Of a stretch of DNA of 64,000 nt, positions 1-64,000 are shown in pieces (position 1 is the stretch's first letter; each line of letters begins with the position of its first letter). Origin of the DNA: Colwellia sp. (GTDB taxonomy: Bacteria; Pseudomonadota; Gammaproteobacteria; Enterobacterales; Alteromonadaceae). Below the pieces are notes generated by a model. The model did no database searches. It was not told the origin of the DNA and worked only from the letters and a program-made list of their open reading frames with translations. The stretch spans positions 62,001 through 126,000 of the forward strand of contig JABSOW010000007.1 of NCBI GenBank assembly GCA_013215465.1, read 5' to 3'. Position numbers and translations under genes: made by a program.

Positions 1-162
1 GACAGTAATGATACTGCCCCAGATATGCACTGAACTACCAAAATAAGGCGCTAGAATTCGGCCACCTAAAAGCTCAATACCCATAATGCAAAAGCCACTG
101 ATAAAGGCGAGCAAGTAAATAAAGGTGCTTGGAAAACCTTGTTGTCGAATAGAGTTTTTCAG
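1..162 (-). CDS. Spermidine-synthase-like membrane protein, N-terminal part (runs off the window)
   Basis: Reading the minus strand gives an open frame of 54 codons that continues past base 1. It contains a hydrophobic stretch with the pattern SGFCIMGIELLGGRILAPYFG, typical of the first membrane segment of fused MFS/spermidine-synthase-like proteins (family knowledge). These membrane proteins carry a spermidine-synthase fold but usually have no proven aminopropyltransferase activity. The start is unclear. An in-frame stop lies just upstream, and no ATG, GTG or TTG occurs before the conserved block, so a CTG at 162-160 or an internal TTG are the only candidates. It lies downstream of the broken GNAT gene on the same strand. 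Confidence 0.55.
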   Translation of the reverse strand, partial: MKNSIRQQGFPSTFIYLLAFISGFCIMGIELLGGRILAPYFGSSVHIWGSIITV

Positions 163-191
163 TGGCTTATTCCTTATTCCTTATTTTGCAA

Positions 192-205
192 GTGGAACGG
201 GTATA
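192..205. repeat. Half copy of an interspersed GTGGAACGGGTATA element
   Basis: The sequence GTGGAACGGGTATA matches one arm of the inverted-repeat elements at 45325-45382 and 63835-63892. Only one arm is visible here, between the end of the GNAT gene and the membrane-protein gene. It is probably a degenerate copy of a short dispersed repeat. Confidence 0.45.
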
Positions 206-217
206 AGCCAGACTAAG

Positions 218-758
218 CTATTTTACTGACATTTGATAGTGCACAGCGATAAAGTCACCAATGGGATCTTTATGGGTATATTTTTTAATAAAAGCCATAC
301 CCATTTTTTTCATCACCCTAATTGAACCGTGATTGTCTGCTATTGCTGAAGCAGAAACAAAATTAATATCTGTTTGACTAACGACACCATTTTTTATGGC
401 AATAGCGGCTTCAGTGGCGTAGCCTTTTCCCCATGCTTTTTTGAAAAAACGCCAGCCTAGCTCTAAATCACGTAACTTAGGCTCATCGGTAAAAAAAATC
501 CATTGGCCTAACTAAAATCCAGCCAAGATATTCTCGGCTGGCTTTGTCTGTTACTTGCCAAAGTCCCCAACCCTTTTTTACATTGGAAAAGGCTTTCATG
601 CGGGGGAGAAAAACCTCGTTAATAGTGTTGATACTATTAGGCTTACCACCATTGATGAATCGCATCACTTCTGGGTCTTGATCTAACTCCCATAAAGCTT
701 GTGCGTCATCTTGCCCCATAAGCCTGTAGGTAAGTCGAGTTGAATTTGCTATTTGCAT
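218..758 (-). pseudogene. GNAT family N-acetyltransferase, frameshifted in a T8 run
   Basis: The N-terminal part (758 down to 483) reads as an N-acetyltransferase beginning with MQIANSTRLTYR and stops shortly after MDFFYR. If one T is removed from the run of eight at about 503-510, the frame continues MDFFTDEPKLRDLELGW and then WGKGYATEA, the acetyl-CoA binding loop of RimJ/RimL-type GNAT enzymes. It ends at the TAG at 218-220, giving a normal length of about 180 residues. A one-base homopolymer slip therefore separates two halves of an otherwise intact gene. It may be a real recent pseudogene, a phase-variable or slippage-rescued gene, or a sequencing error. Acceptor substrate unknown. Confidence 0.8.
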
Positions 759-784
759 GTTTACTCATTCCTACATTTAAAAAA

Positions 785-3625
785 CTACTTAGTCCGCTTA
801 GTCTTAAGTAAGGTTTTTAAAAAACGTGCTGTGTGCGACGTTGGATGCTCTGCCACTTGCTCTGGTGTACCGGCTACTAGTATTTCACCGCCACCTGAGC
901 CGCCTTCTGGGCCAAGATCAATGATCCAGTCAGCTGTTTTTATTACATCTAAATTATGCTCAATCACCACGATAGTATTGCCGTGATCACGTAATCGATG
1001 GATCACTTGCAGTAATTGTTTAATATCATGAAAATGCAAGCCGGTGGTTGGTTCATCTAAAATGTATAGGGTTTTACCGGTATCACGTTTTGATAATTCT
1101 TTCGATAACTTAACTCGTTGTGCTTCACCACCGGAAAGGGTTGTTGCTGATTGTCCCAGTTTTACATAAGTTAAGCCAACATCCATCAGTGTTTGCAACT
1201 TACGATTTATCGCAGGAATGGCGCTGAAAAATTCAAAGGCATCTTCAATAGTCATATCCAATACCTGGTGAATATTTTTCCCTTTATATAGCACTTCTAA
1301 GGTTTCACGATTGTAGCGCTTACTTTTACAGACATCACAAGGCACATAAACATCCGGTAAAAAGTGCATTTCTACCTTAATTAATCCGTCACCTTTACAC
1401 GCTTCACAGCGCCCCCCTTTGACATTAAAACTAAAACGACCCGGTTTATAACCACGAGATCGTGATTCTTGAGTCGCGGCAAAAATATCACGAATAGCCG
1501 TGAATATACCAGTGTAAGTGGCCGGGTTTGAGCGTGGTGTTCTGCCTATAGGGCTTTGGTCAATATCAATAACTTTGTCTAAATGCTCTAAGCCAGTAAT
1601 GCTTTTATACGGAGAAGGCTCGTCAAGCGTGGCGCCGTTAAGTTCAATATGCGCCAACCTATATAAGGTATCATTGATTAAGGTTGATTTACCCGAGCCA
1701 GAAACACCGGTAATACAAGTCATCAAGCCGTTAGGAATAACTAGATCAACATTTTTTAGGTTATTACCGCTAGCGCCTTTTAATTTAACCACGTTTTTCT
1801 TATTAAAAGGATGGCGTTTTTTCGGGATTTCTATTCTTTCTACGCCAGATAGGTATTTACCAGTAAGAGAATCTTTACAATTTAAAATATCGTCTATGCT
1901 ACCTTGGGCGATAATTTCGCCGCCATGAACACCAGCGCCAGGGCCTATATCAATAACAAAGTCAGCGGCGCGAATGGCGTCTTCATCATGTTCAACCACA
2001 ATGACCGTATTACCTAGATCACGTAAATGAATCAGTGTACTTAGTAAACGTTCGTTATCTCGTTGATGTAAGCCAATCGACGGCTCGTCTAAAACATACA
2101 TAACGCCCACTAAACCAGCGCCTATTTGACTAGCTAAACGAATACGTTGTGCTTCGCCGCCTGATAGGGTATTGGCTCCACGAGATAAATTTAAATAGTT
2201 CAAACCCACATTGACTAGAAAGCCTAAACGTTCATTAATTTCTTTTAGAATCTTTTCTGCAACTTGACCTTTTTGCCCTGATAACGTTAAGCCCTCGAAG
2301 AAAGCTAACGCGTCGCTAATGGCAAACTCTGCAACCACAGGTAATGGTGTATCGGCAATAAAGACATTACGTGCTTCTAAACGTAAACGACTACCATTAC
2401 AGTCGGGGCAATGTTGAGAGTTTAAATATTTTGATAATTCTTCACGTACTGCATTTGACTCTGTTTCTTTATAGCGGCGTTGCATATTATTAATGATGCC
2501 TTCAAAGGGGTGCTTGCGCAGTACCACATCGCCGCGGTCGTTCATGTACTTAAATTCAATTTCTTGTTTGTCGCTACCATAAAGCACGATCTTTATTGCC
2601 TCATCGCTTAGTTTACTAAAAGGCTTATCTAAGGAAAACTTATAGTGTTCAGATAATGCTTTTAGCATTTGAAAATAGTAAAAATTACGTTTATCCCAAC
2701 CGCGTATTGCACCGTTAGAAAGGCTTAATTGGTCATTGGTGATAATGCGTTTAGTATCAAAAAATTGTTCAATACCTAAGCCATCACAAGTTTTACACGC
2801 ACCAGCAGGACTGTTGAACGAGAATAATCTTGGCTCTAATTCTTCCATGCTATAGCCACAGTGAGTGCACGCAAAATTAGCAGAAAAAAGTAACTCTTCT
2901 CTTTCTGGCTCGTCCATAAAAGCAACGTTTGCCGTGCCAGCTGTTAATGCTAGTGTGGTTTCAAAAGACTCGGATAAACGTAACTGAATATCAGGACGCA
3001 CTTTAAGGCGATCAACAACCACTTCAATGGTGTGTTTTTTATGGAGTTCTAACGTTGGAGGATCAGATAAATCGCAAATTTCGCCATCAATACGGGCACG
3101 AATAAAGCCTTGTGCAGCAAGGTTATTCAGTAACTTTACATGCTCACCTTTGCGATTTTGTAATACTGGCGCCAGCAGCATCACTTTAGTGCCTTCTTCA
3201 AGCGCTAAAACTTTATCAACCATTTGTGAAACCGTTTGTGCGGCTAGTGGCTGTTTATGTTCGGGACAACGAGGTTCGCCAACGCGGGCGTAAAGAAGCC
3301 TTAAGTAATCATAAATCTCGGTAATAGTACCCACGGTTGAACGAGGATTATGTGAAGTTGATTTTTGTTCAATAGAGATAGCTGGCGATAAGCCTTCAAT
3401 ATGATCAACATCGGGTTTTTCCATTAAGGATAAAAATTGGCGCGCATAGGCAGACAACGACTCTACATAACGGCGCTGTCCTTCGGCGTATAAAGTATCG
3501 AAAGCCAGTGATGACTTACCTGAGCCCGAAAGTCCGGTGATCACTACCAGTTTATCTCGAGGGATCGTTAAACTAATATTTTTCAGGTTATGGGTACGAG
3601 CCCCTCTGACTTCAATATTTTTCAT
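785..3625 (-). CDS. uvrA: Excinuclease ABC subunit A
   Basis: UvrA is the damage-sensing ATPase of nucleotide excision repair; it loads UvrB at lesions. The 946-residue length is normal. Visible features are the first Walker A (GLSGSGKSS, residues 31-39), a CxxC pair beginning CTHC and ending CKTC (insertion zinc finger), ABC signature [13 protein letters not shown], second Walker A (GVSGSGKST), the C-terminal zinc module with CEAC and CDVC, and the second signature [12 protein letters not shown]. Start ATG at 3625. No convincing LexA box (CTGT-N8-ACAG) was found upstream, although uvrA is SOS-controlled in many relatives. It ends 26 bp from the GNAT pseudogene start, on the same strand. Confidence 0.98.
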
Positions 3626-3742
3626 TTTTATCCATTAATCCATGCGCAAAATAGCAGCCGCATATTATGCCATAAATCAGACATTTTGTTCAGTTGATAA
3701 GCACTTTATTTTTCGTGCCTATGTAGATTACTCAGGCTCAAA

Positions 3743-3813
3743 TGTAGGTCGGGATTTATTCCTACAATACTATCAACTGGTGCTAATTTGTCGCATTTAA
3801 AGTACGACCTACA
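3743..3813. repeat. TGTAGGTCG...CGACCTACA inverted repeat in the uvrA-yajR spacer
   Basis: TGTAGGTCG at 3743-3751 is matched by CGACCTACA at 3805-3813, with an internal half-match (CCTACA at 3771-3776). It sits in the 446-bp spacer (3626-4071) between divergent uvrA and the transporter gene. The spacer holds no credible gene; a 65-codon open frame covering the repeat looks fortuitous. This is likely a short dispersed repeat of REP or MITE type. Confidence 0.5.
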
Positions 3814-4071
3814 AAAAATAAAGACATTAAATTCTTCTTCCTGAGCCAAGTGCATAGGCATGTTATTTTTTGAATACACTTGCTTATAGCGATGTAATAG
3901 CATTAAGGGAACAACAATTAGTAAAAAGATATGCTTTTATCATAAATCGCTGATTGACCCTAAAACTCGCATCTTGAAGTATCATGGGGCTAGATCATTT
4001 TGTTGTCGTTAATTGCGTGGTAAGCTACAGCGATTTTTTTATTCTTCATATTTTTTAGGTAAAGTATTTTC

Positions 4072-5469
4072 ATGAGTGTTTCAGGTTTAAACCGTATTGA
4101 GAAAAAAGCAGCCTTTTCGCTAGCCAGTGTTTTTGGTGTACGTATGCTTGGGCTTTTTATGATATTACCCATATTTGCTATTTACGGCGAGCAGCTAGCG
4201 GGTTATAGCCCATTATGGCTGGGGCTGGCGATTGGTGCATACGGTTTAACACAGGCCTTATTACAAATACCTATGGGAATTTTGTCTGATAAATATGGTC
4301 GAAAGCCGGTGATATTAGCGGGCTTAGTAGTTTTTTTGATCGGTAGTGTAGTTGCTGCTATGTCGACCACTATATACGGTGTTGTGCTTGGTCGTGCCAT
4401 ACAAGGTATGGGTGCTATTGCTAGTGCTATTTTAGCCTTAGCTGCTGATTTAACCAGAGAAGAGCAACGCCCTAAAGTGATGGCAACTATTGGTATGTTT
4501 ATTGGTTTATCGTTTACCTTTGCCATGATTTTAGGGCCAATAGTAGCGGATGCTTTTGGCTTAAGCGGCCTGTTTTGGTTTACGGGCTTGTTAACTATTT
4601 TGGCCATGTTGATGATTCAATTTATGGTCCCTTATTCAATTAATAAAGCGCCTCGTGGCGACAGTGTTGCTCTGCCTGAACAAATAATTAAATTGATCCG
4701 TCATCCGCAATTATCCCGTTTAAATTGGGGAGTGTTTATTTTGCATATGGCACTTACCGCTTGTTTTGTTACCTTGCCAAAACAGTTTGTTGCCAGTGGC
4801 TTAGCATTAGAAAACCATTGGCAAATATATTTACCCACCTTATTAGGCTCTTTCTTTTTAATGGTGCCTTTTATGATTTTTGCGATGAAAAAACAGCAAG
4901 AGAAACCTATGTTTAGTGCGGCGATTGCACTGCTTAGTTTGGCATTGTTCCTATTATGGTTATTACCAACAGGTTTTTGGAGTTTAGTATTATCGGTAGT
5001 GCTATTTTTCACCGCCTTTAACTATTTAGAGGCGACCATGCCCTCTCTTTTATCTCGCATTGCTCCTGCTGGCGTTAAAGGTAGCGTAATGGGGGTATAT
5101 TCTAGTAGTCAATTTTTAGGTGCTTTTGTTGGCGGTATTGTTGGTGGTTTTGTGGCAAATAGTTATGGTGAACAAACTATATTTTTAGTGATGGCATTAG
5201 CCAGTTTGATTTGGTTAGGGCTTAGCTTTGGTATGAAAAAACTGAAGAAGTCTAAAAGTTTTAGTTTTGCCACTAATATAAACTGTGAAGAAAAAGCCAA
5301 TGAAATAGCTGAATTGTTAATAAATATGCCTGGTGTTATTGAAGCCACTTTAGTGCATGACGACGCTGGCAATAGTGCTGAACAAAGTGTCACGGTTGCT
5401 TACTTAAAAGTAGATGATAAAATTGTCGATTTGTTAGCCGTTAAAGCTTTATTACATCAAGGAACATAG
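4072..5469 (+). CDS. yajR: MFS transporter with C-terminal YAM-like domain (YajR type)
   Basis: A 465-residue protein with about twelve hydrophobic segments. The loop 2-3 signature reads GILSDKYGRKPV, and RAIQGMG in TM4 with the following LTREEQRPK are typical of the YajR branch of the major facilitator superfamily. Residues from about 400 on form a soluble ferredoxin-like domain (INMPGVIEATL and later AYLKVDDKIVDLLAVKAL) corresponding to the YAM domain of E. coli YajR. It is an inner-membrane efflux-type transporter, substrate unknown. It is divergent from uvrA and is followed 5 bp later by a cyclic-nucleotide-binding protein, probably co-transcribed. Confidence 0.85.
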   Translation: MSVSGLNRIEKKAAFSLASVFGVRMLGLFMILPIFAIYGEQLAGYSPLWLGLAIGAYGLTQALLQIPMGILSDKYGRKPVILAGLVVFLIGSVVAAMSTTIYGVVLGRAIQGMGAIASAILALAADLTREEQRPKVMATIGMFIGLSFTFAMILGPIVADAFGLSGLFWFTGLLTILAMLMIQFMVPYSINKAPRGDSVALPEQIIKLIRHPQLSRLNWGVFILHMALTACFVTLPKQFVASGLALENHWQIYLPTLLGSFFLMVPFMIFAMKKQQEKPMFSAAIALLSLALFLLWLLPTGFWSLVLSVVLFFTAFNYLEATMPSLLSRIAPAGVKGSVMGVYSSSQFLGAFVGGIVGGFVANSYGEQTIFLVMALASLIWLGLSFGMKKLKKSKSFSFATNINCEEKANEIAELLINMPGVIEATLVHDDAGNSAEQSVTVAYLKVDDKIVDLLAVKALLHQGT

Positions 5470-5474
5470 TGTAG

Positions 5475-5945
5475 ATGTTTCCGTTAAAAAATATTTCACA
5501 CTTAAAGTTATTAGAAATTGTTGCACGGATTGATTTTTTCAAATCGCTTAGTGTTGCCCAACGTGAGTTATTGCTAAATTCATCTACCTGTTATAAATGC
5601 TACAAAGATAAATATGTACAACAGCAAGACGATCTTAATTGCAATTTTTACATTGTGTTATCGGGAAAAATTGCGATCACTAAGCAAAATTCGGCCGAGC
5701 ACGCTACTGATAAAATTGTTGGTTATATTTGTGTAGGTGAATTTATCGGTGAAAGTAGCTTTATCAATAAACATCGTAAAAGCGCATCAGCAAAAGCAGT
5801 GGAAGATTCAATCATATTATGTATTGATCAAGATGCGCTACGTGGCTTACCTGCTGTGCTTAAAGATAAATGCAAAGACGCAATTATCGCCGGTATGGCT
5901 GCTAGGATTATTTATTTAACGGAGCAGATCCAACAGCTTTCATAG
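5475..5945 (+). CDS. Cyclic nucleotide-binding domain protein
   Basis: A 156-residue cytoplasmic protein made almost entirely of a CAP_ED beta-roll: F-x-x-L(S) start, NCNFYIVLSGKIAI, and the phosphate-binding-cassette region GEFIGESSFINKHRKSASAKA. No helix-turn-helix follows, so it is a stand-alone nucleotide-sensing domain rather than a CRP-type regulator. The cassette lacks the exact GE(L)-x5-RAA arrangement (Lys/Ala in place of the usual Arg), so cAMP binding is uncertain. It lies 5 bp after the transporter gene, suggesting one operon. Confidence 0.75.
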   Translation: MFPLKNISHLKLLEIVARIDFFKSLSVAQRELLLNSSTCYKCYKDKYVQQQDDLNCNFYIVLSGKIAITKQNSAEHATDKIVGYICVGEFIGESSFINKHRKSASAKAVEDSIILCIDQDALRGLPAVLKDKCKDAIIAGMAARIIYLTEQIQQLS

Positions 5946-5986
5946 TTGTTGATAGCTTTGACCACGTATTTTACCTGTGGTAAAAA

Positions 5987-6496
5987 TTAATGCACGCTAG
6001 CAATGGTATCGGTTAGCTTGCCATCACCTAACATCACTTCTATATCCTCACCGTTATATTCTCCCATTAAGACCAAGCCCATCGGGGATTTTGGCGTGAG
6101 CACTGTGATGTGCTGCTCATTTAATTGACAGCGAAAACCACCAGCAGCAGGACCGATAAAAAACCAGTGCTGTTTTTTGCTATCAGCGTAAAGTTGTACC
6201 AAAGCTGATAGCGCGATTGGCTTGTTTTCATCGAAATCGACTAGAGTTAACATTTGATAACTCAATAGAGCTTCTTGTAGAACTTGCACTCGCCTTGATT
6301 GTCCTTCGGCTAAGTAACTGGCTTCAATAGCTAGGGTGTCGTATTGCGTTTCAGCGACACTTTGATCATCTACCGCCGATGCATGCGCTTCATTTGCAGC
6401 ATTAATCGCTTGTAATAATTTTTGCTTTAAGTCCTTAATGATCAAAGCAACTAGTGTTTTTTTATCTATTTCCTTTGCAGCCATATCGTTATTCAA
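5987..6496 (-). CDS. GreA/GreB-like C-terminal domain protein
   Basis: A 169-residue protein. The N-terminal 80 residues are helical and could form a short coiled coil. The C-terminal part ends in TPKSPMGLVLMGEYNGEDIEV, which resembles the SP-x-G-x-x-L-x-G-x-x-G-D-x-V-x-V pattern of the Gre-factor FKBP-like domain. It may act near the RNA polymerase secondary channel, but the acidic tip pair characteristic of GreA is not evident. Convergent with the preceding cNMP-binding gene. Function otherwise unknown. Confidence 0.6.
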   Translation of the reverse strand: MNNDMAAKEIDKKTLVALIIKDLKQKLLQAINAANEAHASAVDDQSVAETQYDTLAIEASYLAEGQSRRVQVLQEALLSYQMLTLVDFDENKPIALSALVQLYADSKKQHWFFIGPAAGGFRCQLNEQHITVLTPKSPMGLVLMGEYNGEDIEVMLGDGKLTDTIASVH

Positions 6497-6629
6497 TTAT
6501 TTATTATCTATCGATAATTCTACTATTATTAAAGGATTATCGATAATGATTTTTACTGAAATAGACATTATTTTACGTTGATCTGACAGGTGTCAAAATA
6601 AACTTGTAATATTAAACAAATATTAGTAA

Positions 6630-8726
<2,097 letters not shown>

Positions 8727-8769
8727 ATAGATAACCTAAAGAGGTAATTTTGTTGGTTAATCAGTATAA

Positions 8770-8796
8770 AGCAGTATAAAACAAGGCTATACTGCT
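8770..8796. repeat. 9-bp inverted repeat upstream of pssA
   Basis: AGCAGTATA at 8770-8778 is the exact complement of TATACTGCT at 8788-8796, with a 9-nt loop. A partial direct copy (CAGTATAAA) lies just before it. No T-tract follows, so it is more likely an operator or mRNA hairpin in the fadH-pssA spacer than a terminator. Confidence 0.45.
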
Positions 8797-8838
8797 GCTA
8801 ACGTATTAATGGTAAGTAAGTAAAATTTGACTTTTGAA

Positions 8839-10167
8839 ATGAAAAATTTATTGATTAGTAGTGGTGATATAGATATTTATTCTACGCCAAAAGAGTATAA
8901 AGAACAGTTATTGTTACTTATTGCTAGTGCTCGTCAACGTATTTATATCTCAGCACTTTATTTACAAGATGATGATGCCGGAAGAGAAGTTCTGCATGCC
9001 TTGTATCAAGCTAAGGCCAAAACCCCAGAGCTTGACATAAAAGTTTTCGTTGATTACCACCGAGGTCAGCGTGGCCTTATTGGTGAAAAAGGCAGCTTGG
9101 GAAATCGAGCCATATACCTTGTTCTTGCAGAGCAATACCCACAAAAAATTGCGATTTATGGGATTGCGGTTAAATCTAAAGAGTTGTTTGGTGTATTGCA
9201 TTTAAAAGGCATGGTTTTTGATAATGTGCTTTTTTATACTGGCGCAAGCATTAATGATATATATATGCAGCAGGGCACGCGGTATCGTTTAGATCGTTAT
9301 TATCTAATTAACTGTGCATCGCTAGCGAGTAGTTTTTGTCAATTTTTAACCAATACTTTTGTTAAATCAAAGTTAGCTCCTTTATTAAATGAGCCTAACT
9401 TACCAAATCAAGCTCAACAAAGACGTAATATTATTGCGTTGAAATCATTGTTAAAAAAGTCAGTTTATCAAGTAGAGCTTCCTGATCATAATAAAGAATC
9501 TGGTGTTGTTATTAATCCAATATCAATTATACCTTTGATTGGTTATGGACGGAGAAAAAACCAGTTAAATAAAGTTATTCGCCAAACCATTAAAAACACT
9601 AAGCAAAAGCTATTAATTTTAACGCCTTATTTTAATTTACCACCAGTACTGGCGCGTGATGTAATTAAAGCACTAAAGCGTGGTGTAAATATAACGATTG
9701 TTGTGGGAGATAAAACCGCGAATGATTTTTATATTGCCGATGAAAATGAATTTTCAGCCATAGGTATCGTACCTTATGTGTATGAAATGTTATTAAAACG
9801 TTTTGTAAAACGGTATCAGCATTTTATTGATAATGGTTTATTAAATATGCACCTATGGCAACATGAAAATAATAGTTTTCATTTGAAAGGGCTGATCAGT
9901 GATGACCGTTATCATTTATTAACCGGGAGTAATTTGAATCCACGTGCTTGGTCACTAGATCTAGAGAATGGCTTATTACTTGATGATCCCTCACAGGGGT
10001 TGATGCCTAAAGTATCTGCTGAACTTATCAATATTATGGAATACGCTAAACCCATTAATCATTACAGTGAAATTGAAAGTATTAGTGATTACCCTGAAAA
10101 ACCACAAAAATTACTTAAAAAGATACGCATGACCCAAATGGATCGTATTTTAAAGCGTTTTCTGTGA
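8839..10167 (+). CDS. pssA: CDP-diacylglycerol--serine O-phosphatidyltransferase
   Basis: PssA makes phosphatidylserine from CDP-diacylglycerol and L-serine, the first step to phosphatidylethanolamine. This is the phospholipase-D-type enzyme: two HKD-like motifs are present, HLKGMVFDN (near residue 125) and HLKGLISDDRYHLLTGSNLN (near residue 350). The N-terminus includes RQRIYISALYLQDDDAG, as in E. coli PssA, and overall length (about 442-446 residues) matches. The ATG at 8839 is preferred over an in-frame TTG at 8827; neither has a strong ribosome binding site. It is peripheral at the inner membrane in relatives. Confidence 0.92.
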   Translation: MKNLLISSGDIDIYSTPKEYKEQLLLLIASARQRIYISALYLQDDDAGREVLHALYQAKAKTPELDIKVFVDYHRGQRGLIGEKGSLGNRAIYLVLAEQYPQKIAIYGIAVKSKELFGVLHLKGMVFDNVLFYTGASINDIYMQQGTRYRLDRYYLINCASLASSFCQFLTNTFVKSKLAPLLNEPNLPNQAQQRRNIIALKSLLKKSVYQVELPDHNKESGVVINPISIIPLIGYGRRKNQLNKVIRQTIKNTKQKLLILTPYFNLPPVLARDVIKALKRGVNITIVVGDKTANDFYIADENEFSAIGIVPYVYEMLLKRFVKRYQHFIDNGLLNMHLWQHENNSFHLKGLISDDRYHLLTGSNLNPRAWSLDLENGLLLDDPSQGLMPKVSAELINIMEYAKPINHYSEIESISDYPEKPQKLLKKIRMTQMDRILKRFL

Positions 10168-10211
10168 TTTGATTTCTCTCTGTGTGAGCCAGTTTATGGA
10201 TTTTCCAAGGG

Positions 10212-11831
10212 TTAAAAAGATTGTTTTGCTTCAACCCTAATTTCAAAGCTATCAATATTAGGGTTATCACTTTGTGGGAAGGCAAAATCAATGTGAATCA
10301 CCTGATGACTGCCTGCTGAATGAGGGGAATAAAGTCTAGCGCCGATACCGATAGAATATATCCAAGTATCTTCGCTATTATCCACTACGGAATCACCAAA
10401 AGCTTTGCCAGTATCTAAGAAGGCGGCACCAGCTAAATCAAATAGTTTAAATAAATTGATATACGGGTAATAACGTATTTCGCTGGTGAACTTTATACTA
10501 TGCTCACCATGTTGATATTGAAGAGGGAATCCGCGTAAGCCAGTATTTCCGCCTATGGTAACAGGCTGATCAATATATTGATTTTTACTAATTATATTGC
10601 TATTACTTAAATAAAATCCCCAGTTTGGATCTATATTGTAGAAATACTCAGTATTAAAGCTCAGTAAAAAGCGATGATCTTGTTGCTGATAAATGTCGCC
10701 ATTGAGGGTAATATTCATCAGTAATAGTGCCTTATGATGAACTTCAAAGCCCTTATCTATATTTACTTGAAATAAAGCCCAAGCATTGTTTTCTTTTGTA
10801 CCATCACTGACGCCTAAATGAGAGCTAAATTGCCAGCCATGATTAAAGTCTTCTATTTGAGTGATCAAATGGATATTGGTCAACTTTTTAAAGTTTTTTT
10901 CTATGTAGTCAATTCCTAACCAAGGGTAAATAAAGTCTCTATCTTGCGGTATAAATGGTGAGTTAAAACTGTTTTCAGTGTTATCTATAGGATAAAATTT
11001 ATGTTGATCTTGGGTTAGTCCTATACGGTATCTTAATAATGCCCTGTTGTTATTAAAATTAAGCCACGCATATTCTGCATTTTTAAAGCTAATTTTGTGC
11101 GAAAATATTGCTAACTCACTATCATTTTGATAGATAGTATCGTTACGTGCTTCTTCATTAAAACCGATATTATAAGCATAATTAGTATAAAAACTGGCGA
11201 AGTGTTTTTGTAAAAATAACGATTGTTGAGTGCCATCATCGTTGTCAGCAAAGCGAAATTTTAAATCAATATTCTGTTTTCGAAATAAAGGAAGAGTGCT
11301 TTTTAGTTTGTAGCCTTTTCGCTGTGAGTTTTTATAGGTTTGGATCTCTGCATCTATGCCTAAACCCAATAAATTACGCTCTTTTATGCCGAAACTATAA
11401 GTACTTTCACCCCCTTGGCGGCCAAAGCTAATGGTTGGCATTAACGACCAATTGTCCCAGGTAGTGACGGTGATATTTTCTATCATTTCATCACTGGTTA
11501 CTTTCGCATCACGTAGGTATTTTCGACTGCGTAAATGTCTTTCTAATTCAGCCATATCAGTAAAGTTTTTATTACATTTATCAATAAAAAAAGCGGCTTC
11601 GTTTTCAAGTGTTAGTTTTTTAGTGTCTATATGAATAGCATTAGCCCAACGGTGCACTAATGCAAAGCCTTGCTCATGTTCATCAAAAATAGTTTGTGGT
11701 TTAAAAGTGACTTTTTGTAGGCCTTGAGTACAGGTTTTTTCTTGCCCATAAGCGCTCGATGCCGTACAACTTATTATTAATACGGAGATAAAAATCCATT
11801 TGGTAGGTGTGTGAACATTTTTGTTACTAAT
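10212..11831 (-). CDS. Omp85-like outer-membrane beta-barrel protein; start codon non-canonical or lost
   Basis: The C-terminal 400 residues alternate aromatic and polar beta strands and end in Phe, with GNTGLRGFPLQYQ, a BamA/TamA/ShlB-type motif. The N-terminal part (ENEAAFFIDKCN... RKYLRDAKV) resembles a POTRA segment. The first conventional start is the GTG at 11657, which would leave no export signal. The same frame is open upstream to a TAG at 11849-11847 and encodes a clear signal peptide (KWIFISVLIISCTASSAYGQ), yet contains no ATG, GTG or TTG. An ATT at 11831 or ATA at 11837 after AGGGA would be the only starts. Function: outer-membrane assembly or secretion, specifics unknown. Confidence 0.7.
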   Translation of the reverse strand: MSNKNVHTPTKWIFISVLIISCTASSAYGQEKTCTQGLQKVTFKPQTIFDEHEQGFALVHRWANAIHIDTKKLTLENEAAFFIDKCNKNFTDMAELERHLRSRKYLRDAKVTSDEMIENITVTTWDNWSLMPTISFGRQGGESTYSFGIKERNLLGLGIDAEIQTYKNSQRKGYKLKSTLPLFRKQNIDLKFRFADNDDGTQQSLFLQKHFASFYTNYAYNIGFNEEARNDTIYQNDSELAIFSHKISFKNAEYAWLNFNNNRALLRYRIGLTQDQHKFYPIDNTENSFNSPFIPQDRDFIYPWLGIDYIEKNFKKLTNIHLITQIEDFNHGWQFSSHLGVSDGTKENNAWALFQVNIDKGFEVHHKALLLMNITLNGDIYQQQDHRFLLSFNTEYFYNIDPNWGFYLSNSNIISKNQYIDQPVTIGGNTGLRGFPLQYQHGEHSIKFTSEIRYYPYINLFKLFDLAGAAFLDTGKAFGDSVVDNSEDTWIYSIGIGARLYSPHSAGSHQVIHIDFAFPQSDNPNIDSFEIRVEAKQSF

Positions 11832-11849
11832 TGATATAGTGAATCCCTA

Positions 11850-12250
11850 GGTAAATGGCTAATAGTAATACCTGTTATAATTTGATTATAGCGGTTACTG
11901 TAAGGTTAGGACATTCTTATCTATTTTTCGTTTTATTTGTTTGATTATTCGATGAGCAAGCTGGTTTCGTGTCAATAGCTGGTCTATTGCAAGTAAGTTT
12001 AACGCCGAAGTAAGGAAAAATAGCTGTTAGAGAAACATTTGTTAAGCCGAGCTCAGGCTATTTAGCAAAATAAGCTAAACTTAGTAAAATCAACTAGCTA
12101 AAAATAAATAGCTGTTAAATGTAAAAAGCACTCGAATTTGATCGATTCTCCCTATAGAATTACTCTCTTAATTAATTTTTTTAACTCTAGTATAAGTTGT
12201 TTATTTGCTATTCACCTTGTCTTAGAAGTGCGCAATCAATAGGATTTTTC
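11850..12250. other. 400-bp spacer before ssb, no gene recognised
   Basis: This AT-rich spacer separates the divergent outer-membrane gene and ssb. It holds several short AGCTA/TAGCT-type half repeats and a possible -10 (TATAAG near 12192), but no LexA-type site and no coding frame with convincing character. Confidence 0.4.
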
Positions 12251-12886
12251 ATGGCAGGTGTAAATAAAGTAATTATCGTTGGTAACTTAGGTAAAGATCC
12301 TGAGGTACGTTTTATGCCAAATGGCGGTGCAGTAGCCAATATTACTGTTGCAACGTCAGATACATGGAAAGATAAACAAACTGGTGAGCAAAAAGAGAAA
12401 ACTGAATGGCACCGTGTGGTGATGTTCGGTAAATTAGCCGAAATTGCTGGTGAATATTTGAAAAAGGGCTCAAAGGTATATCTTGAAGGTTCATTACAAA
12501 CGCGTAAATGGACTAACCAGCAGGGTCAAGATCAATATACCACTGAAATTGTATTGCAAGGCTTTAACGGGGTAATGCAAATGTTAGATGGCAAGCCACA
12601 AGGTCAGCAACAAGGTGGTTTCCAGCAGCAAGGGCAACAACAAAGTGGCGGTTTCCAACAGCAGGCTTCTCAACAGAAAAGCGATGGCTTTGCGCCGCAA
12701 CAGCAATATAATAAGCCAGAGCAGCAGCAAGCTCCTCAACAGCAAGGTGGTTATAGTTCGCAGCAACAAGCCCCACAACAACAAGGTGGTTTCTCTCAAC
12801 AAGGGCAGCAGCAATCTCAACAACCTGCACCTAAAGTAAACCCGCAAGAGCCATCAATTGATTTTGATGATGATATACCTTTTTAG
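12251..12886 (+). CDS. ssb: Single-stranded DNA-binding protein
   Basis: SSB coats single-stranded DNA in replication, recombination and repair. The OB fold fills residues 1-110 ([20 protein letters not shown], then [15 protein letters not shown]). A long Gln/Gly-rich linker with repeated QQQGG units follows (118-195), and the protein ends in the acidic tip DFDDDIPF that recruits partner proteins. The start at 12251 is chosen over upstream in-frame codons because AGGA lies 8-10 bp before it and the N-terminus matches the family exactly. The linker is longer than in E. coli. uvrA and ssb are neighbours in many gammaproteobacteria; here about 8.6 kb of other genes separate them. Confidence 0.98.
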
Positions 12887-12943
12887 CTTACGCTTAATTA
12901 AAAAGTGTTAATATAAAATTATATTAACTACAAAATACTATCA

Positions 12944-12971
12944 AACCCAGCATAATTGCTGGGTTTTTTGT
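12944..12971 (+). terminator. Rho-independent terminator of ssb
   Basis: AACCCAGC (12944-12951) pairs with GCTGGGTT (12958-12965), loop ATAATT, followed by a T run. It lies 58 bp after the ssb stop. Confidence 0.9.
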
Positions 12972-13022
12972 TTTGTTGTCTATATATTTTAAAAGCTATT
13001 CAAGGGATGCGATAAATCTGAG

Positions 13023-13390
13023 ATAGTGGTTGAATTAATTGAAAATTCAGAAATAAATGATGCGATTATGAGTTTGGCTATGCTCGATACCTAACACGGC
13101 ATAATATCGATACCGCGATTGATGATGTTTGTAACCCACAGTCAATGATTTCAACTTCAGTAATACAGCTTGTCAGTTATATTAAATTAGATAAATATGT
13201 TGTTGATAATAAATCTAACAGAAATTTTATGTTGTTAGTAAAGTCATTAATTGATCATGCCCATAGCGCCGGCAAGAAGGTCATTTTAGAGGGAATAGAG
13301 ACAGAACTTGATATGCAGTTAGCTAAAAAGTTGCAAGTAGATTTTGTGTAAGCTTTATACTTTAAAAAGCAATTCAAAGATGTGGCTTAA
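13023..13390 (+). pseudogene. Decayed EAL-domain (c-di-GMP phosphodiesterase) remnant
   Basis: Pieces of an EAL domain can be read in order in different frames: IVVELIENSEINDAIMSLAML, then NIDTAIDD, then SYIKLDKYVVDN, HAHSAGKKVILEGIET and LQVDFV. A stop (TAA at 13091-13093) and a frame change near 13095 interrupt the first part. A TAA replaces the expected Gln codon after DFV, and the frame then continues ALYFKKQFKDVA to a second stop. The N-terminal two thirds, including the EAL motif itself, are absent. It is a degraded fragment with no plausible activity. Confidence 0.8.
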
Positions 13391-13422
13391 TTTAGTCAAT
13401 CTGATGTGATGGCTAAGTTAAG

Positions 13423-13602
13423 TTAATCTAGATGACTCAGCTCAACATTATCCGGTGTTTGCTGTTCTTTGAGCTTTGCTTGTTCAATACGCCATGTTTG
13501 TAGTTCTCCATAATAATGATCCCATACACAAGGGTTACAAGCGCCGCCTCCACAGCAGTCATCATCGGCAGGGGAAATAGGTTTTTCTATTGATACAGTC
13601 AT
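13423..13602 (-). CDS. Small Cys-rich protein with oxidoreductase-like N-terminal motif
   Basis: A 59-residue protein starting MTVSIEKPISPADDD, followed by CCGGGACNPCVWDHYYGEL and a charged tail. The pattern CCG-x-GC-x-x-C-VWD-x-Y-x-x-EL is that of the small oxidoreductase-like family (Pfam Oxidored-like), found as free-standing proteins in marine gammaproteobacteria and at the start of some eukaryotic proteins. The four cysteines suggest metal or redox function, which is not proven. It lies 180 bp after accC in the opposite sense of ssb, separated from accC by a terminator. Confidence 0.8.
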   Translation of the reverse strand: MTVSIEKPISPADDDCCGGGACNPCVWDHYYGELQTWRIEQAKLKEQQTPDNVELSHLD

Positions 13603-13655
13603 GGATTTTCTCGTTCAGATTACTGATGCTATTGTACAATAAATGGTGAATAAAC

Positions 13656-13682
13656 AAAAAAAGCTCTGCAAGTGCAGAGCTT
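13656..13682 (-). terminator. Terminator of the aroQ-accB-accC operon
   Basis: GCTCTGC (13663-13669) and GCAGAGC (13674-13680) form a stem with loop AAGT. On the minus strand it is followed by a T run (A run at 13656-13662), 20 bp after the accC stop. Confidence 0.88.
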
Positions 13683-13701
13683 TTAAATACTGTTACTTAA
13701 T

Positions 13702-15048
13702 CTATTCAGATTCAGCCAGTTTTTTCTCTAGGTAGTGAATGTTCGCACCGCCATTAACAAAACCTTGATCATTTAAAATATCTTGATGTAAGGTGATGTT
13801 GGTTTTTATGCCATCAATCACTAATTCTGCTAAGGCATTGCGCATCCGGGCAATCGCTACGTCACGGTTATCACCCCACGTGATTAATTTACCAATCATT
13901 GAGTCATAATGTGGTGGTACAGAATAATCTGCATAGATGTGAGAATCCCAACGAACACCTAAGCCACCAGGTGGGTGAAAGCGCGTTATTTTACCCGGTG
14001 AAGGAATAAAAGTGCGTGGATCTTCAGCATTAATACGACATTCAATTGAGTGACCGGCAATTTTAATATCATCTTGGGTGTAAGATAACGGTTGCCCTGC
14101 AGCGATACGTAGTTGTTCTTTGATTAAGTCTACACCAGTGATCATTTCCGTTACTGGATGTTCAACTTGAATTCGGGTGTTCATTTCAATGAAATAGAAC
14201 TCACCATTTTCATATAAGAACTCAAACGTACCGGCACCACGATAATTAATTTCTAGACAAGCATTACAACAGCGCTCACCAATTTTAGCGCGCATTTCAG
14301 GGGTAATACCAGGGGCTGGTGCTTCTTCAACTACTTTTTGATGGCGACGTTGCATGGAGCAATCACGTTCACCTAAGTGAATTGCACTACCTTGTCCATC
14401 AGCAATAATTTGAATTTCAACATGACGTGGGTTTTCAAGGAATTTTTCCATGTAAACCATATCGTTCTTGAAAATGGTGCCAGCTTCTTTCTTGGTTAGG
14501 GCAATGGAATCAACTAATTCTTCTTCGGTACGCACAACTCGCATACCACGACCACCACCACCACCGGCAGCTTTAATTATTACGGGATAGCCGATGCGTT
14601 TAGCATGTGCTTTGTTGGCTTCTTTATCATCAGTTAATGGACCATCTGAGCCCGGTACACAAGGTACTCCAGCGGCTTTCATTGAGCGAATGGCGGCAAC
14701 TTTATCACCCATTATGCGTATGCTTTCAGCTTTTGGGCCAATAAAAACAAAGCCTGATTTTTCTACTTGTTCAGCAAAATCAGCATTTTCGGCTAAAAAG
14801 CCATAACCAGGATGAATAGCTACGGCATTAGTGACTTCTGCCGCAGTGATAATTGCTGGGGCATTTAAATAACTATCTAGTGCCGAGGCTTTACCAATAC
14901 AAATGGTTTCATCGGCTAATAGTACATGCTTTAAATTTTTATCGGCGGTTGAATGCACAGCAACGGTTTTAATACCTAGCTCTTTACAAGCGCGTAATAT
15001 TCTTAAGGCAATTTCGCCGCGGTTGGCGATAACAACTTTATCTAACAT
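13702..15048 (-). CDS. accC: Acetyl-CoA carboxylase, biotin carboxylase subunit
   Basis: AccC carboxylates the biotin of BCCP with ATP and bicarbonate, the first half reaction of fatty acid synthesis. At 448 residues it has normal length and carries the ATP-grasp features [13 protein letters not shown] (residues 160-172), [26 protein letters not shown] and [16 protein letters not shown] with the catalytic Arg and Glu residues. It follows accB by 23 bp and is transcribed with aroQ and accB, the usual gammaproteobacterial operon. Confidence 0.98.
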
Positions 15049-15071
15049 GGAATGACCCTTTTTGGTTGGGC

Positions 15072-15509
15072 TTATTCAATGATGAATAGCGGTTGATCAA
15101 ATTCAATAGCATCTTCATTTTGTGCTAAAATTTCTTTGATAACACCTGATTTATCTGCTTCAATTTGGTTCATCATTTTCATCGCTTCAATAATACATAA
15201 AGTATCGCCAGCATTTACATGTTTACCAACTTCGGTGAATGCAGGTGAATCAGGAGAAGCTGAAGCGTAGTATGTGCCAACCATTGGCGAGCGAACTATA
15301 TGACCGCTTTGTACTGGTGCGGCCGCTACTACCGGTGCAGCAATTGGTGCTACTGGAGCTGCTATTGGAGCCGCTTGCATTATTGGTGCTGCAACGACAG
15401 GAACGCCACGCCTAATACGTACAGATTCTTCACCTTCAGAAATTTCTAATTCGTTTATGCCTGATTCTTCTACTAACTCGATAAGTTTTTTTATCTTGCG
15501 GATATCCAT
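15072..15509 (-). CDS. accB: Biotin carboxyl carrier protein of acetyl-CoA carboxylase
   Basis: AccB carries the biotin that shuttles CO2 between AccC and the carboxyltransferase. The 145-residue protein has the N-terminal dimerisation segment ([18 protein letters not shown]), a mobile Ala/Pro/Val-rich linker (residues 35-70), and the biotinyl domain with EAMKM; Lys111 is the biotinylation site. The thumb insertion region ([20 protein letters not shown]) is present. Second gene of the aroQ-accB-accC operon. Confidence 0.97.
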
Positions 15510-15592
15510 GGTAATGCCTTAATTTAAGTTAAATATATTTCGAGCTTCGAGTCCATTAGTACCGTTGTTAGTGTCTCGTTACTCGTAATTTG

Positions 15593-16045
15593 TTAGCTGT
15601 TTTTTTCTAAATACTCTTTTGCTGATTCAAGTGCATAGCTATAGCCTTGAGCACCTAATCCACATATAACGCCGTTAGCAATATCTGATAAATAAGAATG
15701 TTGTCTAAATTTTTCCCTTGCGTGTACATTTGATAAATGCACCTCAATAAAAGGAATATCTACGGCTAACAAGGCATCTCGAAGCGCCACGCTGGTATGA
15801 GTAAAAGCTGCTGGGTTAATAATAATAAAATCGATTTTTTGAAATGCTTGATGAATAGCCTTAATCAATTCATGTTCTGCATTTGATTGCACATGTGATA
15901 GCTCAATTTCTTTTATTTGTGCTTGTTGTGTTAATTGACTGATTATCTCATTTAATGTTTGCGCGCCATAAATTTCAGGTTCACGCTTGCCTAACATGTT
16001 TAAGTTTGGGCCATTTAATACTAAAACTTTGAACTTTGTAGTCAT
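15593..16045 (-). CDS. aroQ: 3-dehydroquinate dehydratase, type II
   Basis: AroQ converts 3-dehydroquinate to 3-dehydroshikimate in the shikimate pathway. The class II signatures are intact: [18 protein letters not shown] with the catalytic Arg and Tyr, [27 protein letters not shown] and the GLGAQGY end. ATG at 16045 gives 150 residues, the family norm; an upstream GTG at 16060 would add five residues and is less likely. It is the first gene of the operon with accB, 83 bp upstream of it. Confidence 0.95.
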
Positions 16046-16428
16046 CTTCGTCAAAAACACCAGTAAAATTAAATCACTAATAATAATTACATAAAATAAT
16101 GCGAGAGTGAACTAAAAAATGCATTTTTTCTAATTTAGACGATTATTATAGTGTTTTCGAAGAATATAGCAGCAAAATACTGGTCTTATCAGTTTGTTGC
16201 TATGTATTATTGGATTTTTCTTTATTTTTGGCTACACTTATAACTTGGTCGTTTTTTTAAGTTATTGTTTTTAAAGGATTGAATGTGTTAGTTGATTGGC
16301 CACTGTACCAGAAATAAATGTTTTTATTGTATTTCAGCTAGTTATAACAATAGTTATAGTAAATAACTTTTGTCACTTAATTTTACTATTAATAGCAACT
16401 AATAGTTGTAACGGATGGGCACCTTCTG

Positions 16429-16477
16429 ATACCTTATTGATAATATTATTCTTTGTTTAATATTATCAATAAGGTAT
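16429..16477. promoter_or_regulatory. Perfect 20-bp hairpin upstream of the binding protein/porin/GGDEF-EAL operon
   Basis: Arm 16429-16448 (begins ATACCTTATTG) is the exact complement of 16458-16477 (ends CAATAAGGTAT), with a 9-nt loop TTCTTTGTT. It ends 22 bp before the ATG at 16500, so it lies in or just before the 5' untranslated leader. The rest of the 454-bp spacer (16046-16499) is AT-rich and shows no gene. A weak T run follows (ATTTTTC), so an attenuator or an operator are both possible. Confidence 0.7.
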
Positions 16478-16499
16478 GTTTAAATTTTTCTTGTAGCTA

Positions 16500-16976
16500 A
16501 TGCCAATCCTATTAAATCCCCCACGTAATAATTGGCATAGCAAGGACTGTATTATCAAAACACTTTACTCTTTATGCTTACTTATATTTCTAAGTTGTAT
16601 CAGCGTATCTACTTATGCTGTTAACGTTATTGTGCACTCGTCTGTAAGCGAATCTGTTTTAACTACATCACAATTGCGCCGCATCTATACCATGCGACTA
16701 ACGCAGTGGATGGATGGTCAACGCATTACTGTTTATGTATTACCTCGACACCACCTACTGCATTTACAATTTAGCAAAGAGCGATTAGAAATGTACCCTT
16801 ATCAGCTTGATCGAATATGGAACAAGTTAACTTACTCGGGGCTTGGGGTAGCACCAATTACTATTATGTCACCAGAAGCACTTGTTGAAGCGGTTAGAAC
16901 AACGCCAGGTGCTATAGGTTATGTTGAAAAGCTTAAGGATGAGAAAGGTTTTTATGTTATTGAAGTTAAAGGCTAA
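16500..16976 (+). CDS. Small periplasmic PstS-like (phosphate-binding-like) protein
   Basis: A 158-residue protein with a signal peptide ending near SVSTYA, leaving about 118 mature residues. The remainder matches the PBP-like-2 fold of short phosphate ABC substrate-binding-like proteins: VHSSVSESVLTTSQLRRIYTMRLTQWMDGQ and the C-terminal TTPGAIGYVEK. It is far shorter than PstS (one lobe only), so transport function is doubtful and a sensory or partner role is more likely. First gene of a three-gene operon (10-bp gap to the porin gene). No transporter permease or ATPase is nearby. Confidence 0.75.
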   Translation: MPILLNPPRNNWHSKDCIIKTLYSLCLLIFLSCISVSTYAVNVIVHSSVSESVLTTSQLRRIYTMRLTQWMDGQRITVYVLPRHHLLHLQFSKERLEMYPYQLDRIWNKLTYSGLGVAPITIMSPEALVEAVRTTPGAIGYVEKLKDEKGFYVIEVKG

Positions 16977-16986
16977 GGTGGCAAAT

Positions 16987-18177
16987 GTGCTTATAAAAAA
17001 ATTACTTTTGTTGACTGCTGTATTGTATTTATTTTCAACTGCAGTGATGGCATCAGAACAAAATTTTCAGTTACATGGCTTTGTCTCTCAAGGAATCATT
17101 GATGTTAATGGCAGTAATTTTGTCAATGACGATGGCTCTCTATCTACTGAATTAACAGAGTTAGGTTTAAATGCTTCATATCAACTAAACTCAACACTGA
17201 GACTTACGGGACAAGTGGTTTATCTCAATGGAGGCAATCGATATGCTGAAGGGGTACGTATTGATTATGCGTTACTGGATTGGTCTGTTTACGATAGTTA
17301 TCGTTGGCAAGCAAATGTCTATTTAGGCCGATTTAAAAATAATCATTGGTTATATTCTAGCACTAGAGATATTCCTTTTGCTCGTCCAAGTATTATTTTA
17401 CCACAGTCTGTTTATTTTGATGGCTTTAGAGATATAGCGGTTGGTAGTGACGGTATTGCGGTAAAAATTAGTCATAGCGATGATGACTATGGTGATTTTG
17501 ATTTGAATTTAAGTTATGGCAGCTCGGCAATTTCAGGCAAACAAGCCGTGATGATTTTGAGTGCACTGGCTCAAGGAAAAATTAAGCAAGACTATGATGC
17601 GCAAGCGAGTTTATATTGGCAGCCTACTTATTCATCTTGGCGATTTGGGGTATCACTTTTAGATTCTACTTTTAGCTATAATATGAATGATGATTTTGAT
17701 TTCTTTTTTGATGGTGACTTTTCTTTTCAGTTCTATACCATAAATGCCTTATACGAAGGTGAAAATTGGGAATTCAGCGGAGAAATATACCAACAGTCGT
17801 TTAGTACAGAAGGGTTTTATAATCGACAACATGCTAGCTCGCCTATTGGACAGGGGGCCTACTTGCAGTCACGCTATAAGGTAAATGAAAAGTTAACTTT
17901 ATTGGCCCGTTATGAGCGATATTATAATGATAAAGAGGATAAAAAGGGTAAAAAATTAGAAGAAACTACCGGTGGCCTTGTTCCCGCTTACTTTGCTTAT
18001 CACCGAGATACAACTGTGGGTATGTCATATGATTTTTCAAGTGATTTTAGTTTGAAATTAGAATATCATTGGCTTCAAGGGGCTGGGCGTTTAACCCCTG
18101 TTGTTATACCTAACCCATTTATTAATAGCAGTAAAAACTGGAAACTGTGGGCTGCGCAATTAATGTATTGGTTTTAA
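16987..18177 (+). CDS. Porin-like outer-membrane protein
   Basis: A protein of 396 residues with a signal peptide (LLLLTAVLYLFSTAVMASEQ) followed by alternating beta-strand sequence (NFQLHGFVSQGIIDV, RLTGQVVYLNG, YLGRFKNNHWLYSS) and ending in WF, as expected for an outer-membrane beta barrel. The GTG at 16987 is chosen because AAGGTGG lies 5 bp upstream; starts further up would overlap the previous gene. Acidic loops (DDFDFFFDGD) face outward by inference. Substrate unknown. Middle gene of the operon with the binding-like protein and the GGDEF-EAL gene. Confidence 0.75.
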   Translation: MLIKKLLLLTAVLYLFSTAVMASEQNFQLHGFVSQGIIDVNGSNFVNDDGSLSTELTELGLNASYQLNSTLRLTGQVVYLNGGNRYAEGVRIDYALLDWSVYDSYRWQANVYLGRFKNNHWLYSSTRDIPFARPSIILPQSVYFDGFRDIAVGSDGIAVKISHSDDDYGDFDLNLSYGSSAISGKQAVMILSALAQGKIKQDYDAQASLYWQPTYSSWRFGVSLLDSTFSYNMNDDFDFFFDGDFSFQFYTINALYEGENWEFSGEIYQQSFSTEGFYNRQHASSPIGQGAYLQSRYKVNEKLTLLARYERYYNDKEDKKGKKLEETTGGLVPAYFAYHRDTTVGMSYDFSSDFSLKLEYHWLQGAGRLTPVVIPNPFINSSKNWKLWAAQLMYWF

Positions 18178-18192
18178 ATAAGGAAGTTACTG

Positions 18193-20643
18193 ATGGCAAA
18201 AACATTCATTAGTGCGCCAACCAAGTTGTTGATGCTAATTGTACCGGCCTTATTGTTTTTAGCTATAGGGTTTTCTGCCTTATCATTATCACGTCTGCAA
18301 GACGATTATCAGCAATTTCAGCAGAGCACTTTAGATCAAGGCCAAGCTCAGTTCGCTTTACATAGCGACATTTTACGTTCTAAATTAAATGTTTGGTTAG
18401 AGTCTTTTTCTGAGATAACGCAGCTTTCTCAACAGAATGATTTTTCTATTTTTGCCCAACAGCTGTCAAGACAAATCGATGGTTTACAGCTTAATTTGAA
18501 TGTTGAGAATGTATGGCTGGTAGATGATACTAATCAGCTGCTTTTTTCTACCTCAGCAATTCCCACCGTGGTGCAAGAAAATATTGCCCAAGTTTTTAGA
18601 CTACAGCAGCCCAGTCATCAACTTTATTGTCAAAGTAGTTGCCAATTATTATTGAGCCTACCGTTACTAAATAATCAAGGGGGTGAGGTTGTTATATCAA
18701 TGAGTGCTTCACTCATTGATATGCTGTATGCCATTAAAACTTCATTGAATAGTGATGTCGCGATCATTAGCTACGCGGTGAAAAATGATGGCACATATAC
18801 AGATGCTAAAATTCTTTCAGCATCTAATATGGCGCTAACTCAATCACTGCTAGATGTTAATCAAGAAGCTAGTTTAAATAGTATTCTTAGAGAAGGCCTA
18901 CAAAGTGATTTAGCGGAGCATAGTTATTTAATTAATTTGTTACCTTTAGCAAAGAATAATCAACGAAAATTTTATTTAACCTTAATAAATGACGTAACAA
19001 CATTTAAAAATAAGAATGCTAATTATCGGCAGCAGTTTTTACTTTCACTTACTAGCATCTTTTTTGTATTAGGCTTCTTTGTCTATTTTGTTGTTCGACC
19101 ATTTACTAAGCGCCTATTACGTTTGTCTGGCGCACTGCCACTTTTATCGAATAAAAAGTTTGATAAATTTAGGCAGGTAAAACTGAAAAGGCCTATTTGG
19201 TTTGCTGATGAGTTAGATGTCTTAACTGACTCTGCATTAGATCTAAGTTATGAATTAGAGCAGTTAAATATAGAAGTTGAGCAAAAAACTAAAGAACTAG
19301 AAAATATAGCCATGTACGATTTACTGACGGGTTTACCCAATCGTAATATGTTGAATTATCAATTACGTAAATCCCTCGCTAATATTAGTCGTTATGGCAG
19401 TGGCGTGGCGGTGTTATTTTTAGATTTAGATGATTTTAAAAAAGTGAATGATAGTAATGGCCACAGTGAGGGAGACAAACTCTTAATTCAGGCGGCTGAA
19501 CGAGTTCGCTTAAGTGTTGGCAAAGTTGATTTAGCTTGTCGTTTTGGCGGTGATGAATTTGTGGTTGTGCTTGGCAATCTAAAGTCGGTAAATGAAGCGG
19601 TAAATGTTGCTAACCAATTGCTGGCACAATTTAAAGAGCCTATCAGACTAGGTTCTAGTATTTTTTATGTATCAACGAGTATTGGCATTGCTTATACGGA
19701 GTCTGCTGATGAAAAAGCAGAAGATATCATTTCTCATGCGGATATTGCTATGTATGAAGCTAAAGACAATGGCGGCGGTCAATATCATGTTTATCATCAA
19801 GAAATGTATCAGCGGGTTGCGCACCGAGTTATGCTGGAAGCTGAAGTACGCCAAGCGCTTGCTAAAAAACAATTTAGTTTAAGTTTACAGCCTCAGGTAT
19901 GTGCAAAAGATAAAAAAGTGTACGGCTTTGAAGCTTTACTTCGTTGGCAACACCCCGAGCGAGGTATGATTTCACCGGAAGACTTTATTCCAATTTTAGA
20001 GAACTCTCAGCATATGATTGAGTTAGGTTATTGGATTATTAATCGCTGTTTTGAATTAGCAGTAGCGATTAAGAAACAGGGCTTAACAGATACTAGAATA
20101 TCAATAAATTTATCAGCAGGGCAGTTTGTTGATGTTAATCTGCCAAAATATTTACAAGGCTTACTTACTCAGTATTCATTACCAGCGCACACCTTTGAGC
20201 TAGAGCTAACAGAGCAAACATTGGTTAAAGATATTGATCATACTATCGCCATGATGGATGAACTAAAAAATATGGGCTTTAGTTTTGCTATTGATGACTT
20301 TGGTACCGGTTATTCTTCGCTGGCTTATCTAAAGAAAATGCCAATAGATGTGATTAAAATTGATAAAAGCTTTGTTTTTGGTATGTTAGAAAACCATGCT
20401 GATTACCAAATCATTATGTCGACTATTGCCATGGTGAAAAACTTGGAGTTAACCGTTATTGCTGAAGGGGTTGAAACTGCGGCACAATTACGTAGTTTAA
20501 CCGAAAATAATTGTGACATTATTCAGGGGTACTATTTTTCAAAACCTGTCCCTGAAGTAGAGCTCTTTGATTTTATTGAAACCCACATTCAAGGAGGTTA
20601 TTGGAAAACCCAAGTAGAAAAGCAGCCTGTTACGACTGCTTAG
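18193..20643 (+). CDS. Membrane-bound GGDEF-EAL protein (c-di-GMP turnover)
   Basis: An 816-residue inner-membrane sensor. TM1 is at about residues 12-30, a periplasmic sensor region runs to about 280, and TM2 is at about 283-303. GGDEF follows (GGDEF at 452-456) and then EAL (EAL at 580-582). The EAL side keeps the NLS, ELTE, DDFGTGYSS, KIDKSF and AEGVET motifs, so phosphodiesterase activity is likely. The GGDEF motif is intact, but the usual inhibitory-site Arg is Gly (GKVD instead of RxxD), so product inhibition may be lost. AAGGA precedes the ATG. Last gene of the operon with a periplasmic binding-like protein and a porin, which suggests an envelope signal controls c-di-GMP. Confidence 0.9.
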   Translation: MAKTFISAPTKLLMLIVPALLFLAIGFSALSLSRLQDDYQQFQQSTLDQGQAQFALHSDILRSKLNVWLESFSEITQLSQQNDFSIFAQQLSRQIDGLQLNLNVENVWLVDDTNQLLFSTSAIPTVVQENIAQVFRLQQPSHQLYCQSSCQLLLSLPLLNNQGGEVVISMSASLIDMLYAIKTSLNSDVAIISYAVKNDGTYTDAKILSASNMALTQSLLDVNQEASLNSILREGLQSDLAEHSYLINLLPLAKNNQRKFYLTLINDVTTFKNKNANYRQQFLLSLTSIFFVLGFFVYFVVRPFTKRLLRLSGALPLLSNKKFDKFRQVKLKRPIWFADELDVLTDSALDLSYELEQLNIEVEQKTKELENIAMYDLLTGLPNRNMLNYQLRKSLANISRYGSGVAVLFLDLDDFKKVNDSNGHSEGDKLLIQAAERVRLSVGKVDLACRFGGDEFVVVLGNLKSVNEAVNVANQLLAQFKEPIRLGSSIFYVSTSIGIAYTESADEKAEDIISHADIAMYEAKDNGGGQYHVYHQEMYQRVAHRVMLEAEVRQALAKKQFSLSLQPQVCAKDKKVYGFEALLRWQHPERGMISPEDFIPILENSQHMIELGYWIINRCFELAVAIKKQGLTDTRISINLSAGQFVDVNLPKYLQGLLTQYSLPAHTFELELTEQTLVKDIDHTIAMMDELKNMGFSFAIDDFGTGYSSLAYLKKMPIDVIKIDKSFVFGMLENHADYQIIMSTIAMVKNLELTVIAEGVETAAQLRSLTENNCDIIQGYYFSKPVPEVELFDFIETHIQGGYWKTQVEKQPVTTA

Positions 20644-20688
20644 ATAATATTCAGGATAAACGCAAGTGCATACTAAATAAGTGCTCAG

Positions 20689-22563
20689 TTAAAATATTGC
20701 TTTAACATGAGTACTAAACTCATCGGCTTCCATAAAGCCAGTAACACGTTGCTGGCTTAATTCCTCACCTTGTAAATTAAAAAATAAAATTGAAGGTAAA
20801 CCAAAAACATTGAAATGTTCCATTAATTCAATATTTTTATCGCTGCCAGTATCAGTTAAATCTATTTGTAATAATACCGAATTAGCTAAGGCTTTTTGTA
20901 CCTCATTATCAGAAAATGTATATTTTTCAAATTCTTTACAAGCGATACACCAGTCGGCATATAAATCGAGCATCACTGTTTTCCCTTGGCTATTGGCTTG
21001 AACTATCGCTGTTTTTAATTCTGCTAATGTTTCCACTTGTGTAAAGTGTTGTGATTTTTGAGTAGTACTTGACTCTACCGTAGGTAAATTTTGCTTAGGA
21101 TCAACCAATTGATACGCCATATTTGCGCCAATAAATAACATTAAGAAGATTACTAATGAACGAGTACCAAACCAAAAACCTCTGCTATTACTGTTCATGT
21201 TGGTGACGTAAAAATAACTTGCAGTGCTTAATAGAAGTAGTGCCCATAATGCTTGGCTGGCAATTTCAGCAATAAAGCGTTCAAGTAAAAATATCGGTAC
21301 AGCCAATAGCAGCAAACCAAAAATATTTTTGATAACATTCATCCAAGCACCTGCTTTAGGTAATAACTTTCCGCCAGAACTACCCAATATTAATAGTGGC
21401 AAGCCCATGCCTAAACTTAATGCATATAATGCGGATGCACCTAATACTACATCCCCAGTTTGAGAGATATATAATAAAGCCCCGGTCAGTGGTGCGGTTG
21501 TACAAGGAGAGGCCACTAAGCCAGAAATGACCCCCATCATTACTACGCCAGCAATAGAGCCACCTTTTTGTTTATTACTTAAGTTATTTAATTTATTTTG
21601 CCAGCTAGCAGGTAATGCTAAATTAAAAACACCAAACATAGAAAACGCCAGAAAGATAAACAATACGCTTAGGGCTATTAATATAAATGGGTGTTGAAAA
21701 ACAGCTTGAAATTGCGCTCCCGCCAAAGCAACGACAATACCGAGTAATGTATAGGTTATGGCCATACCTTGTACGTAGAAAAAAGATAAAGTGAACGCCT
21801 TCTTTGTAGTTAAGGGCGTAGTTAGATCTTTACCTGCACCAACAATAATTCCCGTTAAGATCGGGTACATAGGAAAAACACATGGCGTAAATGACAACAA
21901 TAAGCCACCGATAAAAAAAGCTATTAAGGTTAATATCAAGCTGTCTTGTTTCAACATCTCTGCTAGTTGATGTTGTTCACTACTGGGTGTTATTTGATCA
22001 ATGTTTTTAGTTTCCAGTACAGCATTATCATTTGCTTTAGTTAGAGCTGAAAATATAGCGACAGCATCATTCGAGGCGCTGTGTGCAAGCACACTATCTA
22101 GTGCTATCACTTGCTTGGTTGGCGGATAGCACAGACCTTTATCAGCACAGCCTTGATAACGAATAGTAATACTGGCGTCTTCGTTTGCCTGTACAATCTT
22201 TATGGTGAAATGTAGCTGTTCTTTATAGATTTGTTGCACACCAAAAAATTCATCTTCATGATCTAATCCTGCCGGTAAATCAATATCTGCATAACTGGCA
22301 TTGTTAACGGTAAACTTAAATTGATGACGATACAGGTAATAGCCTTCGCTGATATCGAAGTTAATATGTAATTGACTATTTTGCTGATCAAAATTAAAGG
22401 AAAAAGCCTGATCTACTGTTAAAAATTCATCATCATTACTAAACAAAGAAGATGACGAAATATCAAAAATAGATTGTTGGGCATGGCTGATTGCAGGTAA
22501 GAAAGTTACTAAGGTAAAAAGTAGACTTACAATTAAGTTAAGAAACAAAGACGGTTTTTTCAT
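20689..22563 (-). CDS. dsbD: Thiol:disulfide interchange protein DsbD
   Basis: DsbD moves electrons from cytoplasmic thioredoxin to periplasmic DsbC/CcmG-type acceptors. The three-part layout is visible in 624 residues: signal peptide and N-terminal domain with the Cys pair in GCADKGLCYPP, eight hydrophobic segments carrying the redox cysteines in TPCVFPMYP and SPCTTAPLTG, and a C-terminal thioredoxin domain with DWCIACKEFEKYTF. It is downstream of the broken cutA gene, the standard cutA-dsbD order, and converges on the GGDEF-EAL gene. Confidence 0.96.
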   Translation of the reverse strand: MKKPSLFLNLIVSLLFTLVTFLPAISHAQQSIFDISSSSLFSNDDEFLTVDQAFSFNFDQQNSQLHINFDISEGYYLYRHQFKFTVNNASYADIDLPAGLDHEDEFFGVQQIYKEQLHFTIKIVQANEDASITIRYQGCADKGLCYPPTKQVIALDSVLAHSASNDAVAIFSALTKANDNAVLETKNIDQITPSSEQHQLAEMLKQDSLILTLIAFFIGGLLLSFTPCVFPMYPILTGIIVGAGKDLTTPLTTKKAFTLSFFYVQGMAITYTLLGIVVALAGAQFQAVFQHPFILIALSVLFIFLAFSMFGVFNLALPASWQNKLNNLSNKQKGGSIAGVVMMGVISGLVASPCTTAPLTGALLYISQTGDVVLGASALYALSLGMGLPLLILGSSGGKLLPKAGAWMNVIKNIFGLLLLAVPIFLLERFIAEIASQALWALLLLSTASYFYVTNMNSNSRGFWFGTRSLVIFLMLFIGANMAYQLVDPKQNLPTVESSTTQKSQHFTQVETLAELKTAIVQANSQGKTVMLDLYADWCIACKEFEKYTFSDNEVQKALANSVLLQIDLTDTGSDKNIELMEHFNVFGLPSILFFNLQGEELSQQRVTGFMEADEFSTHVKAIF

Positions 22564-22568
22564 TTATT

Positions 22569-22880
22569 TTACTTCAACGATTCAGTTATCCAGTTTAAAT
22601 AATGCGTATCACCTTGCTGGATGTTCAAGGCAATCACTGCTACTACATCATACGGATGTAATTCATTTATTCGCGCATTTAACTGCTTAAATTTAGCGCT
22701 ATCCGTTTTAATTAACAATGGTACTTCGTGATCACACGGTAGTTCAGCCTGCCAAATATAAACTGAAGTTACATTGGCTATAATATTGACACAAGCAGCT
22801 CACTTTTCAGTGACTAAATGCTGAGCAATATTATGAGCGACATCTTTATTTGGACAAGTGGATAACACTAATTGAAACAA
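22569..22880 (-). pseudogene. cutA: CutA-like protein interrupted by an in-frame TGA
   Basis: Reading the minus strand from a TTG at 22880 gives LFQLVLSTCPNKDVAHNIAQHLVTEK, a TGA at 22802-22800, then AACVNIIANVTSVYIWQ, LLIKT, NELHPYDVVA and the normal C-terminus. Family members have Leu at the stop position (EKLAACVN-type), so a single TTA-to-TGA change explains it. The rest, 104 codons, is full-length and well preserved. The ATG at 22892 (after AGGA) is out of frame and stops at once, so the start is also damaged or is the TTG. CutA is a trimeric PII-like protein; its neighbour is dsbD as in E. coli. Confidence 0.85.
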
Positions 22881-23036
22881 TTTTTCATTCCTAATAAGAA
22901 GGTATTTTACTGGTATTCTCTTAAAAATAACTTAACAATACTAGTATTTAATAGTGCATTTTTGTTCAGGGCGATACTCACCTTGAAAAAGACCCGTTAA
23001 ACCCAATATATGTTTCATAGAAAAGAAGGAATTATT

Positions 23037-23546
23037 ATGTTTCGTTTGTTATTTGTACTTTTTATTATTATCCCTATTATTGAAATTAGCGTATTGATGC
23101 AAGTTGGTGAGTTACTCGGCATGTGGCCCACTATCGGTATAGTCATTTTGAGTGCTTGGCTCGGCGCAAAGTATGTTCGCCAGCAAGGCCTAGCCACTAT
23201 GCAATCAGTACAAGCTAAAATGGCACAAGGTGAAATGCCATCAAGTGAGATTGTTACTGGATTAATGTTATTAGTTGCCGGAGTATTGTTAGTTACCCCT
23301 GGCTTTGTTACTGATATTTTTGGTTTATCATTATTGGTGCCTAGTGTTCGCCAAGTGATCGCCGCCAGCGTACAAAAACATATTAACGTTAATGCTCATG
23401 TTGCCGGAAACCGTGCCGATGCGAGTTTTCATACCGGGAATACTTATGAGAATGAAGAGTTTTCTCATCCGCCAAACTCAAAGCCTAAAGTTATACCTCA
23501 ACATCACGCAGACACCATTGAAGGTGAATACACCCGTAAAGAATAA
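23037..23546 (+). CDS. fxsA: FxsA family membrane protein
   Basis: A 169-residue inner-membrane protein. The start at ATG 23037 is taken because AAGGA precedes it by 6-10 bp; an earlier in-frame ATG at 23010 has no site. The FxsA domain covers residues 1-125 (MFRLLFVLFIIIPIIEISVL, IVILSAWLGAKYVRQQGL, LVAGVLLVTPGFVTD) and a His/Asp-rich tail follows. In E. coli FxsA relieves phage T7 exclusion by F; its cellular role is unclear. Position directly before groES is conserved in gammaproteobacteria. Confidence 0.93.
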   Translation: MFRLLFVLFIIIPIIEISVLMQVGELLGMWPTIGIVILSAWLGAKYVRQQGLATMQSVQAKMAQGEMPSSEIVTGLMLLVAGVLLVTPGFVTDIFGLSLLVPSVRQVIAASVQKHINVNAHVAGNRADASFHTGNTYENEEFSHPPNSKPKVIPQHHADTIEGEYTRKE

Positions 23547-23562
23547 AAAGATAACCAGTGGG

Positions 23563-23590
23563 CTTGTGAATACTATTTTCATCCCCACTT
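23563..23590 (+). promoter_or_regulatory. Candidate sigma-32 (heat shock) promoter for groESL
   Basis: GCTTGTGAA at 23562-23570 resembles the sigma-32 -35 (CTTGAA core) and CCCCACTT at 23583-23590 resembles the -10 (CCCCATNT), with about 14 bp between. It lies 60-90 bp before groES. Assignment rests on consensus similarity only. Confidence 0.5.
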
Positions 23591-23652
23591 CTACTAACAA
23601 CAAATTAACTATGTTAATACCCCTACTAATTGAATACCCTCAGGAGAAATAA

Positions 23653-23943
23653 ATGAGCATTCGTCCATTACATGACCGTGTAATTATCAAACGTAAAGAA
23701 GTTGAATCAAAATCAGCTGGTGGCATTGTGTTAACTGGTAGCGCCGCTGAAAAATCTACTCGTGGTGAAGTTATTGCTGTGGGCAATGGCCGTGTATTAG
23801 AAAACGGTGAAGTACGTGCTTTAGACGTTAAAGTAGGTGACCAAGTTATCTTTTCAGAAGGCTATGGCTTAAAAACTGAAAAAATTGATGGTGAAGAAGT
23901 GCTTATTTTAAGTGAATCTGACATTCTTGCAATCGTAGAATAG
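23653..23943 (+). CDS. groES: Co-chaperonin GroES
   Basis: GroES caps the GroEL folding chamber. The 96-residue protein begins [18 protein letters not shown], carries the mobile loop ([20 protein letters not shown]) and ends DILAIVE, as in E. coli. AGGAG lies 8 bp before the ATG. A candidate heat-shock promoter lies upstream. It is followed by groEL after an unusually long 236-bp spacer. Confidence 0.99.
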
Positions 23944-23958
23944 TCATAGGAATTTTTA

Positions 23959-24083
23959 TGTCGCTAGTTCACGCAGTAGCGGTATCAGAAGTACTCACTG
24001 ACTAGCGTCAGCTCTGTGCTTTTTGAGGTATAGGACATACTAATGTCGCATTACATGGATGTAAAAGAGCGACCTTTGCTCTT
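23959..24083 (+). other. Structured groES-groEL intercistronic region
   Basis: The spacer between groES and groEL is 236 bp. It holds two hairpins: CGCTAGT (23962-23968) with ACTAGCG (24001-24007), and AAGAGC (24065-24070) with GCTCTT (24078-24083). A 15-codon open frame (ATG 23959, preceded by AGGA) covers the first hairpin. No T run follows either hairpin, so they could process or stabilise the mRNA rather than terminate it. Confidence 0.45.
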
Positions 24084-24119
24084 GAGCTGACTAGCTTAAA
24101 GTAAAGCCTTAATGAATAA

Positions 24120-25829
<1,710 letters not shown>

Positions 25830-26105
25830 TGCGACGAGAGTCGTGTATGGTTTGGCACTTGATATAATTCAAGTGTCTATTTCTAGTATTTATTTGATTT
25901 TTATAGATATTGCTTGACAGTAATAACGTAGATTTGATTTAATGCTAGAACTAGCTCCTCAGCGGGCTACTAAAACGGATGCGGCATCTTGCCAATGTAT
26001 CTGTACTTTCATAGGCATTCAAATTTTAACATTTGTGCTAACTTGAAAGTTTCCGCTGGAAAAACTAGTAATAGCTAACGCAAGGTGAGATTTTCTTGTA
26101 CTGCC

Positions 26106-26172
26106 CCCATTGACTTGGAGGTTTGTCACAAACCCTTACCAAATGTTAGCAAACAACCTCAATGGGTTTTTT
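26106..26172 (+). terminator. Long hairpin with T6, probable terminator downstream of groEL
   Basis: CCCATTGA (26106-26113) pairs with TCAATGGG (26159-26166), reinforced by AGGTTTG against CAAACAACCT, followed by TTTTTT (26167-26172). The stretch 25830-26105 before it shows no gene. It could end groESL transcription or belong to an unrecognised small RNA. Confidence 0.6.
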
Positions 26173-26258
26173 GAATAAGCCTCATTGACAACATGAATTA
26201 AACTTATGCTTACTGCGTGGTTTATTCGTTGTTGAACAGGCTTACCGATCTGTTGGAT

Positions 26259-26454
26259 ATTGAGATTTTACGTGTATTATCTTCGATAGCTCGAAATTAA
26301 TATTCTTAGAATCTCTAACTGGTAATTGAGATTGTACGTGTATTATCTTCGATAGCTCGAACATTAGTATATTTAGAATCTCTAACTGGTAATTGAGATT
26401 GTGCTTGTATTATCTTCGATAGCTCGAACATTAATATATTTAGAATCTCTAACT
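26259..26454. repeat. Three tandem copies of a 66-67 bp unit with nested inverted repeats
   Basis: Units start at 26259, 26325 and 26392, each beginning ATTGAGATT and ending AGAATCTCTAACT. All three contain TATTATCTTCGATAGCTCGAA. Within each unit GAGATT at the left is complementary to AATCTC at the right, and TTCGA-TAGC-TCGAA forms a small central hairpin, so each unit can fold on itself. Copies differ by a few bases. The whole unit repeats without unique spacers, so it is not a CRISPR. It sits between groEL and the intron; the rest of 26455-26732 contains further short hairpins (TGTTGC/GCAACA at about 26601-26616) and no gene. Confidence 0.85.
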
Positions 26455-27345
26455 CCACTTTAATTAATTTTATCGTGATCGTAGGGATGATTTTGGAGAA
26501 CTGGTAGTACAGTACTTTCAAAAATCATTCTTACAACTTCAACTTGTAGGTATATATATTACTGAGTTTCTATACTCTTAATGTGTATCTATATCATGGT
26601 GTTGCTGGCGCAACATTCAAAATAACCACTACGGTTAAACCATACTGGCGTAAGCCATTAAAGTTATTGTCTCAGCATATCCATTTATATGTTAGTGAGA
26701 TCAACCTTGCGACAGGTTGTAGTCTAGGGATAGTGCGATGTTGGTAACGACATGGTGCGAAGCTTCCTGACAATGTATCTCTGCGAAAGCAGTATTTTAA
26801 CTCGTGAGAGTGAATATAGTCTGTTAATAACAAACGGACTGAGAGCTAGGCTAAACAATAGGGTTAACATATGTGAACTGCTGATAAACACCGTCAACCG
26901 CACTAAGCGAAATGTTGTTGATACGCTTAAACCAAAAGGTACGCGACTGGCTACTCTTTTTATATCTGGGAGTACGTCGTCATACAGTCGTCGGTGGATA
27001 GGCAGAACCTAAGTTGTTTATGTAACTTTAATGGAACTCGGTAAGCCCAATTATTCGCTTAAATTGTTTGTAGTTTAAACATATTGAGCAGGGGATCCGC
27101 AAGGTGAACTGTTGAGTAAGTGGGTAAAGGAGGTTGGAAAAAGCGAATGCTAAATTGTAATGATTTAGATAGATGTGAAATGCATTAATCAGAAATGGTG
27201 CAGACTTCCAACTGGTCTTTAATCGTGAGATAGACGTGTAAAGCTGTCTTTAATTTGATCCTAACGGGATAAGAAATAATTCTTCCCGTTAGGGGATAAT
27301 TACGTCTTGTTCTTGTTAGGTCATAACTAACAGGAGAAAAGCAAG

Positions 27346-29007
27346 ATGAGTGCGGCATTTGTTGTACCTGCGTTCTCCCATCAGGCGCAAAGCTGGCATA
27401 CCATTAATTGGTATTCAGTTGAGCTACAGGTGAGAGGGCTACAAGTACGGATCGCGAAGGCGACTAAGCAACAACAATGGCGTAGGGTGAAAACCTTACA
27501 ACGTTTGTTGGTGCGCTCGTTTGCTGCTAAATGCTTAGCGGTTAAGCGGGTAACTGAGAATCGAGGCAAAAGGACTGCTGGTGTCGATAGGGAGTTATGG
27601 GGTACGCCTGATAGTAAATGGCAGGCTATTTTTCGATTAAAGCGGCAAGGGTATAAACCCAAACCGTTGCGGAGGATATACATTCCAAAGAGTAACGGTA
27701 AACGTCGCCCTTTAGGAATACCGACTATGTTAGATAGGGCAATGCAGGCGTTATTTCTGTTAGCTCTTGAACCTGTGTCGGAAACCACCGCAGATCGGAA
27801 TAGCTATGGCTTTCGACCAATGCGCTCTACGGCTGATGCGATAGAACAATGTTTTGTCAATTTAAGTCGTAAAAGCTCGGCAAAATGGGTGCTTGAGGGA
27901 GATATCAAAGGCTGCTTTGATAACATCAGCCATGACTGGTTACTTGCCAATGTAGTGTTGGATAAACAAGTGCTCAGTAAGTGGTTGAAAGCGGGATTCA
28001 TTGAATTCGGTAAGTTAAACCCAACGAAAGCGGGTACACCACAGGGAGGAATTATTTCTCCTGTGTTGGCTAATTTGGCACTTGATGGTTTGGAAGAGGT
28101 ATTGTATTCCCACTTTGGGAAGAAGAATACTAAAGCCGCCTATAAGACCAAGGTCAATTATGTGAGGTACGCAGATGACTTTATTATTACAGGTATCTCG
28201 AAAGAAATATTAGAAAATGAAGTTAAGCCTATCGTTGAAGCCTTTATGGCTGAGCGTGGTCTTACGTTGTCACCAGAGAAAACGGTGATAACGCATATCA
28301 ATGATGGGTTTGATTTTCTTGGGCAGAATTTACGAAAATATAGCAATGGCAAGATGTTAATCAAACCTAGTCGTAAAAGCGTAAAAAGTGTGCTTGGGAA
28401 GGTTCGCGATATAGTTAAAGGGCAAAAGACTATTACAGCAGGGTTGCTTATTAGTCAGTTAAATCCAATTCTTCGGGGTTGGGCTAACTACCATCGTCAT
28501 ATTGTGGCGAAGGAAACTTTTAATTATGTGGATTATCGGGTGTGGAAACTTCTGTGGCAATGGTGCAGACGACGACATAATAATCGTCATAAACGCTGGA
28601 TTAAAGCTAAATACTTTAAATCAGTGGGGCCAAGAAACTGGACGTTTTCAGGTATTGTGCCTGACGATAGAGTTGTCAGGTTAATGTACACCAATGATAT
28701 ACCGATAAAGCGACACATTAAGATGAAAGCAGAGGCAAATCCGTATGATTTAGCATTTGAGGAATACTTTGAAAAGCGCCAAGAGCGAATTTGGAGAGAC
28801 TCAATGCAAGGTAAACGAATTTTGTTAATGCTTTGGCTCAGACAACAGCAATGTTGTCCCATGTGCCGCCATCCAATTACTAAGGCAACAGAATGGAATA
28901 TTCACCATATTGTTGAAAAGGTAAAAGGTGGTAGTGATGAAATGAGTAACTTAGTGTTGTTGCACCCTAATTGTCATAGGCAATTGCACTCTAAAGTTGC
29001 AAGTTGA
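27346..29007 (+). CDS. ltrA: Group II intron reverse transcriptase/maturase with HNH endonuclease
   Basis: A 553-residue intron-encoded protein that helps the intron RNA splice and insert into DNA. Reverse transcriptase blocks are in order: [78 protein letters not shown], and catalytic YVRYADDF (YADD intact). The maturase X domain follows ([10 protein letters not shown]). An HNH endonuclease closes the protein with [34 protein letters not shown]. It starts ATG 27346 after CAGGAGAAAAGC. All catalytic residues appear intact, so the element may be active. Confidence 0.97.
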
Positions 29008-29014
29008 CTTTCCT

Positions 29015-29050
29015 GCTATGTATTTATACAGTACTGTATGAATACATAGC
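29015..29050. repeat. 17-bp near-perfect palindrome between maturase and DUF2188 genes
   Basis: GCTATGTATTTATACAG (29015-29031) pairs with CTGTATGAATACATAGC (29034-29050), with a single G-T wobble and a 2-bp centre. It lies just after the maturase stop and before the second intron gene. The centre reads ATACAGTACTGTAT, and the flank TACTGTATGAATACATAG partly resembles a LexA site. It could be a terminator-like hairpin, an operator, or a mark of cargo insertion. Confidence 0.7.
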
Positions 29051-29139
29051 AATTGAAGCTGGAATTGGTTATAATGTGTTCGACTATTTAAGTTATGTAG
29101 TCACATTTGTAATTAGCTAATTTTATGGGGAAATCCGCT

Positions 29140-29361
29140 ATGGGTAAAAATCAACATGTAGTAAAAAGAGATGATGGATGGGCTGTGCGTGGCGAGAAAA
29201 ACTCTCGTGATACTTCACACCATCGCACTCAAGAGGAGGCTAGAAAAGCTGCTCGAGATATTGCGATTAATCAAAAAAGTGAAGTCGTCATACATAGGGA
29301 AAATGGTCGTATAAGAGATAAAGACTCATACGGTAATGATCCGCATCCACCGAAAGGATAG
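29140..29361 (+). CDS. DUF2188 family protein carried inside the group II intron
   Basis: A 73-residue basic protein: NQHVVKRDDGWAVRGEKN, then TQEEARKAARDIAINQKSEVVIHRENGRIRDKDSYGNDP. This is the complete DUF2188 pattern (GWAV, T-x-x-EA, A-x-x-IA, S-E-V-V-IH, DGRIR-x-RDSYGNDP); function of the family is unknown. The ATG at 29140 is preferred over 29125 because GGGGA lies 8 bp upstream. It ends 38 bp before domain V, so it lies within intron domain IV with the maturase. A second cargo gene is unusual for group II introns. Confidence 0.85.
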   Translation: MGKNQHVVKRDDGWAVRGEKNSRDTSHHRTQEEARKAARDIAINQKSEVVIHRENGRIRDKDSYGNDPHPPKG

Positions 29362-29399
29362 TCGCTGGTCTGTATTCAGGTATAGACTTATAAAGGCTT

Positions 29400-29433
29400 G
29401 AGCCGTATGCGGGGAAATTCGCACGTACGGTTC
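29400..29433 (+). ncRNA. Group II intron domain V (catalytic hairpin)
   Basis: 34 nt with stem GAGCCGT/ACGGTTC, the inner stem around a GGGGAAATTC loop, and the AGC catalytic triad near the 5' side. It matches the near-invariant domain V of bacterial group II introns. Confidence 0.93.
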
Positions 29434-29517
29434 TTAGGGGAGGGGTGGCTAGCAATAGCTGCTCCTTACCCGACATTTATGCTACGCGCATAAAGCATTA
29501 AACTTGCTTATGGTACT

Positions 29518-29543
29518 AAAAGCTCACTTCGGTGAGCTTTTTA
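29518..29543 (+). terminator. Hairpin terminator just beyond the intron
   Basis: AGCTCAC (29521-29527), loop TTCG, GTGAGCT (29532-29538), then T5. Before the intron inserted, it would have lain about 0.9 kb after groEL. The remaining 29544-29821 before the lipoprotein gene holds a short GATTGATT/AATCAATC inverted repeat and no gene. Confidence 0.88.
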
Positions 29544-29821
29544 CTTCCTAGGATTTAGTCTTTAGGATCTAAGTTCAGCGCTAAGTATTGGTGTTGGTGG
29601 ATTGATTGACTGTAATCATGGCCGGTGTGTGCATTCCCGACATTAACCTTAAAATATTTGCCATATATTTTCTAATCAATCATTCCAATTTGATGGGGTT
29701 GTACGCACATCCTTGATATTAATAGATCATACTACTCGACGATTTATACTTACTTGGTTTCGTTACTATAAGTTAGTGACGGGTATGATAGTCTAGGTAT
29801 AAACATTTCTAGGATTGAAAA

Positions 29822-30388
29822 ATGAAAAAAACCATCAGTTTATTTATTATGATTTTATCTAGTTGGCTAATCATAGGTTGTGTACAAGTACCCCTGGAAC
29901 ATAAGGACAACAACAATCTGCTCGCTATTTCTAGTGTTACAGATTCAGCTGTCAGTTACCCTCGTGGAAGTTTGTTTTCACTTTCACCGAAATATATCAA
30001 CGAAACGTCTTTAAAGGCAGAACAAACTCAAAGCATTTATCACCTTTACAGCAAGGCTATTGTCAATAATCTAACAAAGAATGGTTATATTAATGGCTTG
30101 GCAACGGCACAAGCTGATTTTTATGTAGGCTTTGCTGTGGCGCTTTCAGATGATCTTTCAGATGAAAAAATTAATAACAAATTTGGTGTCACTCCAGGTT
30201 TGCCGGAAAAATCAGATTTAAAGAAAGGAAGTTTTTTAATTTATATTGAAGATGCCATTACTGGACAACGAGTGTGGCGAGGTATAGCGCAAGGCTTTGC
30301 TCATAACAAATTAACACCAGAGCAACGTCGCCAACGCACCGCTACGGTTGTAGCAAACGTTATGACACAATTTTATCAAATTAATTAA
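29822..30388 (+). CDS. DUF4136-type lipoprotein
   Basis: A 188-residue protein with a lipobox (signal peptide ending LIIGC, Cys20), so it is probably anchored to a membrane in the periplasm. The mature part has features of DUF4136 proteins: YPRGSLFSLSP, repeated aliphatic segments, ADFYVGFAVAL, GSFLIYIEDAITGQRVWRGIAQGFA and a C-terminal amphipathic helix. Function unknown. Starts ATG 29822; the DUF3016 gene follows 69 bp later. Confidence 0.78.
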   Translation: MKKTISLFIMILSSWLIIGCVQVPLEHKDNNNLLAISSVTDSAVSYPRGSLFSLSPKYINETSLKAEQTQSIYHLYSKAIVNNLTKNGYINGLATAQADFYVGFAVALSDDLSDEKINNKFGVTPGLPEKSDLKKGSFLIYIEDAITGQRVWRGIAQGFAHNKLTPEQRRQRTATVVANVMTQFYQIN

Positions 30389-30457
30389 CAATTATTTACA
30401 ATATTAGTCGTTAAAATACGGTCTAATAAGGTATACCGTTTATAAGAGGATACACTA

Positions 30458-30964
30458 ATGAAAAAATTATCGATTACTTTACTGGCTATGTTCACTTTTG
30501 TTTCATTACTTCCTGTGGCTTATGCAGCCACATCAGAAGTGGTTTGGACCGACCATGAAAAGTATCGCGATATACGCCCAGGTAACGAAGGTCGCAAACA
30601 TTTTCGTGAACGTACTTTTAAAAGTTTTGAGAAGCATTTTGCTAAATTGGCAGAAAACTTGCCAGCAGGGCAGTTGTTAAAAATAAATGTTACCGACATA
30701 GATTTAGCGGGCGATACCCATTTCGGTGGTATAAACCAATTACGTATTATTAAAGATATTTACTCTCCTCGGATGAATTTTTCTTACCAATTAGTTAATG
30801 CGGATGGCAGCATAGTTACCTCGGATGAAATTGTACTCAAGGATATGAATTTTATGATGGGTAGCAATTTAAAGTACCGCAATAAATCACTAGGTTATGA
30901 AAAGAAAATGTTGGATGATTGGTTTGCTGACACTTTTAAAGAGCTAATCGTTAAGAAAAAATAA
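30458..30964 (+). CDS. DUF3016 family periplasmic protein
   Basis: A 168-residue protein with a Sec signal peptide (cleavage after VAYA, about residue 23). The mature part reads SEVVWTDHEKYRDIRPGNEGRKHFRERTFKSFEKHF, then LKINVTDIDLAGDTHFGG and IVLKDMNF, the pattern of DUF3016 proteins common in Alteromonadales. Family function is unknown. AGAGGA lies before the ATG. It follows the DUF4136 lipoprotein gene and may be co-transcribed. Confidence 0.82.
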   Translation: MKKLSITLLAMFTFVSLLPVAYAATSEVVWTDHEKYRDIRPGNEGRKHFRERTFKSFEKHFAKLAENLPAGQLLKINVTDIDLAGDTHFGGINQLRIIKDIYSPRMNFSYQLVNADGSIVTSDEIVLKDMNFMMGSNLKYRNKSLGYEKKMLDDWFADTFKELIVKKK

Positions 30965-31057
30965 CTTATTCAACGTATAAAAATGCTGCTTCGGCAGTTT
31001 TTTATGTCCCTCATATAAAACACCTACCTTGAGGTTAATTGTTTACCTGTGTAAGTA

Positions 31058-31294
31058 ATGAGTATGCCTACCTCTTTGAAATTATGCATGATAGCCACCT
31101 TTTACGCCTTTATCTACTTGTTTTTACTTAGTCAAATTTGGAAAGCATCTAACTCTACGGTTGTAAAAACACCCAGTTTAAGCCTTGAATATACTAATAC
31201 CCCATTAGGCGAATGGCTATCAAAAAACTTACCAGCAATGAGTTTCTTAGGGGTGAAATTGTGGCAATTACCCTATGAACTTCTGCACCAGTGA
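31058..31294 (+). CDS. Hypothetical small protein with one membrane segment
   Basis: A 78-residue frame with a hydrophobic segment at residues 8-27 (LCMIATFYAFIYLFLLSQIW). No family recognised. It has a poor ribosome binding site and overlaps the MscS fragment in another frame at its 3' end, so it may not be expressed. Confidence 0.35.
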   Translation: MSMPTSLKLCMIATFYAFIYLFLLSQIWKASNSTVVKTPSLSLEYTNTPLGEWLSKNLPAMSFLGVKLWQLPYELLHQ

Positions 31295-31604
31295 AATAGG
31301 TGATCTTTGTCGTTTTGGTCAATATCTAGGAGTAGTGGAAGAAATTTCTTTACGCACTACACGAATAAGAACATCAGATCGAACGGTTATTTATATTGCC
31401 AACGAAAAATTTATAGAGATGGAGATTGAGAATTTTTCAGAGCGAGAAAGAATTGCTTTTCGCTCTAAAATCTATTTAACGCCAACGTGTACTACAACTA
31501 ACGTAGATGTTTATTTAAATGAAATTAATCAATTAAACCTGACTATTTTATCATTGCTTGAGCAACATCATTGCCAGTTGCCAGTTGCCAGTGGTGAGCG
31601 ATAG
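31275..31604 (+). pseudogene. Truncated MscS-family channel fragment
   Basis: The frame reads IGDLCRFGQYLGVVEEISLRTTRIRTSDRTVIYIANEKFIEMEIENFSERERI, which is the beta domain that follows the pore helix of MscS channels. All membrane segments, including the TM3 pore helix, are missing and an in-frame stop lies just before the ATG. The C-terminus ends in three copies of a TTGCCAG unit in DNA (about 31571-31591). It cannot form a channel on its own. Confidence 0.75.
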
Positions 31605-31632
31605 CGTAGTTTAAGTTGTTTTAATTGTAGGT

Positions 31633-31941
31633 TTAGACGCTATGACTTTGCTCAAAACCGGCCAGCACAGTGAATAATTGTTCAATTTTTTTTACTAATG
31701 GAATCAATAAAGTTTGTTGGGTTTTATTTTTTTGCCAATGTAGTAAATCGTCAGCCACTTCTTCAACATAAGGTAGAAAGGTGTTGGCAGAACAAGTAAA
31801 ACCGGCATCTTTTTTAAATACGGCTTCAAAACTGGCTTTTTTCTTATCACGTAGATCGGCTAAAGTGGCGTCCGCTGTTAACGATTTTTTTAAAATCACA
31901 GAAATGTTTTCGATTAATTGTTGTTCTATCGCTTTGGTCAT
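31633..31941 (-). CDS. Hypothetical protein, 102 residues
   Basis: Start ATG at 31941 (MTKAIEQQLIENISVILKK) is preferred over the longer upstream frame, whose first 37 residues look non-coding. The protein is mostly helical and charged with two Cys-free halves around a single Cys (GFTCSANTFLPYVEEVADDLLHW). No family recognised. It lies 170 bp beyond the epmB stop on the same strand. Confidence 0.55.
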   Translation of the reverse strand: MTKAIEQQLIENISVILKKSLTADATLADLRDKKKASFEAVFKKDAGFTCSANTFLPYVEEVADDLLHWQKNKTQQTLLIPLVKKIEQLFTVLAGFEQSHSV

Positions 31942-32110
31942 GGTGTTTTCTTTGTCAATTGAGTGGTTAAAATGTTGTTGATAATACAACATGGTTTTGT
32001 TTTGTCTAATAAGATAAATCGTTAGCATGCCGTCAACAGAGAGCAATGCCAAACTATTTACGACATGCTTAGCTGTACTGTGAGTTAATTTCTCATATTT
32101 TCGTTAAACA

Positions 32111-33151
32111 TTATGTCAAATTAATTGGTGTTTTGTTAGCTTGTCCTGCAATTTCTCTCACTAATTTGGGCATTAAAAAACCCGGTAATGTCGCGAGCAT
32201 CTCGTTCATTATGTTAACAGCGACGTCTTCTTTGACATCAAAATGTGCAGCGCCTTGTACGGGATCAAAAAGGTGTAGATAATAGGGCTGAATACCGGCA
32301 TTAAACACCTTTTCGCTTAGCGCAATCAACGTCTTGGCATTATCGTTAATACCTTTAAGTAAGACGCTTTGGTTAAATAGTGGAATTCTAGCAGCACGCA
32401 ATGGCTCAAGTGCGGCAGTAAAATCTTCATCAATTTCGTTGCCATGGTTTATATGCAATACCATAGTAGCTTTTAAACGACTATTTTTTAGTAAAGTAAC
32501 TAAACCTTTGGTGATACGGTTCGGTATTACTACGGGTAATCGTGTATGAATGCGTAGCCATTTAACATGCGCAATTTGCTCTATTTGTTTTACTAGCCAA
32601 GCTAAATGTTGATCGCTTGCCATTAAGGGGTCGCCACCACTGAAAATTACTTCTGATATTTCTTTATGTTTTGTGATGTAGTCTAAAGCGGGCTGCCAAT
32701 GTTGCTTGTTTGGACTGTTATCTTGATAAGGGAAATGTCGGCGGAAACAATAACGGCAATTTATTGCGCAGCCTGATTTTACTATCATTAACACGCGATT
32801 TTTATATTTATGCAGTAATCCTGTCGCGACTGTATCGTGCTCTTGCAGTGGATCGTTAACAAAACCGTCAGAAACAATAAATTCACTTGATAATGGCATT
32901 ACTTGTTTTAACAGAGGATCGTTAATATCGCCTTTGGTCATCCGCTTAACAAAAGGTAGTGGTACCCGCACTGGAAATAGTTGTCGCGCTTTAAAATGTT
33001 GTAAATATTGTTCAGGATCAATATTAACTAAGGATAGTAATTTTGCTGGCTCAGTAATGACTTTTTGCAAATCTTTTTGCCATGATTTTTGATCACAAAG
33101 ATGCAAATCGTTATCTATTTGGGTTATTATCTGCGGTAATTCTAATTCCAA
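32111..33151 (-). CDS. epmB: EF-P beta-lysylation protein EpmB
   Basis: EpmB is a radical-SAM lysine 2,3-aminomutase-like enzyme that makes (R)-beta-lysine for modification of EF-P. The SAM cluster motif CAINCRYCFRRHFPY is intact (around residue 120), followed by SGGDPLM and the PLP-binding region near the C-terminus (GIQPYYLHLFDPVQG). 346 residues, normal length. It is divergent from efp with 79 bp between them, the classic arrangement. EpmA and EpmC are not in the window. Confidence 0.95.
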   Translation of the reverse strand: MELELPQIITQIDNDLHLCDQKSWQKDLQKVITEPAKLLSLVNIDPEQYLQHFKARQLFPVRVPLPFVKRMTKGDINDPLLKQVMPLSSEFIVSDGFVNDPLQEHDTVATGLLHKYKNRVLMIVKSGCAINCRYCFRRHFPYQDNSPNKQHWQPALDYITKHKEISEVIFSGGDPLMASDQHLAWLVKQIEQIAHVKWLRIHTRLPVVIPNRITKGLVTLLKNSRLKATMVLHINHGNEIDEDFTAALEPLRAARIPLFNQSVLLKGINDNAKTLIALSEKVFNAGIQPYYLHLFDPVQGAAHFDVKEDVAVNIMNEMLATLPGFLMPKLVREIAGQANKTPINLT

Positions 33152-33230
33152 TGGTAAACTTCTACTCAGTTATGATTTAGCTTGGCTGTGTAGTTTAAAG
33201 GTTATCAACAATTAATAAAAGAGCACACTT

Positions 33231-33800
33231 ATGGCGAATTTCAGTACTAACCAGTTTAAAGCTGGACTTAAAATCATGCTTGATGGCGAACCATGTAACA
33301 TTATTGAAAATGAATTGGTTAAACCTGGAAAGGGACAAGCCTTCAGTCGCGTTAAAATTCGTAAGTTAGTTTCAGGTAAAGTGTTAGAAAAAACCTTTAA
33401 ATCGGGTGAATCAGTTGAAGGTGCAGATGTAATGGAAATAGAGTTAGCTTATCTTTATGCTGACGGTGAGTTCTGGCATTTCATGAACAATGAAACTTTT
33501 GAGCAAATTGCTGCTGATGATAAAGCGGTTGCTGACACCATTAAATGGCTGGTTGAAGGTGATGTTTGTACTATCACTTTATGGAACGATTCCCCTATTT
33601 CGGTTACCCCACCTAATTTTGTTGAAATTGAGATCACAGAAACAGATCCAGGTTTAAAAGGTGATACCGCAGGTACTGGTGGTAAGCCTGCTACGTTAGC
33701 AACTGGCGCAGTAGTACGGGTACCGTTGTTTGTTCAAATTGGTGAAAAAGTAAAAATTGATACACGTTCAGGTGAATATGTATCTCGTGCGGCCAAGTAG
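33231..33800 (+). CDS. efp: Translation elongation factor P
   Basis: EF-P rescues ribosomes stalled on polyproline stretches. 189 residues with the three-domain layout. The tip loop reads [10 protein letters not shown] with Lys34 as the target of EpmA/EpmB beta-lysylation, which agrees with the divergent epmB gene. The C-terminus [10 protein letters not shown] is typical. ATG 33231 follows an AGAG site. Confidence 0.98.
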
Positions 33801-33890
33801 TTTAGTTAATTTTTAAGGTCTCAGTATGGGTATGGCCCATCTAGGAATTAGCTTTAGATTATTCCCCTCCTAATTTATGATTTGACTAAC

Positions 33891-33923
33891 AAAGCCTAAG
33901 TATTAAACAATTACTTAGGCTTT
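33891..33923 (+). terminator. Terminator of efp
   Basis: AAAGCCTAAGTA (33891-33902) and TACTTAGGCTTT (33912-33923) form a perfect 12-bp stem with a 9-nt loop, followed by T-rich sequence. Confidence 0.92.
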
Positions 33924-34091
33924 TATCATTTCAATCCCTACTTTTTGAAATAAAGCTATATTTTGTAAGCCAGAACAGTTTTAGAGCAATTAAATTCATA
34001 CGCTTTTATATGAAAATTAGTGTTAAAGTGGCAGTGTCTGTCAGCGGCGCTCTAAATTATAGTAAAATTAAATCAATATAGGGAAGCTAAT

Positions 34092-34925
34092 TTGTTTAAT
34101 CTTGATGAAGAAAAAATGTCAGCGGTAGTGTCTGGATTTCAAGTACCAGTAAAACCAGAAATATTATCTAGTATAGATAAGCTAATGGCTGACAAAGAGC
34201 CTGATATTAAGGCAATAGCTAGCTTAATATCAAGTGATGTCGGTTTGTCAGCAAGTATTTTGAAAATAATCAATTCACCGCTTTATGGCATGAACCGGCG
34301 AGTATCTGAAATAAAGCAAGCGGTGATGATGTTAGGGCTGAAAACCATTAACAGCCTAGTTACGGCAACGTTGCTAAAACAATCTTTTAGCGGTAAAGCG
34401 AGTATATCTCTTGAACGTTTTTGGGATGATGCCAATGATATTGCTAATGCTATGCTGTTTATTGGCAGCAAAGTAAAAAGTAAAATACCCGTTGAAATAC
34501 TTTACACCATAGGCTTATTTCATGATTGTGGTATTCCACTGCTAGCCTTGAAATACCAAAATTATAAAGATGTACTTATTGAAGCGAATACTTCAGATGA
34601 AAGTTTTATTGCGGTTGAGGAAAAGCATTACCACACCAACCATGCGGTACTCGGTTATTTCATTTCATCTTCATGGCATTTACCTAAAGAGATATGTCAG
34701 CTAATACTTCAACATCATGATCATCGTTATTTATCAAGCAATGTTGAAGATGAATATAAAATTGCCTTTGCCGTGTTTAAAGCTGCAGAGAACATGGTAG
34801 AGCGGGAAAAACGCTTTAACTATGCCGCCGGTTGGCAAGAATCAGAAAAGTTAATTTTAGATATCTTAGGTATTTCTGTTATCGACTATGCTGATATTGA
34901 AGAAGATTTTTCTGAATGTTTATAA
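34092..34925 (+). CDS. HDOD domain protein
   Basis: A 277-residue cytoplasmic protein that begins at TTG 34092 (AGGGAAG 6 bp upstream). The HDOD domain spans residues 15-210: LASLISSDVGLSASILKIINSPLYGM, IKQAVMMLGLKTINSLV, LFHDCGIPLLA, LQHHDHRY. HDOD proteins are HD-phosphohydrolase relatives that act in signalling, often next to c-di-GMP regulators. HD residues here are only partly conserved (HDCG), so catalytic activity is unlikely. Partner unknown. Confidence 0.85.
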   Translation: MFNLDEEKMSAVVSGFQVPVKPEILSSIDKLMADKEPDIKAIASLISSDVGLSASILKIINSPLYGMNRRVSEIKQAVMMLGLKTINSLVTATLLKQSFSGKASISLERFWDDANDIANAMLFIGSKVKSKIPVEILYTIGLFHDCGIPLLALKYQNYKDVLIEANTSDESFIAVEEKHYHTNHAVLGYFISSSWHLPKEICQLILQHHDHRYLSSNVEDEYKIAFAVFKAAENMVEREKRFNYAAGWQESEKLILDILGISVIDYADIEEDFSECL

Positions 34926-34929
34926 GTCG

Positions 34930-35706
34930 CTATTTCCCTAGTTCGTTTAAAATATAAGAAAACGAACGATAGCTTTGGGCGCCTATGATCAGTTGCGGCG
35001 CCACTAAAACATTATTTTCAACTCTGCCGATGATGAAACTGGGCGTACCGGTAACGCCTAATGATTTTCCTAAGGCGACATCATTATTTATTTTTACTAA
35101 ATGAGACTTTTCACTTAGGCATTGTGCAAATAATGGCGTATCTAATTGTAATTCATGGGCCAGCTTTATGTAGTAGCTCTCGCCCAACGTATTCATATTA
35201 TCAAATAACTTATTTCTAAATGGCCAATAATTACCTTGTTGTTGGGCACAAATACTAGCAATAGCGGCACCCTGCGCTTTAGGGTGAAAGCTTAAAGGGT
35301 AATCACGAATTAAATACTTAACCTTACCTTGTTCAATATAATTTTTACTAATTAGTGGCAATGTTTGCTCTATATATTTTTTACAATATGGGCACTGAAA
35401 ATCTGAAAATTCAATTATGACAATCTTGGCAGTATCATCGCCTAAACTTGGCAGAGTGCCATTAGCATCGAAATTTTCTTGATCGGCAAGTTTTCTAACT
35501 TTGGGTTTTTGTGACTGAATGGCTACTTCATGAATGTCATTCACTTGCTTTTGAATTAAATCAATTTGGCTAGTTAATTTTGTTATTGTGGCTGTTAATT
35601 CATCTAGCTGCTGTTCTTTTTCTGGCGATGAACTTTGCGGTTGACATGCAACAAGCGTAAACATAAAAAGGCCGATTAAAAATACGCTTCTATGATATTT
35701 ATTCAT
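34930..35706 (-). CDS. DsbA-like thioredoxin-fold lipoprotein
   Basis: A 258-residue protein with a lipobox (LVAC), a coiled-coil-like stretch rich in Gln/Leu/Lys (residues 30-75), and a DsbA-type domain with CPYC (FSDFQCPYCKKYI), a cis-Pro segment TGTPSF and a helical insert. It would catalyse thiol oxidation or isomerisation at the membrane. The ATG at 35706 is preferred over 35715 because AGGA overlaps the first ATG and has 8-bp spacing to the second. It ends 4 bp from the HDOD gene, convergent. Confidence 0.82.
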   Translation of the reverse strand: MNKYHRSVFLIGLFMFTLVACQPQSSSPEKEQQLDELTATITKLTSQIDLIQKQVNDIHEVAIQSQKPKVRKLADQENFDANGTLPSLGDDTAKIVIIEFSDFQCPYCKKYIEQTLPLISKNYIEQGKVKYLIRDYPLSFHPKAQGAAIASICAQQQGNYWPFRNKLFDNMNTLGESYYIKLAHELQLDTPLFAQCLSEKSHLVKINNDVALGKSLGVTGTPSFIIGRVENNVLVAPQLIIGAQSYRSFSYILNELGK

Positions 35707-35735
35707 CGCTTTCATCCTCGTTGTTGTCGGTGAAA

Positions 35736-37058
35736 TTAAAGTTTAATATTACATTTCTTTACTAGTCGATAGAATGTTGTTCGAGAAACGTTTAGCTCTC
35801 TAGCCGCAGCGGTAATATTGTGATTGTTGTGTTTAATAGCTGACAATAAAACTTCGGTATCCATCTGTCTTTTATGGCTGTTCATATTTAAAGCCTCGGC
35901 TTTTATTTTTTGAGAATTCAAACCCAAATCGGTTATATTTAATTTAGGGCTATCGGCCATTACCACCGCTCTCTGTAGTCTATTTTTAAGCTCTCTTACA
36001 TTGCCAGGCCATTCATAAATAAGCATTGTTTCTAATGTTTCATCGGTAAGTATTAAATTACGCTCTTCTTTACCAAGAAAGGCTTTAGCAAGTAATTCAA
36101 TGTCTTCTTTATAGCTTCTTAAAGCCGGTAATTGGATGTTAATTATATTTAGCCGATGAAATAAATCTTCCCTAAAGCGTCCTTCTTCAACGGCAGACTC
36201 TAGATCGACATGAGTTGCGGCAATGATCCGACAATCAACTTTAATCTTATGACAGCTGCCAAGTCTTTCTATGGTGTGGTCTTCAAGAAAGTGCAGTAAA
36301 TTCACTTGTAAATTCAATGGCAGATCGCCAATCTCATCTAATAATAACGTGCCATTATTAGCTTGCTCTATATGGCCGATATATTTATTGATGGCACCAG
36401 TAAATGCGCCTTTTTCATGACCAAAAAGTTCAGAATGAATCAAGTGTTCGGGTAAAGCACCACAATTAATACTGATAAATGGCCCATCTGCCCGGTTTGA
36501 TTTTTGATGTATTATTGCTGAGCATAAATCCTTACCAACACCTGTAGCTCCGGTTAATAACAGTGAACTATTAACACGAGACACTTTTTCAATTTCCTCT
36601 TTTAAAGCTTGTATTACCTTTGACTTGCCTATTAAAGCTCCCTCGGTTTGGTACTTCGTTTTACCCGCTTTTGTGGTATTTATTTTGGCCATGCCATGAG
36701 CATGGCCAAGGAAGTTGGCAAGCTGCTGATAATTTATAGGGAAGTGAAAAAAGTCGATAAAATAGGAAGTAAATAAAGGTGCTAATTTAGTGTTTTTAAC
36801 GTCATAATCTGTTATCAATGCGATCCAACTTAGACGTTTAAAATATGATTTTAGCTTATCAATTAATTTGAAGGTTTTGCTTTGCTCAGTTATTGAAAAA
36901 TTGATGATGGCGACTTTTATGTCAAGTTCGTTAACCAACTCTATGCCATGTAAATTTTCATTCACAAACAAACAGTGCCAATTATACCGTTTTAATTCAG
37001 TATTAAGGTCATCCGACTGCTGATTTTCTCCTATTACTAAAACATTTCGATTTAGCAC
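35736..37058 (-). CDS. VpsR-like sigma-54 activator with degenerate receiver
   Basis: A 440-residue bacterial enhancer-binding protein. The N-terminal 130 residues have a receiver-like fold, but the phosphoacceptor position is Asn (VAIINFS), so it is not phosphorylated in the usual way. The AAA+ domain has Walker A GATGVGKD, sigma-54 contact GAFTGA, Walker [11 protein letters not shown] and an Arg-finger block. A Fis-type helix-turn-helix ends the protein ([22 protein letters not shown]). Vibrio VpsR, a close type, binds c-di-GMP and controls biofilm genes; whether this one does so is unknown. The neighbour, DsbA-like lipoprotein, is 29 bp downstream. Confidence 0.87.
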
Positions 37059-37188
37059 CTGACTAGTCTATTCATATTTATTCACAATTTCCCTTAACTT
37101 ATAAGGTCACTCCAAAATATAAACGCAATCTAACTATAAAGGGTAGATAGGAAAAGGCTTTTAAGCAAGTCATACCCATGAATAATGG

Positions 37189-37359
37189 CTTGAAAGTGTA
37201 AGCCACAGCGCCTTGTCGGAAACAACAGTGTATCGTTATAAAGCACTTACCAGTGGTGCATTATCACTTCGCGGTTGCAGCGCGAAAATTGGTGAAGCTT
37301 TAGCAAACATTAAAATAGTCAACAAAGTGATAGGACTAAGTATGCCTAAAAAAAGGTAA
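37189..37359 (+). pseudogene. Possible C-terminal remnant of a transposase-like ORF
   Basis: An open frame of 56 codons ends with LTSGALSLRGCSAKIGEAL and VIGLSMPKKR, then TAA, with no start codon nearby. The sequence has the look of an IS transposase C-terminus, but this is recollection, not a search result. It lies in the 710-bp spacer 37059-37768. Short inverted repeats (GGCTTTTAAGC with GCTTGAAAG) lie just upstream. Confidence 0.3.
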
Positions 37360-37526
37360 TAATATAAAACCAAAACAAGCTAGTATTTTATGCTGCTATA
37401 TTTGCTTTGTTCAACAACGCCAACCTCAGAGAATAAATGTAATTCAACCAATAAAAATTTATTCTATTTTACTCGTTAATATTAAAGGATTTTATTTGGT
37501 CTGTATGAAAAATGATCAAATAGTGT

Positions 37527-37556
37527 TTGAGTTCATATCGCTTTTTTTGCTAGAAT
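37527..37556 (+). promoter_or_regulatory. Candidate sigma-70 promoter for the metalloprotease gene
   Basis: TTGAGT at 37527-37532 and TAGAAT at 37551-37556, spaced 18 bp. It would give a leader of roughly 200 nt before the TTG start at 37769. Motif match only. Confidence 0.55.
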
Positions 37557-37567
37557 GCAGCCCGCAC

Positions 37568-37652
37568 ATCGTTGATTGATAATTACCACATAGTTAGCAG
37601 TTGCTAAAATCTGGCATTTAAAACAGCGTTTAGTTTTAACAAAATCAACGAT
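37568..37652 (+). other. Structured leader element upstream of the metalloprotease gene
   Basis: ATCGTTGATT (37568-37577) pairs with AATCAACGAT (37643-37652), enclosing a smaller hairpin (TTAGCA/TGCTAA near 37593). A 14-codon frame (ATG 37686) with an internal AAAGGAGG follows. Together they resemble a long regulated 5' leader, but no known riboswitch was recognised. Confidence 0.4.
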
Positions 37653-37768
37653 ATAAGTTGAATTAACAATAGTAGAATACTCATCATGGCATTTTGTTTA
37701 AAAGGAGGTTTAGCGATTTATCATCATTAGCATATATTCGAAATTGTGTAGTATTCGAGGAATAATTT

Positions 37769-40700
37769 TTGAACAGTACAAATATCTTTTCGGCAACGTT
37801 TTTTGCCGCAGCCAAGCTATGTGTTTTTTCTTTTGTCTTTGTTAATTTACCTTTTTCGGTAAAGGCACACTCGGCAAATTTACCAACTCAAGCCAACAAT
37901 AAATTAATTGATATTTTAGCAAATAAACAGCATGCTGCCCATAAAAAGCGACAAAGCCTTGAGCAACTCACTTTAACCTTAGCCAAACAAATTAAGCAAT
38001 TAAAAAATAAAAACAACTCAATTAATTCATCGCAAGTAAATGACCTTATTGAAACCGCCAAATCCCGCCAAATACTTATAGCAGAATTACTCGAACGCTC
38101 GCCAAAGGCGGTCAAACGCTCAAAGCTGCCTAGCAATATTTCAAAGTATGCACCGGACGAAATTAAACAATACCTTCTTCAACAGCAAGAACTAGCAGGC
38201 GAGTTAGAGGTATTCTATGAAGATTACGAGCAAGTAGAACTTAGACGTTTACGCCATGTGCTAAAAACAAAAGCTGGCCGAATTGAATTACACTTTGCAA
38301 ATACTAAATTATTATCAACGTTAAAGCATGGCAGCAAAGTTAAAGTGAAAGGCTTATTTATCGAAAACGCTGACGCTGAAGGCTCAACTGTTGCTTTGAT
38401 TGAAAGCCAAGCAGAGCTCGTCCTATTAGCCGATGATGGCAATACAGTAACGACAGCGAGCGTTGCTTCCGCACCATTAGAAAATACCCTAGGTGAGCAA
38501 AAAACCTTAGTGCTATTGATAAACTTTCAAGATAATCCAACTGAACAGCCGTGGACGAAAGCAGAAGTTGAAAGCATGGTGTTTGGTACGGTTAATGATT
38601 ACTACCAAGAAGCCTCTTATGGGCAAACTTGGTTAACGGGCGATGTGATGGGCTATTATACTTTGCCGATAACCTCAACTTGTGATATTTCGGATATTCA
38701 TACCAACTCTCACGAGATTGCTATAAACAATGGAATTGACGTTAACGGTTATGATCGCCTGATTTATATATTCCCTAAAAGTGATGCTTGTGGTTGGCGC
38801 GGTCAGGGCACTGTCGGTGGAGCCCCTTCTCGATCATGGATTAATGGTGAATTAAACCTGCTTACTATTGGCCATGAACTGGGTCATAATTTTGGGCTGA
38901 AACATGCAAAAGAGCTGAGCTGCAATAGGGACTATATTAGTGAAAACTGCATCGAGATTACCTATGGTGATGTGTTAGATATTATGGGTAAATCCGAGGG
39001 GCACTTCAATGCTTTTAATAAGGAAAAGTTGGGCTGGCTAACACCAGATAGAGGCGAGATAGTTATCGCAGACAGCGATGGCAGCTATATGCTAGAGCCT
39101 TATGAAACTGTGTCGGCTGGAGTTGCTAAAGTCCTTAAGATACGTCGAGGCACTGATACCATCTCGGGCCAACCGCTTTGGTATTACCTCGAGTACCGCC
39201 AGCCAATTGGTTTTGACGGATTCCTCACGGGCAAAGCAATCACTGATGGGGTTCTAATACATCTTAATAGTAATGCAGAAGATATTAACAGCAGTCTATT
39301 GCTAGATATGACGCCTCACAGTTCCGCTTACGATCTGGATGATGCCGCCCTGACGGCCGGCCTTAGCTATACTGATCTTGATGCGGGTGTGATTATTACT
39401 ACTGAATGGGCAGATCAAGCGGCTGTTAGTGTAAATGTAGTGTATTCAGGACAAAGTTGTCTTAAAGCTACTCCTAGTTTGTCACTTTCGCCAAATGAAA
39501 GCGCTTGGGTGGAGGCTGGCACGGCAGTGGCCTATAGTGCATTAGTGACCAATAATGACAGTGTTGAATGTCCGGCATCCAGTTATGATATCTCAGCTGC
39601 GGTTCCAACAGGTTGGTCATCGAGTAAGGAAAGCTTAAGTTTAGCCGCAGGTGCTAATGGCATAGTAACGATTATGATCACCTCTACGATAGCTTCGAAT
39701 GATGGCTTTTATGATATTGTTTTTAGCGCACAAAATAGTGCCGAAAGTAATTACAGCTATTCAGACACTGTCAGTTATGTTGTCGATAGCCCTACAGAAG
39801 CTTGTGTTGCTACCAATCCATTATTTATTCTGTCTATTGATGATAGTGGTGAACTTTTGGCTGGGGAACAGGCAATTTATCGAGGTACTTTGACTAATCA
39901 AGATAGTGCAAGCTGCTCTGCTGCCGATTTTGATATTAGTGCGGCGGTACCTGTTGGCTGGACAACAGAAAATATCGTTATTAATTTAGCTCCAGGGCAG
40001 TCGAGCGATGTAATTTTACACGTTTTATCGGCAAACACTGCCGAAGAAGGCATTTATGATTTTATCATCAATGCTCATAAACAACTCAATAGTACCTATT
40101 GGAGCAACGCTGTAGCAAGTTATACCGTGCATTCTCCGTTGCCAACTTGCACTTTATCTGCACCTTCGATAGTGGTGGCAAATCCACAGGGGAGGGAAGT
40201 TGTCGGGGGCACTCAAGTAAATTACAGTGCTACTATTACCAATAAGGACAGTGAAAATTGTATGGAAGCTACCTTTAAGGTATTTGCTGAAATACCAGCA
40301 GGTTGGAGCACAAGTAATGATCAAGTCACGTTAGCACCGGGTGCTAGCACGGTGGTTAATATTGTTGTCAATTCTGCTGCCGCAGCAACAGTTGGGCTGT
40401 ATAACTTCAATATAAAGGCGAAAAACACTGCTGTAGCTGAGTTTCTGGGCAGCGCTGGCATAACTTATGCGGTAAAAGAGGTTGCTAATACTGAACCTGT
40501 GGCAGTAGATGACAGTATTATCATGCCAAATAAAACATCAATGGTTATCGATGTAATTGTTAACGACTGGGATGCTGAAAATGATGATCTTGTTATTGTC
40601 TCCGTAACTCAGGGTTTAAAGGGCCGTGTACAAATCACCTCCGAAGGCAAGGTTTTATATACACCAGCAAAAAGATTTAAAAGTAGCGACGCTTTCAGCT

Positions 40701-40795
40701 ATACAATCACAGATGGAACTGAGACGGCAACCGCAATGGTCCGTATCAGTATGAGTGATGTCAGTGGTGGCAAACCTAATCGCAATAAAAAATAG
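37769..40795 (+). CDS. Secreted zinc metalloprotease (M11-like) with NEW3 repeats and cadherin-like domain
   Basis: A 1008-residue exported protein. Signal peptide (residues 1-33); a Lys/Gln-rich propeptide-like helix to about 150; a catalytic domain with HELGHNFGLKH (His369, Glu370, His373, His379), the gametolysin-type M11 zinc motif, followed by a Met (DIMGKSEGH). Three NEW3-type repeats (about 575-670, 685-780, 795-890) have the shared SYDISAAVPTGW / PAGWSTSN pattern. An Ig/cadherin-like domain (about 905-995) ends the protein. The start is TTG 37769 with GAGGA 9 bp upstream. Probable extracellular degradation of glycoproteins or peptides; substrate unknown. Confidence 0.85.
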   Translation: MNSTNIFSATFFAAAKLCVFSFVFVNLPFSVKAHSANLPTQANNKLIDILANKQHAAHKKRQSLEQLTLTLAKQIKQLKNKNNSINSSQVNDLIETAKSRQILIAELLERSPKAVKRSKLPSNISKYAPDEIKQYLLQQQELAGELEVFYEDYEQVELRRLRHVLKTKAGRIELHFANTKLLSTLKHGSKVKVKGLFIENADAEGSTVALIESQAELVLLADDGNTVTTASVASAPLENTLGEQKTLVLLINFQDNPTEQPWTKAEVESMVFGTVNDYYQEASYGQTWLTGDVMGYYTLPITSTCDISDIHTNSHEIAINNGIDVNGYDRLIYIFPKSDACGWRGQGTVGGAPSRSWINGELNLLTIGHELGHNFGLKHAKELSCNRDYISENCIEITYGDVLDIMGKSEGHFNAFNKEKLGWLTPDRGEIVIADSDGSYMLEPYETVSAGVAKVLKIRRGTDTISGQPLWYYLEYRQPIGFDGFLTGKAITDGVLIHLNSNAEDINSSLLLDMTPHSSAYDLDDAALTAGLSYTDLDAGVIITTEWADQAAVSVNVVYSGQSCLKATPSLSLSPNESAWVEAGTAVAYSALVTNNDSVECPASSYDISAAVPTGWSSSKESLSLAAGANGIVTIMITSTIASNDGFYDIVFSAQNSAESNYSYSDTVSYVVDSPTEACVATNPLFILSIDDSGELLAGEQAIYRGTLTNQDSASCSAADFDISAAVPVGWTTENIVINLAPGQSSDVILHVLSANTAEEGIYDFIINAHKQLNSTYWSNAVASYTVHSPLPTCTLSAPSIVVANPQGREVVGGTQVNYSATITNKDSENCMEATFKVFAEIPAGWSTSNDQVTLAPGASTVVNIVVNSAAAATVGLYNFNIKAKNTAVAEFLGSAGITYAVKEVANTEPVAVDDSIIMPNKTSMVIDVIVNDWDAENDDLVIVSVTQGLKGRVQITSEGKVLYTPAKRFKSSDAFSYTITDGTETATAMVRISMSDVSGGKPNRNKK

Positions 40796-40829
40796 AAGAG
40801 CTGATTTGTCTAGGGAAGCTTGATAAAAA

Positions 40830-40854
40830 GAAGCCAGGATATTATTCTGGCTTC
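40830..40854 (-). terminator. Terminator between convergent protease and DUF11-protein genes
   Basis: GAAGCCAG (40830-40837) with CTGGCTTC (40847-40854), loop of 9 nt. The minus-strand direction has a T run (A run at 40825-40829), so it mainly serves the 40894 gene; weaker in the plus direction. Confidence 0.8.
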
Positions 40855-40893
40855 TGGTGTATTAAATCGCAGTTAAATCAAGTTTATCGGCGA

Positions 40894-43344
40894 TCATTCT
40901 ACGGTTAATACCCTAATTGTCACATCGTTAGTTGAAGTAGCTCCATCATTGTCTTCTACTATGACAATCAAATCTTCGAGGAAGTCCATGGGGTCAGTAT
41001 CTTCCAAACCAGGAATGAACTCTAGAGTGAAGGCACAACGATAGGTATCTGAGCCATCTAGAATTCCGTCATAATACAATACTGTGTTGTTCACACATGC
41101 TCCAAAGGGAGGGTTATTTACGATGTCAAAATCGCCACCTAGGCTATCCATACGGAAAGCACCATCATAGGCAGTAAATACGCTTTGGCCATCGACGGTC
41201 ATTGTTTTCAACGTGACGTTCTCTACACCAGCGTTATGTAGTTCTACTACCACTAACATACTTGAGGCAAACTTCATCTCAGTGGCAGGATCTACAGGAT
41301 CGAACATTACAATCTCGTTGTCACTATCGAATACATATTGACCATCCTCATCATCACCATCAATAGTCGCAGTGTTTTTATGGCTTTCACCGGCATTACC
41401 TTGTATATCAATACCGATAATACAACTTGCCCATTCACCAGGCATGAGGACAAAATTCAACAAAGGCTCACTAGGAACTAAAGCCGCACCATTTTTAATG
41501 GTAACGTCACAGTCACCTGTCAATATGTCAGGGTTGGTTTCACCATCGACAAGATCTTCTAGGCTACTAAAGGTTACATTATCTACCGCAGGTGTATCCA
41601 CTCTAAACTCAAATTTATAATCCACAGTACTATAGTTATCAGGATCATCACCAGTTTCCAGTGGGTTAGGAGGTACTAGCGCTGTTTTGGTAAGTGTGAT
41701 TGACGATGGCGTGTCGGTAATAGTGACAAGAGCGTTCGCCATTGCAGGCAGGGATTCTGAATTATCGTTATCCTTGGCTTTAGCAGTTACTGTGTTAGGA
41801 TGCGTGTCACCCACGTTTCCGGAGTGAAATTTAGTAAAGGTACAGATCACGCTACCTCCAAATGCAATGCTGGTTTCCATTAGACCACATTCGTCATCGT
41901 CTGCTAACAAATCATCGTAAGCTGTATCATCGAGGTACGTTAGGGTTAGTGGTGAATCAAAGTCATTTGAGTCGTTAAATATTTCTATTGTATAGGTAAC
42001 AATACCACCTATCTCCATCATTGTAGTTGGAGAAGCTACCTTAGTGATATGTATTGTGGGTATTATATTGGTCATTTGAACGGTTTCAGGATCACTACAG
42101 AATTGGCCTGGAATCGGATCTGGATTTCCGGCAAAATAATCTGGACAACTTTCCGGATCGAGTTCATCTTTGTTTATATCATTGCCGTTTTTATCCTTAA
42201 GATTCAATAACACAACGTCATCATAAGGTATTGGGGTAGGTACTATGCTATTCAAAATAGTAACCTCAAATTGACACTTGTATTCAGTTCCATGTAAAAT
42301 TTCTCCAAGCAAAAATCCACTAGGATGAGGTTGGGTACAATTTGTGCCAGTGAGATAAACGCCGTCTGGTGTAGATGACGTTATTGTTGTGGTTGAGCCC
42401 CAAAGGTCAAAACTTTTATCATATGTGCCATCGCCGTTAATATCAACTTTATCAAATAAATGAGTGATAAATAATGAAGTCATAGCGTTAGTATTAGTAA
42501 ATGAAACTTCAAAATCAAAAATACCCTCTCGCTCTTCCTCGCCATTAGGTGCTGGCATTGTATGTGTGCTTTCCAGCGTTTTTAAAATATCAGGAGGTGA
42601 TGGTTTAATGAAAACGTCGATTGGAAAACTATCACAATTACATTTTGATTTGGTATTTGGAATTTGTCCGGGTAAAAAAGTATAGCCACTCGAAGCATTC
42701 CCGTCTGGATTTCCAACTGCACAGTTACTCCGTTCTCTATTATCCCAAGCAGCACAATAATTAAATAAAGCTCTTCCATCGCCGCTATCTTCACATTGCA
42801 TCATAAAAGTACTAAGTACAGTGTAACTTTCTGGCGGTTTTTTGATATCACCACAGCCGTCTTCATCTAAGGAAATAACCTGACCCGAAATAGGATCACC
42901 TGTAACTGGGTCTATCCATTGAGCTCCGGGTTCAGGTACCAGCACGGTACATTCACCAACGGCATTGTTTTGCACAACTTGAGGGCTAGCATCAGTAAGG
43001 GGAAGGTAAAACGTTGTATCCCAGCGAGAGCTTGCATTGGTTTGTATTGTAACAAATGCAGTTAACTCAAATGGTATTCCTTCCTCACATTCCCATCCGC
43101 CATCTCTGGGTTCTGGTGTGACCGCTGTTATTTCAATATCATTGGCAGTACAGTTTAGTGCATCTTTGGGTAAAGAATTACCTGGTTTATTTAGATATGC
43201 ATCAGCCATACACACTGATGGGATATCAAACACGTCAGCATTTACCTTAATTAAGCCGGTTGTGGCATAAAGGCTTGCTATGCTTAACAGCGCAATACCT
43301 AGCGTACGGACAAGCCGTTTTAGTTTAAATATAAAATTTTTCAT
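40894..43344 (-). CDS. Secreted protein with DUF11-type beta-sandwich repeats
   Basis: An 816-residue exported protein with a signal peptide (hydrophobic core residues 14-30). Cys-rich N-terminal region (residues 40-250) is followed by three or four repeats with the DUF11/conserved-repeat pattern: IHITKVASPTTMMEIGGIVTYTIEIFN, then ITLTKTALVPPNPL, GDTHPNTVTAKAKDNDN, and an end with DLIVIVEDNDG. High Asp content (ENDD, GDDEDG) suggests Ca2+ binding. No anchor or sorting motif was seen. No catalytic residues recognised; structural or adhesive role is inferred. It converges on the metalloprotease gene. Confidence 0.7.
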   Translation of the reverse strand: MKNFIFKLKRLVRTLGIALLSIASLYATTGLIKVNADVFDIPSVCMADAYLNKPGNSLPKDALNCTANDIEITAVTPEPRDGGWECEEGIPFELTAFVTIQTNASSRWDTTFYLPLTDASPQVVQNNAVGECTVLVPEPGAQWIDPVTGDPISGQVISLDEDGCGDIKKPPESYTVLSTFMMQCEDSGDGRALFNYCAAWDNRERSNCAVGNPDGNASSGYTFLPGQIPNTKSKCNCDSFPIDVFIKPSPPDILKTLESTHTMPAPNGEEEREGIFDFEVSFTNTNAMTSLFITHLFDKVDINGDGTYDKSFDLWGSTTTITSSTPDGVYLTGTNCTQPHPSGFLLGEILHGTEYKCQFEVTILNSIVPTPIPYDDVVLLNLKDKNGNDINKDELDPESCPDYFAGNPDPIPGQFCSDPETVQMTNIIPTIHITKVASPTTMMEIGGIVTYTIEIFNDSNDFDSPLTLTYLDDTAYDDLLADDDECGLMETSIAFGGSVICTFTKFHSGNVGDTHPNTVTAKAKDNDNSESLPAMANALVTITDTPSSITLTKTALVPPNPLETGDDPDNYSTVDYKFEFRVDTPAVDNVTFSSLEDLVDGETNPDILTGDCDVTIKNGAALVPSEPLLNFVLMPGEWASCIIGIDIQGNAGESHKNTATIDGDDEDGQYVFDSDNEIVMFDPVDPATEMKFASSMLVVVELHNAGVENVTLKTMTVDGQSVFTAYDGAFRMDSLGGDFDIVNNPPFGACVNNTVLYYDGILDGSDTYRCAFTLEFIPGLEDTDPMDFLEDLIVIVEDNDGATSTNDVTIRVLTVE

Positions 43345-43416
43345 AGTTTTCCATCCTATTACATCGTTAATTAAAAATTATTTAGTAATGGTTGGCGGTA
43401 GTAGTTAACCGTCAAT

Positions 43417-43432
43417 TTCGGCATTTGCCGAA
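43417..43432. repeat. Palindrome TTCGGCA-TT-TGCCGAA upstream of the DUF11-protein gene
   Basis: A perfect 7-bp palindrome with a 2-bp centre, 73 bp upstream of the DUF11-protein start. It may be an operator or a small hairpin. The rest of 43345-44048 is AT-rich and shows no gene; a 77-codon minus frame at 43371-43604 lacks credible protein character. Confidence 0.5.
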
Positions 43433-44048
43433 TTAACTTTCGCTTCCTGAGAAAACGTGGCCGAAACCAAATACCAGAAAGCACTCTATTGAGTGACTTG
43501 CTAATAGCAAGATTTAAACCATGCACATAAGATGTTGTTATTAATGATAAAAATAAATAGAGTAAGGTTTTTTTTGATAGTTTTGATACTATGATGAAAC
43601 ACATTTTTATGACATGTTTTTAACCAATTGAAATATAGGAATATTTATTTTTTAGCTAGTGTGTTAATGGTGCTACATGTTAAGTTACACGTTAAAGTAT
43701 GCCACGATAAACATTACACAGCCTGTAACGCTTATTAATTCACCCTTTGGCAACTAACTTAATAGACTTACTATAATGCTAAGCAAGGAATTTATTGCCG
43801 GCTGAATGGGCTATTTGAATGCCTGTCCTTATGATTTATTTTAACGTTGACTGAAAAACACTAACAGTGATCCTTTAACTATATTTTTCTATATCCCTGA
43901 TAATAGGTGTCAACTTTTTTTACACTTTTACCTCTCCTAGCATTAACTAATAATTAATTAATTCCTAACTCATTTATTCTAAATAAGTAAATTTGATTGG
44001 AATTATATATGCATAGTAACTATACCCTTAATCTATAGTGATGATGTT

Positions 44049-45050
44049 ATGAAAAAATATCTAATTAAAACCTTTGTGTTATCTACTGTACTTATTAGCC
44101 AATTTGTTACAGCAGGAATTATATATCCAGATCCTCAAGTAGGCCTTAATGCGGCTCAATTTGGTGATTTTTATTCCTATTCATTACCCATTTCTGCCTA
44201 TCAATATGATTTAGTTAATGGCGGTGGAGTTACTAATGGTAACCCTTTTTATGTCAAATCATCTCCCGGGCAAATTAAAGATTTAATTGTGGTGGCTACG
44301 GGCGCAGGAGGTCAAGCGCAAACTAATATTGACGGAATGGATAATGCTTATGAAACACCAAATTCATCGGGAATTGTCGAGTTTTCAACCAAAGACAATC
44401 CTGATCCCACCGGAGATATATTTACGGGTGATCTAGATACAACATGGGATATTGAAGTTAGCACGCTTATGGACTATCTCGATGGCGAAGAAATGTACTT
44501 TTATTTTAATAACAATCAAGCTAATTCTGGCGATGCTATCGATCAAAGTTTATTCGCTGCGGGTCAAATTTTTCTGAGTGGTAATGGCGTTGATGATGTC
44601 TATTTTGACTTTCTAAACAATGGCGGCTTAGGACCTATTTTTGGTTTTCAGGGCTCGGATGTAGAAGCTTATACCTCTTCGGGGGCTTTTGATTGGGATA
44701 ACTTTGATGACTTTGTCTTATCTGGTGGCCAGGTGTGTACTAATGTTGATGTTACTGCTTTTCTTGCTTGTGATGTCGTAGGAGCGGTGCTGTTTAATCA
44801 TAATCTTGGTGCCAATCAAGCCGCGTACGCTATATATTCGCCTGAATTAATGCAAGCACTTAATAGTGGCAACTATGATGCCATGCATATAGATATAAAA
44901 TTTACTGGTCTAAACAATGGTTATGAGCAATTGTTTATTGCTAGCGCTAGCCAAATAAATGAAATTCCTGAGCCTGCTAGTATTTTATTATTATCTATTG
45001 GTGGTCTAATGCTAATAGGGATGAGTGAGTTAGCATTATTAAAAAAATGA
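44049..45050 (+). CDS. PEP-CTERM sorting-signal protein
   Basis: A 333-residue secreted protein with a signal peptide (ending VTAG, about 23). The C-terminus reads NEIPEPASILLLSIGGLMLIG followed by LLKK: a PEP motif, a hydrophobic segment and a basic tail, the PEP-CTERM signal recognised by exosortase. The body is Asp/Gly/Asn-rich with no recognised enzyme domain; LSGNGVDDVYFDF and LNNGYEQLF suggest a family of PEP-CTERM surface or exopolysaccharide-associated proteins. Exosortase itself is not in the window. Confidence 0.85.
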   Translation: MKKYLIKTFVLSTVLISQFVTAGIIYPDPQVGLNAAQFGDFYSYSLPISAYQYDLVNGGGVTNGNPFYVKSSPGQIKDLIVVATGAGGQAQTNIDGMDNAYETPNSSGIVEFSTKDNPDPTGDIFTGDLDTTWDIEVSTLMDYLDGEEMYFYFNNNQANSGDAIDQSLFAAGQIFLSGNGVDDVYFDFLNNGGLGPIFGFQGSDVEAYTSSGAFDWDNFDDFVLSGGQVCTNVDVTAFLACDVVGAVLFNHNLGANQAAYAIYSPELMQALNSGNYDAMHIDIKFTGLNNGYEQLFIASASQINEIPEPASILLLSIGGLMLIGMSELALLKK

Positions 45051-45179
45051 TTTAATACCTTTAGTATAGTGGTGTTTTTCAAGGTACTTAAAGAGCTACT
45101 CACCAACGTAACCGATCATTATGGGGTGAGCTAACCCTAAACGCCACCCATGGCTAGCGTATTTTAATCCCAAATTATA

Positions 45180-45219
45180 GCAGGGTTGAACGATAATTAT
45201 CATCAAGCCCTGCCATCTT
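45180..45219 (+). terminator. Probable terminator after the PEP-CTERM gene
   Basis: GCAGGG (45180-45185) pairs with CCCTGC (45208-45213), extended by TTGA/TCAA, then a pyrimidine/T-rich run. It lies 130 bp after the gene stop, so it is a less typical distance. Confidence 0.5.
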
Positions 45220-45324
45220 CTTTTTTCTCGCTATACTAGCTGATTTAGTTGTATCTCGCTTAAATAGTGTCATATTTTGGAATCCCCGCTCCGAAAGAAC
45301 CCTATTTTTTAACCAATTAAGCTT

Positions 45325-45382
45325 TATACCCGTTATCATTAAAAGCACTATGAAGCCTTCATCTTGAATGGTAACGGGTATA
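45325..45382. repeat. TATACCCGTT...AACGGGTATA inverted-repeat element
   Basis: TATACCCGTTATCATT (from 45325) is nearly the complement of AATGGTAACGGGTATA (to 45382), about 16 of 17 positions, with a 24-nt middle. Same ends occur at 63835-63892 and 192-205, so it is a small dispersed repeat. It lies in the 45051-45735 spacer before the rplN operon. Confidence 0.65.
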
Positions 45383-45552
45383 TATGGCCAAAGCCTTTAA
45401 TATCTTCTCAAGCTTCTGCGCCAGATAGTACGGCACTTATAGCTAGTAGAAGAATATCGTGTAGGTCATGTTTTTTGCAGCGTTCTATGGGGCTGCCGTT
45501 AACTCTGGCTATTTTTTAGCTAATTAAACTACCACTTTATCTATAGTGGTGT

Positions 45553-45558
45553 TATAAT
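45553..45558 (+). promoter_or_regulatory. Candidate -10 of the spc operon promoter
   Basis: TATAAT at 45553-45558, followed by CTCGCGCCCG, typical of a strong ribosomal promoter. The -35 side is not well defined; an inverted repeat (ACCACT at 45531 with AGTGGT at 45545) overlaps it. It lies about 180 bp before rplN. Confidence 0.55.
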
Positions 45559-45735
45559 CTCGCGCCCGCTTGCTTTGAATACTAGTTGTTGAACTAATAT
45601 TTTCAGTGATAGGGTAGTCTTTTTAAGGCAGTGACGGGTCAAATTTCTGGCCTTGAATTATAATTTATCTTTTTGTTTTACTGGTGGTTTTTTGGAATCA
45701 CGTAGTTAATAAGATAACAATGGAGCAAAAAATCA

Positions 45736-46104
45736 ATGATCCAAATGCAATCACAGCTGAATGTTGCTGATAACAGTGGCGCTAAGCGTGTTCAATGTAT
45801 AAAGGTTCTTGGTGGCTCGCACCGTCGCTATGCACGCATTGGTGATATCATCAAAGTTGCCGTAAAGGAAGCAAGTCCTCGCGGTAAAGTAAAAAAAGGT
45901 GATGTTGTTACTGCGGTAGTGGTGCGCACTAAGAAAGGTATTCGTCGTACAGATGGCTCTGCTATCCGTTTTGATGAAAACGCGGCTGTAATTTTGAATG
46001 CAAACTTACAACCAATTGGTACTCGTATTTTCGGGCCTGTGACACGTGAACTTCGTAATGAAAAATTTATGAAAATCGTATCATTAGCACCTGAAGTACT
46101 ATAA
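45736..46104 (+). CDS. rplN: Ribosomal protein uL14
   Basis: L14 of the large subunit, 122 residues, begins [27 protein letters not shown] and ends [11 protein letters not shown] as in E. coli. First gene of the spc operon. Here it lacks the upstream rpmC-rpsQ genes and the S10 operon, so it starts directly after its own promoter region. Confidence 0.98.
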
Positions 46105-46116
46105 GGAGTCACGATA

Positions 46117-46431
46117 ATGGCATCTAAGATTCGTCGTGATGATGAAGTAGTTATACTTGCAGGCAAAGACAAGGGCAAAACTGGTAAAGTTACTAAAGTT
46201 CTTGTTGAAAGCGGCAAAGTATTCGTAGAAGGCGTTAACTTAATCAAGAAACACACTAAGCCTGTACCACAGTTACAGCAGCCTGGTGGCATTGTTGAAA
46301 AAGAAGCACCTTTACAGGTTTCTAACGTAGCTATCCTTAACCCGAAATCGGGCAAGGCTGACCGCGTTGGTTTTAGAATTGAAGACGGCAAAAAAGTTCG
46401 TTTCTTCAAATCTGATAACGAATTAATTTAA
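46117..46431 (+). CDS. rplX: Ribosomal protein uL24
   Basis: L24, 104 residues, with the KOW motif [18 protein letters not shown] and [12 protein letters not shown]24 initiates large-subunit assembly in the standard spc order after rplN. Confidence 0.98.
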
Positions 46432-46443
46432 TTGGAGTAAACG

Positions 46444-46989
46444 ATGGCGAAACTGCATGATTTTTACAAAGATACAGTTGTAGCTGAATTGCAAAAGCAA
46501 TTTGGTTATAAAAGTGTCATGCAAGTCCCTCGGATTGAAAAGATCACCCTTAACATGGGTGTTGGTGAAGCAATTTCTGATAAGAAAGTATTAGAGCACG
46601 CCACAAATGATCTTACTGCAATCTCAGGGCAAAAGCCGCTCACGACAGTAGCACGCAAATCAGTTGCGGGCTTCAAAATTCGTGAAGGCTACCCTATTGG
46701 TACAAAAGTAACTCTACGCGGCGAGCGTATGTGGGAATTTTTAGAGCGTTTAATCTCTATTTCTATTCCTCGTATCCGTGATTTTCGTGGTTTAAATCCA
46801 AAGTCATTTGATGGCCGCGGTAACTACAGCATGGGCGTTCGTGAGCAAATTATCTTCCCGGAAATCGAATATGATAAAATCGATAAAATTCGCGGATTAG
46901 ATATCACTATCACTACTAGCGCGAAAGATAACGAAGAAGGACATGCTTTATTGTCTGCCTTTAGTTTCCCGTTCAAGAAGAAGGTGTAG
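46444..46989 (+). CDS. rplE: Ribosomal protein uL5
   Basis: L5, 181 residues, [33 protein letters not shown] and the C-terminal SFPFKKKV. Binds 5S rRNA. In E. coli, S8 represses the spc operon near the start of this gene; no specific S8 site was checked here. Confidence 0.98.
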
Positions 46990-46993
46990 AGTT

Positions 46994-47299
46994 ATGGCTA
47001 AATCGTCAATGAAAGCTCGTGAAGCTAAAAGAACCAAGTTAGTAGCACAATATGCTGAAAAGCGTGCTGCGTTAAAAGCAATCATCTCTGGTGTTGATTC
47101 TTCTGAAGAAGATCGCTGGGATGCTGTATTGAAACTTCAAAGTTTACCTCGTGATTCGAGCAGTAGTCGTCAACGTAACCGTTGTAACATTACTGGCCGT
47201 CCACATGGATTCTTACGTAAATTTGGTTTAAGTCGTATTAAATTACGCGAAACTATGATGCGTGGTGAAGTTCCAGGTCTTAAGAAAGCTAGTTGGTAA
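46994..47299 (+). CDS. rpsN: Ribosomal protein uS14
   Basis: S14, 101 residues, starting at ATG 46994 ([13 protein letters not shown]). The zinc-free (C-minus) form, since the CxxC pairs are absent; it ends [29 protein letters not shown]. It starts 4 bp after rplE. Confidence 0.97.
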
Positions 47300-47318
47300 T
47301 TCACGGGAGTAAATGGTT

Positions 47319-47708
47319 ATGATGACTGATCCTATCGCGGACATGTTTACACGCATCCGCAACGGTCAATCTGCAGCAAAAGTTGCAGTTACAATGCCAT
47401 CTTCAAAAGTAAAAGTTGCAATTGCCAACTTACTTAAAGAAGAAGGTTATATTTCAAGTTTTTCAGTAGCGGGCGATGTAAAGCCAGAGCTATCTGTTGA
47501 ATTGAAGTATTTTGAAGGTAAAGAAGTAATTGAAGTGATCAAACGTGTTTCACGTCCTGGTCTTCGTATATACAAAAGCTGTGATGAACTTCCTAAAGTT
47601 CTTGCTGGCATGGGTATTGCGATCATTTCGACTTCTAAAGGTTTGATGACGGATCGCGCCGCTCGCTCTGCGGGTATTGGCGGTGAAGTTCTTGGTTTCG
47701 TAGAGTAA
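47319..47708 (+). CDS. rpsH: Ribosomal protein uS8
   Basis: S8, 129 residues, with [14 protein letters not shown] at the start and [26 protein letters not shown] at the end. The start at 47319 is chosen as GGGAG sits 9 bp upstream; the ATG at 47313 would be too close. S8 is the autoregulator of the spc operon in E. coli. Confidence 0.97.
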
Positions 47709-47718
47709 GGAGAATAAT

Positions 47719-48252
47719 ATGTCTCGTGTTGCAAAAGCACCTGTCGTTGTTCCTGCTGGCGTTACCATTACGTTATCAGGTCAAGACATTACAGTTAAAG
47801 GTCCAATAGGCGAATTATCTCGCACGATCCATAGTGACGTTGTTGTTTCTCAAGAAGAAAACAACATTATTACTAATATCGTTGCTGATGTTAAAGGCGC
47901 TTGGGCTCAAGCCGGTACTACACGCGCTTTAATCAATAATATGGTTGAAGGTGTTAGTAAAGGTTTTGAAAAGAAATTAGTTTTACAAGGTGTTGGTTAC
48001 CGTGCCAAAGCTGCGGGTAAATCATTAGATTTATCTTTAGGTTTTTCACACCCAATTAAACACGCAATTCCTGAAGGAATTACTTGTGAAACTCCTAGCC
48101 AAACTGAAATCACACTGAAAGGTTGTGATAAACATTTAGTTGGTCAAACCGCTGCGAACATTCGTGCATACCGTAAACCTGAGCCTTATAAAGGTAAAGG
48201 TGTTCGTTATCTTAACGAAAATGTTCGTCGTAAAGAAGCTAAGAAGAAGTAG
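47719..48252 (+). CDS. rplF: Ribosomal protein uL6
   Basis: L6, 177 residues, [31 protein letters not shown], and C-terminal [29 protein letters not shown] precedes the start. Confidence 0.98.
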
Positions 48253-48261
48253 GGTAATACT

Positions 48262-48615
48262 ATGGATAAGAGAACATCTCGTTTGCGCAGAGCTAAACGC
48301 TCTCGTGCAAAAATTAGCGAGTTGGGTGCGAATCGTTTAGTTGTATTCCGTACTCCTCGTCACATTTACGCTCAATTGATCGCGCCAACTGGTTCTGAAG
48401 TAATCGCATCTGCGTCTACTTTAGACAAAGAAGTTGCTGCTCAATTGGAAAAAACTGGTAATGTAGCCGCTGCAACTGCAGTAGGTACAGCAATTGCTGA
48501 ACGTGCAAAAGCTAAAGGCATTGAGTCTGTAGCATTTGATCGCTCAGGCTTTCGTTACCATGGTCGCGTGAAAGCGTTAGCAGAAGCAGCTCGTGCAGCT
48601 GGTCTTCAATTCTAG
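48262..48615 (+). CDS. rplR: Ribosomal protein uL18
   Basis: L18, 117 residues, [33 protein letters not shown] and the [26 protein letters not shown] end. Binds 5S rRNA with L5. Confidence 0.98.
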
Positions 48616-48624
48616 GGGTTGATA

Positions 48625-49134
48625 ATGGCTAATCATAATCAAGAAAACTCACAGCAAAGTGATATGGCTGAAAAGCTAATCGCCGTTAACCGCGTATCAA
48701 AAGTGGTTAAAGGTGGTCGTATTTTCAGTTTCACCGCATTAACAGTAGTTGGTGACGGTAATGGTCGCGTTGGTTTTGGCTACGGTAAAGCACGTGAAGT
48801 GCCTGCTGCAATCCAAAAAGCAATGGAAAAAGCACACCGTAACATAGTAACGATTGACTTGAAGGGTACTACTCTTCAGCATGTTATTATTGGCAAGCAT
48901 TCGGGTTCTAAAGTTTTCATGAAACCAGCCTCTGACGGTACAGGTATCATCGCCGGTGGCGCGATGCGTGCAGTACTTGAAGTTGCAGGCGTTCAGAACG
49001 TATTGTCAAAAGCATACGGTTCTACTAACCCAATCAACGTAGTTCGCGCTACTGTTTCTGCCCTAGTGAATATGCATTCACCAGAAGGCATGGCAGCTAA
49101 ACGTGGCAAAAGCGTTGAAGATATTTTGGGGTAA
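48625..49134 (+). CDS. rpsE: Ribosomal protein uS5
   Basis: S5, 169 residues. ATG 48625 follows AGGGG; the N-terminus is slightly extended and Gln-rich ([21 protein letters not shown]). [34 protein letters not shown] and the [16 protein letters not shown]-terminal lobe match the family. Confidence 0.97.
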
Positions 49135-49140
49135 TTAAGC

Positions 49141-49320
49141 ATGTCTAAAACAGTTAAAGTAACTCAAGTGAAAAGTTCTATCGGTCGTTTACCAAAGCAT
49201 AGAGCTACATTAAGAGGCCTTGGTCTACGTCGTATCAATCATACAGTTGAGTTAGAAGATACTCCATCTGTACGTGGTATGATCAACAAGGTTCACTATA
49301 TGATTAAGGTGGAGGATTAA
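49141..49320 (+). CDS. rpmD: Ribosomal protein uL30
   Basis: L30, 59 residues: [39 protein letters not shown], ending MIKVED. It is only 6 bp after rpsE and 2 bp before rplO. Confidence 0.97.
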
Positions 49321-49322
49321 TT

Positions 49323-49757
49323 ATGCATTTAAATACTTTATCCCCTGCACCAGGATCTCACAAAGCTAAAAAACGCTGTGGTCGTGGTATTGGTTCAGGC
49401 ATCGGTAAAACTGGTGGTCGTGGTCACAAAGGTCAGAAGTCTCGTTCTGGCGGTAGTGTACGTCCTGGTTTTGAAGGTGGTCAAATGCCATTGAAACAAC
49501 GTTTACCTAAATTTGGTTTTACTTCACGTAAGTCTTTAGTTCGCGCTGAAGTACGTCTACATGAATTAAACCTAATTAAAGGTGATGTTGTTGATATTCA
49601 CGCGTTGAAAGATGCTGGTCTAATTACCCGTAACATTATCGCTGTAAAAATCATGCTTTCGGGCGAGATTACACGCAAGATAACTGTTCGTGGTTTGGGC
49701 GTAACTAAAGGTGCTCGTGCAGCTATTGAAGCTGCCGGTGGTAACATCGAGGAATAA
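49323..49757 (+). CDS. rplO: Ribosomal protein uL15
   Basis: L15, 144 residues. Gly/Arg/Lys-rich N-terminus ([20 protein letters not shown]) and the [19 protein letters not shown] end. Late assembly protein of the large subunit. Confidence 0.98.
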
Positions 49758-49765
49758 TACAGATC

Positions 49766-51103
49766 ATGGCTAAACCAGGAATGGCTTCTCAAAAGGGAAG
49801 TAGTGGCGCAGGCGGTTTGTCTGAGCTTAAACAAAGATTGTGGTTCGTATTCGTTGCACTGGTAGTGCTTCGCTTAGGATCATTTGTACCAATCCCTGGT
49901 ATTGACGCCGCTGTATTAGCTCAGTTCTTTGATCAACAAAAGGGCACCATTGTAGAAATGTTTAACATGTTCTCCGGTGGTGCTTTAGAACGAGCCTCAG
50001 TATTGGCACTTGGTATTATGCCGTACATCTCAGCTTCAATTATTATGCAACTGCTAACGGTTATGACACCGAAATTTGCAGAGCTTAAGAAAGAAGGTGA
50101 AGCTGGACGACGTAAAATCAGTCAATACACACGCTACGGCACACTTGTTCTAGCAACAGTACAATCGATAGCGATTGCCAGAAGTTTACCGGAAATGATG
50201 CAAGGGCTAGTTATTAACGCTGGCTTTGGCTTCTATTTTACCGCGGTAATTAGCTTGGTTACTGGTACCATGTTTTTAATGTGGTTAGGTGAGCAAATTA
50301 CTGAACGTGGTATCGGTAATGGTATTTCGATTATTATTTTCGCAGGTATTGTTGCTGGCATGCCATCAGCAGTTGGTCAAACAGCTGAAATGGCGCGTCA
50401 AGGTGAATTGCACTTATTAGTATTATTGCTAATTGGCGTTGTGGTATTTGCAATTACTTTTTTGGTAGTATTTGTAGAACGTGGTCAACGACGTATTGTT
50501 GTTAACTATGCTAAACGTCAACAAGGCCGTAAGGTTTTTGCTGCGCAAAGTACACATTTACCCTTAAAAGTGAATATGGCGGGTGTTATCCCACCAATCT
50601 TTGCCTCAAGTATTATTTTGTTCCCAGGCACGCTTGCGAGCTGGTTTGGACAAGGTGATGGCCCGGTAGCTGATTTCTTACAAGGAGTTTCTCAGGCGAT
50701 GTCGCCAGGGCAACCTTTGTATGTATTTATGCTAGCCGCTGCAATAATATTTTTCTGTTTCTTTTACACGGCTCTTGTTTTCAATCCACGTGAAACTGCA
50801 GATAACTTGAAAAAGTCAGGTGCGTTTATTCCAGGGATTCGTCCGGGTGAACAAACATCCAAATATATAGATAAAGTAATGACTCGCTTAACCCTTTGTG
50901 GTGCGATGTATATTACTTTTGTCTGTTTGGTTCCACAGTTTATGATCATGGCATGGGACGTACAGTTCTATTTCGGTGGTACATCATTATTGATTATCGT
51001 CGTAGTGATTATGGACTTTATGGCACAAGTACAAACGCATATGATGTCTCATCAATATGACAATGTGCTTAAAAAAGCTAACTTGAAAGGCGGCGGTCGT
51101 TAG
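49766..51103 (+). CDS. secY: Preprotein translocase subunit SecY
   Basis: SecY forms the Sec channel across the inner membrane. 445 residues with ten hydrophobic segments. Visible: [45 protein letters not shown] (plug and TM2), [25 protein letters not shown] and the conserved cytoplasmic loop [13 protein letters not shown]. Standard place after rplO. Confidence 0.99.
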
Positions 51104-51132
51104 ACCCTGTTAATTAAGTAACGGAGTATAAA

Positions 51133-51246
51133 ATGAAAGTACGTGCATCCGTAAAAAAGATTTGTCGTAATTGTAAAGTGGTAAAGCGTAAAGGCGTAAT
51201 TCGCGTTCTTTGCTCAGAGCCAAAGCACAAACAAAGACAAGGTTAG
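51133..51246 (+). CDS. rpmJ: Ribosomal protein bL36
   Basis: L36, 37 residues: [34 protein letters not shown]. The CxxC...C...H zinc-binding set is intact, so this is the zinc (C-plus) form. It begins after ACGGAG and closes the spc operon. Confidence 0.97.
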
Positions 51247-51315
51247 TTTATTTATTAGGTAAAGCACTTCAATTTATTTTGGAGTAAAAGACCAATAATT
51301 ATTAACGTAATCTTT

Positions 51316-51349
51316 TTGAACTGGCATTATGCAGAATATTCGGTATAAT
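51316..51349 (+). promoter_or_regulatory. Candidate alpha operon promoter before rpsM
   Basis: TATAAT at 51344-51349 in the 194-bp rpmJ-rpsM spacer; TTGAAC at 51316-51321 lies 22 bp upstream, wider than the ideal 17 bp, so the -35 is uncertain. Confidence 0.45.
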
Positions 51350-51376
51350 GCCGCTTCGATTTGCGAAAAAAGAGAA

Positions 51377-51407
51377 TGGTTGGGTATCCTAACGGGCTTT
51401 CCAACCA
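51377..51407 (+). promoter_or_regulatory. Hairpin in the rpsM leader, possible S4 control site
   Basis: TGGTTGG (51377-51383) pairs with CCAACCA (51401-51407) in the rpsM leader. In E. coli, S4 represses this operon by binding a pseudoknot in the leader; equivalence here is inferred from position only. Confidence 0.4.
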
Positions 51408-51440
51408 AAGTAATTTTAAATAACTATAGGAGATGTGTTA

Positions 51441-51797
51441 GTGGCCCGTATCGCTGGCATTAACATCCCTGATCGTAAGCATGCAGTAATCGCCATTACT
51501 GCGATTTACGGTATCGGTGCTACACGTGCGAAAGCAGTTTGTGCAGCAGCAGGTATCGATGAATCAACAAAGATCAGTGAATTAGACGAAGCAAAAATTG
51601 ATTTGCTTCGCGCTGAAGTGGACAAATTTACCGTAGAAGGTGATTTGCGCCGTGAAGTTTCAATGAACATTAAACGTCTTATGGATTTAGGTTGTTACCG
51701 TGGCATCCGTCACCGTCGCAGTCTTCCTCTACGTGGTCAACGCACTAAAACAAATGCGCGCACCCGTAAAGGTCCTCGTAAGCCAATTAAGAAGTAA
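51441..51797 (+). CDS. rpsM: Ribosomal protein uS13
   Basis: S13, 118 residues, from GTG 51441 ([15 protein letters not shown]), chosen because AGGAG lies 8 bp upstream and the length matches E. coli. Ends [20 protein letters not shown]. First gene of the alpha operon. Confidence 0.97.
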
Positions 51798-51810
51798 GAG
51801 GAACTAAACA

Positions 51811-52200
51811 ATGGCTAAAACACCAGTTCGTTCGCGTAAACGCGTAAAAAAACAAGTTGCTGATGGCATGGCTCATATCCATGCTTCTTTCAACAACACA
51901 ATCGTGACTCTTACAGACCGTCAAGGTAATGCATTATCTTGGGCGACTGCAGGTGGTTCAGGTTTCCGTGGTTCACGTAAATCTACCCCTTTTGCTGCGC
52001 AAGTAGCTGCAGATCGCGCAGGCGCTACTGCAAAAGAGTTTGGCTTGAAGAATATTGAAGTGTTCGTTAAAGGTCCAGGTCCAGGTCGTGAATCTGCTAT
52101 CCGTGCCTTAAATGCTGCTGGTTTTAAAATCACCAACATTACTGACGTAACACCTATTCCTCATAATGGTTGTCGTCCTCCTAAGAAACGTCGCGTTTAA
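51811..52200 (+). CDS. rpsK: Ribosomal protein uS11
   Basis: S11, 129 residues, with [38 protein letters not shown] and the C-terminal [18 protein letters not shown]. Confidence 0.98.
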
Positions 52201-52231
52201 TCGCTTTTTTTAGGATAGTTGGAGAAAGAAA

Positions 52232-52852
52232 ATGGCTAGATATTTAGGTCCTAAGTTAAAACTTAGTCGCCGCGAAGGCACAGATTTGTTCCTTAAAAGC
52301 GGTGTTAGAGCAATTGACACTAAATGTAAAATCGAAACAATACCAGGTCAGCATGGCGCCCGTCGCGGTCGTTTATCTGATTACGGTGTTCAACTTCGTG
52401 AAAAACAAAAAGTTCGTCGTATTTTTGGCGTACTTGAAAAACAATTCAGTAACTACTACAAAGAAGCGGCACGTCAAAAAGGCAACACAGGTGAAAACTT
52501 GTTACAACTTTTAGAAACTCGCCTTGATAACGTAGTTTACCGTATGGGTTATGCCAGCACTCGTGCTGAAGCCCGTCAATTAGTTAGTCATAAGGCTATC
52601 GTGGTAAACGGCGTTGTAGTTAATATTCCATCTTTCACTGTTAAAGCTGAAGATACTGTTTCTGTTCGTGAAAAATCTAAAACTCAAGCGCGTATTATCG
52701 CTGCTTTAGAATTAGCTGATCAACGTGAGAAACCACTTTGGGTTGAAGTAGATACTAAGAAGCTTGAAGGTGTTTTTAAACGTCTTCCAGATCGCGCTGA
52801 TTTATCTGCCGAAATTAATGAACAGTTGATTGTTGAACTTTACTCTAAATAG
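52232..52852 (+). CDS. rpsD: Ribosomal protein uS4
   Basis: S4, 206 residues: [19 protein letters not shown], the S4 RNA-binding domain [26 protein letters not shown], and a normal C-terminus. S4 also autoregulates the alpha operon in E. coli. No N-terminal zinc cysteines. Confidence 0.98.
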
Positions 52853-52880
52853 TAAAGTTGCACTTTAAGAGAGGACATAT

Positions 52881-53870
52881 ATGCAGGGTTCTGTAACCGA
52901 ATTCCTTAGACCACGCATGGTTGGTATTGAAAATATCAACCCTCGTCGCGCTAAAGTAACTTTAGAGCCACTAGAACGTGGTTTTGGTCACACTTTAGGT
53001 AATGCGTTACGCCGTATTCTTTTATCTTCAATGCCAGGTTGTGCTGTAACTGAAGTTGAGATTGATGGTGTTTTACATGAGTACAGTAGTAAAGAAGGTG
53101 TTCAAGAGGACATCATCGAAATATTGTTAAACCTTAAAGGACTTGCAATAATTTTAGAAGGCAAAAATGAAGCTGTTCTAACGTTAACTAAGTCTGGTGA
53201 AGGCCCTGTAACGGCAGCTGATATCCAACATGATGGTGATGTAACTATTACTAATCCAGATCATGTCATCTGTAATTTAACAGGTGAAGGTTCTATCAGT
53301 ATGCGGATTAAAATAGAAATGGGTCGTGGTTACGTTCCTGCTTCTGTTCGTCGCGATGCCGAGGAAGAAGATCGTGCTATTGGTCGTTTGTTGGTTGATG
53401 CCTCATTCAGCCCAGTAGTAAGAATTGCTTATGATGTTGAATCTGCTCGTGTTGAACAACGTACAGATTTAGATAAATTAATTTTAGACATGGAAACCAA
53501 TGGTACATTGGATCCGGAAGAAGCTATCCGTCGTGCTTCAACCATTTTAGCTGAACAGTTAGATGCGTTTGTAGAGCTACGTGATATTAAAGAAGTTGAA
53601 CAAGTGGAAGAAAAACCATTATTCGACCCAATTTTACTTCGTCCTGTTGATGATCTAGAACTAACGGTTCGTAGCGCAAACTGCTTAAAAGCAGAAGCAA
53701 TTCAATATATTGGTGATTTAGTACAACGTGCTGAAGTGGAGCTTCTGAAAACACCTAATTTAGGTAAGAAGTCTCTAACTGAAATCAAAGACGTGTTAGC
53801 GTCGCGTGGTTTGTCTTTAGGCATGCGCCTAGAAAACTGGCCACCAGAAAGCATTGTTGACAACGACTAG
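52881..53870 (+). CDS. rpoA: RNA polymerase alpha subunit
   Basis: 329 residues. N-terminal assembly domain ([26 protein letters not shown]), linker near 235-245, and C-terminal DNA-binding domain ([44 protein letters not shown]). Start ATG 52881 with GAGAGGA upstream. Position between rpsD and rplQ is standard. Confidence 0.99.
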
Positions 53871-53915
53871 TTCGATCATCGTTTTTTATTAACAGTTTGA
53901 GAGAAGGATTAACTT

Positions 53916-54320
53916 ATGCGTCATCGTCAAAGCGGTCGCCAGTTAAACCGTAATAGCAGTCATCGTAAAGCGATGTTCCGCAATATGGCAAGCTCTTTAG
54001 TTAAGCATGGCGTTATTAAAACGACTGTAGCTAAAGCTAAAGAACTACGTATGGTAGTAGAGCCATTGATTACATTGGCTAAAACCGACAGTGTTGCAAA
54101 TCGCCGTTTAGCGTTTGCTCGTACACAAGATAAAGAAGTAGTAGGTATTTTATTTAACGAACTTGGTGCACGTTACCAAGAACGTCCAGGTGGTTACACT
54201 CGCATTTTAAAATGTGGTTTCCGTACTGGTGATAAAGCGCCTATGGCTTATATTGAATTAGTAGACCGCCCAGTAGTAGAAGATGCTCCTGAAGTAGTTG
54301 AAGAATCAGCAGAAGCTTAA
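53916..54320 (+). CDS. rplQ: Ribosomal protein bL17
   Basis: L17, 134 residues, [23 protein letters not shown] and [22 protein letters not shown]. An acidic Glu/Val-rich tail ends it. Last gene of the alpha operon, followed by a terminator. Confidence 0.98.
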
Positions 54321-54361
54321 GCTTCACTTACGTTAAGTTATACTTATTTGTAAGTAAATTA

Positions 54362-54389
54362 AAAAACCGAGCTTAGGCTCGGTTTTTTT
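54362..54389 (+). terminator. Terminator of the alpha operon
   Basis: AAACCGAGC (54364-54372), loop TTAG, GCTCGGTTT (54377-54385), followed by a T run. It lies 44 bp after the rplQ stop. The following 54390-54728 shows no gene. Confidence 0.95.
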
Positions 54390-54728
54390 GTTTTTGTCAA
54401 AAATTTTTTAAATTTCAAATCATTTAAAGCAATTGTGTATGGTGTTGATAGTGTTCTTTGTGAGCGCGGTGTCATTGGAATAATATTTTTAACGCTTTAC
54501 CTATACAGTTAAGTGAATAGCTAGAATAAAGAAAGCTTATTATTAATTTAATTAACATGATACGGGCATAACTGAGCAACCTTGCTGGTAATAGCATATT
54601 TTAAAAAAACCTTTCTGTTCAACCCGTTGAATTAATCCGTAGCTAATTTTGACTTAGATTGGTGGGGGTTATAGATAAAGAATAGGTGATTTTTTTTTAA
54701 TGAGTATCATTGTCTAAATCTTTGCCAC

Positions 54729-54757
54729 TTGACCTTACTAACAATTCCCCGTATAAA
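54729..54757 (+). promoter_or_regulatory. Candidate sigma-70 promoter of prkB
   Basis: TTGACC at 54729-54734, 17-bp spacer, TATAAA at 54752-54757. Start of transcription expected near 54764, 30 bp before the ATG. Confidence 0.7.
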
Positions 54758-54794
54758 ATAGCTACTTTTAACCTATCTGCTTGAGCTCGTCCAT

Positions 54795-55694
54795 ATGTCT
54801 TCACGAAATCCTATTATAGCAATCACAGGCTCGTCGGGCGCAGGTACTTCTACGACCACTTCAGCATTTGAGCATATCTTTAGAACGTTAGGTATAAGCT
54901 CCGTTAATGTTGAAGGGGATAGTTATCACCGATTTTCTCGCCAAGAAATGGATCTCGAAAAACGTAAAGCACAAGAGGCGCGTACTAATATTAGTTATTT
55001 TGGTGATTTAGCAAACGATTTTGACGCGTTAGAAAAATTATTTTTAACGTATGGAGAAACGGGTAAAGGCATGATGCGTCGTTACTTACATACATTCGAT
55101 GAAGCAGTACCCTACAATCAAATGCCAGGTACTTTTACCCCATGGGAAGAATTAGGTGAAGGCACTGACCTTTTGTATTATGAAGGCTTACATGGCGGCG
55201 TAGTAACGAAAAACAATGATGTCGCGAAGCATGTTGATTTACTTATTGGCATGGTTCCGATTGTTAACTTAGAATGGATCCAAAAAATCATTCGCGATAC
55301 TCGAAAACGTGGCCATAGCCGAGAAGCGGTAACTGCAAGTATTGTTCGCAGCATGGAAGATTATATTTCCTTTATTACCCCACAATTTTCTCGTACCCAC
55401 ATCAATTTCCAACGGGTTCCTACCGTTGATACCTCAAATCCTTTTAGCGCTAAAGCTATTCCAACTTTAGATGAAAGCTTTGTAGTTATTCGCTTCCGTG
55501 AAGTGAAAAATGTCGATTTTCAATATTATTTACGTATGATTGATGGCTCGTTTATGTCGAGGGTGAGTACATTAGTGGTGCCTGGTGGTAAAATGGGTTT
55601 TGCCATGGAGCTGATCCTAACTCCTCTTATCCGTGATTTAATTGAACGTAAAACTCAGGCAAATAAGCAGCTTGATTGGATGAGCGATCTGTAA
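54795..55694 (+). CDS. prkB: PrkB-type phosphoribulokinase family protein
   Basis: 299 residues. P-loop GSSGAGTST (residues 11-19), VEGDSYHR, YFGDLANDFD, the kinase motif YEGLHGG, and HVDLLIGMVPIVNLEWIQKIIRD. This is the E. coli PrkB (YhfC-region) type found in non-autotrophs; no Calvin-cycle genes are nearby, so its substrate is uncertain. The speD gene is convergent 21 bp downstream. In E. coli prkB adjoins yhfA and crp; here a broken yhfA is near. Confidence 0.9.
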   Translation: MSSRNPIIAITGSSGAGTSTTTSAFEHIFRTLGISSVNVEGDSYHRFSRQEMDLEKRKAQEARTNISYFGDLANDFDALEKLFLTYGETGKGMMRRYLHTFDEAVPYNQMPGTFTPWEELGEGTDLLYYEGLHGGVVTKNNDVAKHVDLLIGMVPIVNLEWIQKIIRDTRKRGHSREAVTASIVRSMEDYISFITPQFSRTHINFQRVPTVDTSNPFSAKAIPTLDESFVVIRFREVKNVDFQYYLRMIDGSFMSRVSTLVVPGGKMGFAMELILTPLIRDLIERKTQANKQLDWMSDL

Positions 55695-55715
55695 TTATAG
55701 TTGTTTGGCTTTTCG

Positions 55716-56474
55716 TCAATTTGTATTGGTGAATAGTTGTTTTATTTCTTCTATTAGCTGGGCGCTTATAGATTGTTGCTCCTCATCGGTTAAATTTTCG
55801 ATACTAGTTTCGAAAAAATAATCATTTAATGTTATCGTTTTTCTGCTTAATTTTGCATGAAACAAATTTTGTTCGCGAAAGTGATGCTCACTGATGTTGT
55901 AGCTATTAGTAATTGTTGGTGAAAGAAAATCACTTAAGTTATGTAAACGATCAATATTAAAGAGTTTATTGCCTTGCCTATCTCTAGTCATGCCCCGAAC
56001 GCGATAATCTACATCAATAACATCAGCATCAAAGGCTTCAATAACATAGTTAAGCACCTTTAGTGGTGAGATAACGCCACAGGTTGAAAGTTCAATATCA
56101 GCTCTAAAAATAGCTATACCGTCTTGTGGCGCTTCTTCAGGGTAGGTGTGAATACACAAGTGGCTTTTATCCAAATGAGTAACGATAGATTCAGCGATCG
56201 CGTTAGATAAGGGCTGCGCTGGTGCCTCTTCCGATATCATTAAGGTCACACTCGCTCCTTGAGGTTGGTAATCTTGCTTGGCTACATTTAATACATTGCC
56301 ACCAATGCCATGGCAAATTTTAGTCAAGAGAGCATTGAGTTTTTCTGCGCTATAGCGTTGATTAATAAACGTGTTGTATCGTTCATTTTGACTGCTTAGA
56401 TAATGTAATTTGTATAAAGAGAAGCTTAAACTCTTGGTTAAATTATTAAAGCCAAATAAAGTGATTTTATTCAT
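55716..56474 (-). CDS. speD: S-adenosylmethionine decarboxylase proenzyme
   Basis: SpeD makes decarboxylated SAM for spermidine synthesis. 252 residues, the long enterobacterial class. NNLTKSLSF, QDYQPQGASVT, HLDKSHLCIHTYPEE and RADIELSTCGVISP are all present; the Ser in STCGV is the self-cleavage site that becomes the pyruvoyl group. The start ATG 56474 overlaps the end of the broken OsmC-like gene. No speE in this window. Confidence 0.95.
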   Translation of the reverse strand: MNKITLFGFNNLTKSLSFSLYKLHYLSSQNERYNTFINQRYSAEKLNALLTKICHGIGGNVLNVAKQDYQPQGASVTLMISEEAPAQPLSNAIAESIVTHLDKSHLCIHTYPEEAPQDGIAIFRADIELSTCGVISPLKVLNYVIEAFDADVIDVDYRVRGMTRDRQGNKLFNIDRLHNLSDFLSPTITNSYNISEHHFREQNLFHAKLSRKTITLNDYFFETSIENLTDEEQQSISAQLIEEIKQLFTNTN

Positions 56475-56479
56475 GACGG

Positions 56480-56718
56480 TTAAACAATGACGATTGAATA
56501 GTGATGGCTGATTTCAACAGTACAATCACGGATGGTTGGTCGAGTCTTTGGTAAAATACTGAGCACAGCAACTGAAGGACAATCCCCAAAGATATTAATA
56601 TATTTTCTAAAGGGCTAGGGACTAAACTGTCACCGTTAGCATCTAAAGCTACCGCATGTACATTCTGCGATGTTCCTATAAATAAGTCATCGCCGATCCA
56701 TTTTACTTTTGCTTTCAT
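56480..56718 (-). pseudogene. yhfA: Truncated, frameshifted YhfA-type OsmC family protein
   Basis: The start reads MKAKVKWIGDDLFIGTSQNVHAVALDANGDSLVPSPLENILISLG, matching YhfA. A change of frame after LISLG continues DCPSVAVLSILPKT and RDCTVEIS, the Cys-containing helix of OsmC proteins, then stops at 56480-56482. About 60 C-terminal residues, including the second catalytic Cys, are missing, replaced by the speD start. Two lesions in one short gene make it a clear pseudogene. Confidence 0.82.
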
Positions 56719-56868
56719 GCTTCATAACTCATTGTGTGTTTTAACCAACCAATACAGTATTTTAGCTAAGTTGCTCAACTATCACTAGTACTACTATTCA
56801 ATAATAGCCTAAGTGATGGTGAAAATAGGGTGGTAGTTAAGGTTTGACGTTAGTATTGATGAGAAATA

Positions 56869-57228
56869 TTATAAGTTTTTGGCAAGTAATATATGGATTT
56901 CATTGTCGAATAAGTTTTTAATTAAAATAGCAAACTCTTTGATGAATCGGTTTTGTGGCTCGGTTACTGGGCTATTTACCGCTCCCGATAAAATTTCTTC
57001 AAGATCATAAACGATAGCGTCTACTTCACGTATAATGGCATTACGCTGAGCAAAACTTAAACCTTCATTTTGACGACAAACTGAAATAATTTGTTCACTT
57101 AATTCAATTTCAATAACATTCATTACGGTATCAGCGCTTTTGTCTGTAGCAACACTATTTTCAAACAAACTTAAATGCTCAGTTAAATATTCAATAATAT
57201 GAATGTAACCTTCAGTATCTATAACCAT
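56869..57228 (-). CDS. DUF3802 family protein
   Basis: A 119-residue cytoplasmic acidic helical protein, MVIDTEGYIHIIEYLTEHLSLFE, with a central IREVDAIVYDLEEILSG and RFIKEFAILIKNLFDNEIHILL. The pattern matches what I recall of DUF3802, a small gammaproteobacterial family of unknown function. Divided from the DUF1338 gene by a strong terminator. Confidence 0.6.
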   Translation of the reverse strand: MVIDTEGYIHIIEYLTEHLSLFENSVATDKSADTVMNVIEIELSEQIISVCRQNEGLSFAQRNAIIREVDAIVYDLEEILSGAVNSPVTEPQNRFIKEFAILIKNLFDNEIHILLAKNL

Positions 57229-57306
57229 AATTTTTTATTTACACCTGTGAGTGTGATAATCAAATTATAGCAGTAACAGTACAATTTTTTTGTTAGGTTT
57301 ATCAAG

Positions 57307-57344
57307 TAAAAACATAAGGTGAGTAAACTCACCTTATGTTTTTA
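57307..57344 (-). terminator. Long perfect hairpin terminator of the ast-DUF1338 cluster
   Basis: A 17-bp perfect stem (57307-57323 with 57328-57344), loop TAAA, with A/T ends giving T runs on both strands. Arms begin AAAAACATAAGG. It ends transcription of the 57358 gene on the minus strand. Confidence 0.92.
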
Positions 57345-57357
57345 CTGTTTTGGCATG

Positions 57358-58155
57358 TTAAGCAGCGTTTGTACTTTCAAAAATCTTATCAGCAGAGGCG
57401 GCGACAAAGCCTGTGTATAGTTCGCCATCAGCTAATGGATAGCGTTTAGCAAACTCATAAAAACAACTTGGGATTTCTAAAGTAACATCAGAAAATTCAA
57501 CGAGCGCTTTATCTGCTAAAACTGATGATTGCTCTAATTTTACTCCTTCATCACCTTTAATCTCACCACCTGCACTGTTTAAAGTATGGCCAGCCTTTTT
57601 AAGGCTGTCATTAACGTCAATAATGCAATCAAAATCATCAAGGTGGTTAATGCTGACAGTGAAATGATTTGCGCGATAACCCCAAGCGGCTAACCACGCG
57701 GCGTATTCACTTGTTGCGAGTAATGTTTTGTAATCAGTAGAGCTTATTTGCCAAGGGCGACCAGAATAGAGGAAATCAGCCTGTTCGCTAATGTTATCAG
57801 GTAGTTGTTCAACCAACTTATGAAGGATTGTTTGTATTTCAGCTGAAAACTCTTCAACCCGTAATTCACTAATAAATACTTTTGGCATAGTGCTATTGCT
57901 GTGTTCGAAGTGCTTAGCGGTTAATTTTTTAGCAGAAAAATCATATTGACCACATTCACTATAACCAATTAAAAGAAGGTGCTGTGCCAACTTATCCAAG
58001 TTCACTTTGGCAATATTGAAGGTACGATAAGCGACATGATCATTAATCACGTCATTACCATTACCAAGCAAGTGATGGATTTTTTTTGCTGAAGGGGTTA
58101 CGGTTAAATACTGTTGCCAAATTTTATCAAAAAGTGCTGTTACTTTCGCAGTCAT
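57358..58155 (-). CDS. DUF1338 protein (2-oxoadipate dioxygenase/decarboxylase-like)
   Basis: A 265-residue cytoplasmic protein with DHVAYRTF (His ligand), ANHFTVSIN (second His) and IPSCFYEFAKRYP (Glu ligand), the metal triad expected for the DUF1338/HglS vicinal-oxygen-chelate fold. Larger family members decarboxylate 2-oxoadipate to D-2-hydroxyglutarate in lysine catabolism. This short form lies just downstream of the arginine ast genes, on the same strand, so a role in amino-acid breakdown is likely but its substrate is unproven. Confidence 0.85.
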   Translation of the reverse strand: MTAKVTALFDKIWQQYLTVTPSAKKIHHLLGNGNDVINDHVAYRTFNIAKVNLDKLAQHLLLIGYSECGQYDFSAKKLTAKHFEHSNSTMPKVFISELRVEEFSAEIQTILHKLVEQLPDNISEQADFLYSGRPWQISSTDYKTLLATSEYAAWLAAWGYRANHFTVSINHLDDFDCIIDVNDSLKKAGHTLNSAGGEIKGDEGVKLEQSSVLADKALVEFSDVTLEIPSCFYEFAKRYPLADGELYTGFVAASADKIFESTNAA

Positions 58156-58229
58156 AATTATGCCTATGGAGATAAGTTAATAAAAATTAAAGTACCTATT
58201 CACCTATTGTTATCCTAATTACATGTTAA

Positions 58230-58448
58230 TTGAGGCTTTTAGGGGTTATGCATAAATTGTGTCTATATTATTTATACAATGGCACCCCCTCTAAAGTGAG
58301 GTGAATAGTTACGAGTAAACTAATTTATGGCAGCGAATGACAGTCTAGAAAAGGGATAATTTTGATGACTGCATAGGCTGTCATCAAAAATTAAAGTTGA
58401 TCGATACTTTTAAAGAAGCAAGGGCGAAAGCCAGCTTCTCTTTTTTTT
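58230..58448 (+). ncRNA. Candidate small RNA between DUF1338 and astD genes (plus strand)
   Basis: The 320-bp spacer 58156-58475 holds no gene but has a full plus-strand unit: TTGAGG (58230-58235), 17 bp, TAAATT (58253-58258), then a perfect 10-bp hairpin TTTTGATGAC/GTCATCAAAA (58360-58389). A rho-independent terminator closes it: AGAAGC and GGC-GAAA-GCC with GCTTCT, then T8 (58414-58448). Flanking genes are on the minus strand, so the terminator serves neither. The expected RNA is about 185 nt. Confidence 0.5.
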
Positions 58449-58475
58449 GCAAATATAAAAGTATCTTTTAACATG

Positions 58476-59960
58476 TTATAGCTTAATGCCAGGGCTTAAC
58501 GTTGCAGGTAATGCGACTTTATCAGCTTCCACAGAAGCAATAGGATATGCACAATAATCTGCGGCATAAAAAGCACTGGCTCTGTGATTACCACTAGCAC
58601 CGATACCACCAAAAGGTGCAGCGCTACTAGCACCAGTAATAGGTTTATTCCAGTTGACAATACCAGCACGAATACGCTTAAAGAAGTGCTTATATAAATC
58701 TTCACTATCACTTAATAAACCGGCGGATAAACCAAAACCAGTGTTATTACCTTCATCGATAGCGGCGTCAAAATCAGTGTAACGATAAACCTTTAGCAGT
58801 GGGCCAAAGTATTCTTCATCAGGCACATCAGCAACAATATTTGTTACATCAATGATACCCGGTGAAATAAAGCCAGTTCCGACTTCAAGGTGTTTTAATT
58901 TAATGATTACGCTAGCACCTAAATCAATTAATTTTTGTTGAGCTGATACTAAACCTAAAGCCGCTTTCTCTGAAATCATTGAGCCGATAAAAGGCTGCTC
59001 ATCATCGTCATAATAGCCAATAGTTAATGCTTTGGTTGCTGCAATTAGTTTAACCATAATTGCATCACCCTGTTCACCTGCTTCGATGAATAAACGACGA
59101 GCACAAGTGCAACGTTGACCTGTGGTAACAAAGGCAGATTGAATTATGTCGTGAACAACGGCAGTGATGTCACTTACATCTTTAACGATAAGCGGATTAT
59201 TACCGCCCATTTCTAAAGCTAAAATTTTACCCGGTTGCCCGCCAAATTGTTCATGCAATAAGTGACCAGTTGCTGAGCTTCCGGTGAAAAATAACCCGTC
59301 GATCATTTTATTACTTGCCAGTGCTTTACCTGTTTCTATTTCGCCTTGTACCAGGTTAATTACCCCTTTAGGTAAGCCTGCTGCTTGCCATAACTTTAAT
59401 ACTTCTTCGGCAACTTTTGGTGTTAATTCACTTGGTTTAAATACAATGGTGTTTCCTGCAATTAGTGCCGGTACAATATGACCATTTGGCAAATGCCCAG
59501 GAAAGTTATAAGGGCCAAATACAGCGACAACGCCATGGGGTTTATGACGAATAAACGCTTTAGCGCCGGGCATAGGGTTTTCAACCGTACCAGTACGCTC
59601 TTTATAGGCATTTAGAGAAATATTAATTTTTCCTACCATAGCACCTACTTCACCTAGGGTCTCCCAGCGAGGTTTTCCAGTTTCTAAGGCGATAGTATTT
59701 GCTAATGCGTCTTTATTTTCACTAAGTAATTCAGCGAATTTTGTTATAACAACTACACGTTTATCAAAACTGATAGTAGACCAACTTTCAAAAGCGGTGC
59801 GTGCGCTTTTAATTGCTTGTTCAACTTGTTCTGTGGATGCGGTTTTTCCTTGCCAAATAACCTCGTTACGAGCAGGATTCAATGAGCTGATATCATGGCC
59901 TAAACCGGCTTGCCATTGACCATTAATAAGTTGGACTTTATCTGAAAAATTGGTAGACAT
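58476..59960 (-). CDS. astD: N-succinylglutamate 5-semialdehyde dehydrogenase
   Basis: AstD oxidises succinylglutamate semialdehyde to succinylglutamate, fourth step of the arginine succinyltransferase pathway. 494 residues with the aldehyde dehydrogenase parts: [49 protein letters not shown] (catalytic Glu), and [11 protein letters not shown] (catalytic Cys). [13 protein letters not shown] and [12 protein letters not shown] complete it. It follows astA by 26 bp. Confidence 0.97.
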
Positions 59961-59986
59961 ATTTATTCCTATTAAATTTTAGGCTA

Positions 59987-61012
59987 TTAGTTACTAAGAA
60001 GGCGAACCCAATCACCTTGTTGTACTTGTAATGCTTGGGCAATATCGTTAGTGATCACCACTTGATTTGCCGTTTCACGTAGTGTTAATTTAGCTTGTGT
60101 TGCTCGAAAACCGTCAACCTTGGTATTACATATAATGTATTTTTGGTTGTTTTCACTGCCACAGCTATCCTCAATTAATACTTGAAATCTATTACTGTTA
60201 CGAATGGCTCTTATTTGCTTAAGCTCTGCCTCAACAGTTGGGCCAGCATCAAAAATATCGACATAACCACGACGTGAGAAACCTTCAGCTTCAAGTAAAT
60301 GTAACGCGGGTACAGTATTGTTGTGTACTTTATTTATTACTTGTTGAGCTTCTTTACTTAGTAAGCTGACATAAACTGGGTACTTAGGCATTAACTCGGC
60401 AATAAAGTCCTTATTGCCTATGCCTGTAAGGTAATCAGCTTTGGTAAATTCGATAGATAAAAAATGTTCTTCAAGCCAATCATAAAAAGGAGACTTACCA
60501 TTTTCATCACTAACACCACGCATTTCAGCAATAACACAATTAGAAAATCGCTCGCTATGTTCTGCCATAAATAAAAATCGACAGCGAGATAAAAATCGAC
60601 CATTACCATTTTTCCGGTGACTCTCTTGGAGAAATAACGTACAAATTTCGGTAGCACCGGTGTAGTCATTGCATAACGATAGTGTTTCAACGGTATTATG
60701 AATATTTAGTTCGCGTGAGCTGTGCACTACCTTACCTAAATGGTAATGATAAAAAGCATTATCTAAACCTACTGCTGCTTCTATGCCCGCAGTACCAACT
60801 ACTTGGCCTGTTTGGGTGTCTTCCATGACAAATAAATACCCTTGATTACCTGGCTCGCTAACTGGCAAGCAAAAAGATTCTTCCGAGTGGACAATGCGTT
60901 TTTTTAATATATTTTCGTTAACAGGTAATGAAGTAAAGCCATAACCTGAGTCAATGGCAATACGATGTAAGTGGTTATAATCATTCGCTTTAATAGGGCG
61001 GATAATAATCAT
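59987..61012 (-). CDS. astA: Arginine N-succinyltransferase
   Basis: AstA transfers succinyl from succinyl-CoA to arginine, first step of the pathway. 341 residues, IIRPIKANDYNHLHRIAIDSG, the FYHYHLGKVVHSS and HRKNGNGRFLSRCRF motif, and a C-terminal EAEGFSRRGYVDIFDAGPTVEAELKQIRAIR. It lies 89 bp from astC. astB and astE are not in the window. Confidence 0.96.
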   Translation of the reverse strand: MIIIRPIKANDYNHLHRIAIDSGYGFTSLPVNENILKKRIVHSEESFCLPVSEPGNQGYLFVMEDTQTGQVVGTAGIEAAVGLDNAFYHYHLGKVVHSSRELNIHNTVETLSLCNDYTGATEICTLFLQESHRKNGNGRFLSRCRFLFMAEHSERFSNCVIAEMRGVSDENGKSPFYDWLEEHFLSIEFTKADYLTGIGNKDFIAELMPKYPVYVSLLSKEAQQVINKVHNNTVPALHLLEAEGFSRRGYVDIFDAGPTVEAELKQIRAIRNSNRFQVLIEDSCGSENNQKYIICNTKVDGFRATQAKLTLRETANQVVITNDIAQALQVQQGDWVRLLSN

Positions 61013-61101
61013 AAATAGTTCTCGATGATTAGAGAAAGCCTGAGTAGCTTTTAGGTATTAATAGATAAAGGCTACTCAGGATATTAAGCAGTATTTTTAA
61101 C

Positions 61102-62349
<1,248 letters not shown>

Positions 62350-62370
62350 CTAATGACTAACTTCAGTATA

Positions 62371-62393
62371 TAAGCAAGAAAGTTTCTTGCTTA
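62371..62393. promoter_or_regulatory. Perfect 11-bp palindrome upstream of astC, candidate operator
   Basis: Arm TAAGCAAGAAA at 62371-62381, centre G, and its exact complement at 62383-62393, 55-77 bp before the astC start. A second symmetric site, TATTCA at 62502 and TGAATA at 62515-62520, lies in the same 332-bp spacer (62317-62648); part of it (TGAATATTTATA) loosely resembles an ArgR box. No gene is seen in this spacer. Confidence 0.65.
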
Positions 62394-62648
62394 AAATAAT
62401 AGGTTAATGATCAAAAACAGACAGTAAGTATGACAGGGTAAAGCTACTTTGTCTTGTTTAAAACACTCTCTAGACTAGTAAAAACAAGGGCTTGTAGGTT
62501 TTATTCAAATTTTGTGAATATTTATAGATAGTCAGTGAATTAGTCAAGAGCTATACTTTTGTTGGTGGGAAAGTGCTTGGCTGACAAATGTTATAACGGG
62601 GTAAATTTCATAAATAATCAAAAATAAATTTATTTAAAGGTATTGAGC

Positions 62649-63794
62649 CTAGTTAAATTTTAACTTTATGTGGTCAATATCACTTTTATTTAATAAAGCA
62701 GTCTCTTGCTCACTCAACTTTACTGTCTCGAATAAAAGAGCTACTTCATTATCATCAATTAACTTGGCTTTGGTTAAACTGCGATAACTTACATACACTT
62801 TCGCTTTAGCAATAACTTGAGCAATAGGAGACATAGCATCAATATTATCACTGTAAGCTAAATCAAACATTGCTTCGGTGATAGGGAGCCTATTAAAGGT
62901 CATTAGTTCGATTAAGTCTGCCGATAATTTGCTACAGCGTAAGGTAAGCTGTTCTAACAATAGCTCAGGGGAGTTATCAACTTTTACCAGCACATTATGT
63001 AATAGCTTGTCTTTGTCTGCAACGGCCTGACGCAACGCTTCTTTATACATTTCATCGTAGGTATTTAAAAAGCAACGTGTCACTGCTAATTGACCTATGT
63101 TTGACAGCATACCTGTGGTAAATGCTGTGTACCAATCTAGTTTTTTATCTTTGGCTAATACGCTGGCAGCTAATGCTACAGATAGGCTATCATTCCATAA
63201 TTTTCGTTTCATTAAGCCATAGGGAGCAGTACTGCTAGGTAACCAATGTTTAAGAATAAACGTTGGCATAACTAATTTTAAGTTATCTAAACCAATATAG
63301 CTTAATGCTAACTTTGCATCGTTAACTTGAACATCGGCTCGTTTTCTATATTGAGGTTTATTTACTAAACTGATTAAGTCTGTGGCAAGCCAAGGTAAAG
63401 AGGTCGCCAAGGGTTGTATTCTATTAATTGAAGTCGCTCGTAACGCGAGTAACTCTAGAATGGCTGGCGCAGCGTCGTCAATACATAAAATGTTATGATA
63501 TAAATGGGTTTTATTATCAAACTCTTTATTAACTCGGCTGCGAACTTGCTCATAAAAAGTGTCAGTTACTTGATTACGAAAGTGCTCTGCACCATAAGCG
63601 GCAACAATTTTTTCTTGTTGGGCTTCTTTTTCTACACTTAATAGCTCACGACGACGATTTTCTTGTTCACTGCCTTGGTGATCAACAAGGTTAATTTTTC
63701 CGTATTGTTGCTTCGCAAAGTCATGACTAATAGACAAACTTAATGCTCGTTGATGTATAGATGAAATGATGTTGTTAAGTTCAAAAATTTGCAT
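62649..63794 (-). CDS. HDOD domain protein
   Basis: A 381-residue cytoplasmic protein. The N-terminal half is charged and helical (residues 1-100); an HDOD domain follows (LLALRATSINRIQPLATSLPWL, LSYIGLDNLKLVMPTFILKHW, TGMLSNIGQLAVTRCFL). The HD metal site is not intact, as is usual for HDOD proteins. Signal-transduction role inferred. It is unrelated to ast but lies upstream of it on the same strand, with about 330 bp between. Confidence 0.8.
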   Translation of the reverse strand: MQIFELNNIISSIHQRALSLSISHDFAKQQYGKINLVDHQGSEQENRRRELLSVEKEAQQEKIVAAYGAEHFRNQVTDTFYEQVRSRVNKEFDNKTHLYHNILCIDDAAPAILELLALRATSINRIQPLATSLPWLATDLISLVNKPQYRKRADVQVNDAKLALSYIGLDNLKLVMPTFILKHWLPSSTAPYGLMKRKLWNDSLSVALAASVLAKDKKLDWYTAFTTGMLSNIGQLAVTRCFLNTYDEMYKEALRQAVADKDKLLHNVLVKVDNSPELLLEQLTLRCSKLSADLIELMTFNRLPITEAMFDLAYSDNIDAMSPIAQVIAKAKVYVSYRSLTKAKLIDDNEVALLFETVKLSEQETALLNKSDIDHIKLKFN

Positions 63795-63834
63795 AATGCT
63801 TGGTATATATCACAGTTAGTTAAAGAGGGGGTTA

Positions 63835-63892
63835 TATACCCGTTTACTTGATTCTAGCTGAATCATGCATCTTTATGTGGAACGGGTTTATA
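63835..63892. repeat. TATACCCGTTT...AACGGGTTTATA inverted-repeat element
   Basis: Ends TATACCCGTTT (63835-63845) and AACGGGTTTATA (63881-63892) are inverted, with an inner hairpin TGATTC/GAATCA (63849-63865) and GTGGAACGGG, as in the copy at 192-205. It is the best-defined copy of this dispersed element in the window. Confidence 0.65.
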
Positions 63893-63938
63893 GTGTAAGT
63901 TTATCGGTTTATACCAATAAATCATTAATTTTATATAA

Positions 63939-64000
63939 TTATTTTTTATATAACTCAATAAAGTTTTGTAAAAGGCTTTGACCTTGCTCGGTTAAAATGG
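63939..64000 (-). CDS. C-terminus of a probable winged-helix regulator (runs off the window)
   Basis: The minus frame ends ILTEQGQSLLQNFIELYKK then TAA at 63939-63941. LTEQG-x-x-LL resembles the end of ModE/LysR-type winged-helix domains. Only about 20 codons are visible, so the identity is a guess. Confidence 0.4.
   Translation of the reverse strand, partial: ILTEQGQSLLQNFIELYKK

What the first reader, a model, noticed from the sequence alone, without database searches (positions are those of the whole stretch)
29125..29399. DUF2188 cargo gene inside a group II intron
The sequence shows an intact maturase gene, then a separate ORF with a complete DUF2188 pattern, then domain V. The ORF has its own ribosome binding site and is within the intron boundaries, so it would move with the intron. 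Group II introns normally carry one ORF in domain IV (established). A DUF2188 protein may be a nucleic-acid-related accessory protein or a defence or regulatory cargo; the family has no assigned function, so any role is inference.
Basis: partly seen in the sequence, partly recalled or inferred. Interest (0 to 1): 0.72.

Follow-up and report, generated by a model that had tools for sequence, protein, structure and literature searches.

The report
groEL intron with exchangeable cargo genes
A mobile intron in the stop codon of the bacterial chaperone gene groEL carries a second small gene, and close relatives of this intron carry quite different small genes in the same slot, so this intron lineage appears to act as a vehicle that swaps single-gene cargo.

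Summary
The intron runs 25829-29474, inserted in the groEL stop codon (TA|G...GAC|A; spliced stop TAA). It holds a D1-D4 core, an RT/maturase-HNH protein, a DUF2188 gene (29140-29361) and DV-DVI. In E. coli the empty site is base-exact, and EBS1 pairs 6/6 with the groEL exon in 64 of 67 groEL-stop introns read, the window's included. Of 88 introns measured (window included), 62 have a 208-885 nt spacer between maturase stop and DV and 26 have 58 nt or less. The spacers hold eleven small gene families by my grouping (DUF2188 in 15), and five share an RNA-like element. The slot's ends are fixed: just after the maturase HNH motif and about 39 nt before DV. The nearest intron (same genus, maturase 97% aa) carries a different gene. 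On the maturase tree DUF2188 presence changes 15 times for 15 carriers, as if placed at random; one clean pair gives dN/dS 0.09. I conclude that groEL-stop group II introns have an exchangeable cargo slot in domain IV. DUF2188 matches PADLOC candidate PDC-S16, so phage defence is the leading, unproven, role. How genes enter is unknown. The paper listings and passages I saw reported no such cargo.

The parts
24180..25829 (+). groEL (host gene); its stop codon TAG is 25827-25829, the G being intron nucleotide 1
   Evidence: ORF (upstream TTG start; MASKDV start at 24180); groEL used as query
25829..29474 (+). whole group II intron, 3646 nt, inserted TA|GTGCGAC...TTACCCGAC|A in the groEL stop codon
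   Evidence: 5' end compared over 63 groEL-linked loci of 83; 3' ends compared; base-exact empty site in E. coli for related introns; EBS1-IBS1
26230..26454 (+). 67-nt tandem repeats (about three copies) in the enlarged 5' part of this intron copy
26701..26845 (+). group II domain I-IV core match (RF02012)
   Evidence: 102.8 bits, E 1.9e-20
26961..26966 (+). EBS1 (TATATC), pairs 6 of 6 (one G-U) with the exon end GATGTA
27346..29007 (+). intron-encoded protein: RT, maturase (GIIM) and HNH, 553 aa
28990..29360 (+). exchangeable cassette: from just after the last HNH histidine codon to about 39 nt before DV (the cargo stop codon straddles its right end)
   Evidence: boundaries from pairwise and multiple comparison
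29014..29051 (.). palindrome just after the maturase stop; I saw no shared palindrome when reading the other cassettes' left ends by eye
   Evidence: fold; left ends listed
29140..29361 (+). DUF2188 cargo gene, 73 aa (ORF can be read from 29125)
   Evidence: Pfam 83.6 bits; PADLOC PDC-S16 124.9 bits and phrog_3220 110.8 bits
29361..29397 (+). right-hand module: conserved GTCGCTGG and a stem-loop just before DV, taken as the closing part of domain IV
29398..29474 (+). domains V and VI and intron 3' end
   Evidence: RF00029, 66.3 bits

Best explanation
This is a group II intron that homes to the stop codon of groEL, and its domain IV has, beside the maturase gene, one exchangeable slot for a small passenger gene; here that passenger is DUF2188. 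Shown by sequence: the boundaries, the empty site (in E. coli, for related introns), guide pairing to groEL, fixed slot ends, frequent replacement of the passenger on a related backbone, family-supported passengers on the sense strand, and constraint on DUF2188 (one clean pair). Inferred: (1) because the insertion leaves a stop codon in the unspliced mRNA and restores one after splicing, groEL is unharmed and the passenger is transcribed with the groEL heat-shock mRNA; (2) the passenger moves with the intron by retrohoming; (3) passengers are exchanged by homologous recombination between introns that meet at the same site (shared maturase and DV flanks; tandem introns seen), while first capture is by an unknown route, perhaps template switching by the intron's reverse transcriptase; (4) the passengers benefit the host, most likely by interfering with phages or other mobile elements, DUF2188 being a phage-defence candidate family.
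For: Intron anatomy and insertion in the groEL stop codon. Exact empty site: in the E. coli record AP018488 the 5' flank match ends at 5323782 (query L050) and the 3' flank match begins at 5323783 (query L132). EBS1 pairs 6/6 with groEL in 64 of 67 groEL-stop introns with a readable EBS1 (69 such introns in all, window included), whereas the seven relatives at unrelated sites with a readable EBS1 pair 4-6 of 6 with their own exons, and their EBS1 0-3 of 6 with groEL's exon. Cargo-size spacer in 62 of 88 introns, 58 nt or less in 26. Window versus L112: maturase 94% nt, DV-VI 97%, spacer 47% with a different gene; like contrasts in L010/L011, L023/L026 and L015/L083, and presence against absence in L050/L048. 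Tree: DUF2188 15 changes for 15 carriers, shuffled mean 13.9; maturase versus DUF2188 identity r = 0.13 over 105 non-independent pairs. Sense ORF homologous to one in another spacer in 44 of 62 spacers. DUF2188 dN/dS 0.09, maturase 0.08 (window-L010). Cassette GC below maturase GC in 62 of 62. Tandem introns in L036 and L041 and a tandem-like junction in L006. PDC-S16 match.
Against: No splicing, mobility or expression was measured. All cargo labels together change less often than random (47 against shuffled mean 56, minimum 49), so some cargo is inherited with the intron; L045/L046 keep one cassette at 79% and L032, L037 and L040 keep one gene family. Ten of 62 cargo-size spacers have no protein gene that I could assign. 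dN/dS rests on one clean DUF2188 pair (a second, dS 1.50, gave 0.25) and one DUF1508 pair (0.17); the other 103 DUF2188 and 5 DUF1508 pairs had dS of 1.5 or more, and for three families my motif picked only one sequence, so no pair was tested. Most cargo has no known function; among 41 cargo proteins scanned, one of them DUF2188, only DUF2188 matched PDC models, and one other gave a weak tm_HEPN match. No attC-like core or terminal repeat above chance was found at the cassette ends, so the capture route is open. In the window's own genome the intron is single copy. Maturase relatives on plasmids and in E. coli were not examined for cargo.
Confidence: 0.85

Rival explanations
1. DUF2188 is a working part of the intron, such as an RNA-binding cofactor for splicing or mobility.
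For: It is intact, constrained in the one clean pair and the commonest cargo (15 of 88 introns).
Against: 73 of the 88 introns lack it and 26 have no cargo-size spacer, among them the Azotobacter groEL introns L031 and L033. An intron whose maturase is 97% identical has another gene instead. DUF2188 is also found on plasmids (two regions read, no intron annotated) and in phage records.
Confidence: 0.04
2. Passive hitchhiking: domain IV tolerates insertions, so assorted genes land there by illegitimate recombination with no benefit to intron or host.
For: Cassettes are AT-richer than the maturase in 62 of 62 and differ widely; ten have no assignable ORF.
Against: Fixed slot ends, family-supported ORFs on the sense strand (44 of 62), constraint on DUF2188 in one pair, and repeated use of the same gene families in distant introns are not expected of debris.
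Confidence: 0.1
3. A dedicated but unrecognised integration system loads single genes into the slot, integron-like, rather than recombination between introns.
For: Different genes share the same left and right junction positions, and the last forward ORF ends a median of 5 nt from the right module (52 introns, range -41 to 421).
Against: No attC-like core above chance (1 of 62 cassettes, shuffled mean 2.2) and no terminal inverted or direct repeats above shuffles; no integrase was looked for. L006 shares 134 nt of the window cassette's leader and first codons at 81% and then diverges, which looks like recombination inside a cassette.
Confidence: 0.12
4. The gene lies in flanking DNA and the intron boundary was mis-called.
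For: None found.
Against: DV-VI follows the gene, and the 3' empty-site junction is base-exact for the DUF2188-bearing groEL intron of E. coli LST200A.
Confidence: 0.01

Closest known systems
Group II intron in the groEL stop codon of Azotobacter (Ferat et al. 2003: recalled; Adamidi, Fedorova and Pyle 2003 and Michel et al. 2007: seen only in the reference lists of PMC4424553 and PMC4465626)
   Same: Same insertion site and related intron: L031 and L033 are Azotobacter loci found by this intron's maturase (72% identity) and begin at the groEL stop codon
   Different: The Azotobacter copies are compact: the maturase stop overlaps DV and there is no cargo
Group II introns encoding LAGLIDADG endonucleases (PMC13190283, abstract and passages seen)
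   Same: A non-maturase gene sits in the intron, often in domain IV, with modular exchange between RNA backbone and gene
   Different: There the extra protein is a homing endonuclease; here the maturase is kept and the passengers belong to many families
Integron gene cassettes
   Same: Works like one in that single small genes are exchanged at a fixed slot
   Different: No attC-like core above chance; the vehicle is a retroelement; no integrase was looked for
PADLOC PDC-S16 (phage-defence candidate)
   Same: DUF2188 protein matches PDLC04942 at 124.9 bits, residues 6-78 on profile 1-75 of 75
   Different: A candidate only; the name PDC-S16 does not occur in the main text of the two papers that I searched for it

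Membership tests
Mobile group II intron | 5' GUGYG-type end and 3' end after domain VI | tested here: met
   GTGCGAC at 25829...TTACCCGAC at 29474
Mobile group II intron | Catalytic core: domain I-IV and domain V/VI | tested here: met
   RF02012 102.8 bits, RF00029 66.3 bits
Mobile group II intron | Intron-encoded RT with maturase domain (and HNH) | tested here: met
   PF00078, PF08388, PF01844; TIGR04416 378.7 bits
Mobile group II intron | EBS1 pairs with the 5' exon | tested here: met
   Window 6 of 6; 64 of 67 groEL-stop introns read 6 of 6
Mobile group II intron | Precise insertion into an otherwise intact site | tested here: met
   E. coli empty site, adjacent bases 5323782 and 5323783, for related introns; not tested with the window's own flanks
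Mobile group II intron | Splicing and retrohoming activity | not testable with these tools
   needs RT-PCR and a mobility assay
DUF2188 (PF09954) | Profile match above the gathering score | tested here: met
   83.6 bits, cut-off 22
Phage-defence candidate PDC-S16 | Profile match | tested here: met
   124.9 bits
Phage-defence candidate PDC-S16 | Anti-phage activity | not testable with these tools
   needs phage challenge
Integron gene cassette | attC recombination site | tested here: not met
   RYYYAAC...GTTRRRY core in 1 of 62 cassettes, shuffled mean 2.2; a simple core pattern, not a structural attC model
Integron gene cassette | Integron integrase nearby | not tested
   not searched

The most novel reading that the evidence does not exclude
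groEL-stop group II introns are a general class of gene-delivering retroelement: a homing intron with a dedicated cargo slot that acquires and trades single small genes (many of them phage or plasmid accessory or defence genes, and at least one structured RNA) and delivers them into a heat-shock operon present in nearly all bacteria, at no cost to groEL.
Probability: 0.5. Interest if true: 0.9.

Novelty: new variant of a known kind. Interest (0 to 1): 0.82.

Why it matters
Group II introns are usually treated as selfish retroelements that carry only their own maturase gene (general knowledge). A lineage that keeps its maturase and swaps passengers at a fixed place would be a retroelement counterpart of integron cassettes or transposon cargo, would give host and intron a shared interest, and shows a natural way to carry a gene into a stop codon without damage. 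It also yields a list of small gene families worth testing for phage defence. The open question is directly testable: how does a gene get into domain IV?

Tried and rejected

Rows dropped: one search left out loci without a maturase stop (L053, L090) or without a found DV (L029, L087, L088, L091). The tree left out L076, L081, L084, L085, L086 and L089, and kept L036 although its maturase read had 19 in-frame stops, so that row is partly out of frame. Cargo labels such as wHTH-TM, IgL, ITAAEAR, FKEGxxY and Zn-HNHlike are mine, given by eye to clusters; one cluster of nine, joined through the two-part protein of L052, was split by eye; L006 and L112 were added to wHTH-TM by eye, and L117 and L118 to DUF1508 by sequence likeness. 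Of introns with two genes only one was used as label. The Pfam, PHROG and PADLOC alignment scans saw a selection of 41 cargo ORFs, one of them DUF2188.

Full report
WHAT IS THERE. The window holds a complete group II intron at 25829-29474 (3646 nt). Rfam finds the D1-D4 core (RF02012, 102.8 bits) at 26701-26845 and domains V/VI (RF00029, 66.3 bits) at 29398-29474. The maturase ORF (27346-29007, 553 aa) has RT, maturase and HNH domains. The second ORF lies between maturase and DV, matches DUF2188 at 83.6 bits against a cut-off of 22 and most likely starts at 29140, where its homologues start. In the window's genome the DUF2188 gene is single copy, and of two domain V hits the other is weaker and on another contig.

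BOUNDARIES. The maturase found 80 related loci in the genome collection (the best 80 kept of 534 that encode a relative) and 8 in viral contigs. Maturase stop and DV could both be placed in 83 loci, the window included. In 63 of these 83 groEL lies upstream, and in all 63 the intron begins in or at its stop codon (56 TAG, 5 TGA, 2 TAA, each followed by TGCGAC or a one-base variant). The window reads GGCATGATGTA|GTGCGACGAGAGTCG at the 5' end and TTACCCGAC|A at the 3' end, so the unspliced mRNA keeps a stop codon and the spliced mRNA would read TAA. In the five TGA hosts the base after TG is A, which avoids TGG; I read this as selection to keep a stop codon (inference). EBS1 confirms the target: of 69 introns with an ATGATGTA or ATGATGTG exon, EBS1 was readable in 67, and 64 of these pair 6 of 6 with the exon end; the seven relatives at unrelated sites with a readable EBS1 have other sequences there, which pair 4-6 of 6 with their own exons and 0-3 of 6 with groEL's. 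L012 is an apparent off-site copy with a groEL-type EBS1 (5 of 6 pairs).

EMPTY SITE. Among 5,426 complete E. coli genomes, megablast with two different introns finds 3 genomes with a compact groEL intron (A37, Q5, GF130) and 2 with a groEL intron that carries DUF2188 (LST200A, 23AR1101); annotation of one of each was read. Matches to any part of the queries occur in 5,325 and 5,375 genomes; all but these 3 and 2 cover less than 80% of the query, and the other rows listed cover only flank sequence or the shared intron end. In AP018488 the 5' exon match ends at 5323782 and the 3' exon match begins at 5323783: no base is gained or lost. In the window's family the 5' signature occurs in 15 of 395 sampled genomes and 10 of 52 genera, in its genus in 2 of 39, in the class sample in 1 of 369. 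Such scattering fits mobility.

THE SLOT. With five further introns from the family survey, 88 introns were measured. The distance from maturase stop to DV is 58 nt or less in 26 and 208-885 nt in 62. Of the 69 introns at a groEL stop codon 59 have the long form (57 of 67, plus L016 and L051). In compact introns with a readable HNH end (24 of 26), 42-85 nt lie between that end and DV. Cargo introns keep the maturase up to HPNCHRQLH or a variant of it, then diverge, and become alike again about 39 nt before DV. The last forward ORF ends a median of 5 nt from that right-hand module (52 introns, range -41 to 421). Cassettes are poorer in GC than the maturase of the same intron in 62 of 62.

THE CARGO. 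Clustering gave DUF2188 (15 introns, window and L111 included), small winged-helix-plus-membrane-type proteins (8, my label), lambda ea8.5-related proteins (4, PF20735), DUF1508 (4 as main cargo), and seven further families with two or more members, plus singletons. Several introns carry two genes (for example L012, L016, L017, L042, L062). One passenger, that of L007, has a single other relative in a protein search that reaches only fairly close kin. PHROGs matched 17 families at E <= 0.01 among 41 cargo proteins scanned. PADLOC matched DUF2188 to the candidate PDC-S16 (124.9 bits) and one other cargo weakly to tm_HEPN. The longest ORF is on the sense strand in 46 and on the antisense strand in 11 of 62 spacers; 44 of 62 have a sense ORF homologous to one in another spacer. 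The antisense figure is 14; twelve of these also have a sense match and probably show mirror frames, the other two (L045, L046) hold the RNA-like element. That element is shared by five introns (L025, L045, L046, L061, L067), has no Rfam match and only weak covariation (14 of 49 predicted pairs with a kept double change in 5 sequences; covariation term -1.5 kcal/mol).

EXCHANGE. The closest intron found, L112 from the same genus, is 94% identical in the maturase gene and 97% in DV-VI but 47% in the spacer, and carries another gene family. The same contrast appears in L010/L011, L023/L026 and L015/L083, and as presence against absence in L050/L048 and L024/L028. Against this, L045/L046 share one cassette at 79%, and L032, L037 and L040 share one gene family. 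On the maturase tree (82 tips) DUF2188 presence needs 15 changes for 15 carriers (shuffled mean 13.9, range 10-15), so its distribution shows no phylogenetic signal. Presence of cargo as such is inherited (9 changes, shuffled mean 18). All cargo labels together need 47 changes (shuffled mean 56, minimum 49), so some inheritance exists. Maturase and DUF2188 identities hardly correlate (r = 0.13, 105 non-independent pairs). DUF2188 is constrained: dN/dS 0.09 for window against L010, maturase 0.08 (one clean pair). L006 shares 134 nt of the window cassette's leader and first codons at 81% and then continues as another gene. Tandem introns occur in L036 and L041, with a tandem-like junction in L006. 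I therefore favour exchange by homologous recombination between introns meeting at one site. First capture is unexplained; template switching by the reverse transcriptase is a guess.

FUNCTION. DUF2188 relatives are widespread: 1636 proteins at E <= 0.001, 470 plasmid records and 28 phage records. The three non-intron contexts I read were a plasmid with a DUF2384/RES pair nearby, an island-like plasmid stretch, and a chromosomal region that I judge prophage-like. In 246 genomes of the window's family 8 have a DUF2188 match; the two best are the intron-borne ones (window and L111), the rest at 56% identity or less. A role against phages is the leading idea because of PDC-S16 and the phage-like company of some other cargo, but I know of no measured activity; I put it at about one in three.

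LITERATURE. Ten searches of the open-access library were run. Those aimed at cargo or extra ORFs in group II introns listed no title or abstract that reports passenger genes in a bacterial group II intron; only 20 of 24, 20 of 37 and 25 of 172 papers were listed. The 7 papers naming DUF2188 were seen as listing only. Subscription papers are not covered. Passages of the review PMC4424553 name LAGLIDADG ORFs, degenerate IEPs, ORF-less introns and twintrons as variants. PMC4465626 states that the Azotobacter intron lies close to the groEL end and belongs to a lineage with a large 5' insertion (passages). PMC8919778, PMC3552965, PMC8987985 and PMC13190283 were searched for terms, passages only, and so were PMC12988326 and PMC11514479 for PDC-S16; PMC7923331 was seen as abstract and outline.

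LIMITS. Nothing was measured at the bench. Maturase relatives on plasmids (at least 5000 records match; 1038 of the best 5000 at 60-80% identity) and distant DNA relatives in 521 E. coli genomes were not examined for cargo, so how far the cargo habit reaches outside groEL is open.

VERDICT. Observation confirmed and interpretation supported. The important extension is that the slot is shared and exchangeable across a lineage of groEL-stop introns.

Noticed in passing
L025, L045, L046, L061, L067 (between maturase and DV): Conserved non-coding element (TTTGACCAAACTTTTGAATG... GAGAGCTAGTAGGAAG) without Rfam match, weak covariation in five sequences: possible structured RNA as intron cargo.
   Followed up: partly
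L036, L041, L006, L032, L037: Tandem introns (L036, L041), a tandem-like junction (L006) or what look like intron remnants (L032, L037) directly after another intron's 3' end.
   Followed up: partly
L015, L043, L054, L059, L063 (TGA) and L073, L083 (TAA): Intron first base is A instead of G, so that the unspliced groEL mRNA still has a stop codon.
   Followed up: no
window 26230-26454: About three copies of a 67-nt tandem repeat inside the 5' part of this intron copy; 1517 nt lie between groEL stop and maturase, against roughly 960-1250 nt in the other groEL-linked loci except L055 (1532).
   Followed up: no
L057 5220-5681: Cargo ORF with a weak, below-cut-off match to an ADP-ribosyltransferase family (NarE, 24.4 bits, cut-off 27).
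   Followed up: no
L003 (window genome, contig C24): A second group II domain V hit in the same genome, 41.2 bits.
   Followed up: no
L012: Cargo-bearing intron with groEL-type EBS1 inserted elsewhere (exon CGTCAAGAAGTA): apparent ectopic insertion.
   Followed up: partly
window 51369-51473: Alpha operon ribosome binding site (RF00140, 79.2 bits), ordinary.
   Followed up: no
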